Assembly: GCA_030153935.1 (NCBI GenBank)
Contig: JASKKX010000011.1
Coordinates: 1-37,803 of the forward strand
Source of the DNA: Verrucomicrobiota bacterium
GTDB lineage: Bacteria; Verrucomicrobiota; Kiritimatiellia; Kiritimatiellales; Tichowtungiaceae
Reading direction: 5' to 3'
Length of the DNA: 37,803 nt
Shown: positions 1 to 37,803 of the stretch, piece after piece
Layout of the letters: every line of letters begins with the position of its first letter
Numbering within the stretch: position 1 is the stretch's first letter
The notes under the pieces: generated by a model
Database searches by the model: none
What the model was told of the DNA's origin: nothing
The model's input: only the letters and a program-made list of their open reading frames with translations
Program-made: the position numbers and the translations under genes

Positions 1-1673
1 TTTTCCTCTTCGTAGTCGAGGGGAATGAGACTGGGCTGGGAATAGCGTTCAAGTTCAACATCAAAGGCCGTCGGATACCAGTGTACTTCTCCGACGTGAA
101 TCGTTGCCGTTGTTCCGCTGGTGGTCAGGATTTTAGGAGCAGAAAGCAGATCGGACCCCGACGTGCGTTCCAGCGCACGGATAAGGAGTTCAATCGGGGT
201 TCCGGTGGTCTTTTCAATCAGGAGTTCACCGGCGGTGCCGATCAGTCCCGAGTCAATCGAATCCGAGGTGGATCCGGCGTAACTGTTAAAGGAGGTTGCG
301 CGCCCGGCGGTGCTGATTCCGCTGCTGAAGGCATTTTCACCGCTGCGCAGCGTGTCCGTGAAAATTTTCTGACCGCCGGCCAGGGAAATATCCCCGCCTA
401 CGGATTGTCCGGCCTCTCCGATCGTCCATTCAAAGCCCAGTTCGTCGAGTGTCCCCTGAGCCACTTCGATGAATTTGGTTTCAATTTCAACCTGCCGGGA
501 ACGTTCTTCGAGCGCCTTGCGGGCATAGCGGTCAAGCAGTTCTTTGACCTTGTCGATGTGTTTCGGAATATTGCGTACGAGAAGCACATTGAATTCGGGG
601 TTGTACTGCGCACTGCTTCCCTGCGGAAACGGCACGGTGCTGAAAAAATCGCGCACATCAACCACTCCGGCGTCGGTAAGGCCAGCTTCTCCTGAGCGCA
701 TCATCATTTTGCTGCCGACGGAAGGCATGATATCGAACTCGATTGAAACCATCTGCTGCGGAGGCTCATAATCAACCGGGGTCAGGCTGACCATGTGGGG
801 ACCAATGGTATATTTCATCCCGGACATCCGGGTGATGATGTCCAGTGCTTCAAGGGCGGTGAGGTCCGTTCCGGAGAAAGTGACTGGCGGCAGATGCGCC
901 TGCGAAGTGCCGAATACCACCAGATTCACTCCTTTCTGTTCCGGATCGAGCTGCCGGCAGGTGGCGGAGAGTTCCTGTACAACCTGCTGAATATCGCTGT
1001 TCTGAAAATCAATTTCAGGAATATGAATATTTTCCAGCTTGCTACGCAGAGCCGCTGTGCGCAGTTCATAGGCAGTCGGTTCGTGGTGCGCAGCGGCTGA
1101 GTCAGTCAGGACTCCTTCCGCTTTTGGGGTGTTCCAGGCTGCCTGCACAGACTCCAGCATCTGGGTGCGGGTCGTGTTGTAGTTCCTGGTTTCGCGTTCG
1201 GCTTTTTTGTCCGCGATCCGCCGGAGCCATTTGATGGCATCCATGCTGTAGGCATCATCATGGAGCATGGCTTCAAACAGTTTCTGTGCTTCGTCCAAAT
1301 TTCCGTTCTCATAGGCTTTTTTCCCACGTGCCAGATAATTGTCCGTGCTTTCCGGTCCATCCGGCTTCTGCAGGTGCGAACCGCTGCCGTCCTCCCCGGG
1401 GTAAACTGCCGGGCTTTTTTCCTGTTTCGACATCTGCAGCATCAACGGAGTGGTCTCCGGAAGCGATTCCGATTTGGAGTGCGAAATAGCGACTGGCGGT
1501 GCGGGCACTGCCTGAGAGGCAGCGGGGGAGGTCGTCGTGCCGGGGTCCGGCTGAACGTCTGTGAGGTCGGTGAGATCGGCAAATATATCGGAGGTATCGT
1601 CTTGTGCCGGCGCAGCAAACGGAACAATAAAGATGAGAATCAGGATGAGGGGCATCCGGAACATAATTCTCAT
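1..1673 (-). CDS. Secretin (type II secretion / type IV pilus outer-membrane channel), C-terminus beyond window
   Basis: The gene starts at an ATG at 1673 and runs off the left edge with 557 codons visible. The protein opens with a hydrophobic signal peptide (MRIMFRMPLILILIFIVPFA, then APAQ). A low-complexity linker follows, then a TPR-like stretch at about residues 115-145 (KKAYENGNLDEAQKLFEAML). Secretin N-domain repeats come next, and the last ~170 residues carry the start of the secretin barrel domain, with RQVEIETKFIEVAQGTLDEL and LLSAPKILTTSGTTATIHVG. Secretins form multimeric outer-membrane rings for type II secretion or pili. An N-terminal TPR-like region is known in verrucomicrobial PilQ-type secretins, so a pilus or T2SS role fits, but the partner genes lie outside the window. 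The closely related channel types cannot be told apart here. Confidence 0.85.
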   Translation of the reverse strand, partial: MRIMFRMPLILILIFIVPFAAPAQDDTSDIFADLTDLTDVQPDPGTTTSPAASQAVPAPPVAISHSKSESLPETTPLMLQMSKQEKSPAVYPGEDGSGSHLQKPDGPESTDNYLARGKKAYENGNLDEAQKLFEAMLHDDAYSMDAIKWLRRIADKKAERETRNYNTTRTQMLESVQAAWNTPKAEGVLTDSAAAHHEPTAYELRTAALRSKLENIHIPEIDFQNSDIQQVVQELSATCRQLDPEQKGVNLVVFGTSQAHLPPVTFSGTDLTALEALDIITRMSGMKYTIGPHMVSLTPVDYEPPQQMVSIEFDIMPSVGSKMMMRSGEAGLTDAGVVDVRDFFSTVPFPQGSSAQYNPEFNVLLVRNIPKHIDKVKELLDRYARKALEERSRQVEIETKFIEVAQGTLDELGFEWTIGEAGQSVGGDISLAGGQKIFTDTLRSGENAFSSGISTAGRATSFNSYAGSTSDSIDSGLIGTAGELLIEKTTGTPIELLIRALERTSGSDLLSAPKILTTSGTTATIHVGEVHWYPTAFDVELERYSQPSLIPLDYEEE

Positions 1674-1835
1674 AATAGACTCCTTGGGATTACACCGGTC
1701 AAAATGCCGATTCTGGAACTATAAATTTCCAATGATCCTTCGGCAATGCTTTATCTCCGCCTAACAAAAAACAAATGAACGTCCCTCGGTTGATTTTTGA
1801 TAAAAAACCTGATAGGTTTTCGCGCTCAACTTTGT

Positions 1836-1925
1836 GGAGAGGTGTCAGAGTGGTTTAATGAGCACGCTTGGAAAGCGTGTGTACCAGAAATGGTGCCGGG
1901 GGTTCGAATCCCCCCCTCTCCGCCA
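1836..1925 (+). tRNA. tRNA-Ser(GGA)
   Basis: Class II tRNA with acceptor stem GGAGAGG/CCTCTCC, a long variable arm, T-loop GGTTCGAATCC and an encoded CCA. The anticodon loop TTGGAAA places GGA at 1870-1872, reading UCC/UCU serine codons. Confidence 0.95.
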
Positions 1926-1946
1926 CATTTCAAGATCTTCTCTGGG

Positions 1947-2209
1947 TCAGCTCCATCCTGGCACGAAACCCCTCGGTGATTCCGTTAGCTTGGATTCGGC
2001 GTAGAGGTCAAACCGTGTTGCGCTTTGAACCGGTTCTCCATGTTGCCACAGGCGCAGTCGATCTGGTCGTAAAGCTCTTGGGGATTCCCATCGAGTGAAG
2101 TGATGCAATGACCTGTTCGACCCGCAAGGCTCAGGTCAAAAGAGACTTTACGTTGTACTTGGTTTTCAAAGCGGCAAAGTGTGGCCGCCGATGCCATTGC
2201 CCGTATCCG
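1947..2209 (-). pseudogene. IS1380-family transposase remnant
   Basis: Directly downstream of gcvH, the minus strand reads ASAATLCRFENQ, resembling the conserved ASQPTLCRFEN motif near the N-terminus of IS1380-type DDE transposases. Some 45 residues later it reads CGNMENRFK, resembling their C-terminal RGxMENRIKEQQLDLFADR motif. The true distance in a full transposase is over 200 residues, so the middle is deleted. After NMENRFKAQ the reading frame breaks, and the next frame continues FDLYAESKLTESPRGF, like the LDLFADR segment. This is a dead insertion-sequence scar. The match is from memory of family motifs, with no database comparison. Confidence 0.6.
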
Positions 2210-2216
2210 CCCGGTT

Positions 2217-2600
2217 CTATTCTTCTTCGCAGAGCTCGGAATACTCTTCAGCACTCATGAGATTATCGACATCTTCTTCTCTGCGCAACTCGATCTTGAA
2301 GAGCCAGCCTTCATCGTAGGGACTGTTGTTAATCAGTTCCGGATTGTCCTCCAGATCATTGTTTATTTCAACAATGGTGCCCGCCACCGGAGCATAAATA
2401 TCAGAAGCTGCTTTAACCGATTCGACGACAGCGATTTCATCCCCGGCTTCCACTTCTCTGCCGACATCCGGCAGTTCTACAAACGTCACATCAGAAAGCT
2501 GGTTCTGAGCGAAATCAGAAATACCGACAACAGCTGCGCCATCATCCAGTCTGAGCCACTCGTGAGTTTTCGCATAATAGAGGTCGGCCGGTGTCAACAT
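2217..2600 (-). CDS. gcvH: Glycine cleavage system H protein
   Basis: A 127-residue lipoyl-domain protein that carries the aminomethyl group of glycine between the P, T and L proteins of the glycine cleavage system. The lipoylation motif is ESVKAASD with lysine 63, and the family start [10 protein letters not shown] and the end EEGW-like segment ([10 protein letters not shown]) are present. ATG 2600 was chosen because AGGAG sits 7 nt upstream; an in-frame TTG at 2618 would place the Shine-Dalgarno inside the gene. No gcvT, gcvP or lpd is adjacent. tRNA-Cys ends 27 bp upstream on the same strand, so they may share a transcript. It could serve glycine cleavage encoded elsewhere, or act in lipoyl relay. 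Confidence 0.95.
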
Positions 2601-2627
2601 ATTCTTCTCCTGTCTCAATTTTTAAGC

Positions 2628-2701
2628 TGGAGGCGCGAAGCGGAATTGAACCGCTGTAACAGGTTTTGCAGACCCGTGCCTAACCACTCGGCCATCGCGC
2701 C
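2628..2701 (-). tRNA. tRNA-Cys(GCA)
   Basis: Acceptor stem GGCGCGA/TCGCGCC, D-arm GGCCGAGTGGTTAGGC, anticodon loop CTGCAAA (GCA), T-loop GGTTCAATTCC and encoded CCA. It lies 27 bp upstream of gcvH on the same strand. Confidence 0.93.
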
Positions 2702-3150
2702 TTCGTCAAAGGCACATCAATGTAATGGGCCAAAAAATTGTTTAAAGAAAAAATTTCCAAAATCGTAATTTAATTTATCAGGCAGGCCCCCCGGTAAAAA
2801 ACGAGCAGAGCAGAAATCGGACAGATACCGGATAACGGCAGAAAATCCTGGCGGAAAAACAAAAAACCTATTTCCGCAAACCTGTTAACCGACACGAAGA
2901 CAGCCATAAAAATCCCGTTTAAACTTTCCGCTCCTGCGACCGGCTCCGGATCCTGCCGAAGGAGCTGGCGAGTGTTTTTTCAGAGTAACCGTCAGACAGT
3001 CAGTAAGAAAAATATCCGCGCTGCCTCAAAAATAAAGCCTGGATACCGAACGCGGGCAAATGCCGCTGATGATGTCGAGTCCTTCAAGTTCCGCCGTGTT
3101 GGCGGGGCGGTCGAACCTGCCCCCGCGGTATGTATGTGCGATAGATACGA
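2702..3150. other. Non-coding stretch between panC and tRNA-Cys
   Basis: No open frame here has recognisable family motifs or a ribosome-binding site. The only structure seen is a GC-rich hairpin at 3102-3126 (arm GCGGGG-C-GGT, loop CGA, arm ACC-TG-CCCCGC) about 25 bp after the panC stop. It lacks a U-tract but could end panC transcription. The rest presumably holds the promoter for tRNA-Cys/gcvH. Confidence 0.4.
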
Positions 3151-3990
3151 TTACTGCAGCACGATGTTGTCAATCAGCCGAGCCCCGGAAAACCTGACCG
3201 CCAGAGCGGCCAATACCGGTTTCCGCATAATCTGGACAGGTTCAAGCGTTTCATTATCAACAAGTTCAATATAATCAACACGACCGGAGGTTTTCTCGAT
3301 CACCGCCCGCATCGCGCCTCTGATCCGGTCGGCGGAACGTTCGCCCGCCGAAAACAGCTCTCTGGCAGTTTCCAATGCCCGGAAGAGACAGACCGCCTCT
3401 GCACGCTCTGCAGGCGAAAGATATTTGTTGCGCGAGCTCATTGCCAGGCCATCGGCTTCACGGACTGTCGGTCCCGAAACCACCGCCACGGGGAAGTTGA
3501 GATCACGCACCATGCGACGGAGAACACGCAGTTGCTGAGCATCCTTTTCACCCAGCACCATAAAATCCGGAAGCACAATGTTCAGCAGCTTTGCGACCAC
3601 CGTGCAGACGCCGCGAAAATGACCTGGCCGCGATGTTCCGCAAAGCACGTTGGAAAGTGATTCCTCGTTCACCCAGACACTGTGTTCCTCCAGATACATA
3701 TTTTCCGGCGTCGGATAAAACAGCAGATCAACACCGGTTTCCCGACAGAGCTGCTCATCGTGCTCGAAGTCCCGGGGATAACCCTCAAGGTCTTCATTCG
3801 GACCGAATTGTGCAGGATTCACAAAAATACTGGCCGCAACAACAGCCGCTTTTTCGTGGGCAATCTGTATTAACGACAAATGCCCTTCATGAAGGCATCC
3901 CATTGTAGGAACAAAACTGATTGTTTTGCCCTCGCGGCGGATTTGCTGTGCCGTCTTCTGCATTTCCCGGGGGGTATGAATAATTTTCAT
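3151..3990 (-). CDS. panC: Pantothenate synthetase
   Basis: A 279-residue enzyme that joins pantoate and beta-alanine using ATP, the last step of vitamin B5 synthesis. It has the nucleotidyl-transferase signature PTMGCLHEGH (residues 28-37, His34 and His37), VNPAQFGPNEDLEGYPR, LGEKDAQQLRVLRR, and VREADGLAMSSRN. ATG 3990 gives the usual PanC start MKIIHTPREM and the usual length (~280). The open frame continues upstream through tRNA-Leu, which cannot be coding. An alternative ATG at 4023 is possible, but the 3990 start is normal for the family. No panB or panD is nearby. tRNA-Leu(CAA) ends 81 bp upstream on the same strand. Confidence 0.96.
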   Translation of the reverse strand: MKIIHTPREMQKTAQQIRREGKTISFVPTMGCLHEGHLSLIQIAHEKAAVVAASIFVNPAQFGPNEDLEGYPRDFEHDEQLCRETGVDLLFYPTPENMYLEEHSVWVNEESLSNVLCGTSRPGHFRGVCTVVAKLLNIVLPDFMVLGEKDAQQLRVLRRMVRDLNFPVAVVSGPTVREADGLAMSSRNKYLSPAERAEAVCLFRALETARELFSAGERSADRIRGAMRAVIEKTSGRVDYIELVDNETLEPVQIMRKPVLAALAVRFSGARLIDNIVLQ

Positions 3991-4071
3991 AGTTGCTTCA
4001 CCGATCCAGCGGCCCTTAATCATATAGGAATCGATTTTCCCCTCTCTCAACACCTTCCGGAAGAAAAGAAG

Positions 4072-4158
4072 TGGTGCCGGAGGAGGGACTCGAACCCTCA
4101 TGGTATTGCTACCGCGGGATTTTGAGTCCCGTGCGTCTACCAATTCCGCCACTCCGGC
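4072..4158 (-). tRNA. tRNA-Leu(CAA)
   Basis: Class II tRNA with acceptor GCCGGAG/CTCCGGC, D-arm TGGCGGAATTGGTAGACGC, anticodon loop CTCAAAA (CAA), a long variable arm, T-loop GGTTCGAGTCC and encoded CCA. It lies upstream of panC on the same strand. Confidence 0.95.
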
Positions 4159-4317
4159 TTCGTGAGAAAGGTGAAAAGGCGAAGATAGAAAACCCCCCCG
4201 CCTTTTGCAAGCAGGGGTTTTAGCAATATGGACTGCGGCGGCTTCCCGGCACTTTTCAGCATGTATGCTTCGGAGGAAACGAAATGCAGGCGAGCCTGCG
4301 CCTTCCGGAAGAAGTTC

Positions 4318-5295
4318 TTACTGCGCGGTTATTTCGTCGAAAAAATTCACGAAATCATTTTTTTGTTCGCTTTCGCGCAGCTTGATGGCAGCACGTGGAT
4401 GCTCGTTCATCTGGCCGGTAATCATGTACGGCACGCTGTAGCCCCAGTCGATCCGGTCGCGCAAAGGAAGCAACAGTTTTTCAACCGCTTCAATGGCCGG
4501 ACGCTGTTTAAATTTCGGATTGCGCAGGAACCCAAGAAGCAGTTCTGTCGGACAGTTTCCCGCTCCGCGACCCAGTCCATCGAGAGTGGAGTCGAGCAGG
4601 GTCGCCCCGTGAATTGCTGCATAAATTGTATTGGCGTAAGCCATCTGCTGGTTATTGTGCGCATGAATACCAACCCGTTTCTCTTTGCCCATGGCGGTGA
4701 GGTACCGACGCATCAGGTCATCGATTTGTTCGAAGTAGAGCGAACCGAAGCTGTCAACAAGATAGATCATATCGGTTTCGCTTTTTCCGATCAGCTCCAG
4801 GCCTTTGTTGAGTTCAAATTCCGGTACGGTGGAAATAGCCATCAGGTTAACAGAGGTCTCATACCCTTTGTCTTTGGCATCTTTGACCATGTCAAGAGCG
4901 GTAGGAATCTGATGGATGTAGCAGGCGACACGAATGAGATCGATCATACTCTGGTCCGCCGGAACAATATCGCTTTCATTGGTGCGTCCGACGTCGGCCA
5001 TCACACTGATTTTGATGCCCGGATCCTGTTCACCGAAGAAGCGGTTCAGATCGTCTTCGTCACATGACTTCCAGATACCGTATTCTTCAGGGTTGAACAG
5101 TTGTTTGTCCGCCTTGTACCCGATCTCCATATAGTCGATGCCGGCAGCGACCAATGCCTTATGAACGCCCCGTACAAATTCATCTTGAAATTGATGCTTA
5201 TTCATCAGCCCCCCATCGCGAATCGTGCAGTCGAGCACTTTGAGCTGCGGCCAGAAATCAACCCATTCCGCACTGGTATCCTGCTGTTTTATCAT
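4318..5295 (-). CDS. HMGL-like (DRE-TIM) aldolase family protein
   Basis: A 325-residue TIM-barrel protein of the HMG-CoA-lyase/4-hydroxy-2-oxovalerate-aldolase superfamily. Near the N-terminus DCTIRDGG carries the metal-binding Asp and catalytic Arg. HAHNNQQMAYAN supplies the two metal-binding His, and GLGRGAGNCPTELLLGFL matches the superfamily's glycine-rich motif. The substrate is unknown; related proteins occur in Bacteroides and Akkermansia without an assigned reaction. ATG 5295 is preferred because a strong Shine-Dalgarno TAAGGAG lies 7 nt upstream and the product then starts with the barrel. The frame stays open upstream to 5484, adding 63 residues that look like the N-terminus of a phage integrase, so a longer fusion product cannot be excluded. 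Confidence 0.85.
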   Translation of the reverse strand: MIKQQDTSAEWVDFWPQLKVLDCTIRDGGLMNKHQFQDEFVRGVHKALVAAGIDYMEIGYKADKQLFNPEEYGIWKSCDEDDLNRFFGEQDPGIKISVMADVGRTNESDIVPADQSMIDLIRVACYIHQIPTALDMVKDAKDKGYETSVNLMAISTVPEFELNKGLELIGKSETDMIYLVDSFGSLYFEQIDDLMRRYLTAMGKEKRVGIHAHNNQQMAYANTIYAAIHGATLLDSTLDGLGRGAGNCPTELLLGFLRNPKFKQRPAIEAVEKLLLPLRDRIDWGYSVPYMITGQMNEHPRAAIKLRESEQKNDFVNFFDEITAQ

Positions 5296-5484
5296 TTTTT
5301 TCTCCTTAAACGTTTCCCCGCTTTTCGCCTCTTCCACCTTTTCGTTCATTCGGCGAAGCGCCTCCTCACGATCTGCGGTCTGCAATGACTCAGAATACTG
5401 AATGCCGTCAATTTTCTGCCGCCAGTAGTAAACGCCGCCGCGAAGCTTCAGGTTTTTTATTCCGGTTCCTTCAAATGTCGTCAT
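5296..5484 (-). pseudogene. Tyrosine-recombinase N-terminal remnant, in frame with the aldolase
   Basis: Sixty-three codons from ATG 5484 run without a stop into the aldolase gene. The peptide (LRGGVYYWRQKIDGIQYSES, then LQTADREEALRRMNEKVEEA) has the pattern of the arm-DNA-binding/N-terminal region of phage-type integrases: a short beta-sheet 'x-W-x-R-x-x-x-x-G', S-L-x-T, then a basic helix. Core and catalytic domains are absent. The aldolase's own Shine-Dalgarno lies inside the last codons. It is most simply a scar of a deleted integrase whose 5' end survives upstream of a housekeeping gene. A true fusion is less likely but possible. Confidence 0.55.
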
Positions 5485-5540
5485 AACGCATCACAAAAAT
5501 TGATCAACTTAATTAATATATGATGCGCCTATGATGCGTT
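5485..5540. repeat. Inverted and direct ATGATGCG repeats upstream of the integrase remnant
   Basis: AACGCATCA at 5485-5493 is the exact inverse of TGATGCGTT at 5532-5540. A further direct copy of ATGATGCG lies at 5520-5527. The repeats begin right before the ATG of the integrase remnant, in an AT-rich region shared with the divergent thyX. They could be old integrase-arm or attachment sites, or a regulator site for the two divergent genes. Confidence 0.5.
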
Positions 5541-5646
5541 TATATTTTTAAATATCAACCTTTAATTCAAATTGTTTGAATCCCCTTGCCGGATGGACCA
5601 TGATGAAGAGCTCATCGATATTGATATTTTTCACAGGGGTGACCGA

Positions 5647-6498
5647 ATGGCACATATCACAGTTCTTGAGGCTGAAAAACTGCTCGATCAGGAAATTCCA
5701 GTCCTGGACAAAGGGTTTGTCCGTCTCGTGGATTACATGGGCGGGGATTCACGAATCGTTCAAACAGCAAGGGTTTCCTACGGCGAAGGAACCAAAACCG
5801 TTCGACAGGATGCCGGTCTGATTGATTACCTGCTGCGCCACGAGCATACCTCTCCCTTCGAACATGTGATTTTTGAGCTGCATTGCAAAATGCCTATTTT
5901 TGTCGCCCGCCAGTGGGTTCGCCACCGCACGGCTCGTCTGAACGAAATATCCGGTCGATACAGCGTAATGAAGGATGAATTTTATCTGCCGCCCCGTGAG
6001 CAGATCAGTCTGCAAAGCATCGATAACAAGCAGGGCAGAAATAAAGAGTCTGTCCCGGTTGAACTCCAGGATAAAGTTCTCGAACTGCTCAAAAAGGACC
6101 AGTCCGCGTCTTACGCCAACTATACGGAAATCCTTAATGACGGAATCGCCCGTGAACTGGCGCGCATCAATCTGCCGCTTTCGATGTATACCGAATGGTA
6201 CTGGCAGATGGATCTTAAAAATATGCTGCATTTCCTTAAGCTGCGCATGGACAGCCACGCCCAATGGGAAATTCAGGAGTATGCGCGCGCTATAGCAAAG
6301 ATTGTTAAAACAGTCTGCCCGATGGCCTATGAATCATTTGAACGCCACATCCTTCACGGTGCCAAGCTTTCAAGCGACGAGATTGCCGCTGTTCAATGCC
6401 TGATCGCCGGAAAACCCAATCCGCTTGAAGGCCGTCGCCTGGCCGAATTCAACGACAAGCTCAACCGTGTTTCGGCTCTGCAGAAACCGGCGGAGTAG
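5647..6498 (+). CDS. thyX: Flavin-dependent thymidylate synthase
   Basis: A 283-residue FAD enzyme that methylates dUMP to dTMP with methylene-tetrahydrofolate and NAD(P)H, in place of ThyA. The ThyX signature RHRTARLNEISGRYS starts at Arg92. Ser102, eight residues after Arg94, is the conserved RHRX7S serine. The stretch HTSPFEHVIFELHCKMPIFV matches the family. The third residue after RHR is Arg where many ThyX have Ser; this position is not the active-site Ser. ATG 5647 is preserved behind AGGGGTG at a good spacing. Upstream in-frame ATG 5593 and TTG 5572 lack such a site but would add up to 25 residues. It is divergent from the aldolase and convergent with orn. Confidence 0.95.
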   Translation: MAHITVLEAEKLLDQEIPVLDKGFVRLVDYMGGDSRIVQTARVSYGEGTKTVRQDAGLIDYLLRHEHTSPFEHVIFELHCKMPIFVARQWVRHRTARLNEISGRYSVMKDEFYLPPREQISLQSIDNKQGRNKESVPVELQDKVLELLKKDQSASYANYTEILNDGIARELARINLPLSMYTEWYWQMDLKNMLHFLKLRMDSHAQWEIQEYARAIAKIVKTVCPMAYESFERHILHGAKLSSDEIAAVQCLIAGKPNPLEGRRLAEFNDKLNRVSALQKPAE

Positions 6499-6525
6499 TG
6501 TCCAATCTTTGGAGAGAAAGCAGGG

Positions 6526-7194
6526 TCAGCTCCGCTTTCCGGCTTTCTCACCAGCGTTGCAATGACCTGTATTTTTTGCTCCAAGCCCCATGTGCCTGCG
6601 ATAAAAAGAAAGTTCCGCCGCTGAAGCGACGATATCGTAATAAGCATCGTGCTGACGCAATCGGCGCAGGTCGGCTTCCGGAAAATAGTCCTTAACCGTT
6701 TTCGGGTCATCTTTGGAGAATTCTGTCTCTTCTCCGAGGTCAAACCACTGAATTTTAAGAGCAGAGACATCTAACAGTCTGTAGTGGAGCCGACTGATAA
6801 AAACAGGAAAAAACTTTCGCGCAAGAACCCAGTCCGTATGAATGCTGTTTCCGGCCATAATAGGCCGCTGCTGAATTGTTTTGTTGGGGGTCCCGCACCA
6901 GCGGTCTACAAATGCCGTAAGCCGCCCATCAAGTTCCTCGACCGGAACTGCGGAACGTGCCCTGCATTTGGCGACCAGTTCCGGAAGATTTTTTTCCACC
7001 CAGGGGCTGACCGGCGTATTTTCAGACAGTCGAATATGCAAATTGATGTCCTCTTCAGGAGGTGTGATGCGTTTTAGATTTTTATCCGTAAGCATCACCG
7101 CCACCTGAAGAAGCTCTGCCTGATCGAGTTCGAGCGAGGTAAATTCGGTATCAAACCAGATGTAGGCGGAAGAAGCTTTTTTGGCACTCCGCAT
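6526..7194 (-). CDS. orn: Oligoribonuclease-like 3'-5' exonuclease (DEDDh)
   Basis: A 222-residue exonuclease that degrades very short RNAs to nucleotides. The DEDDh motifs are visible: DTEFTSLELDQAELLQVAVM (ExoI), GNSIHTDWVLARKF (ExoII) and HDAYYDIVAS (ExoIII, His and Asp). It is about 40 residues longer than E. coli Orn, mostly at the C-terminus (GLGAKNTGHCNAGEKAGKRS), which looks unstructured. The ATG overlaps the ackA stop as ATGA, so translation is coupled to ackA. Another DEDDh exonuclease role is possible, but the short Orn-like layout favours oligoribonuclease. Confidence 0.85.
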   Translation of the reverse strand: MRSAKKASSAYIWFDTEFTSLELDQAELLQVAVMLTDKNLKRITPPEEDINLHIRLSENTPVSPWVEKNLPELVAKCRARSAVPVEELDGRLTAFVDRWCGTPNKTIQQRPIMAGNSIHTDWVLARKFFPVFISRLHYRLLDVSALKIQWFDLGEETEFSKDDPKTVKDYFPEADLRRLRQHDAYYDIVASAAELSFYRRHMGLGAKNTGHCNAGEKAGKRS

Positions 7195-8402
7195 CAGCTG
7201 TTTTTTCCGGAAATGATTTCAAACGTGTCCTGGGCAATCACCAGCTCTTCGTCGGTATGAATCACCAGTGCGGCCGCTTTGGAATCCTTGGTCGAAATGA
7301 CCGGTTCGTTGGCCTCATTGGCAGCATCATCACACATGATTCCGACATAGCTGAAGTTTTCAAGAATACTGCGGCGGACGTGGTGAACGTTTTCGCCTAT
7401 TCCGGCTGTAAACACAATGGCGTCTACGCCATTCAGAGCGGCAATATATGACCCTATGTATTTTTGAATACGGTAAATAAAGATTTCGAGAGCATCCTTA
7501 CAGGCCTTGTCCCCTTCCTCAACACCAGCCGTGATATCGCGCATGTCATTTTTTCCGCAAAGGCCGAGCAGACCGCCGCGTTTGTTCATCATGGCACTGA
7601 CCTGTTCGGCAGTCAGCTCTTGCGATTGCATAATGTAAAGCGGAATATAGGGATCCAGATCTCCTGAGCGGGTTCCCATCAGAATGCCGGCCAGCGGGGT
7701 GAAGCCCATGGATGTGTCGATCGACCTCCCGCCTTCAAAGGCCGTAATGGAACCGCCATTACCGAGATGGCAGGTAATCAGCTTAAGTTCTTCCAGCGGA
7801 CGCCCCAGTTTTTCAGCTGCCTTTTTCGCGACATAGCCGTGAGAGGTTCCGTGAAACCCGTAGCGACGGATTTTATAGGTGGAATACTGCTCTTTCGGCA
7901 GGCCGTAAAGATAAGCTTTCGGGGGCATGGTCTGATGGATGGCCGTGTCAAAAACCGCAACCTGCTTCATCTCCGGCAGCAGTTTATAAACTGCATCGAT
8001 CCCCAGAAGATTCGGGGGATTATGCAGCGGAGCCAATGCAGCGTTTTTGCGAATAGCCTCAACCACCTGCCCGTCAACCATAACAGACTTCGTGAAATCT
8101 TCACCGCCGTGGACCACGCGATGTCCCACGCCTGAAAGCTCTCCGAGACGGGAGAGCGAACCCATTTCGGGATCCTGCAGCATTTCAAATATTTTTTTAA
8201 TGGTCTGCGTATGGCTGGGAAGTTCGCAATAGATCTGATCAGTTTTGCGGCCTGACTTTTTATGTTTAATGAATGAACCTTCAATACCGATCCGTTCGGC
8301 GCCGCCGGCGGCAATTGCATTAAACTCGGCACCATCTGCACCGACTTCGTAGAGTTTATACTTGAGCGAAGATGAGCCGGAATTAAGAACGAGTATTTTC
8401 AT
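7194..8402 (-). CDS. ackA: Acetate kinase
   Basis: A 402-residue ASKHA-fold kinase that makes ATP and acetate from acetyl phosphate. Signature segments are NSGSSSLKYKL at the N-terminus, GHRVVHGGEDF, GFHGTSHGYVAKKAAEKLG, HLGNGGSITA, TPLAGILMGTRSGDLDP and FTAGIGENV. The length is normal. It follows pta by 20 bp and overlaps orn by the ATGA motif, giving a pta-ackA-orn operon. With pta it forms the standard acetogenic substrate-level phosphorylation route of fermenters. Confidence 0.98.
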   Translation of the reverse strand: MKILVLNSGSSSLKYKLYEVGADGAEFNAIAAGGAERIGIEGSFIKHKKSGRKTDQIYCELPSHTQTIKKIFEMLQDPEMGSLSRLGELSGVGHRVVHGGEDFTKSVMVDGQVVEAIRKNAALAPLHNPPNLLGIDAVYKLLPEMKQVAVFDTAIHQTMPPKAYLYGLPKEQYSTYKIRRYGFHGTSHGYVAKKAAEKLGRPLEELKLITCHLGNGGSITAFEGGRSIDTSMGFTPLAGILMGTRSGDLDPYIPLYIMQSQELTAEQVSAMMNKRGGLLGLCGKNDMRDITAGVEEGDKACKDALEIFIYRIQKYIGSYIAALNGVDAIVFTAGIGENVHHVRRSILENFSYVGIMCDDAANEANEPVISTKDSKAAALVIHTDEELVIAQDTFEIISGKNS

Positions 8403-8422
8403 TGTTTTTCCTGTTTTTTAAA

Positions 8423-9400
8423 TTAAAGGGACTGCACGACCGTAATTGCGGCAACCCCGACAATATCCGCCGCAATGCAGCCACGAGAAAGATCGTTCAC
8501 CGGCTTTTTCAATCCCTGAAGAATCGGGCCGTACGCCTCGGCTCCGCCCAGCCGCTGTACCAGTTTATAACCGATATTGCCGGCATTCAGGTCCGGAAAA
8601 ATCAACACGCGGGCTTTCCCTGCAACCGTGCTGCCGGGAGCTTTTAGAGCTGCGACAGAAGGGACAATTGCCGCATCCAGCTGTAATTCGCCATCCAACT
8701 CAATTCCCTGATCAGCAAACTCATCTGCAATCAGTTTTTTTGCCTTTTCTGTCGCTTCAACCACTTTGTCCACCAACGGACTGGAGGCCGATCCTTTTGT
8801 TGAATAAGAAAGCATAGCGACTGTGGCGGGGATATTAAACTGTTTGGCTGTCTGGGCGCTCTGCACGGCGATCTGAGCCAGTTGGTCCGCATCCGGATTC
8901 TCTACAAGCCCACTGTCCGAAAAAATGTACGGAACATTATTGGAAACCATAAAAAACAAGGCGGATACCATCCCGCCTTTACGCGCACCTTTGATGATCT
9001 GCAATGCCGGTCGGACGGTGTCCGCGGTAGAATGAACCGCCCCGGAAACCAACCCGTCCGCATCACCGTTCTGCACCATCATCATCCCGAAATAGGTAAA
9101 TTGCCTGACGGTTTCACGGGCCTGATCCAGCGTGATACCTTTGCTTTTTCTGAGTTCATAAAACGACAAGGCATAGCCTTCCAACTTGTCGGAAGTCAGG
9201 GGATTAATCACTGTCACTTCGGAATTGACACGATCAGCAACGCTTTCATCGCCCAGAACAATTACATTCGCTATTTTTTCCTCAACAATCAGATTGGCAG
9301 CGGTTGTCACCCGTTCATCAGCACCTTCCGGCAGCACAATTGTGCGTGGATTCGCCTTGGCAATCTCAATGACCCCTTGAATAAATTCACTTCGACTCAT
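8423..9400 (-). CDS. pta: Phosphate acetyltransferase
   Basis: A 325-residue single-domain PTA/PTB enzyme that converts acetyl-CoA and phosphate to acetyl phosphate. The N-terminus ANPRTIVLPEGADERVTTAA, the middle NGDADGLVSGAVHSTADTVR, and the end VLIFPDLNAGNIGYKLVQRL followed by GPILQGLKKPVNDLSRGC are typical. It lacks the N-terminal regulatory DRTGG region of the long enterobacterial Pta. It lies 20 bp upstream of ackA. A terminator separates it from the ribosomal operon upstream, so its promoter should lie in 9401-9440. Confidence 0.97.
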   Translation of the reverse strand: MSRSEFIQGVIEIAKANPRTIVLPEGADERVTTAANLIVEEKIANVIVLGDESVADRVNSEVTVINPLTSDKLEGYALSFYELRKSKGITLDQARETVRQFTYFGMMMVQNGDADGLVSGAVHSTADTVRPALQIIKGARKGGMVSALFFMVSNNVPYIFSDSGLVENPDADQLAQIAVQSAQTAKQFNIPATVAMLSYSTKGSASSPLVDKVVEATEKAKKLIADEFADQGIELDGELQLDAAIVPSVAALKAPGSTVAGKARVLIFPDLNAGNIGYKLVQRLGGAEAYGPILQGLKKPVNDLSRGCIAADIVGVAAITVVQSL

Positions 9401-9436
9401 GTTTTGGAACCCTTTCTATTCATCACTTCCAGTTAA

Positions 9437-9479
9437 TAAAAAAACAAAAAACCTCCCTAAGCCTTGGCTTAAAGAGGTT
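9437..9479 (-). terminator. Rho-independent terminator after rplQ
   Basis: On the minus strand AACCTC-TT-TAAGCC / GGCTTA-GG-GAGGTT forms a hairpin, followed by TTTTTTG and a second T-run. It lies 27 bp after the rplQ stop and before pta, closing the ribosomal protein operon. Confidence 0.88.
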
Positions 9480-9505
9480 TTCATCATGGGAAATTCTCCA
9501 GACGC

Positions 9506-9886
9506 TTACTTTTCACTTTCGGTCGGTTCAGTCGTTTCAACCCACTCCAGAATCGCCATCTCAGAGGCATCGCTCATCCGCGGACCGAGCTTGCTGATTC
9601 GTGTATAGCCGCCGGAGCGGGCCAGAAATCCCGGGGCGATTTCTTCGAACAGCACCTTGACGGCGTCCGGATTCTTCAGCGCGGCTATTGCCTGACGACG
9701 GGAAGCCAGTGTGCCCTGCTTACCCAGCGTAACCATTTTTTCAGCGATCACGCGGGTTGCTTTTGCTTTGGGGAGCGTAGTTTTAATCCGGCGCTCACGG
9801 ATCAGGCTGCAGACCTGATTCGCCAGCATCGAATCACGATGCGCTCCAGTGCGGCCGAGTTTAACTGTTTTTCTAAGATGTCTCAT
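9506..9886 (-). CDS. rplQ: 50S ribosomal protein L17
   Basis: A 126-residue large-subunit protein near the tunnel exit. It has the invariant start MRHLRKTVKLGRTGAHRDSM, then IRERRIKTTLPKAKATRVIA and the end GGYTRISKLGPRMSDASEMA. A short Thr/Glu-rich tail follows. It is the last gene of the infA-to-rplQ operon, 21 bp after rpoA, with a terminator directly downstream. Confidence 0.98.
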   Translation of the reverse strand: MRHLRKTVKLGRTGAHRDSMLANQVCSLIRERRIKTTLPKAKATRVIAEKMVTLGKQGTLASRRQAIAALKNPDAVKVLFEEIAPGFLARSGGYTRISKLGPRMSDASEMAILEWVETTEPTESEK

Positions 9887-9907
9887 GACCCACCTCGTTT
9901 CTTAAAT

Positions 9908-10915
9908 TTATTCTGCATCTTTCGCCGGCGGCTTCAACAGATCGGGATCAAATGTCATGCCAAGCGACAGACCCATATCCGTAATCTTCTGTTTAATTTC
10001 ATTCAGCGATTTCTTACCAAAGTTGCGGTACTTGAGCATTTCCGCTTCTGTCTTCTGCGCCAGTTCACCAACCGTGGTGATGTTGGCGTTGTTCAGACAG
10101 TTGGCGGCACGAACACTCAGTTCGATTTCGTTAACACTGATGTTGAGCTTCTTGCGCAGATCCTCTTTTTCGATATCGATCTGTTTTTCGCTCGCTTCAA
10201 ATTCAATCAGATCTTTGTCGTAGCTGACAAAGATATCAAGGTGATGTCGAAGAATCGCAGCAGACATCGTAAGTGCATCATCAGGCGTCGCGCGACCATC
10301 AGTCCAGATTTCAATAATCAGCCGGTCGTAGTCGGTGCGGCGTCCGACACGGCAGTTATCCACCTCATACTTCACACGACTGACCGGCGAGAAAAGAGAA
10401 TCGATCGGAATTACACCGATTTCCTGGTCCTCTTCCTTGTTTCCGTCCGCAGGACAATAGCCGCGGCCGATACGTGTTTCAATCTCGGCCTCAAATTTTC
10501 CATCCACATCAAGCGTTGCGATATGGTGATCCGGATTCAGCACTTCAATACTGTCATTGACCTGAATATCTCCCGCAGTCACTTCCCCCGGCCCCTTCAC
10601 ATTGATTTTCAGACGCTGAGGCTGCCGGGTGTAGGATTTAAGCAATACTTTTTTCAGATTGAGAACAATATCCGTGACATCTTCAACGGCTCCCGGAAGA
10701 CTGCAGAATTCATGCGGAACCCCGTTGATTCTGATCGATGAAATTGCAGTTCCTTCGAGCGAGGAGAGCAGCACGCGACGCATCGAGTTTCCGATGGTGC
10801 GGCCATAACCGGCTTCAAACGGTTCAGCAATAAATTTGCCGTATGCGGCAGTGGATGCGACTTCGTCTTTGACGACCCGCTTGGGCATTTCGAAACGACC
10901 TAATCTGATCGGCAT
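9908..10915 (-). CDS. rpoA: DNA-directed RNA polymerase subunit alpha
   Basis: A 335-residue alpha subunit that dimerises to nucleate RNA polymerase and contacts activators. The N-terminal domain has FEAGYGRTIGNSMRRVLLSS and FSPVSRVKYEVDNCRVG. The C-terminal domain (about residues 240-310) has VNEIELSVRAANCLNNANI and YRNFGKKSLNEIKQKI, forming the UP-element and activator-binding surface. It lies directly after rpsK, with no rpsD between. Confidence 0.98.
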   Translation of the reverse strand: MPIRLGRFEMPKRVVKDEVASTAAYGKFIAEPFEAGYGRTIGNSMRRVLLSSLEGTAISSIRINGVPHEFCSLPGAVEDVTDIVLNLKKVLLKSYTRQPQRLKINVKGPGEVTAGDIQVNDSIEVLNPDHHIATLDVDGKFEAEIETRIGRGYCPADGNKEEDQEIGVIPIDSLFSPVSRVKYEVDNCRVGRRTDYDRLIIEIWTDGRATPDDALTMSAAILRHHLDIFVSYDKDLIEFEASEKQIDIEKEDLRKKLNISVNEIELSVRAANCLNNANITTVGELAQKTEAEMLKYRNFGKKSLNEIKQKITDMGLSLGMTFDPDLLKPPAKDAE

Positions 10916-10979
10916 TTCTCTTCCTCCCAGAACCGGGCATTAACCGGCTCGTATGGTGTTTTTGATAATCTTTTCTGTT

Positions 10980-11519
10980 CTATACGCGGCGCTGCTTTTT
11001 CGGGCGGCAACCGTTGTGCGGAACGGGGGTGGTGTCTTTAATCGCTGAAACACGGAGTCCGGCCGCCTGAATCGCACGCACAGCCGATTCACGACCCGCA
11101 CCCGGTCCCTGCACCCGGACTTCCACTTCATTCATTCCGTGAGTAATTGCACCGCGTGCAGCCTCCTGAGCCACCGTAGTCGCCGCAAACGCGGTGCTTT
11201 TACGGGAGCCTTTAAAGCCGCAGCGCCCGGCGCTGCTCCAGGAAACAACCTGCCCCCTCATATCGGTCAATGATACAATGGTGTTGTTGAACGTCGTTTT
11301 GATGAATGCAATTCCGTAGGGAACATTCTTGGCACCTTTCATCCGGCGCTTCGGCTTGTTATCCTCTTCGGAATCACCCTCAATCTGGGCAAAAATATCT
11401 TTTTGTTTAGCCGGTCTTTTTACAGCCTCTTCAGGCGCTGCGGCCGGAGTCGCTGTGACGGGTTTTTCAACTGCGGCTTCCGCCGCGACTTCTTCTACTG
11501 GTTTGGTTTCTTCAGCCAT
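10980..11519 (-). CDS. rpsK: 30S ribosomal protein S11 with N-terminal extension
   Basis: A 179-residue protein. Residues ~62-179 are a normal S11 ([68 protein letters not shown]). Residues 1-60 are an added segment rich in Ala, Glu, Pro and Lys, ending in a basic [10 protein letters not shown] patch. S11 is usually ~129 residues. ATG 11519 has an AAGGA site, while no good site precedes the internal Met60, so the extension is probably translated. S11 sits on the 30S platform by the mRNA exit. The tail's role is unknown. Confidence 0.95.
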
Positions 11520-11540
11520 CTATGGATTCCTTGCTTAAAA

Positions 11541-11945
11541 TTACCGGGTTGCAACCTTGGCGGCCGAACGGGCTTCTTTGCCGCGAACCGCACCGACCGT
11601 GCGGGCTTTCCCTTTACGGGTACGGGCATTGGTTTTTGTACGCTGGCCGCGGACCGGGAGGCCGCGGCGATGACGCGAACCGCGATAGCTGTTAATGGAA
11701 ATCAGGCGGCGGATATTCTGTGCGACTTCACGGCGCAGGTCCCCTTCAATCTTGTACTCAGCGCGAAGAACGCCGGTCAGCTTCATCACTTCCTCGTCGG
11801 TCAGTTCATCCGCTTTTTTCGCTGGATCCAGACCGGATTTGGCAATCACTTCCCGTGACTTGGCCAAACCGAGGCCGTAAATATAGGTCAAAGCGTATTC
11901 AAGACGCTTTTTACCAGGGATATCAATACCGATAATACGAGGCAT
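11541..11945 (-). CDS. rpsM: 30S ribosomal protein S13
   Basis: A 134-residue 30S head protein that contacts the P-site tRNA and L5. It has [59 protein letters not shown] and the basic tail [17 protein letters not shown]. It lies between rpmJ (17 bp) and rpsK (21 bp), as in the conserved alpha operon. Confidence 0.98.
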
Positions 11946-11962
11946 AATAAAACTGCTCCTTC

Positions 11963-12079
11963 TTAGCCCTGACGCTGCTTATGCCGGGGATTGCGTTTGT
12001 TGATTATATACACGCGCCCTTTACGACGTACAATCTTGTCGTCCGCGCTGATTTTCTTAACTGATGCCTTAACCTTCAT
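11963..12079 (-). CDS. rpmJ: 50S ribosomal protein L36, zinc-free form
   Basis: A 38-residue protein, [14 protein letters not shown] then [24 protein letters not shown]. The frame, length and C-terminal HKQRQG identify L36. The usual four zinc ligands (C-x2-C, C, H) are reduced to the His: there is no cysteine at all, so this is a C-minus L36 that folds without zinc. It sits between infA (7 bp) and rpsM (17 bp). Confidence 0.95.
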
Positions 12080-12086
12080 AATTCAC

Positions 12087-12293
12087 CTAAATAACGATAC
12101 GCCCTACATTCATGTTGTAAGGCGACATTTCCACCTTCACAACGCTCCCGGTATCCGGGATATCTTTTTCCCGGTCCTTCACCGCAACATAGGCCGTAAA
12201 CCGGTGTCCATTGCCCAATACGGCACGAAAAGCATGACTATCTATCACGGTCTCCAGCTGAGCGTCCAGTAAAATAGTCTCTCTATCACCCAT
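12087..12293 (-). CDS. infA: Translation initiation factor IF-1
   Basis: A 68-residue OB-fold factor that blocks the A site in initiation. It has the family pattern FRAVLGNGHRFTAYVAVKDR, a central GSVVKVEMSPYNMNVGRIV and normal length, though it diverges from the E. coli sequence. It heads infA-rpmJ-rpsM-rpsK-rpoA-rplQ. The usual upstream secY/adk/map genes are absent; divergent pdxH begins 119 bp away. Confidence 0.93.
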   Translation of the reverse strand: MGDRETILLDAQLETVIDSHAFRAVLGNGHRFTAYVAVKDREKDIPDTGSVVKVEMSPYNMNVGRIVI

Positions 12294-12411
12294 TTTTAAG
12301 AGCGGCCCATCATACCGGCCCGTTTTTTGCGTACAAGCTCTAATTACATAAATTTCATCTTTTCAAACGTCGGGAAACTCCGGCATCATTTCGTCAACCA
12401 CAGGAACCCTC

Positions 12412-13023
12412 ATGAACCGTCCTATCCACAACCGGAAATCATTTAATCTCCCTGCAGCCGGAAGCGACCCGTTTTACCTTTTCGACCGCTGGTTTGCCGA
12501 CGCAGCAGAGGCTGATGCCCGCAACGCCTCTGTCGCTGCATTTGCTACAGCCTCGTCCAGGGCCTGCCCCTCTCTGCGCATGGTTCTGCTCAAGCAGCAC
12601 GATCCAGACGGCTTTGTGTTTTATACCAATTACGAAAGCCGCAAAGCCGCCGAGATCACCGAAAACCCGAATGCAGCCATGACCTTCTGGTGGCCCGCGC
12701 AGGAACGGCAGGTGCGTATCGAAGGAAAAATTGAAAAAATCGATCCCCTCGAATCCGATGCCTATTTCGTCACCCGCCCGCGCGAAAGTCAACTCAGCGC
12801 CTGGGCTTCGGCGCAAAGTCAGATCATTGAACAGCCGGTCTCACTTGATGCGCTTCGGGAACGTTTCGGCAACGGCGAGATCCCCCGTCCGGCCCATTGG
12901 GGCGGCTTCCGGCTTATTCCCGCTCTCTTTGAGTTCTGGCAGGGACGCGAAAACCGGCTGCATGATCGCATCCGTTTCACCAAACACGACAGGGACTGGA
13001 AGACGGACCGACTCGCTCCATGA
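12412..13023 (+). CDS. pdxH: Pyridoxamine 5'-phosphate oxidase
   Basis: A 203-residue FMN enzyme that oxidises pyridoxamine- or pyridoxine-5'-phosphate to pyridoxal phosphate with O2. Motifs are PSLRMVLLKQHDPDGFVFYT, NYESRKAAEITENPNAAMTF, WWPAQERQVRIEGKIEKI, RPRESQLSAWASAQSQ and the C-terminal WGGFRLIPALFEFWQGRENR LHDRIRF. AGGA lies before ATG 12412. The enzyme's use of O2 suggests the host meets at least some oxygen. It is divergent from infA. Confidence 0.96.
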   Translation: MNRPIHNRKSFNLPAAGSDPFYLFDRWFADAAEADARNASVAAFATASSRACPSLRMVLLKQHDPDGFVFYTNYESRKAAEITENPNAAMTFWWPAQERQVRIEGKIEKIDPLESDAYFVTRPRESQLSAWASAQSQIIEQPVSLDALRERFGNGEIPRPAHWGGFRLIPALFEFWQGRENRLHDRIRFTKHDRDWKTDRLAP

Positions 13024-13111
13024 AAAGATCAGGGTCTGAAAATAAAACTCAAATCCGACCCGGCCGCTTCCGGAGTTTGGAAATCGTTCAAATACTGCTA
13101 TTCTGCCTGCT

Positions 13112-14488
13112 GTGAAGTTGTCTTTTCATAACAGTCTGCTCCTCGGTGCGCTGCTTTTTTGCGGAGGATGCGTCACCGGCCGCGAATTGACCTATGATCA
13201 TACGGTACAAGTAGTAAAACGACCGGTGAACGGAATGGCCGAGCTGGGCTGGCGCGTCAAAACCTTCTGGTCAGAAGAAATGGTTTCCTTCTGGCGACGA
13301 CGCATCAGTTTTCCCCTGCTCCGTCATCGGGACATTCCTGAATTAAGCAGTGAAGAGCAGTTCATGAACCCTGCGGTTATGGACAGATGGCTGCGACAGA
13401 AAACCGGGCCGCCTGTACAGGGGACCGCCAATCTGCTGTTCAACGGCGAAACTTTCTTTTCGCGGCTTGAAGAATCCATCCTGACGGCAACCAACCGTAT
13501 TGAACTGAAGGCCTATATTTTTGACAACGATGATGTCGCTGTGGAAATCGCCAAACGGCTGAAAAAACGCAGTCATGACATCACAATCCGACTGCTGTAC
13601 GATTCCGGAGGATCCCGCGCCTCATGGGGAACTGATGCGCCTTCATTACCCCCCGGCTATATCTATGAAACAGATGATATGATCAACTACCTCAGTTCCG
13701 GCGCCAATATCCAGCTGCGTCGCGCCGGCCACACATTGCTTACTTCCGAACACTCCAAATACATTATCATTGATGACACTGCCGCTTATTTCGGCGGCAT
13801 GAATATCGGACGGGAGTATCGTTATGACTGGCGGGATGCCATGTTCGAACTCACCGGACCTGTCATTGATGCGCTTGAGATCCGTTTTGAAAGAGCCTGG
13901 ATTCTGGCGGACGGCGGGCCGCTCACTTTTTTCAAACTGCCGAAACCGACCGCTTCAGAATATCCGCAAGACGGCGACCTCTACCTGATCGGAACCACTC
14001 CGTTCAAAGCGCATCTCTATAAGGCGCAGCTGCGTGCCATTAAACACGCCAGGAAAGTTGTCTATATCGAAAATCCATACTTATGGAATCCGGCTGTTAT
14101 TTATCAGCTCTGCGCAGCGCGTAAACGCGGAGTCGATGTCCGTGTCACCATTCCGCGCGACGTCAACCACGACATCGGAATCAGTGCCAATAAACTCACC
14201 GTTAGCCGGCTGCGCGAACACGGCGTGCGCGTTTTTATCTACCCGGGGATGACACACGTTAAAGCCGCCGTCTACGATCAGTGGGCCTGCTTCGGTTCAG
14301 CGAACTTCGATGATTTAAGCCTGCACAAAAACTACGAGCTCAATATTTTCACCGATAATCCGCAGATTGTACGGGAAATCAGAGAGGATCTTCTCGAAGA
14401 AGGACAACGCTGTTCTGTCGAAATTTTCGATGCAGACGATCTGAGTCGTATGGAAATCTTTATCGCTCGCTTCGCCCAGTATCTCTGA
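13112..14488 (+). CDS. Phospholipase D-like / cardiolipin synthase-like lipoprotein
   Basis: A 458-residue protein with two HKD motifs: H214-x-K216-x4-D221 and H382-x-K384-x4-D389. Each is followed by a FGGMN or FGSANFD signature. This is the PLD superfamily pattern of two phosphatidyl-transfer half-sites, so it probably transfers or hydrolyses phosphodiesters of phospholipids, as cardiolipin synthases do. The N-terminus has a short hydrophobic stretch ending LLFCGGC with Cys20, a plausible but non-ideal lipobox. The start is GTG 13112, which keeps the signal peptide; no clear Shine-Dalgarno is visible. It begins 88 bp after pdxH and ends tail-to-tail with the flavodoxin-like gene. Confidence 0.88.
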   Translation: MKLSFHNSLLLGALLFCGGCVTGRELTYDHTVQVVKRPVNGMAELGWRVKTFWSEEMVSFWRRRISFPLLRHRDIPELSSEEQFMNPAVMDRWLRQKTGPPVQGTANLLFNGETFFSRLEESILTATNRIELKAYIFDNDDVAVEIAKRLKKRSHDITIRLLYDSGGSRASWGTDAPSLPPGYIYETDDMINYLSSGANIQLRRAGHTLLTSEHSKYIIIDDTAAYFGGMNIGREYRYDWRDAMFELTGPVIDALEIRFERAWILADGGPLTFFKLPKPTASEYPQDGDLYLIGTTPFKAHLYKAQLRAIKHARKVVYIENPYLWNPAVIYQLCAARKRGVDVRVTIPRDVNHDIGISANKLTVSRLREHGVRVFIYPGMTHVKAAVYDQWACFGSANFDDLSLHKNYELNIFTDNPQIVREIREDLLEEGQRCSVEIFDADDLSRMEIFIARFAQYL

Positions 14489-14531
14489 CAAAAAAACGAA
14501 AGCGGAAAAATCGAATCAGATGAAATCAGCC

Positions 14532-15173
14532 CTAGCTGACTGCGGGTGATGGTAGCGACGCTGTTTTGATGAATGCCCATACTGCACGGCTTCCTGAGCC
14601 GTTGCACTTTTCATCAACACGGAAAAAGCGATCCGCCCGCGGCAGAAACCGTTGGAAAAGAGGATGAACCATCGAACTCAGCAACCGTCCGATCGCCCCG
14701 GTCTTTTCAGATTGTCCGTCCGGCAACTGTTTCAGTTCAGCAGCAATCCAATTGATTCTCGCGGATGCCGCCGCCTGAATCGTCTGCTGTTTTTCCGGCG
14801 CCGGCGCGCTGCCGAACGGAGGATAGTTGTCCGGCATTTTAACACTCCACCCGGCGGCGAGCTGCAGTCCGCGGCGCTGAAGCCGGTTTTTCAGAACCGC
14901 CAGCGTTCCGCCCTTGTTTCCCGCGCAGGTGACAACGGCAAAAATGCAGGCATCCGGCAAAGCATTCAGGGTTTCGGTGAACCGTGCAACCAGAGCCGGC
15001 GGACCGAAGGAATACACCGGAAACACCCGCCCGATCCGCGCTGCCGGCGGCGGCGGATTTTTGATCGCTTTTGCCATAGGAACCAGTTCGATATCACCGC
15101 ACTGATCTGCCAGAGCTTTAGCAACCGCCAGTGAATTTCCTGTTCCGGAAAACCAGTAAATGAACGTTTTCAT
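14532..15173 (-). CDS. EFR1-type flavodoxin-like protein with eroded ferredoxin domain
   Basis: A 213-residue protein. The N-terminal half is a flavodoxin fold with the FMN phosphate loop WFSGTGNSLAVAKALA and VFPVYSFGPPALVARF. The layout follows EFR1-family proteins (flavodoxin plus a C-terminal two-[4Fe-4S] ferredoxin). The junction VDEKCNGSGSRAVWAF matches the first cluster motif (CNGCGxC...CP), but only the first Cys remains. The chain then ends after ~20 residues, so the ferredoxin part is lost. ATG 15173 overlaps the argH stop by 1 nt, giving translational coupling. It may be a decaying gene or a flavodoxin-only variant. Confidence 0.75.
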   Translation of the reverse strand: MKTFIYWFSGTGNSLAVAKALADQCGDIELVPMAKAIKNPPPPAARIGRVFPVYSFGPPALVARFTETLNALPDACIFAVVTCAGNKGGTLAVLKNRLQRRGLQLAAGWSVKMPDNYPPFGSAPAPEKQQTIQAAASARINWIAAELKQLPDGQSEKTGAIGRLLSSMVHPLFQRFLPRADRFFRVDEKCNGSGSRAVWAFIKTASLPSPAVS

Positions 15174-16534
15174 TACATCTTCAGCAGTTTTGCAACAGCA
15201 CGGTCGATTATACGGCGTTTTTCGCGTACGGTTTCAGCGACTGCTTTGGCGCGATCGTTAAGCAGTTCCCAGTCAATGCCCAGCGGCGCGCCGAGATGGG
15301 TTTTCTGTTCAATTGCTTTCACCGGGTCCATGCTTTCAAGTTCGCCGAGATTTTCTTTAACATGATGATAGGCATCGCGAAACGGCACGCCCTGTCCAAC
15401 CAGCTCGAGTGCACGGTCGGTGGCAAACACATCGGGCGTAAATCCGGCGATCAGCGCGTCTTTATTTACCTGAATCGTCTGAACAAACGGTGCGAGCACA
15501 AGCAGGCAGGCGCGTGTCATGGCAATTCCATCCATAAACGGTTCTTTTGCATCCTGCAGATCGCGGTTGTAGCCGCCGGGGGATCCTTTGATCAGATCAT
15601 AAACCGCCAGCTCGCAGGCTTTTACACGCGTGGCGCGGGCGCGCACCAGTTCGATCACATCCGGATTTTTCTTCTGCGGCATAATGCTGCTGCCGGTGCA
15701 CAGTTCATCCGGCAGGGTGAAGTAGCCGAACTCCGGCATGGTGAACAGCATCAGGTCCTGCGCCATGCGCGAGAGCGAGAGCATCACCTGACTCATCGCG
15801 CCCAGCACAACGGATTCAAGTTTACCGCGTCCGTTATTGGCATAAAGCACGGTATGGGTCGGCCGGCTGAAACCGAGCAGAGCGGAGGTCAATTCACGGT
15901 CGATCGGCAGCGGCACGCCGTAACTGGCGGCAGAACCCAGCGGACACTGATCGTTCAGTTCATAGGCATTGATCAGCAGCGCGCAGTCATCGAGCAGGCT
16001 CTCGGTGTGCGCAGCGGCCCACAGACCGACGGACGACGGCATCCCCGGCTGCATATGCGTTCTTCCGACCATCGGAACTTTTTCGTTTTTTTTCGCAAAA
16101 ATCAGCAATGCGGAGATGAGCGAGGTGGCAGCGTCAAGTGTTCCCAGGATCTGTTCGCGGGAGTACAGGCGCAAATCAACTGCCACCTGGTCGTTGCGAC
16201 TGCGGCAGGTATGAATTTTTTTACCGAGATCGCCCAGTTTTTCGGTCAGCGTGCGTTCAACAGCGAGGTGCACATCCTGATCCGCAAGGCGGATTTCAAA
16301 AAGGCCCTCGTCGGCCTGAACAATGATTTCCTTCAGCTCCGCAATCACTTTTCTGCGCTCTTCAGCCGTGATGATCGCGGGGTTCACTTTCATTTTTGAA
16401 AGCATCGTTACATGCGCTGCCGTGCCGATGCAATCGGCCTGAATTAAATTGACATCCAGCTCGACATCGCGGCCGGCGGTAAATGCCAGCACCTCCTGAC
16501 TGACGGATCCAACGGTTGTTTTCTGTGTTTTCAT
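15173..16534 (-). CDS. argH: Argininosuccinate lyase
   Basis: A 453-residue lyase that splits argininosuccinate into arginine and fumarate. The fumarase/aspartase signature GSSIMPQKKNPD is present with its catalytic Ser. Family segments include HTCRSRNDQVAVDLRLYSRE, VGRTHMQPGMPSSVGLWAAA and PLGSAASYGVPLPIDRE. The N-terminus VGSVSQEVLAFTAGRDVELD lacks the usual 'LWGGRF' opening and begins at the following 'FTAGRDVELD' region, as in some clades. No argG is adjacent. The stop overlaps the next gene's start by 1 nt. Confidence 0.96.
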   Translation of the reverse strand: MKTQKTTVGSVSQEVLAFTAGRDVELDVNLIQADCIGTAAHVTMLSKMKVNPAIITAEERRKVIAELKEIIVQADEGLFEIRLADQDVHLAVERTLTEKLGDLGKKIHTCRSRNDQVAVDLRLYSREQILGTLDAATSLISALLIFAKKNEKVPMVGRTHMQPGMPSSVGLWAAAHTESLLDDCALLINAYELNDQCPLGSAASYGVPLPIDRELTSALLGFSRPTHTVLYANNGRGKLESVVLGAMSQVMLSLSRMAQDLMLFTMPEFGYFTLPDELCTGSSIMPQKKNPDVIELVRARATRVKACELAVYDLIKGSPGGYNRDLQDAKEPFMDGIAMTRACLLVLAPFVQTIQVNKDALIAGFTPDVFATDRALELVGQGVPFRDAYHHVKENLGELESMDPVKAIEQKTHLGAPLGIDWELLNDRAKAVAETVREKRRIIDRAVAKLLKM

Positions 16535-16696
16535 AAATCGGACAGGAAATCATTGTTTCAGGCGCATCAACATCCGGAAGAATCCGGCACGAATTTTCAT
16601 GGGGCGGAGCATCTCAAAACACGGTGTAAAATGCAAGAATGGCATTATGGCACCACGACGGTTCCCCCTTTTGACCAGCCGGGAGATGGAAATCGC

Positions 16697-17554
16697 TCAA
16701 ACCATATCTAAAGCAACTTTATGATCCGGGGCAGGGAACGCGCGATCAAGCAGGGCGAGATCCTCTTCCGTCAGCCGAATACGGGCCGCGTGTGCATTGC
16801 TTTTCACATGACCGACAGACGACGCTTTGAGGATGGCAATCACCCGTCCGCTGCGCAGGCACCAGGCCAGCATGATTTGAAACCGATCCGCCTGATGGGC
16901 TTCAGCCACCTGCCGCAATGCATCATGTGACAGGAATCTCTTCCGCAGTGTTCCCCCCTGAGCGAGCGGAGAATAGGCCATTATCGATATGCCGTGCCGC
17001 GCGAGCCAGGGCTGCAGGTCCAACTCCGTACCGCGGGAACCGAGATGATAAAGCACCTGATCGACGACGCACTTTTCGCCGCCGGGAATACGAATCAGTT
17101 CTTCCATGTCATCTGTATCCAGATTGGACACCCCCCACCGCAGAATTTTTCCCTGCCGCACCAGCTGCTCCATGCCCTCCACAGTATCCGCCAGGGGAAT
17201 ATTTCCACGCCAGTGCAGCAGATACAGATCGAGGCGATCCGTGCGCAGTCGGCGAAGAGAAGCTTCACAGCTGCGCATCAGTCCGGTTCCGCTTGCATGA
17301 TGCGGATACACTTTCGAAACCAGGAAGACCTTTTCACGGATCCCGTCAACGGCATCGCCGACCAACGATTCAGACCGGCCGTTTCCGTACATTTCGGCAG
17401 TATCAATCAATGTCATTCCCAGATCGACTCCGCAACGCAATGCCGCGATTTCCTGCCGCCTCAGGAGTCGATCATCTCCCATAAACCAGGTGCCCTGTCC
17501 CAGGATCGGGACATTCGTACCGTCGTGTAATTCTATCGCTTGTAAAACACTCAT
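16697..17554 (-). CDS. Aldo/keto reductase
   Basis: A 285-residue NAD(P)H-dependent reductase with a TIM barrel. The catalytic tetrad is visible: Asp51 and Tyr56 in LIDTAEMYGNGRSESLVGDA, Lys81 in VFLVSKVYPH, and His114 in LYLLHWRG. Near the C-terminus AILKASSVGHVKSNAHA matches the cofactor-binding 'IPKxxxxxHxxxN' region. ATG 17554 gives the normal start MSVLQAIELHDGTNVPILGQ. The frame is open further upstream but with no better site. The substrate cannot be deduced. It appears monocistronic. Confidence 0.92.
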   Translation of the reverse strand: MSVLQAIELHDGTNVPILGQGTWFMGDDRLLRRQEIAALRCGVDLGMTLIDTAEMYGNGRSESLVGDAVDGIREKVFLVSKVYPHHASGTGLMRSCEASLRRLRTDRLDLYLLHWRGNIPLADTVEGMEQLVRQGKILRWGVSNLDTDDMEELIRIPGGEKCVVDQVLYHLGSRGTELDLQPWLARHGISIMAYSPLAQGGTLRKRFLSHDALRQVAEAHQADRFQIMLAWCLRSGRVIAILKASSVGHVKSNAHAARIRLTEEDLALLDRAFPAPDHKVALDMV

Positions 17555-18141
17555 TTTTTTATGTGTCTCCGAGAAGTCGCTCTTCGCTGCAGGATAATCG
17601 AACGATCGGTTTCTCCTTTTCAAGGATATACCCGCCGGAGAAGCCCCTCGCTCCCGCGGCGGCTGCCGGGAATTCTTTATCCTGTATTGGCATAAACCGG
17701 ACTGACACCTCTGAAAACATCGAATATGGGAGACTCCGGATACTTCCGAGGTTTCCGCGCAAATGCCTATATATTAGTCCCGCAGGATGCCGGAGTATAC
17801 TGTATAATCAGCAATCACGGCGACACGGAATCAATTCGAAAACCGCGGCAAAGTGGCGGGTTTTGATGTAGACGGAACATTGCCCTTCTCCGGTCACTGG
17901 ATAAAATCATTGTCCCTGTGATGAATACGACAGCGCTTCTTATGACCGAAATTCACCTGTTCGTCACAGGACTTAAGCCCATCTGTATAAAAATAAAAAC
18001 AGGGTTCAGCAGGACCGGCTGTCAAAGCGGATGATTTAACAGCGCCTTCAAAAATACTGCGCAAGGCACTGCAAACCCTTCACTTGCGATGATGCAAGGC
18101 AAATCACAGCCTGTGTACAGAGGGAGAAGCGTTAAAAAATC
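17555..18141. other. Intergenic stretch without a supported gene
   Basis: No open frame has a ribosome site plus family motifs. A plus-strand segment at about 17845-17925 reads VAGFDVDGTLPFSGHW before a stop, which resembles the first motif of HAD phosphatases and may be a tiny scar. A small dyad (CTTGC-ATCATC-GCAAG) at about 18083-18098 could end the minus-strand lipoprotein transcript but lacks a U-tract. Confidence 0.35.
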
Positions 18142-18660
18142 CTATTCGATGGGCGCCGGGGCCGTCAATCCGGTCGCCTCCCCATTCGCCGCAGGCTTTT
18201 TAAACGCTTCCAGCGTAGAAATTACTTTGGTTAATTCTTCCTGCTGCTTCCTGAAGACCGTCAACAAAGCATCTTTTTGTGCATCAACTATTTTACGCGT
18301 TTCTTTAATGTCTTTTTGTTGCATGGAAAAAACGCCCTGAATTTCATTAACTTTCTCCTGAATCAAGCCCATATCACCCTGAGCCTTATTTAAAGCCAAA
18401 CTCAGGTTCTGTATTTTCGCAGAGGAAAGCTGCTGTTCGTCGGTCATCGCAGTTTGCAAGTCTACAATCTGTTTCTCAAGTGACTTCATCCGTGCGGAGG
18501 TTTCTGTCAATACCGCGTCGATGCGATCAAATTCAGGTTTGAGCTGCTCCGAAGCAAGCTTTTGATTATTCTCTTCAATCATCTGCTGCACTTTCCCGGG
18601 AGTCGCACAGCCGGATAACATCAAAACGGCCAGCAGACAGATAAATAACGTTTTCATCAT
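18142..18660 (-). CDS. Coiled-coil lipoprotein of unknown function
   Basis: A 172-residue protein. The signal peptide MMKTLFICLLAVLMLSGC ends in a clean lipobox (LSGC, Cys18), so it is lipid-anchored. Residues ~22-150 are polar and heptad-like (DRIDAVLTETSARMKSLEKQ, then IVDLQTAMTDEQQLSSAKIQ), predicting a long coiled coil. The tail is Ala/Pro-rich. No enzymatic motif is seen. It resembles Lpp-like or envelope-spanning coiled-coil lipoproteins, but no family is recognised. It starts 16 bp after dapA with GGGAG upstream, so it sits at the end of the lysA-dapA operon. Confidence 0.8.
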   Translation of the reverse strand: MMKTLFICLLAVLMLSGCATPGKVQQMIEENNQKLASEQLKPEFDRIDAVLTETSARMKSLEKQIVDLQTAMTDEQQLSSAKIQNLSLALNKAQGDMGLIQEKVNEIQGVFSMQQKDIKETRKIVDAQKDALLTVFRKQQEELTKVISTLEAFKKPAANGEATGLTAPAPIE

Positions 18661-18676
18661 TTCCAGCTCCCTGTCA

Positions 18677-19543
18677 TTAAATCAGATTAAGACTCGTCAT
18701 CACATTTTGCAATTCGGCTTTGTCCACTGCGCTCATTTCACAGAGCGGAAGGCGGTAAACTTCCTCGATTTTTCCCATCATGGCCAGCGCGGCTTTGACC
18801 GGGATTGGATTGGTATCGATAAACAGGGCGTCAAATAAAGAGCTGTATTTTTCGTGCAGGCGTCTAGAATCTTCCCACTGTTCTCTCAACGCCGCGTGAA
18901 CCAGCGATGCCACCACATCCGGAATAATATTTGAGGCCACACTGATCAGACCGACAGCTCCGTCACGCATCATCAGCCACGTCAGCCCGTCGTCGCCGGA
19001 AAGCACCTCGAGGTCGCAAACGTCCAGGACCTGTTTTACCCGTTCCACTTTTCCCCCCGCCTCTTTGAGTGCGACCACATTCGGATTTTTCGCCAGCCGT
19101 GCCACGGTCTCAATGGAAATCTCGCGGGCAACGCGGCCCGGCACATTATAAAGAACCACCGGCAACCCGATTTCGGCGACTGTGGAGAAGTGACGATAGA
19201 GGCCCTCCTGATTCGGTTTATTGTAATATGGCGTCACCTGCAAAGTGGCATCCACACCGAATTCTTTGGCACGCCGCGTCAGCTCAACCGCTTCGGCAGT
19301 TGAGTTGGCTCCCGTTCCGGCGATCACTTTGACGCGTCCGTGTACTGTCCGAACCGTTTCTTCGATCACCTTCATATGTTCTTCATTATTGAGTGTAGGC
19401 GATTCCCCCGTCGTCCCGACCGGCACAATGCCATCCATACCGTTTTCAATCTGAAATTCAACCAGTTCACGGTATCTGGCGTAATCCACTGATCCGTCTT
19501 TATTAAACGGAGTGACAATTGCTGTATGAGCTCCTTGTAACAT
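18677..19543 (-). CDS. dapA: 4-hydroxy-tetrahydrodipicolinate synthase
   Basis: A 288-residue TIM-barrel lyase that condenses pyruvate with aspartate semialdehyde, the first committed step to DAP and lysine. The Schiff-base Lys160 lies in VVALKEAGG. Tyr132 is in LYNVPGR, GTTGESPTL binds substrate, and TPYYNKPNQEGLYRHF is typical. Its ATG follows a very strong site, TTAAGGAGATATAC. It lies 29 bp after lysA in the same operon. Confidence 0.98.
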   Translation of the reverse strand: MLQGAHTAIVTPFNKDGSVDYARYRELVEFQIENGMDGIVPVGTTGESPTLNNEEHMKVIEETVRTVHGRVKVIAGTGANSTAEAVELTRRAKEFGVDATLQVTPYYNKPNQEGLYRHFSTVAEIGLPVVLYNVPGRVAREISIETVARLAKNPNVVALKEAGGKVERVKQVLDVCDLEVLSGDDGLTWLMMRDGAVGLISVASNIIPDVVASLVHAALREQWEDSRRLHEKYSSLFDALFIDTNPIPVKAALAMMGKIEEVYRLPLCEMSAVDKAELQNVMTSLNLI

Positions 19544-19572
19544 GTATATCTCCTTAAGGCAGGCAATATACC

Positions 19573-20838
19573 TTATACCTTGAAATTTTTCAAACCTGCA
19601 AAATTAAGAGTCGCAAAATAATCACTGATCGTTTCAGCACGACGAATCTGCACCACATCCCCGTCTGCGCGAAGAAGCAGTTCGGCCGACCGCAGTTTGC
19701 CGTTATAATTGAATCCCATGGCATGGCCATGGGCACCTGCATCATGAATGACAACCAGATCGCCTATCTCCGGCTCAGGCAGCGCACGGTCAATGGCGAA
19801 TTTATCGTTATTTTCGCATAACGATCCGGTCACATCACAGACAAAATCGTGCGGTCGGCTTTCTTTTCCGGACACGGTGATGTGATGATAAGCACCGTAC
19901 ATTCCCGGGCGCATCAGGTTCGCCATGCAGGAATCAAGTCCCACATACTGCTTATACGTATTTTTCTTATGCAGTACACGACTGACCAGCCAGCCGTAGG
20001 GCCCGGTCACCATCCGTCCGCATTCCATGCGTACATCCAGCAGACCAAGACCTGTCTTTTCAATTTTTTCTTCGTACAGCTTACGGATTCCCTCTCCCAC
20101 CACGGTCAGATCGACCGGTTCCTGCTCCGGCCTGTAGGGAATTCCGATACCGCCCCCGATATTTACGAAATCGAAGTGTATCCCGAGTTGCGCGGACAGT
20201 TCCCCGACCAGATCGAACAGCAAGTGTGCCGTCTCAATGAAGTAAGTGGCATCCAGTTCATTCGAGGCCACCATGGTATGCAGCCCAAACCGCTTGATTC
20301 CCTTATCGCGCAGAAGGCGATAGCCCTCGAAAAGCTGATCGCGGGTAAACCCGTATTTCGCCTCTTCAGGATGACCGATAATTGTATTGCCGGCCTTTAA
20401 CGGGCCGGGATTATAACGCAAACAGATCCGTTCCGGCAGGCCTGCGCACTGTTCAAGAAATTTAATATGCGTGATGTCATCGAGATTAATGATTGCCCCG
20501 AGCTCCATCGCTTTAACATATTCATCGGCCGGAGTATCGTTGGAAGTAAAAATAATATCTTCACCGGACAGATCGACCGCTTCGGAAAGCAGCAGTTCCG
20601 GAAGTGATGAACAGTCTGCACCAAATCCTTCGGCTTTAAGGATTTTCATTAAATATGGATTCGGCGTCGCCTTGACGGCAAAATATTCCTTGAAGCCCGG
20701 ATTCCACGCGAAGGCCTCCTTCAGCGCGCGGGCATTGGCACGAATAGCTGCCTCATCATATAAATAGAACGGCGTCGAATATCTTGTTGTCAGCTCTTCA
20801 AGCTGTTCATGGCTCAACGGGCACTTTTTCTGCGACAT
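19573..20838 (-). CDS. lysA: Diaminopimelate decarboxylase
   Basis: A 421-residue PLP enzyme that makes lysine from meso-diaminopimelate. Lys56 in EYFAVKATPNPYLM is the PLP-binding residue; FVNIGGGIGIPY is the phosphate-binding glycine loop; SLCENNDKFA and HDAGAHGHAMGFNYNGKLR are the C-terminal active-site segments. ATG 20838 has GGAG 6 nt upstream; an adjacent ATG lies one codon earlier, too close to the site. It is first in lysA-dapA-lipoprotein. Three degenerate TTCCAA-N3-TTGGAA dyads lie 24-99 bp upstream and may control the operon. Confidence 0.97.
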   Translation of the reverse strand: MSQKKCPLSHEQLEELTTRYSTPFYLYDEAAIRANARALKEAFAWNPGFKEYFAVKATPNPYLMKILKAEGFGADCSSLPELLLSEAVDLSGEDIIFTSNDTPADEYVKAMELGAIINLDDITHIKFLEQCAGLPERICLRYNPGPLKAGNTIIGHPEEAKYGFTRDQLFEGYRLLRDKGIKRFGLHTMVASNELDATYFIETAHLLFDLVGELSAQLGIHFDFVNIGGGIGIPYRPEQEPVDLTVVGEGIRKLYEEKIEKTGLGLLDVRMECGRMVTGPYGWLVSRVLHKKNTYKQYVGLDSCMANLMRPGMYGAYHHITVSGKESRPHDFVCDVTGSLCENNDKFAIDRALPEPEIGDLVVIHDAGAHGHAMGFNYNGKLRSAELLLRADGDVVQIRRAETISDYFATLNFAGLKNFKV

Positions 20839-20861
20839 CATCTTCTCCGGTTTCATCAAAT

Positions 20862-20937
20862 TTACAAGGTTTGAAAAGCAAACGATCTTTTTTCCAGCCA
20901 TTTGAAAGACAGAACCGGATTTCTCCAAGGTTTGAAA
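20862..20937. promoter_or_regulatory. Three phased dyads upstream of lysA (putative operators)
   Basis: Three 15-bp dyads each match TTCCAA-N3-TTGGAA with two mismatches: TTACAAGGTTTGAAA (20862-20876), TTCCAGCCATTTGAA (20892-20906) and CTCCAAGGTTTGAAA (20923-20937). Centre spacings are 30 and 31 bp, about three helical turns, putting all copies on one face of the DNA. Their position just upstream of lysA suggests a regulator-binding array; the protein is unknown. Confidence 0.55.
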
Positions 20938-21084
20938 GCCGGTTTTCTAACAAAAAGACCCACCGAATCGAACTGGACAGTTGTTCGGAGGATAAATCTC
21001 CTGGACCGATTACCTTGGAAATAAGCTCTGATCTCCGTACTAACCGGGCTTTATTGTGTTAACCCGTCCTGATCAAAAACAAAA

Positions 21085-21159
21085 TGGTGCGCCTGCCGGG
21101 AGTCGAACCCGGATCTACGGCTTCGGAGGCCGCCATTCTATCCATTGAACTACACGCGC
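21085..21159 (-). tRNA. tRNA-Arg(CCG)
   Basis: D-arm TAGTTCAATGGATAGAATG, anticodon loop CTCCGAA (CCG), T-arm CCGGGTTCGACTCCCGG and encoded CCA. The acceptor stem GCGCGTG/CAGGCGC has one G-G mismatch at the fifth pair, otherwise paired. Confidence 0.92.
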
Positions 21160-21262
21160 GGAAAAGAGGAAAGTTACCGGTTACTGTCCAATAGTTAAGC
21201 AGAAAAACAAAAAATCTGCGCCATGGAATACAATATTGCTCCGACAATTACATGTTGTGATT

Positions 21263-21395
21263 TCAAACTGTAAAACGCCCTGCAGATTCCCGGTCGTCGC
21301 TTACCTCCATTAAAACGGCACGGACCAACCTCCGCAGGGACGCCTCGTTCGGGAAGAGTCCTGACAACCCGTGTCCGGCGGCGGAGCGGCGGGTT
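21263..21395 (-). pseudogene. IS256-family (Mutator) transposase C-terminal remnant
   Basis: On the minus strand one frame reads NPPLRRRTRVV, and after a one-base insertion the next frame reads GLFPNEASLRRLVRAVLMEV, then a stop 12 residues later. Together they match the C-terminal RRRTRVVGIFPNEASxLRLV region of IS256-type transposases. The rest of the transposase is missing, so this is a scar. Flanking sequence on its 5' side (21400-21600) is GC-rich but not recognised. Confidence 0.7.
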
Positions 21396-21647
21396 GAAAG
21401 GGGCTCAGCGCGCGGTTGCCCGGCTGACCCGCAGAAACACCGGCGTGCGGGACGCATCGCGCAGGAGGACCCGGTCAACGGGAGAGTGCATGTCGGCTTT
21501 GACACAGGGGGTGTCGGCAAAAATCTGATCGAAGCGCAGAGCAGCTTTTCGGCATGGGCGGCATCGGCTGCGGCCGGGTTGAACGTGGACTAGGGCCATG
21601 TGCTTCCCCTTTCTTTGCTGTGGTGACAGGAAACAGAAAGCATCTCT

Positions 21648-21685
21648 TTCGGACAAAGGAGGCAAAAATGCCTCCTTTGTCCGAA
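21648..21685. repeat. Perfect 17-bp inverted repeat with AAAA loop
   Basis: TTCGGACAAAGGAGGCA (21648-21664) is exactly inverted at 21669-21685 around AAAA. It is stable enough to be a terminator for leuS, whose stop is 128 bp to the right, but it lacks a U-tract on either strand. It could also be a mobile-element stem. The surrounding 21396-21812 holds no supported gene. Confidence 0.7.
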
Positions 21686-21812
21686 GCTTATCCGCGGTTT
21701 AACCCGAGTAGCGGGCAGAGCGTCTCTGTGAGACGGGGCCTATATTACGGCGTTAAAATCGTGAAGTGCTCCAGTTGCGGTCGAATACCAGTTGCTTTGT
21801 GCGAAAAAGTTC

Positions 21813-24338
21813 TTACGCAACTGCAATGTTGACAAGGCGACCGGGGACGACGACGATTTTTCGGATAGTTTTGCCGGCGGTCCATTTGAGAACCGCCGCA
21901 TTTTCCAAGGCCAGTTTTTCGATGTCGTTTTTGCTTGCGGCGGAAGGTACAACGATCTGATCGCGGACTTTGCCGTTGACCTGCAGGGCCATCTGAATTT
22001 CGTCGCGATGCAGCGCGGCTTCGTTAACTTCCGGCCAGGCGGCGCTCAGTACGCCGCCTTTGTGCCCGAGCTCTTTCCACAATTCTTCGGAAATATGCGG
22101 CGCGAAGGGTGAGATGAGGAGGATGACTGTTTCGATCGCATCGCGGAAGACGGCTTTGACCTGATCGGAGCTGTCGGCGGTTACCTTGATTTCATCAATG
22201 GCGTTCATCAGTTCCATGATGGTCGAAATCGCGGTATGGAAGTGGAATGCGCCGTCGAGATCGCCGGTGATTTTTTTGATTGATTCGTGCAGCTTGCGGT
22301 AAAGATCGCGTTCCGGCGTGTCCATGGTGTCCAGGTCGGGGGTCAGCTTCTGAGCGGCGATCAGCAGGCCGCGGTTCTGCCAGACGCGGCGCCAGATGCG
22401 GGCGAGGAAGCGGTAGGCGCCTTCGACGGCACTGTCGTTCCACTCGGCTTCTTTTTCCGGCGGGCCGATGAACAGGGTGTAGAGACGGACCGTGTCGGCG
22501 CCGTAGTTTTCGATCAGTTCATTCGGGCTGACGACATTGCCTTTGGATTTGCTCATTTTATAGAGCTTGCCGTCGATATCGCTTTTTTTGCAGATCATGC
22601 CCTGCGTGAAGAGGTTGGCGAACGGTTCATCGAAGCCGATCAGGCCGAGGTCGTGAACGACTTTGGTGAAGAAGCGGGCATAGAGCAGATGCAGAATGGC
22701 GTGCTCGATGCCGCCGATATACTGGTCGACGGGCAGCCAGTTGTTGCAGGCTTCTGTATCGATCGCTTTGGTGTTGTCGCGCGCATTGAGATAACGCAGG
22801 AAGTACCAGCTTGAATCGACAAAGGTGTCCATGGTGTCGGATTCACGCCGGGCGGGTTCGCCGCACTTCGGACACGCGCAGTTCATGAAAGCGTCGGATC
22901 GTTTCAGCGGTGATTCGCCGGTCGGCTTGAATTCGACGTCGGTCGGAAGCAGAACGGGCAGTTCGTCGTCGTTGACGGGAACCATGCCGCAGCGGTCGCA
23001 GTAGACAATCGGAATCGGCGCCCCCCAGTAGCGCTGACGGGAAATCAGCCAGTCGCGCAGGCGGAAGTGGACGGTGCCTTTGCCGAAGCCCTGCTGTTCG
23101 GCGTAGTGAATCATGATCGGAATCGCCTCCCGGCTTGACATGCCGGTGAATCCGGCGGAGTTGCAGCAGAAACCGTCCCCCGTATACGCATCGGTCATTT
23201 CTTCAATCTGCAGAGATTCGTCCGGGTTCTGGATCGAGAGGTTGATCGGCAGGTCGTACTTTTTCGCGAAAGCCCAGTCGCGGGTGTCATGGGCGGGAAC
23301 GGCCATGACGGCGCCGGTGCCGTACATCAGCACGTAGTCGCCGACCCACAGCGGGACTCTTTCGCCGTTGAAGGGGTTGACGACGTAGCGACCGGTGAAG
23401 ACCCCTTTTTTTTCGCGGATGTCGGATTCGCGATCGAGGTTGGTCAGTTTGGTGCTCTCGGCGATGAATTTCAGCACGTCCTGTTCCTGCGGAAGTCCGG
23501 CAACCATTTCTCTGAGCTGCGGATATTCGGGCGCGAGGACCAAGTAGGTGCAGCCGTAGATGGTGTCCACGCGAGTGGTGAAGCAGGAGACCTTGCCGGA
23601 GCTGTCGACCCGGCCGTCATCACGCGGAACGAGCGCAAAGTCGATTTCCGCGCCTTCGGAGCGGCCGATCCAGTTGCGCTGCATCGTTTTTACCCGGTCG
23701 GGCCAGCCTTCAAGCTTGTCGAGATCGTCGAGCAGGCGCTGGGCGTAGTCGGTGATTTTGAAAAACCACTGTTCGAGCGCCTTTTGTTCGACGACTGAAT
23801 CGCACCGTTCGCAGAGGCCGTCGACGACCTGTTCGTTGGCCAGTACCGTGGCGCAGTCGGGGCACCAGTTGACGTTGCTTTTCTTTTTATAGGCGAGGCC
23901 GCGGTTGAAGAGCTGAATGAAAAGCCATTGCGTCCATTTGTAATATTCCGGCTCGCAGGAGGTGACTTCTTTGTCCCAGTCGTAGCAGCATCCCCAGGCG
24001 GCGAGCTGTTCTTTCATCATGGCAATGTTAGCCAGCGTGCTTTCGCGCGGCGGGGTGCCGGTTTTGATGGCGGCGTTTTCGGCGGGCAGGCCGAAGGCGT
24101 CCCAGCCCATGGGGGAGAGTACGTTGAAGCCGCGCATCTTTTTGTAGCGGACGACGGCGTCGCCGATGATGTAGTTGCGGCCGTGGCCGACGTGCAGTTT
24201 GCCGGACGGATAGGGAAACATCATCAGGCAGTAATATTTCTGTGCGATGTCCGCCAGATCGGTTTTAAACAGGCCGTTTTCGGTCCAGTATTTCTGCCAC
24301 TTCGGTTCAATTTCAGAAAAGGGATATTTTTCGTTCAT
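21813..24338 (-). CDS. leuS: Leucyl-tRNA synthetase
   Basis: An 841-residue class Ia synthetase that charges tRNA-Leu. It has the HIGH motif in [20 protein letters not shown] and the KMSKS loop in [17 protein letters not shown]. Two Cys pairs in [22 protein letters not shown], and CDRCG plus CACPKCG, mark zinc modules. The CP1 editing domain (about 220-400) includes [19 protein letters not shown] and [16 protein letters not shown] with its Asp. The C-terminal anticodon domain has [21 protein letters not shown] precedes ATG 24338. A perfect TTCCAAG-C-CTTGGAA palindrome lies 47 bp upstream. Confidence 0.98.
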
Positions 24339-24384
24339 AGTCGATTCCTCATAAAGCGCAACAGATTACGGATTTCTCCGATTT

Positions 24385-24399
24385 TTCCAAGCCTTGGAA
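24385..24399. promoter_or_regulatory. Perfect TTCCAA-N3-TTGGAA palindrome upstream of leuS
   Basis: TTCCAAGCCTTGGAA, a perfect 15-bp dyad, ends 47 bp upstream of the leuS ATG. A looser copy (TTCCTG-N4-TTGGAA, 24447-24462) is centred 62 bp further up, twice the ~31-bp spacing of the lysA array. Probably a binding site for the same unknown regulator. Confidence 0.5.
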
Positions 24400-24671
24400 T
24401 CAACTTCGTTGCATTTAAGCGTTTCGCGGCGCAAGGGTGATAATCTTTCCTGGCACTTGGAAAAATCGGAACGGAAGGTTGCAGAAAGCAGTTCTGGCGT
24501 TCATGCCCGCCGCGCTATACCGTCCAGGTGCTGGATAAAGACCCCACGAGGCAGGTTTACGGGACGGGAACCAGACAATGAATGAATCAAGCCGCGCAGA
24601 AGCATCACGAACATGGTCGGCATACGCATCAGCCCTATTGCGGCGCCCTGCATCGCGACTGGCGGTTTTAC

Positions 24672-24877
24672 GTTGCTGTTACCGTGATGCTGGCCGCGCA
24701 TGGGAACAACTTGCGTGCGTTGATCAAGCATCTCGATGGGCGATGGGCGTGTTGGATGCCGACATCGTCGAACTGAATATCCCCACCGGCATTCCGCTCG
24801 TTTATGAGCTTGATGACATGCTGAAACCCATTCGACACGATTATCTTGACGAATCTCAAACCGCACTCAAAACCTAG
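24672..24877 (+). pseudogene. Phosphoglycerate mutase (gpmA) C-terminal remnant
   Basis: One frame reads [19 protein letters not shown] and, after a frameshift, the next reads [20 protein letters not shown] then [12 protein letters not shown]. These are the last ~60 residues of 2,3-bisphosphoglycerate-dependent phosphoglycerate mutase, including the AAHGNSLRAL histidine motif. Everything 5' of it is gone; the preceding 24339-24671 has no other recognised gene. It stops 15 bp before pyk, so the ancestral order was gpmA-pyk and glycolytic genes were once co-transcribed. Confidence 0.82.
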
Positions 24878-24892
24878 CAGAAGGAATCGATT

Positions 24893-26305
24893 ATGCTTCC
24901 CCTTAATAAAACGAAAATCGTCTGTACGATCGGCCCGGCCTCTGAGTCGCCCGATATCATGCGGTGCATGCTGTTGGCGGGCATGAATATCGCCCGCCTC
25001 AATTTTTCGCACGGCGATTTTTCCGGACATAAGCGCAGGATCAATCAGCTGCGCGAGGTTGCTCGCATGGCGGGCAAACGCATCGCCATCATGGCCGATC
25101 TCCCCGGCCCGAAAATGCGTGTCGGGGAACTGGCCGAGGAGCCGGTCAATCTGATACAGGGCGATGTGTTTACATTAACCACAGATGAAATTGTTGGCGA
25201 TCGGCACCGCGTCTCCATCAGTTTTTCGCGCCTTCCGGCTGTCGTTAAACCCGGGAATAACCTGTTCCTTAATGATGGAATTATTCAGCTGGAAGTGGTG
25301 AGAACGGACGGGAACAACATCGATTGCCGCGTGCTCGTCGGTGGCGAATTGCGCTCGCGAAAGGGATTGAATCTCCCGGGCATTGATCTCGGTATCAGCG
25401 CATTCACTCCGCACGACCGCGAGTGTCTGGCGTTTGCGCTTGAAAACGGCGTGGACGCGATCAGTCAATCCTTCGTGGAAACGGCGGACGATATTGTTGC
25501 GGTTCGGCAGGCGGCGACTACGTTGGGGCATCATCCCTTTATCATTGCGAAGATTGAACGGGCGGGCGCGCTGGAGCACATCGATGAAATCCTAAAGACT
25601 GCCGACGGCATCATGGTTGCGCGTGGAGACCTGGGGGTGGAAACCCCGGTGGAACGAATGGCCGTGGTTCAGAAACAACTGATTCGTCGCGCAAATCAAC
25701 TCGGGAAACCGGTGATTACCGCGACACAAATGCTGGAGTCGATGGTGGAGCATAACCGTCCAACCCGGGCGGAAGCCACCGATGTGGCCAATGCCATTCT
25801 CGATGGCACGGATTGTGTGATGCTTTCCGAAGAATCTGCGATGGGAAAATTTCCGGCTGAGGCCGTCAGGATGCTCGCCGGGATTGCGGCCGCCACAGAA
25901 CCGTCGCATCACGCCACCCCGATGGCAGAATACTCCCGAGGGGAGGATCTTCATTTAGTTGATCTCATTTCGCGCAATGTTCAGAACACCGTCGCCCGGA
26001 TTCAACCCGTGGCCGTGATGGTTCCTACGCTTACAGGCTACACCGCACGGATGGTTTCCCGCTTCAAGCTCCCCGTTTGGATCGCGGGCGTCAGTCCAGA
26101 CGAAGCAACCTGCCAGGGGCTGCAGTTTTCCCGGGGCGTTTCTCCGGTTCACCTGCCGGAATATCCCGGCGATTGGCGCGTATTTATCCGGAAATGGCTG
26201 CGGGATGAGAATCTGGACGAAGGGTTTGTCGTGCTGACCGAAGGCCCTTCTGTAAATAATCCCGAAGCCAACCCCCGAATGGAAATCATTGCTTCGGGCA
26301 GGTGA
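24893..26305 (+). CDS. pyk: Pyruvate kinase
   Basis: A 470-residue glycolytic enzyme that makes pyruvate and ATP from phosphoenolpyruvate. It has TKIVCTIGPASESPDIM, MNIARLNFSHGDFSGHK, the catalytic FIIAKIERAGALEHIDEI (Lys), the metal-binding GIMVARGDLGVETPVE, and GKPVITATQMLESMVE. The C-terminal domain (350-470) is shorter and more divergent than in E. coli PykF. AGAAGGAAT precedes ATG 24893. It lies 15 bp after the gpmA remnant and reads convergently with the GT28-type glycosyltransferase gene. A possible hairpin after the stop pairs GAAACGAA (26314-26321) with TTCGTTTC (26338-26345). Confidence 0.96.
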   Translation: MLPLNKTKIVCTIGPASESPDIMRCMLLAGMNIARLNFSHGDFSGHKRRINQLREVARMAGKRIAIMADLPGPKMRVGELAEEPVNLIQGDVFTLTTDEIVGDRHRVSISFSRLPAVVKPGNNLFLNDGIIQLEVVRTDGNNIDCRVLVGGELRSRKGLNLPGIDLGISAFTPHDRECLAFALENGVDAISQSFVETADDIVAVRQAATTLGHHPFIIAKIERAGALEHIDEILKTADGIMVARGDLGVETPVERMAVVQKQLIRRANQLGKPVITATQMLESMVEHNRPTRAEATDVANAILDGTDCVMLSEESAMGKFPAEAVRMLAGIAAATEPSHHATPMAEYSRGEDLHLVDLISRNVQNTVARIQPVAVMVPTLTGYTARMVSRFKLPVWIAGVSPDEATCQGLQFSRGVSPVHLPEYPGDWRVFIRKWLRDENLDEGFVVLTEGPSVNNPEANPRMEIIASGR

Positions 26306-26472
26306 AACATTGAGAAACGAAGTTGAAAAACAGTCCATTCGTTTCCTCGGATGATTTGGCTGTAGTGCAACTCACGAGAAAGAGCCGGGCCTCTCCTTTT
26401 TCTGATTCCGTTTTTGGCGGTTCAGAGAGGGACCGGCCTTCGTTGTTGGCCGGATTCATCGGTGCCGCCGGG

Positions 26473-27630
26473 CTATTCTGTTTTCGTACGATGGATGCGC
26501 ACCACCCCTTCGTCGAGATGTTCGATCGCATCATTGACGATGTCGCGGGCCGCATGCGGTCGTCCGAGCGCCTTGGCCGCATCCCGCATCCGTTGCAACC
26601 GCTCCGGGTTTTTAAGCAGCTCGTCGATCCGGTACGACAGGGTCGAGACGCTGTCCGGAGCAATGGCCGCGCCGTTCTCCAGCAGATAGATGGAGTTGAA
26701 AGTCTCCTGACCCGGAATGGGGTTCCAGATCACCATCGGCAGTCCAAGGGCGAGGCATTCGGAGGTGCTGAGTCCGCCGGGTTTGCCGATGAACAGCGTT
26801 GCCATGGCCATCCATTCATGTATTTCCTTCGTAAAGCCCAGCGTATGGTAAGTTATATTTTCGACGGGATGAGCCCTGATGTGGGCTTCGATCTGATCCT
26901 TTAGCTTCATGTTGTTTCCGCAAACCACGACGAGATGGCATGGCGAGGTGATGCGGCTGACCATATGCGCCATATCGCTGCCGGTCATGACGCCAAACGC
27001 ACCGGCGGAAAGTAATACCAAGGGCCGTGCCGGATCTATTCCGTGTTTTTGGCAAAGCTCGTCGCGGTTGCCCGGCGTTTCGAAAAGCGGATCGATCGGG
27101 ATGCCCAGCGTCTTGACGCGCTTGGGCGGAAAGTTAAGCCGGATCAGCTGCTCGCGGCTTTCCTCTTTGGCGACATAGACCCGGGTGACATACGGCTCCA
27201 TCCAGGTGGCATGAACGTAGTAATCGGTTACCACGACGACCAGATCTGTGCTGATCTTATCCTTCCGCAGCAGGGTCGAGATAATGTCCGCCGGCATAAA
27301 ATGTGTACAGAGACAAAGGTCGGGCTGGAACTTTTTAATTTCCCGGGCCAGCGGCAGCCCGTTTAGGCGGTGCAATAGCATGCGCCCCTTTTCCTTTTTC
27401 CACGGCTGGTCGGTTTCGTCGAAGGCATAGGCCCACAGGGTGGGTGCCTTTTTGACAGCTTCGATGTAGAGGGTCGCATAAAGCTCTTCGAACACCTTGT
27501 TGGTGTATTCCAGCGCATCGATCAATCGGACTTCCTGAAAGCGACCGTCGTGCTCACAGATGGCTGCCAGCGCCTCCGCTGCCCGCCGGTGCCCGTTCCC
27601 GGCGTTAGCGTATAGAATCATCACCTTCAT
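26473..27630 (-). CDS. MGDG synthase-like / diacylglycerol glycosyltransferase (GT28 type)
   Basis: A 385-residue GT-B glycosyltransferase. The N-terminal MKVMILYANAGNGHRRAAEA is the acceptor-domain signature of MGDG synthase and UgtP (GxGH...AA). VVTDYYVHATWMEPYVTRVY matches the 'TD...H..W' region, and GKPGGLSTSECLALGLPMVI with PIPGQETFN is the C-terminal sugar-nucleotide-binding motif. These enzymes add glucose or galactose to diacylglycerol at the membrane to make glycolipids. The exact sugar and acceptor cannot be read. A strong AAGGAG site precedes ATG 27630. It is convergent with pyk. Confidence 0.85.
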   Translation of the reverse strand: MKVMILYANAGNGHRRAAEALAAICEHDGRFQEVRLIDALEYTNKVFEELYATLYIEAVKKAPTLWAYAFDETDQPWKKEKGRMLLHRLNGLPLAREIKKFQPDLCLCTHFMPADIISTLLRKDKISTDLVVVVTDYYVHATWMEPYVTRVYVAKEESREQLIRLNFPPKRVKTLGIPIDPLFETPGNRDELCQKHGIDPARPLVLLSAGAFGVMTGSDMAHMVSRITSPCHLVVVCGNNMKLKDQIEAHIRAHPVENITYHTLGFTKEIHEWMAMATLFIGKPGGLSTSECLALGLPMVIWNPIPGQETFNSIYLLENGAAIAPDSVSTLSYRIDELLKNPERLQRMRDAAKALGRPHAARDIVNDAIEHLDEGVVRIHRTKTE

Positions 27631-27765
27631 GGGATCTCCTTTTCCAGAAAGGCATCATACTGCAGAACCTTTTTCGGGCATAGATCCGATTTGCAAGAAA
27701 GCTTGTGCGGGGATCCATCTCCCATCGATTTAAAAAAACACGGCAGAATCACGCTGTCCGCAGAT

Positions 27766-28290
27766 TTATTCAAAGGCGGGCGTTTTTTCCTGATTGTTCG
27801 CCGGTTTTGCAGTTCCAGCCAGCGCGCGCCGGGCAAGGCGCGCAATGAAAATCAACAGGGCAATATAAAAGGCCAATCCGCAGAGGTTCACAATCAAGTG
27901 AAATCCCGAATGACTGGTGACTTTTTCCGCAACTTTAGCGGCATGTTTCGCCACATCACCGCTTGTGCCCGCTTTCACTGTGTTTTTGCCGTTTGCTGTC
28001 CCATAGGAATGCAGAAGACGGATCAAATCCCCCCGTTGCCACACGGTTTGTATTCAGGTTGAGGATAACGGGCAGGGGGTTAATGTCTGTCAGATAGAAA
28101 AGAACCTTTACGTCGGCGGTTTTGACCCGTTCAGCATCCGTGAACGACTCGAAAGGGTGGGGACAGTTGAAAATCGAATCGGTTCCGGGGCAGGGCACAA
28201 CGGCCAGTATTTCTGTGCCGGTTCACGGAGAAGAGGCCCTGACAGATGATCGCTGAAACTGCACAGGATCGATTTTAGCTGGTTTTTCTA
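27766..28290 (-). pseudogene. Unrecognised gene broken at a G6 tract; C-terminal membrane segment
   Basis: Two overlapping minus-strand frames read as one protein. The first (from ~28290) includes GPLLREPGTEILAVVPCPGT and DVKVLFYLTDINPLPVILNL. It meets a run of six G at about 28031-28036, and removing one G continues GDLIRLLHSYGTANGKNTVK, then FHLIVNLCGLAFYIALLIFI (a transmembrane helix) and a basic tail. No ATG with a ribosome site is found at the 5' end. I do not recognise the family. It may be a pseudogene, a sequencing slip, or a slippage-controlled gene. It lies divergent to superoxide reductase. Confidence 0.45.
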
Positions 28291-28369
28291 TTTGAAAGCG
28301 GTACACTTATTCTCAGACAAAAATGCGTTTCGCGCACATGATAAGTTGAACCCAGAAAAGGAGTGAAAG

Positions 28370-28765
28370 ATGAAGAAGATAAGTGATGTTTTCAAAAACG
28401 ATGACTGGAAAACTGAAAAACATGTTCCGGTAATTGAGGCTCCGGAAACCGTTAAACCGAATGAATATTTTCAGGTGACTGTTTCTGTCGGGAAAGAGAT
28501 TCCGCATCCGAATACTGTTCCCCATCATATTCGCTGGATCTCGCTCTATTTTCTGCCGGAAGGCAGTTCTGTTCCGGTCCAGGTTTCTTTTTCGGAATTT
28601 ACAGCCCACGGGGATCAGGCTCCTGATGATGATGCAAAGGGTGTTTATACGGGTTCCTGTGCCGTGGCAAAGCTGAAGATTGACGGTTCAGGCACGCTGA
28701 TGGCTTCTTCCTACTGCAATATTCACGGGCTTTGGCAGTCTTCAACCGCGATTTCCTGCGCATAG
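28370..28765 (+). CDS. Superoxide reductase (neelaredoxin type)
   Basis: A 131-residue cytoplasmic iron enzyme that reduces superoxide to hydrogen peroxide without making O2, typical of anaerobes. The iron ligands line up with Pyrococcus SOR: Glu16/His18 in EKHVP, His46 in EIPHPN, His52 in VPHHIRW, Cys116 and His119 in CNIHGLW. It lacks the N-terminal desulforedoxin domain, so it is the one-iron type. A clear AAAAGGAG site precedes ATG 28370. It stands alone. Confidence 0.95.
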   Translation: MKKISDVFKNDDWKTEKHVPVIEAPETVKPNEYFQVTVSVGKEIPHPNTVPHHIRWISLYFLPEGSSVPVQVSFSEFTAHGDQAPDDDAKGVYTGSCAVAKLKIDGSGTLMASSYCNIHGLWQSSTAISCA

Positions 28766-28885
28766 AAACCTGCAAAATCGTACAGTTAAGTACAGGAGGA
28801 AGGCGATTCGGTCGATTCCGAACTTCCTTTCTGTACTCTTCTGAAATCAATCCGGTGCGGGGAAAATCTGTTATTCCGCGGCCGC

Positions 28886-29270
28886 AATCCAGTGCATTCA
28901 GAATTGGTTTGCAGAATACCGGCAGGTCATCCGGAGTCCGGGAACTGATTAATGTTCGTCTCGAACGACGGGTTCATCTGCCCAGTGTGCTCCGGCATTT
29001 TCTATATCCTGCGAATGGAAAAAGATGGGGTTTTTTCTCTTTAAAATGCCAGTAGAACAGGCTGTCCGGCAACGGAAAGCAATTATCCGCCGTTTTCATA
29101 AGCATTTCGCACCCGTCCGACCATCTTCTGTTCCGCCCATAGGGTCAGGAGCATATCCGCCGGGGATCACAAACCAAATCAATATCATTTGGATCGATCT
29201 CTTCGACAGCGGCACCACTCTTTACAGGATAGCCGCGTTTTCCAGCTGTTAGTCCCACGGTGCTTCCAAC
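28886..29270 (-). pseudogene. DJ-1/PfpI-family protein remnant
   Basis: Three minus-strand frames carry pieces in the right order: RGYPVKSGAAVEEIDPNDID, then (shift) FVIPGGYAPDPM, then DIENAGAHWADEPVV, then (shift) LISSRTPDDLPVFCKPILNA. This is the order in DJ-1/PfpI glutamine-amidotransferase-like proteins (VIPGGYAPD, then 'NAGA.W.DE.VV', then 'L.TSR.PDDLPAF'). The nucleophile-elbow segment (AxCHG) is lost and at least two frameshifts are present, so it cannot be functional. Confidence 0.72.
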
Positions 29271-29377
29271 CGAAGAGGAAGCAATGTGCGCAGCTTTTCG
29301 ATGCAGCCCGGCGGCTGTCGCAGTACCCTGCAGAATCCATACGATCCGGGCGGACAACGGAATTCAGTTCCCCGACC

Positions 29378-29850
29378 GCAGGCAGGATCGATAAGGGCGT
29401 GATAATCTGTGACGGCAAAGCCATCGAATTTCCACGTATCGCACAGGACGGTCCGCAGCAGAAAAGGATTGGCATGGGATGCCACTGATCTCGTCGAAAG
29501 CGGTCATAATAACGCGCCCACAGCGCCTGCATCCACTGCCTCGATATGGGTTTCGCCCGCACTCTCGGCAATCCGTCCGCAACGCGCGCGCTAGATCGAC
29601 CATCGGTGCAAATATCCAGTTCAGGCCGTCGGTCGTCGCCTCCGTTGCGTTTGATTTGGGCACTCTGCTCGATGGCATCCGTATCCCAGGAGGCCGCTTT
29701 CCCCAGCGAAATGGGGAAAACGGTTTTAAATCCATGGAGCACGTTGTGTCCAAATAACAGCGGAATGCCCAGCCGGGAATCTTCTACAGCCGGTTTTTGC
29801 AATGCGCGGTATTTTTCACGCCGTTGGTTAAAATAATATTTTTTCCGCAT
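29378..29850 (-). pseudogene. GH3 beta-glucosidase (bglX-like) remnant
   Basis: The minus strand from 29850 reads VEDSRLGIPLLFGHNVLHGF then KTVFPISLGKAASWD, the opening of GH3 beta-glucosidases. A frameshift leads to EATTDGLNWIFAPMVDLARA. A deletion removes the catalytic-loop region, and IMTAFDEISGIP follows, then (shift) NPFLLRTVLCDTWKFDGFAV ending TDYHAL. The nucleophile-bearing SDW/SDY region is only partly kept and the C-terminal two-thirds is absent. It abuts the PfpI remnant. No live gene is supported in 28766-30000. Confidence 0.8.
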
Positions 29851-30000
29851 CGTCCGCTGCGTAGGATGTTATCACTCATCACGTTTTCATACCTTGATTC
29901 TTTATCTTTACCCCATGCTTCGGAGCGGTTCGCTTTCAGCGGGCGCTTACAAGTGTTTGACGTTGAATGCTGCCCGGATTTTCACAGCGCATGGTTCAGA

Positions 30001-30459
30001 TTATATCTGATTTTCCATCATATAAAGAACCAGGTCGGGCAGAGCCGCATCAATTTCATCGCGTACGCGACGGTAGACGTCCAGCGATTCCCCGATCGGG
30101 TCGTAAATATCAGCTGCCGCTTGTGTGACTCCGAATGATGTCAGCAGGAAAACTTTACCTTCGCTTTCCGGACACATACGCAGGACCGCGTCGCGGTGGG
30201 CGCGAGTCATTGTAACCAGCAGATCTGCTGTCTGTACCAGAGCAGGGGTCAAGGCCCGGGATACGTGATTGGAAATATCGATTCCTTTCTCACGCAGGGC
30301 TTCCACTGCATTCGGATTTGCCGGCCAGCCGTTGGCGGCACAGATCCCGGCGGAGGTTATCTGCCACCCGCTGTCCGGCCCGAGTATCTGCCGCAGCAGT
30401 CCTTCCGCCATCGGACTTCGGCAGGTGTTGCCGGTGCAGACAAAAATCAGTTTTTTCAT
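30001..30459 (-). CDS. Low-molecular-weight protein tyrosine phosphatase
   Basis: A 152-residue phosphatase with the P-loop C8-TGNTC-R14-S near the N-terminus and the general-acid Asp120 in DIYDPIGESLD. It dephosphorylates phosphotyrosine or, in related bacterial proteins, phosphoarginine (YwlE); the loop residue Thr12 in CTGNTCR is the YwlE-like choice. Its ATG overlaps the tsaC stop as ATGA. Its position after a Sua5-family gene matches the Bacillus ywlC-ywlE order. The stop lies inside a 15-bp palindrome (TCAGAT-TAT-ATCTGA, 29996-30010). Confidence 0.93.
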   Translation of the reverse strand: MKKLIFVCTGNTCRSPMAEGLLRQILGPDSGWQITSAGICAANGWPANPNAVEALREKGIDISNHVSRALTPALVQTADLLVTMTRAHRDAVLRMCPESEGKVFLLTSFGVTQAAADIYDPIGESLDVYRRVRDEIDAALPDLVLYMMENQI

Positions 30460-31049
30460 CGGATTACCTGTTCAATTTCTTCCCTGGAAACCGCGCCTTC
30501 GCGGAGAATTTTTATTCCGTTCTCTAAACACTGAACAACTGTGCTGGGTGTTTTTCTTCTGCTTGGAAACGCGTCGAGAAACAAAGCAACCTGCTTTTCC
30601 AGGGTTTGGAAGGCTTCCCGGGCGGAGACGGCATCCGCCCCGCCGCTCTTATTCGCACTGGTCAGTGCAACGGGATGCTCAAAAGCGCGGGCGAGCGCCA
30701 GCGGCACGTTGTGGTCCGGCACACGGAATCCGGTGGGTCCTTCCGGTGTATTGAGCACCAGCGTCAGCGGACCGGGCCAGTATGTTTTTGCGAGAATCCG
30801 CCCGTGCTTTCCGAATTTTGCGCCGAGCGTCTCGACCTGTTCAAGGTCGGCGGCCAGCCGCGCGATCGGTTTGCCGCGATCGCGTTCCTTGGCGGCATAG
30901 AGTTTTTCCAGATGCACCGGATCACAGGCGATGCCGTAGACCGTTTCTGTCGGCACAACAACCAGTTCCCCCGCCTTCAGAAGAGCGCAGGCCCGGCGGA
31001 TGAGTTCCGGTTCGGGCCTGTCGGCGCGGATCTGGACGATTTCAGCCAT
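30456..31049 (-). CDS. Threonylcarbamoyl-AMP synthase (YrdC/Sua5 family)
   Basis: A 197-residue enzyme that makes threonylcarbamoyl-adenylate from threonine, bicarbonate and ATP for the t6A37 modification of tRNAs reading ANN codons. It has VVVPTETVYGIACDP, the KERDRGKPIA nucleotide-binding KxR motif, TYWPGPLTLVL and ALTSANKSGG (SxN). ATG 31049 was chosen because it gives the domain start. It overlaps the purE 3' end by 8 nt. The frame upstream belongs to purE's shadow. There is no Sua5 C-terminal domain, so it is the TsaC-length form. Confidence 0.94.
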   Translation of the reverse strand: MAEIVQIRADRPEPELIRRACALLKAGELVVVPTETVYGIACDPVHLEKLYAAKERDRGKPIARLAADLEQVETLGAKFGKHGRILAKTYWPGPLTLVLNTPEGPTGFRVPDHNVPLALARAFEHPVALTSANKSGGADAVSAREAFQTLEKQVALFLDAFPSRRKTPSTVVQCLENGIKILREGAVSREEIEQVIR

Positions 31050-31548
31050 TGATCTGTTTCTGCAGTTCGGCATCGGAGGCCAGCACTTCGTCGTGCATGT
31101 CCTTTTTGAACTGAACCAGCTTTTCAGCCAACCCTTCGTCGGCGAGAGCGAGAATCTGCACCGCGAGGATCGCCGCATTGACGGCACCCGCTTTGCCGAT
31201 CGCGACGGTGGCGACCGGAACGCCGCGCGGCATTTGCACCGTCGAAAGCAGCGAGTCCATTCCGTCGAGCGCCCAGGCCGGCATCGGAATGCCAATTACC
31301 GGCAGCGTGGTGTGTCCGGCGAGAACCCCGGCCAGATGTGCCGCGCCGCCCGCCGCACCGATAATTACCTTAAAACCGTTCTCTTTGGCTTTCTCGGCGA
31401 ATTCGCAGGCTTCGTGCGGTGTACGGTGGGCCGACATCACTTTGACCGCTGCGTTCAGGCCGAATTTCTCCAGGGTTAGGAAGCAGTGCTCCACAACGTT
31501 CCAATCACTGGAGCTTCCCATCACAATAGCGATTTGCGGTTGGTCCAT
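31042..31548 (-). CDS. purE: N5-carboxyaminoimidazole ribonucleotide mutase
   Basis: A 168-residue enzyme that moves the carboxylate of N5-CAIR to C4 in purine synthesis. It has IAIVMGSSSDWNVVEHCFLT, VMSAHRTPHEACEFAE, IIGAAGGAAHLAGVLAGHTT and PVIGIPMPAWALDGMDSLLS. The layout fits class I PurE, which works with PurK. ATG 31548 has GAGGAG 6 nt upstream, the site lying in the end of purD. It starts 2 nt after the purD stop. Confidence 0.97.
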   Translation of the reverse strand: MDQPQIAIVMGSSSDWNVVEHCFLTLEKFGLNAAVKVMSAHRTPHEACEFAEKAKENGFKVIIGAAGGAAHLAGVLAGHTTLPVIGIPMPAWALDGMDSLLSTVQMPRGVPVATVAIGKAGAVNAAILAVQILALADEGLAEKLVQFKKDMHDEVLASDAELQKQING

Positions 31549-31550
31549 TT

Positions 31551-32816
31551 TCAACTCCTCTTCAATTCGCGGTGCGCAATATCCTTACGGTAAAAAACAC
31601 CTTTCCACGATATTTTTTCCACGGCGGCATACGCGTTGTCAACCGCGGACCGCAGATCGGTGCCGAGGGCAGTGACGCTGAGAACGCGCCCGCCGGCAGT
31701 GACGGTTCTGCCGTGTTCAAGTGCTGTACCTGCGTGAAAGACAACGGCCTGTCCGACCGCTTCGTCGAGGCCGGAAATTTCATTTCCCTTTTCATAGCCT
31801 GCCGGATAACCGCCGGCGGCCATCACCACGCAAACCGCCGGTTCCGGTTTCCACGTAATCAGGTCGTCGGAAAGGGTGCCGTCAATACACGCTTCAAGCG
31901 CAGGAATCATATCGCCCTCCCAGCGGACGAGAATTGCCTGGATTTCAGGGTCGCCGAAGCGGCAGTTGAACTCAACGACACTTGGCTGACCGTTGTCGAT
32001 CATCAGTCCCGCGTAGAGGACGCCTTTGTAGGTGATGCCGCGCTTTCTGAGTTCGGCCAGTGTGCGGGCATAAATTTCGGTACGGACTTTTTCAAGGATT
32101 GCATCGGTGACGATCGGTGCGGGGGAATAGGCACCCATGCCGCCGGTGTTCGGGCCCCGGTCGCCGTCAAACGCGCGCTTGTGATCCTGCGAAGAGGCGA
32201 GCAGCACAACGTGCTCGCCGTCGATCAGCGCGAGAATGGAGGCCTCTTCTCCGGGGAGAAAATCTTCGATGACCACCCGGTTGCCCGCATCACCGAAGGC
32301 TCCGCCCAGCGCGTCCTGAATGGCGGCTTCGGCCTGCTCAACGGTCTCCGCCACGGTGACGCCTTTTCCGGCGGCCAGTCCGTCGGCCTTGATCACAATC
32401 GGCGCGCCGCGCTCGCGGACGTAGGCACAAGCTGAATCGGCATCGGTGAAAACAGCATAGGCGGCGGTCGGCACGCCGGCCGCCTGCATGATTTCCTTGG
32501 CAAACTCCTTGCTGCCCTCGAGCTCGGCGGCGGCTTTGCAGGGCCCGAATACGCGGAATCCTTCGGCTTCAAGCGCGTCCGCCAACCCGGCGCAGAGCGG
32601 AGCTTCGGGGCCGATGACAGTGAGATCGGGCCGGTTCTCTTTTGACCAGCGGATGATCCCGGCGCGATCCATAGCGGAAAAGGGGAGGTTGGTGCCGATC
32701 TGTGCGGTTCCGGCGTTGCCGGGCGTACAGAAAATTTCCGGGTTGCGCGAATCGTTTTTCAATTTCCAGCAGAGTGCATGTTCACGTCCGCCGCTGCCGA
32801 TCACCAGTACCTTCAT
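31551..32816 (-). CDS. purD: Phosphoribosylamine-glycine ligase
   Basis: A 421-residue ATP-grasp ligase that joins glycine to phosphoribosylamine, the second step of de novo purine synthesis. It has MKVLVIGSGGREHALCWKLK, VIKADGLAAGKGVTVAE, EEASILALIDGEHVV, the signature RFGDPEIQAIL, and SPAPIVTDAILEKV. ATG 32816 follows AAAGGATTGGA and fits the family start. It is the first gene of purD-purE-tsaC-phosphatase; the promoter should lie in 32817-32970. Confidence 0.97.
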   Translation of the reverse strand: MKVLVIGSGGREHALCWKLKNDSRNPEIFCTPGNAGTAQIGTNLPFSAMDRAGIIRWSKENRPDLTVIGPEAPLCAGLADALEAEGFRVFGPCKAAAELEGSKEFAKEIMQAAGVPTAAYAVFTDADSACAYVRERGAPIVIKADGLAAGKGVTVAETVEQAEAAIQDALGGAFGDAGNRVVIEDFLPGEEASILALIDGEHVVLLASSQDHKRAFDGDRGPNTGGMGAYSPAPIVTDAILEKVRTEIYARTLAELRKRGITYKGVLYAGLMIDNGQPSVVEFNCRFGDPEIQAILVRWEGDMIPALEACIDGTLSDDLITWKPEPAVCVVMAAGGYPAGYEKGNEISGLDEAVGQAVVFHAGTALEHGRTVTAGGRVLSVTALGTDLRSAVDNAYAAVEKISWKGVFYRKDIAHRELKRS

Positions 32817-32972
32817 TCCAATCCTTTCGTCGTAAGCAGACATTTAGCCGGAAAAACAACGTTTGGACAAGCTCGCGCCTGACAGAAAAAAAAGATTCCG
32901 CGGGCTGAAATTTTTCAGATGGAATACGCATTTTCAGATGATCTTCGTTTCGCGTTTTATATCACCATAAAA

Positions 32973-33022
32973 TGGTACCCCGGGCGGGATTTGAACCCGC
33001 GACCTACGGATTAGGAATCCGT
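32973..33022 (-). other. attL/attR: 3' 50 nt of a tRNA-Arg(CCU) gene
   Basis: From 33022 down to 32973 the minus strand reads a complete anticodon arm (ACGGA-TTCCTAA-TCCGT, anticodon CCU), variable loop, T-arm (GCGGGTTCAAATCCCGC), acceptor 3' strand CCGGGGT, A and CCA. No D-arm or 5' acceptor strand precedes it. The sequence turns into AT-rich non-tRNA DNA at the anticodon stem. This is the typical footprint of an element inserted at a tRNA 3' half; the rebuilt full tRNA should sit at the far end, outside the window. Confidence 0.85.
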
Positions 33023-33152
33023 TTTTAATCTTAACTTTAGCCTTTGTTTATAGGGTTAAGGTTAAAACCTTCGTGGCTTAAGGTGGATTTAACTTGTTTA
33101 TTCTCCCTGTTTCGGGCACGCTTCGGAACGTAGTTAAACAAGGGGGTTCATT
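33023..33152 (+). promoter_or_regulatory. Integrase leader with TTAA-rich repeats (putative arm sites)
   Basis: This AT-rich leader has a tandem GGTTAAGGTTAA (33054-33065) overlapping the inverted pair AAGGTT-AA-AACCTT, plus GGCTTAAGGTGGATTTAAC. Such clustered repeats between the attachment core and the int gene are where integrase arm-binding sites normally lie. The int Shine-Dalgarno (AAGGGGG) is at the end. Confidence 0.45.
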
Positions 33153-34565
33153 ATGGCAAAGGCTGACAAGTCAAAGACCAGAAGCGCACGGGGAACCGGG
33201 CGTTTATACAAGCGCACACCGGACGGACAGGAACACCGGGCAGACTCAAAGGTGCAGGGTGTGTTCTGGATTCAGTACACACTAAACGGCAAGCGGCAAC
33301 GGCACGCCCTGACCGGAACGGACGGCAAGCCGATCACCGACCTGCGGAAAGCTGAAGCCGAACGCAAGCGACTGACCGCCCCGCTTCGTGCAGGTAAACA
33401 GGTCGAACAGCTAAAGGCTTTGACCGCCGCCCTTGCACAAGCTGAAGGCGTGGAAGTTCAAGCCGTTGAGGATGCCCGCCCGGTTCTGCGGATTGCTGAC
33501 GCTTGGGAAGCGTACATTCAAAGCCCTGACCGACCGGATAGCGGGGAGAGCACCCTGCGAGATTATGCCGGGCACTGGACACGGTTTACAGATTGGACTG
33601 AACTGCAAGACCCGAAGCCTATGAGCCTGCGCGATATAACCCTGAAACACGCGCAAGACTACGCCGCAACGCTGAACGGGGGAACCGGGACAAGCCCGAA
33701 CACCTACAACAAGCACACCGCCTTTTTAAAGCTGTTCTTTCGGGTGCTACAGGATGCCGCCGGGATGAAGGAAAACCCCTTCGATAAAATACGCCGCAAG
33801 AACCTGAAGACGAACAGCCGCCGGGAGCTGACCATTGCCGAACTGAAAGACGTTCTGGAAGAGGCCGAAGGCGAACTGCAAACCCTTCTGTTTATCGGAA
33901 CCTTTACAGGCCTGCGCTTGGGGGATTGTTGCACCCTGACTTGGGGCGAAACCGATTTAGACCGGGGGCTGATTCGCCGGGTGCCGAACAAGACCGCCAA
34001 AAGCGGCAAGCCTGTTTTAATCGGCATACCCGCCGCCCTGCACGCCAAGCTTTCAGAGACTCCAAAAACGAAGCGCAAAGGATACGTTCTGCCGAAATAT
34101 GCCGCGCTCTATACATACCAGAACAGCAACGGCTTGACCGTTCGTCGGGGGGATATTACCGACGAAATTCAGAAGGTCTTCAAAGATTGCAAAATCAGAA
34201 CGCACAAAGAAGGCACCGGGTTTATCACGAACCCCAAAACCGGAAAAAAGGAAAGCACCGGAAAGCGGGCTGTTCTGGAAGTCGGTTTCCATAGCCTGCG
34301 GCACACTTGGGTTTCATTGCACGCCGCCGCAGGGACACCGCAAGCCGTCATTCAGAACGTGATAGGGCATAGCAACCCTTCAATGACAGCCCATTACACA
34401 CACGTAAACGAAGAGACCGCCCGACGAACTGCGGGGGTGCTGACTCTGAACGAACCCGAACCGACCGCCCGGATTGTGCCGGATTGGATACGGGAAAAAC
34501 TCAAGACCATGACTGCGAAGAACTGGAAGGCCATCCGGGCCGAATTGATGGGGGGTGCAGAATGA
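33153..34565 (+). CDS. Tyrosine-type site-specific integrase
   Basis: A 470-residue recombinase that inserts and excises the element at tRNA-Arg. The catalytic set is visible: Arg255 in FTGLRLGDCCTLTW, His380 and Arg383 in HSLRHTW, His406 in GHSNPSMTAHYTHV, and nucleophile Tyr415. A Lys-rich beta-hairpin (NKTAKSGKPVLIGIP) fits the catalytic Lys region. The first ~75 residues form an arm-binding region and ~110-215 a core-binding SAM-like domain. A ~20-residue basic insertion (KTGKKESTGKRA) precedes the HxxR box. ATG 33153 follows AAGGGGG. Its stop overlaps the next start as ATGA. Confidence 0.95.
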   Translation: MAKADKSKTRSARGTGRLYKRTPDGQEHRADSKVQGVFWIQYTLNGKRQRHALTGTDGKPITDLRKAEAERKRLTAPLRAGKQVEQLKALTAALAQAEGVEVQAVEDARPVLRIADAWEAYIQSPDRPDSGESTLRDYAGHWTRFTDWTELQDPKPMSLRDITLKHAQDYAATLNGGTGTSPNTYNKHTAFLKLFFRVLQDAAGMKENPFDKIRRKNLKTNSRRELTIAELKDVLEEAEGELQTLLFIGTFTGLRLGDCCTLTWGETDLDRGLIRRVPNKTAKSGKPVLIGIPAALHAKLSETPKTKRKGYVLPKYAALYTYQNSNGLTVRRGDITDEIQKVFKDCKIRTHKEGTGFITNPKTGKKESTGKRAVLEVGFHSLRHTWVSLHAAAGTPQAVIQNVIGHSNPSMTAHYTHVNEETARRTAGVLTLNEPEPTARIVPDWIREKLKTMTAKNWKAIRAELMGGAE

Positions 34566-35176
34566 GAGACGAAATCGACGCTATGAACGAAGCAAGGATG
34601 GATATTGAAAGCGATGCGATAGAGGGAGAAATCATTGAGCAATTTATTCAACGCCTGATTCACCGCCGGGACAATCCGAAACGCCTGATGTTTGGGTATT
34701 GCTGGACAAGCAAAATCACAGACCTGTTCAACGAGCAACACCGCCGAATGATGGAAGCCGAAATTGACAAGGTTTTAAAAAGGCTAACGGATGAAGAAAC
34801 CACAGAATGGGATTTTGAACTGAACGAGATTCCCGAAATTGAACATTGGTTGGATTGGCTTGAAGAAGAAATGGAAGAAAGCTTTGAACGTTTTCTTGAA
34901 TATAAATGCAGACCCCTCAAACGAACGACACCCGAAATGAAGAGAGAGCTTGAGCTGCGGCTTGAGAAGCGAAGAAAACGCTATTCACAAGCCCGCCGTG
35001 AAAATTGGAAAGAATACCCGGATTTTTTGAATGAATATTTCAAAAGGAATCCTACTTACAAGCTGACCGATGGCCGCAGAGCCTGCGCGAAAAAGTTTGA
35101 TGTAACGCTGAGAACGATAGAGCGGCGGACAAAAGGCTATCGAAAACCCCGGACAAAAAAACTACCGACAAGCTAA
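34562..35176 (+). CDS. Charged hypothetical protein with C-terminal helix-turn-helix
   Basis: A 204-residue protein very rich in Glu, Arg and Lys. The middle (EIPEIEHWLDWLEEEMEESF, then ELELRLEKRRKRYSQARREN) is predicted helical or coiled. The last ~35 residues, RRACAKKFDVTLRTIERRTK, have the spacing of a helix-turn-helix. No enzymatic motif is seen and I do not recognise the family. ATG 34562 overlaps the integrase stop (ATGA), so it is translationally coupled to int and may be a partner in recombination or regulation. Confidence 0.7.
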   Translation: MRDEIDAMNEARMDIESDAIEGEIIEQFIQRLIHRRDNPKRLMFGYCWTSKITDLFNEQHRRMMEAEIDKVLKRLTDEETTEWDFELNEIPEIEHWLDWLEEEMEESFERFLEYKCRPLKRTTPEMKRELELRLEKRRKRYSQARRENWKEYPDFLNEYFKRNPTYKLTDGRRACAKKFDVTLRTIERRTKGYRKPRTKKLPTS

Positions 35177-35281
35177 AACGTCACAGTTAGATTGTCGGCT
35201 TAACCTTGTGTTTAAGTGCTTGCATGGAGACCGGAAAGCCCTTTTCCGGACGGTACAAAACCAAACCCATGGAGGCACAAG

Positions 35282-35560
35282 ATGCAGAAACAAATGACCG
35301 ATACCGGGGATGTTCTAATCATCACCCGACCGACCGATGAACAGCGGCAGAGAATCAAAGCCGCTCTGAATAAATCAGCCCCGGCACTGCCCGAAACGCT
35401 GACTAGAAAACAGGCCGCTAAGATTTTCGGAGTTCATCCCGGAAGTTTGAAACGATGGGAGAAGGCCGGGAAGCTTCACCCGATTAAAATCACCCCGCGC
35501 TGTTTGCGCTACAACGCCGCAGAAGTCCGCGCTATGATCGAGGGGGGTGCCGCCATATGA
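35282..35560 (+). CDS. Small MerR/AlpA-like helix-turn-helix protein (excisionase candidate)
   Basis: A 92-residue protein. Residues ~38-90 (LTRKQAAKIFGVHPGSLKRW, EKAGKLHPIKITPRCLRYNA, AEVRAMI) form a MerR-like winged HTH, as in AlpA/Xis recombination directionality factors and helix_turn_helix_17 proteins. ATG 35282 has GGAGG 7 nt upstream; an earlier ATG has none. A 7-bp hairpin (CCGGAAA...TTTCCGG, 35231-35249) lies in its 105-bp leader. Placed after int, an excisionase or element repressor role is likely. Its stop overlaps the next ATG. Confidence 0.72.
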   Translation: MQKQMTDTGDVLIITRPTDEQRQRIKAALNKSAPALPETLTRKQAAKIFGVHPGSLKRWEKAGKLHPIKITPRCLRYNAAEVRAMIEGGAAI

Positions 35561-35967
35561 AAACCCTATGCACCGCCGGAAGCTATTCAATCGGGATTCT
35601 GGACGATAAGAACTATGTTCTGTTTGACCACACGAAACCGAAGCGCAAAACCCGCAAGGGCGTTGAATCCGTGGAATATGAGTTTTCTTATTTTTCGCAG
35701 ATTGCGCAGGCCGTCAAAGAACTTGCCCGCCGGACGGCAAACGACACCGCCGCCGACTTGCGCGACTGGCTGAAAAAGTTCAACGCTACATGCGAGGAAC
35801 TGACAAGCCTGTTTTCAGGGGGTACAGCGTTGCAAGGGTTGACACCTGACCAACGGGACAAAACAGCGGATCAAACGCCGCCCCCCGCTTCTCCCCCGCC
35901 CGTGTCCGCCTGTAAATGTGAAACGCCCTGCGCCGTTTGCACCTGTTCAGATCGGGGGCAAAAATGA
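35557..35967 (+). CDS. Element protein of unknown function with Pro-rich, Cys-rich tail
   Basis: A 136-residue protein. The N-terminal half (SYSIGILDDKNYVLFDHTKP, FSYFSQIAQAVKELARRTAN) looks like a small alpha/beta phage accessory fold of the type often beside phage replication genes. The tail is Pro-rich (PPPASPPPVS) followed by CKCETPCAVCTCSD, five Cys that could bind metal. No function is recognised. It is ATGA-coupled to the genes on both sides. Confidence 0.65.
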   Translation: MKTLCTAGSYSIGILDDKNYVLFDHTKPKRKTRKGVESVEYEFSYFSQIAQAVKELARRTANDTAADLRDWLKKFNATCEELTSLFSGGTALQGLTPDQRDKTADQTPPPASPPPVSACKCETPCAVCTCSDRGQK

Positions 35968-36473
35968 AGCTGTTAAACGTCACTCCCCTGACCGATGCAG
36001 GGAACGTCCGCGCCATTGTCGAAGTCGAAACACCGGACGGCGACACCTTCACCTGCCGGATAGTTAAACAAGACGGTTTCCGCGCCTGCCTTGTGCCACC
36101 CGAAGGAATCACCTTCTCGCATAAAGAGAAACGGAAGCTACAGCGCGAAGCCGTTACTGCATGGGCTAACCAGATCAGCGGCTCGCTCGACGGGCTTCTG
36201 ATATCGGAAAAGGTTTATAAGGGTTCACGCATGAACCGCCTGCACGTTCAGCTTAAAGCCTTCTGCACGGTATGCGACCGCAACACGCCTTCGGAGTTTT
36301 CCGAAACCGAAAAAGGACTGATACGAAACGCCTGTTTTTTCTGCGGTACGTTGCGGAAGGGCAAGCCATACGTCAGCCAGGAATATGTCGAACGGCATTG
36401 CGAAAAGATTGACCGACTCAACGCCCGCCAGGGTTCAGGAGACCGCTATGTTGAAAAATCAAAAGTGGTATGA
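35964..36473 (+). CDS. Unknown element protein with two Cys pairs (zinc-ribbon candidate)
   Basis: A 169-residue protein. The N-terminal part (VRAIVEVETPDGDTFTCRIV) is beta-rich. The C-terminal part has FCTVCDRN and ACFFCGTLRKGKPYVS, two CxxC pairs about 30 residues apart, typical of a zinc ribbon, with CEK and His nearby. ATG 35964 overlaps the previous stop. Its end overlaps the next gene by 26 nt in another frame. The family is not recognised. Next to a polymerase-like gene, a DNA-binding or adaptor role is plausible. Confidence 0.62.
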   Translation: MKLLNVTPLTDAGNVRAIVEVETPDGDTFTCRIVKQDGFRACLVPPEGITFSHKEKRKLQREAVTAWANQISGSLDGLLISEKVYKGSRMNRLHVQLKAFCTVCDRNTPSEFSETEKGLIRNACFFCGTLRKGKPYVSQEYVERHCEKIDRLNARQGSGDRYVEKSKVV

Positions 36474-37614
36474 CCTGCGCCCGGCAAAAGCGTTGCTCGA
36501 TTATGTCTTTGAAAACTATCCGCTGACCACGACCGACCAGAAGGTTTATCGAGCTTTCCAATCATTGGAAAGTCAGCAGGATGGGTTGAGTAAAGACATT
36601 GTTGCCAATCATCGCACAATCATGCGTTGCGCTAAAGTTAGCCTAAACACGGTCAGAGCGGCTTTAAAGCGGCTGACAGATGCGGGTTTGATTGAGTACA
36701 AGCCCGGCTCAAGAGACTACGCACAGCGTAAAGCATCACGAATCAGGCGGCTGTCCATCGCAGAGCTGAAAGCGAAACAGGTTCAGGAACAACCCGCGCA
36801 CCGACTGGCGGCAATTCTCAACAAACGGCGCATCCAATACGGCAAAGAAACCGTTCAGCCAAAATATCGCGTAGCGGTTTCAAATCGGCTCTATGCCCGC
36901 GAACCCAACGTGCAGAGCAAAAAGAAACTTAGACCGAAGCGACTGGCGGCAGGATGCAAAGACGGAGAAGTTTTAATCGAACTCGACTTTGTTGCAGCAG
37001 ATGCGTCTGTAATCGCCCAAACGCTAGGACGGGAAAAAGACGGTTATCAGATCATCGCAGAGAACGAATGGCTAGGCCGCGACACCGTGAAAAAATTGTT
37101 CAATCCGGTTGTTTATGCCCGCTCAACCGCGACAGCCAAAGCTAAACACTACGGAATCAAATCGCCCGAAGGCTTGGCGTTCATCGCAGAGGTGGACAAC
37201 CTGCGGGACAGGATGCGCAAACCGGACGGAAAGAATGTCAGGAGCGTAACGACTGCCACGGGAACCATCATCACCGCAAACCCAAAGAAGAAAGTTCACA
37301 AAGGCACTTTGCTTTCATACTACGCACAGGGAACCATTGCCGACTTCATCAATCGCGCCGCGCTCAAAATCATAGAACTGGAATCTTCCAAGGGTTGGAG
37401 AGTAGCTATCCCTTGCCATGATTCGCTTTACATCATCGCCCAGCCTGAACACGAACGGGAGTTGGCCGAAATCATACTGGCTGAAACGGAGGGGTGCGGG
37501 TTGAGCATGAGGCTGAAGGCGAAGAAATGGAGGAGGAGCGGGCACCCCCAACTATGTAACCCAAGGGAGTATCAAAAAAGTGGTACATCTGCGCACATCA
37601 CCCCCGCCGCATAG
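36448..37614 (+). CDS. Winged-helix plus family-A-type polymerase-like protein
   Basis: A 388-residue protein. Residues ~28-95 form a winged HTH (VSLNTVRAALKRLTDAGLIE), as in plasmid and phage initiators. Residues ~170-345 resemble a minimal family-A polymerase core: motif A LIELDFVAADASVIAQTLG (Asp180, with Asp185 where Pol I has the steric-gate Glu), motif B RDTVKKLFNPVVYARS (Arg211, Lys215, Tyr223, spacing R-x3-K-x7-Y), the QGT segment YYAQGTIADFINRAALK, and motif C PCHDSLYIIA (His324-Asp325). No 3'-5' exonuclease is present. T7-type RNA polymerases share the R-K-Y and HDS patterns, so DNA or RNA polymerase cannot be decided. ATG 36448 has AGGAG 7 nt upstream. It could initiate or prime element replication. 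Confidence 0.7.
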   Translation: MLKNQKWYDLRPAKALLDYVFENYPLTTTDQKVYRAFQSLESQQDGLSKDIVANHRTIMRCAKVSLNTVRAALKRLTDAGLIEYKPGSRDYAQRKASRIRRLSIAELKAKQVQEQPAHRLAAILNKRRIQYGKETVQPKYRVAVSNRLYAREPNVQSKKKLRPKRLAAGCKDGEVLIELDFVAADASVIAQTLGREKDGYQIIAENEWLGRDTVKKLFNPVVYARSTATAKAKHYGIKSPEGLAFIAEVDNLRDRMRKPDGKNVRSVTTATGTIITANPKKKVHKGTLLSYYAQGTIADFINRAALKIIELESSKGWRVAIPCHDSLYIIAQPEHERELAEIILAETEGCGLSMRLKAKKWRRSGHPQLCNPREYQKSGTSAHITPAA

Positions 37615-37634
37615 TATCAAAAAAGCGGTACATC
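37568..37634 (+). repeat. Two 22-bp direct repeats (iteron-like)
   Basis: The copies at 37568-37589 and 37613-37634 differ at one of 22 positions (core ATCAAAAAAGYGGTACATC). The starts are 45 bp apart. The first copy lies in the end of the polymerase-like gene, the second just after it. An AT-rich iteron next to a putative initiator gene suggests an origin. Confidence 0.7.
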
Positions 37635-37653
37635 GGAGCAGAATTGATACTAT
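37611..37653. repeat. 10-bp inverted repeat over the second iteron
   Basis: ATAGTATCAA (37611-37620) is perfectly inverted as TTGATACTAT (37644-37653). The arms flank the rest of the second direct repeat. It may be part of an origin or operator; the 37654-37803 remainder shows no supported gene. Confidence 0.6.
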
Positions 37654-37803
37654 GAAACAAAGCCCTATGAATCAAAAAACCCTGTCTTCTTTCTTCCGGA
37701 CAATAAATGTACCCGTCTGCACCATAATAGCTCGCGTGCGTGACCAGTCCAAAAACTCAGGGGCGGGAGATGCCTACAGGTTTTAACCCTGCCTTTTTAT
37801 CCT

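Follow-up and report, generated by a model that had tools for sequence, protein, structure and literature searches.

An integrase-type arm-binding domain fused to a DRE-TIM aldolase: a candidate autoregulatory cassette in Kiritimatiellia

Introduction

PutA, BirA and NadR, known as trigger enzymes, are enzymes that also repress their own genes, and they use ribbon-helix-helix or helix-turn-helix domains. The arm domains of the lambda and Tn916 integrases are instead built from three strands followed by a helix; the arm-type sites of lambda are direct repeats, and integrases often adjoin tRNA genes. In the KplE1 prophage, the integrase IntS negatively autoregulates its own gene; the arm site P'1 overlaps the -10 box, mutation of P'1 also hits that box, and single mutations in the other arm sites are reported not to relieve repression (PMC2951348). 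Self-repressing integrase genes with arm sites in the promoter and enzymes that repress their own genes are both already known. Among the open-access literature matches listed, nothing concerns an integrase arm domain that is fused to an aldolase or that regulates an enzyme, and neither a DRE-TIM enzyme fused to a DNA-binding domain nor a Pontiella integrase was found in that literature.

Here we describe a gene from a Verrucomicrobiota bacterium of the order Kiritimatiellales (class Kiritimatiellia), located in a 37,803-nucleotide stretch of DNA (hereafter, the window) that is one contig of a 2.0-Mb draft genome. Like PutA, BirA and NadR, its product joins a DNA-binding-like domain and a metabolic enzyme in one chain, with an operator-like array at its own promoter, but the domain is of the integrase arm-binding type. 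The likeness to IntS of KplE1 would lie in self-repression through arm-type promoter sites, one of which overlaps the -10 element; the differences are that an aldolase replaces the recombinase body and that the boxes, as far as seen, serve this gene only. The fusion protein would behave as a hybrid of an autoregulated integrase and an enzyme-repressor, without clear full membership of either group.

Results

The fusion gene occupies positions 4318-5484 on the minus strand and encodes 388 amino acids, in a frame that is kept in its relatives. An N-terminal domain of 63 residues (5296-5484, minus strand), predicted to form a beta-beta-beta-alpha arrangement, leads through an open, stop-free frame into an aldolase part of 325 amino acids (4321-5295, minus strand). 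The initial annotation, which named no strand, had described 63 integrase-like codons running in frame into an aldolase, a Shine-Dalgarno sequence of the aldolase's own within the fused segment, and direct and inverted repeats just upstream, and each of these features is present: the minus-strand reading frame is uninterrupted from 5484 to 4318; AAGGAG at 5302-5307 (codons 60-61, minus strand) sits 6 nt ahead of a second ATG at 5293-5295 (minus strand; M64), the presumed start of a free aldolase; and GCATCA at 5532-5537 and 5521-5526 is followed by TGATGC at 5488-5493. In Pfam, residues 1-63 taken alone hit DUF6538 (29 bits against a cut-off of 27, E 8e-7), and HMGL-like (PF00682) is found at residues 81-321 (E 7e-25, 88 bits, cut-off 29). 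At E<=1 the fusion protein yields only these two families and two weak unrelated ones, and the Phage_integrase catalytic domain (PF00589) is absent. A full-length AlphaFold2 model was of low confidence (mean pLDDT 64) and was used for secondary structure alone.

A profile of the aldolase part matches the putative aldolase 3dxi (E 2.6e-41) as well as 4-hydroxy-2-oxovalerate aldolases. Residues R89, D90, H274 and H276 are invariant across the aligned fusion proteins, as are the motifs RDGG and HAHNN, which we take to be metal and catalytic motifs of the HMGL-like/DRE-TIM superfamily, and by sequence the aldolase part belongs to that superfamily. It shares the HMGL-like domain and both motifs with the 4-hydroxy-2-oxovalerate aldolase family but differs from it in score, falling far short of the NCBIfam cut-offs for that enzyme (123.2 of 286 bits for TIGR03217 and 129.3 of 229 bits for PRK08195.1). 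The window protein also scores under the NCBIfam cut-offs of all enzymes listed. Many relatives that are free of the domain, about 43-55% identical, occur in Clostridia-type MAGs among the 80 matches listed, and no aldolase match was found in two genomes of the same genus (G005 and G012, 87 and 84% complete).

The kinship of the N-terminal domain was examined by profile searches, and it is the integrase homologues found in this way that lead us to call the segment integrase-like. A profile of 21 domain sequences matched many open frames of approximately 440 residues across the phylum; three of the four such proteins scanned carry Phage_integrase above its cut-off, and the fourth (G056, 203 aa) gave a sub-threshold DUF6538 match alone. 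Aligned with hhalign to 13 integrase N-termini, the domain reached a probability of 98.6 and an E of 1.3e-15 over 48 columns at 33% identity, an E that is optimistic since the 13 partners came from matches to the domain profile. DUF6538 was matched at E<=0.1 by all 19 domains scanned (best 2e-7). These comparisons identify the segment, at the sequence level, as a homologue of the N-terminal, arm-binding domain of tyrosine recombinases.

Structural comparison is only suggestive of the same kinship. In the AlphaFold2 model (mean pLDDT 78.6) the domain is predicted as three strands followed by one helix, and its size and predicted beta-beta-beta-alpha order are like those of the arm domains of lambda Int and HPI/P4-like integrases (1z1b, 2wcc, 3jtz, 3rmp), at 14-25% identity over aligned residues. 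In a structure search (VIA), the HPI integrase arm domain (3rmp, Z 4.5; 3jtz, Z 4.0), lambda Int (1z1b, Z 4.3) and an AP2 domain (6sy0) lay within Z 4.0-4.8, whereas unrelated proteins reached up to Z 5.0; the arm-domain scores of 4.0-4.5 are weak and fall below or level with the unrelated MurC/MurF. The best Foldseek hit for the domain model had an E of 0.5, and a PDB sequence search with the domain returned one match at E 0.19.

To assess the distribution of the fusion, we surveyed genomes of the order and the class. The domain is present in 19 of 43 genomes of the order, and a search of 345 genomes of the class gave 22 with a match, namely these 19, two from another family, and an integrase remnant in G056. 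The fusion itself occurs in 21 of the 345, each time in frame into the same kind of aldolase, and is shared across three families of the class, two of which belong to the order, in differing gene neighbourhoods. In 21/21 sequences the domain spans exactly 63 residues ahead of the internal methionine and its frame is open, and 25 of its 63 columns are invariant among them. Its median dN/dS is 0.132 (150 measurable of 190 pairs), a rough figure given that many pairs are near synonymous saturation (median pS 0.67), and the domain is under purifying selection. The 21 include a gene split over two contigs (G004, with the fusion visible into 93 aldolase residues and left out of the dN/dS pairs) and one cut at its C-terminal end (G002); a further genome in which a contig edge leaves just the final part of the domain (G029) is outside the 21, yet is labelled as domain-bearing in the aldolase tree. 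In 20 other short or mid-sized frames with the domain, drawn from class and phylum matches, the sequence behind the domain matches integrases in 14, and no other enzyme was recognised in any of the 20, the remaining six being short or without a match. Searches of phages gave no match to the domain, viral contigs gave one matching protein that by eye is unrelated, plasmids gave one weak match to a hypothetical protein, and in PHROGs the window domain matched nothing, the search yielding two weak single-member matches.

The region upstream of the fusion gene holds, in 21/21 cases, two direct GCATCA boxes and, 2-6 bp before the start codon, an inverted TGATGC; the array is exact in 20 of the 21 domain-bearing genes, with one mismatch in box 2 of G026. 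In the window (all minus strand), box 2 (5521-5526) is a direct repeat lying 11 bp downstream of box 1 (5532-5537) and over the presumed transcription start, and box 3 (5488-5493) lies 3 bp before the start codon. The spacing between boxes 1 and 2 is 10 bp in 12 genes and 11 bp in nine, and that between boxes 2 and 3 is 12-14 bp in six genes and 31-34 bp in 15, two classes that are about two helical turns apart. This layout of direct repeats resembles that of the lambda arm sites.

The position of the boxes relative to the promoter was assigned with the sigma-70-type consensus, assuming that its rules hold for this phylum. In 19 of the 21 genes a TTGACA-like hexamer (<=2 mismatches) precedes box 1 by 21-22 bp, as TTGACA itself in nine and as the presumed -35 element TTGATA in the window (5553-5558, minus strand), matching the consensus at only four of six bases in G007 and G001; there is no recognisable -35 element in the other two genes (G320 and G323). 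Given this distance, the CATCAT or CATCAA of box 1 would stand at about the -10 position, and in the window box 1 overlaps the presumed -10 element CATCAT (5531-5536, minus strand). In G320 and G323 (L133/L134) the array comprises a third direct box alongside the usual two and the inverted one.

Across the order's 43 genomes the composite array was counted 18 times, each immediately upstream of the fusion gene; the exact array is found nowhere else in those genomes and once per genome, and a reversed-pattern control gave 0 matches in the same 43. It is likewise absent before 73/73 domain-less relatives of the aldolase for which the upstream sequence sufficed (10 from the class, plus 63 of 66 from elsewhere, three being dropped for short upstream sequence), where upstream was counted from the start of the match rather than from a mapped start codon; single boxes do occur before domain-less relatives, with three GCATCA in G048 and one TGATGC each in G038 and G031. 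Chance occurrence of the repeats is ruled out by the empty reversed control and by this absence. A wider regulon was also considered: the two direct boxes alone gave 22 matches in 14 genomes of the genus (reversed control 0), 12 at the fusion gene and 10 elsewhere, and all 10 of the latter were taken as coding sequence because they lie inside stop-free frames of 460-747 codons with no inverted box within 60 bp. The exact array at a single genomic site thus points to autogenous control only.

The gene neighbourhood varies. A thyX gene is divergent from the fusion gene in the window (5641-6498, plus strand) and in four of 13 fused relatives with flanks, some of them short (L052, L053, L054 and L063), and other relatives have thymidylate synthase A and dihydrofolate reductase genes upstream, Pfam-checked in one (L058:2274-3792), which looks like an in-place swap of one thymidylate pathway for the other beside the fused aldolase. 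An operator shared with thyX was rejected as the reason for the array, as the array is kept in all of these genes whether or not thyX is the neighbour, though the boxes may still act on thyX in the window. Downstream of the aldolase, a tRNA-Leu(CAA) gene lies at 4072-4158 (minus strand), and one is found within approximately 350 bp downstream in five of 19 loci scanned, some with short flanks (L052, L053, L055, L056 and L063).

Within the fused segment, conservation extends to the choice of codons. Codon 60 is AAG in 21/21 genes, though AAG makes up only 52% of Lys codons in these genes; codon 61 is GAG in 19/21, though GAG makes up only 46% of Glu codons; and the preceding codon is TTA in 15/21 and no other Leu codon occurs there, TTA being 3.7% of Leu codons. 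The common nucleotide sequence is TTAAAGGAG, 6 nt ahead of the internal methionine, which is invariant in 20/20 aligned proteins, and aldolases that lack the domain begin at the corresponding place. By this codon usage, the internal AAGGAG and ATG are conserved at the nucleotide level, and together with the start position of the domain-less aldolases they suggest that a free aldolase, without the domain, is probably made as a second product.

We also examined the upstream regions of related integrases, with 91 loci reduced to 43 that share no 14-mer upstream; start codons were assigned automatically and some of the loci are integrase fragments. Using as criterion a 10-base direct repeat with <=1 mismatch and a spacing of 10 or 11 within the upstream 160 bases, repeats were found in 11 of the 43, against 0.45 expected in shuffles, and no other spacing from 6 to 39 exceeds two of the 43; the remaining 32 lack such a repeat under this criterion. 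As the criterion was set after a first look at 31 loci, the non-redundant loci fetched later were counted separately, and repeats were present in five of these 21 against 0.27 expected, a count reached by 0 of 300 shuffles. The combination of the domain with this repeat layout is thus over-represented in these integrases, each of which has a different motif. GCATCA is not common to them: it was found in one of 31 upstream regions, once, before the G056 remnant, where the exact GCATCA is followed 11 bp on by what by eye is an imperfect GTATCA. This remnant (L050/L135, near 28700 of G056 contig C16) adjoins a tRNA-Arg gene and, among relatives of the domain that are not fused, scores highest in the class search (E 1.6e-7), and by sequence it is a candidate for the source lineage of the cassette. 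The 5' end of an integrase gene is the likely ultimate source of the 5' part of the fusion, and its boxes would derive from arm-type sites.

A second aldolase lineage (type B), approximately 61% identical to the type in the window, also has domain-bearing members, and their domains share 66-86% identity with those on the window's type. In the aldolase tree, many inner branches of which are weak (9 of 28 starred), the domain-bearing type-B rows lie interspersed among domain-less ones; still, a single clade for all five is rejected (p 0.0013), whereas in the domain tree the four complete type-B domains form one clade with support of 96/94. The type-B fusion of G024 has a mosaic junction, with MTKARDISSEP like the window's type followed by a stretch ending in SAGWVTFDP like type B, which places the end of the graft approximately 10 codons inside the aldolase. 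In the four type-B fusions, dS of the domain (0.40-0.66) is lower than that of the aldolase (0.77-1.76), a difference to which constraint on synonymous sites could add. Judged from these alignments and trees, the whole block of promoter, boxes, domain and internal start appears to have been grafted onto the other aldolase, and gain of the type-B domain by transfer fits best, the alternative being repeated loss.

Discussion

We consider with fair assurance that a domesticated integrase 5' cassette turns this aldolase into an autogenous regulator of a single target, probably acting as a repressor. On this reading, an aldolase gene would have co-opted the 5' end of a tyrosine-integrase gene, including its promoter, arm-type sites and arm-DNA-binding domain, as a regulatory cassette. 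The inverted box and both direct GCATCA boxes, the latter separated by 10-11 bp or roughly one turn of the helix, would then most likely be bound by the fused domain and together serve as an operator at the gene's own promoter. With box 1 at the presumed -10 element and box 2 at the presumed start site, binding should block transcription, and the KplE1-like geometry points to the fusion protein as an autogenous, single-target repressor of its own promoter. Use of the internal ribosome-binding site and start as well as the first start would also yield domain-free aldolase, so that one transcript could give both a regulator-enzyme and an enzyme, and, more speculatively, the aldolase's ligand might modulate binding. 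We hold with more reserve, yet on balance favor, the broader proposal that the cassette is portable, with promoter, arm-type sites, arm-binding domain and internal ribosome-binding site moving as a block, and that an aldolase gene on which it lands becomes self-regulating and dual-product.

The repeats could instead act in RNA, with box 2 (or box 1) pairing with box 3 in the leader to hide the ribosome-binding site of the first ATG and with the domain only secondary. Boxes 2 and 3 are complementary, and 7-10 bp are paired in the minimum-energy structure of all four leaders folded, but the leader z-scores are only -0.9 to -2.2 and flanking positions lack consistent compensation (an outer pair is possible in 16/21 and an inner one in 17/21). 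An Rfam search of window positions 4000-5800 returned the tRNA and two sub-threshold matches over it, and nothing at the leader. Control at the DNA level is the better fit for direct copies one helical turn apart, a box 1 that keeps 21-22 bp from the -35 element, and spacing classes that differ by about 20 bp; a hairpin would leave the direct repeat unexplained, and the array was not found without the domain. We therefore regard control at the RNA level as unlikely. Still less probable in our view is that an active mobile element has the boxes as its attachment-arm sites, with the fused protein a recombination accessory factor for an integrase in trans. The domain and the site layout are as in integrases and the block has apparently passed from one aldolase gene to another, yet the next match to the domain profile in the same genome reaches only E 0.049, the exact array occurs once per genome, and a graft that stops about 10 codons inside the aldolase has the look of ordinary recombination and not of site integration.

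The initial annotation had offered two accounts of the locus, an old element that excised imprecisely and left its 5' end and promoter driving the aldolase, or a DNA-binding/aldolase fusion. It suggested looking for the extension and the repeats in aldolase orthologues of relatives; both are present in the 21 genomes with the fusion, and the extension proved neither unrelated to integrases nor ordinary aldolase sequence. A conserved fusion is thus the account that stands, from its presence in 21 genomes under purifying selection, its homology to integrase N-termini and the repeats that accompany the domain, with DNA binding a presumed property of the domain. A local imprecise excision is not supported, given a fusion found in three families and differing neighbourhoods and an apparent block graft onto a second aldolase lineage; what survives of that account is an inherited promoter, repeats and 5' end, which likely go back to an integrase gene. 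The least probable reading is a neutral relic, in which a residual integrase 5' end does no more than provide the promoter and its translation is accidental. The aldolase does seem to own an internal start and so would not need the extension, but purifying selection (dN/dS 0.13), 25 of 63 columns invariant in 21 sequences, a constant length of 63 residues with an open frame in 21/21, and the block on the second aldolase lineage all speak against it.

The preferred reading, an integrase-derived autoregulatory cassette, also has consequences beyond this gene. The fusion offers a handle on the aldolase family. If the reading is correct, integrase arm domains would be a source of bacterial transcription factors, and a domain and operator unit transplanted from integrases to an enzyme gene, retained by selection and present on a second aldolase lineage as well, would represent a concrete route by which mobile elements provide ready-made regulatory circuits.
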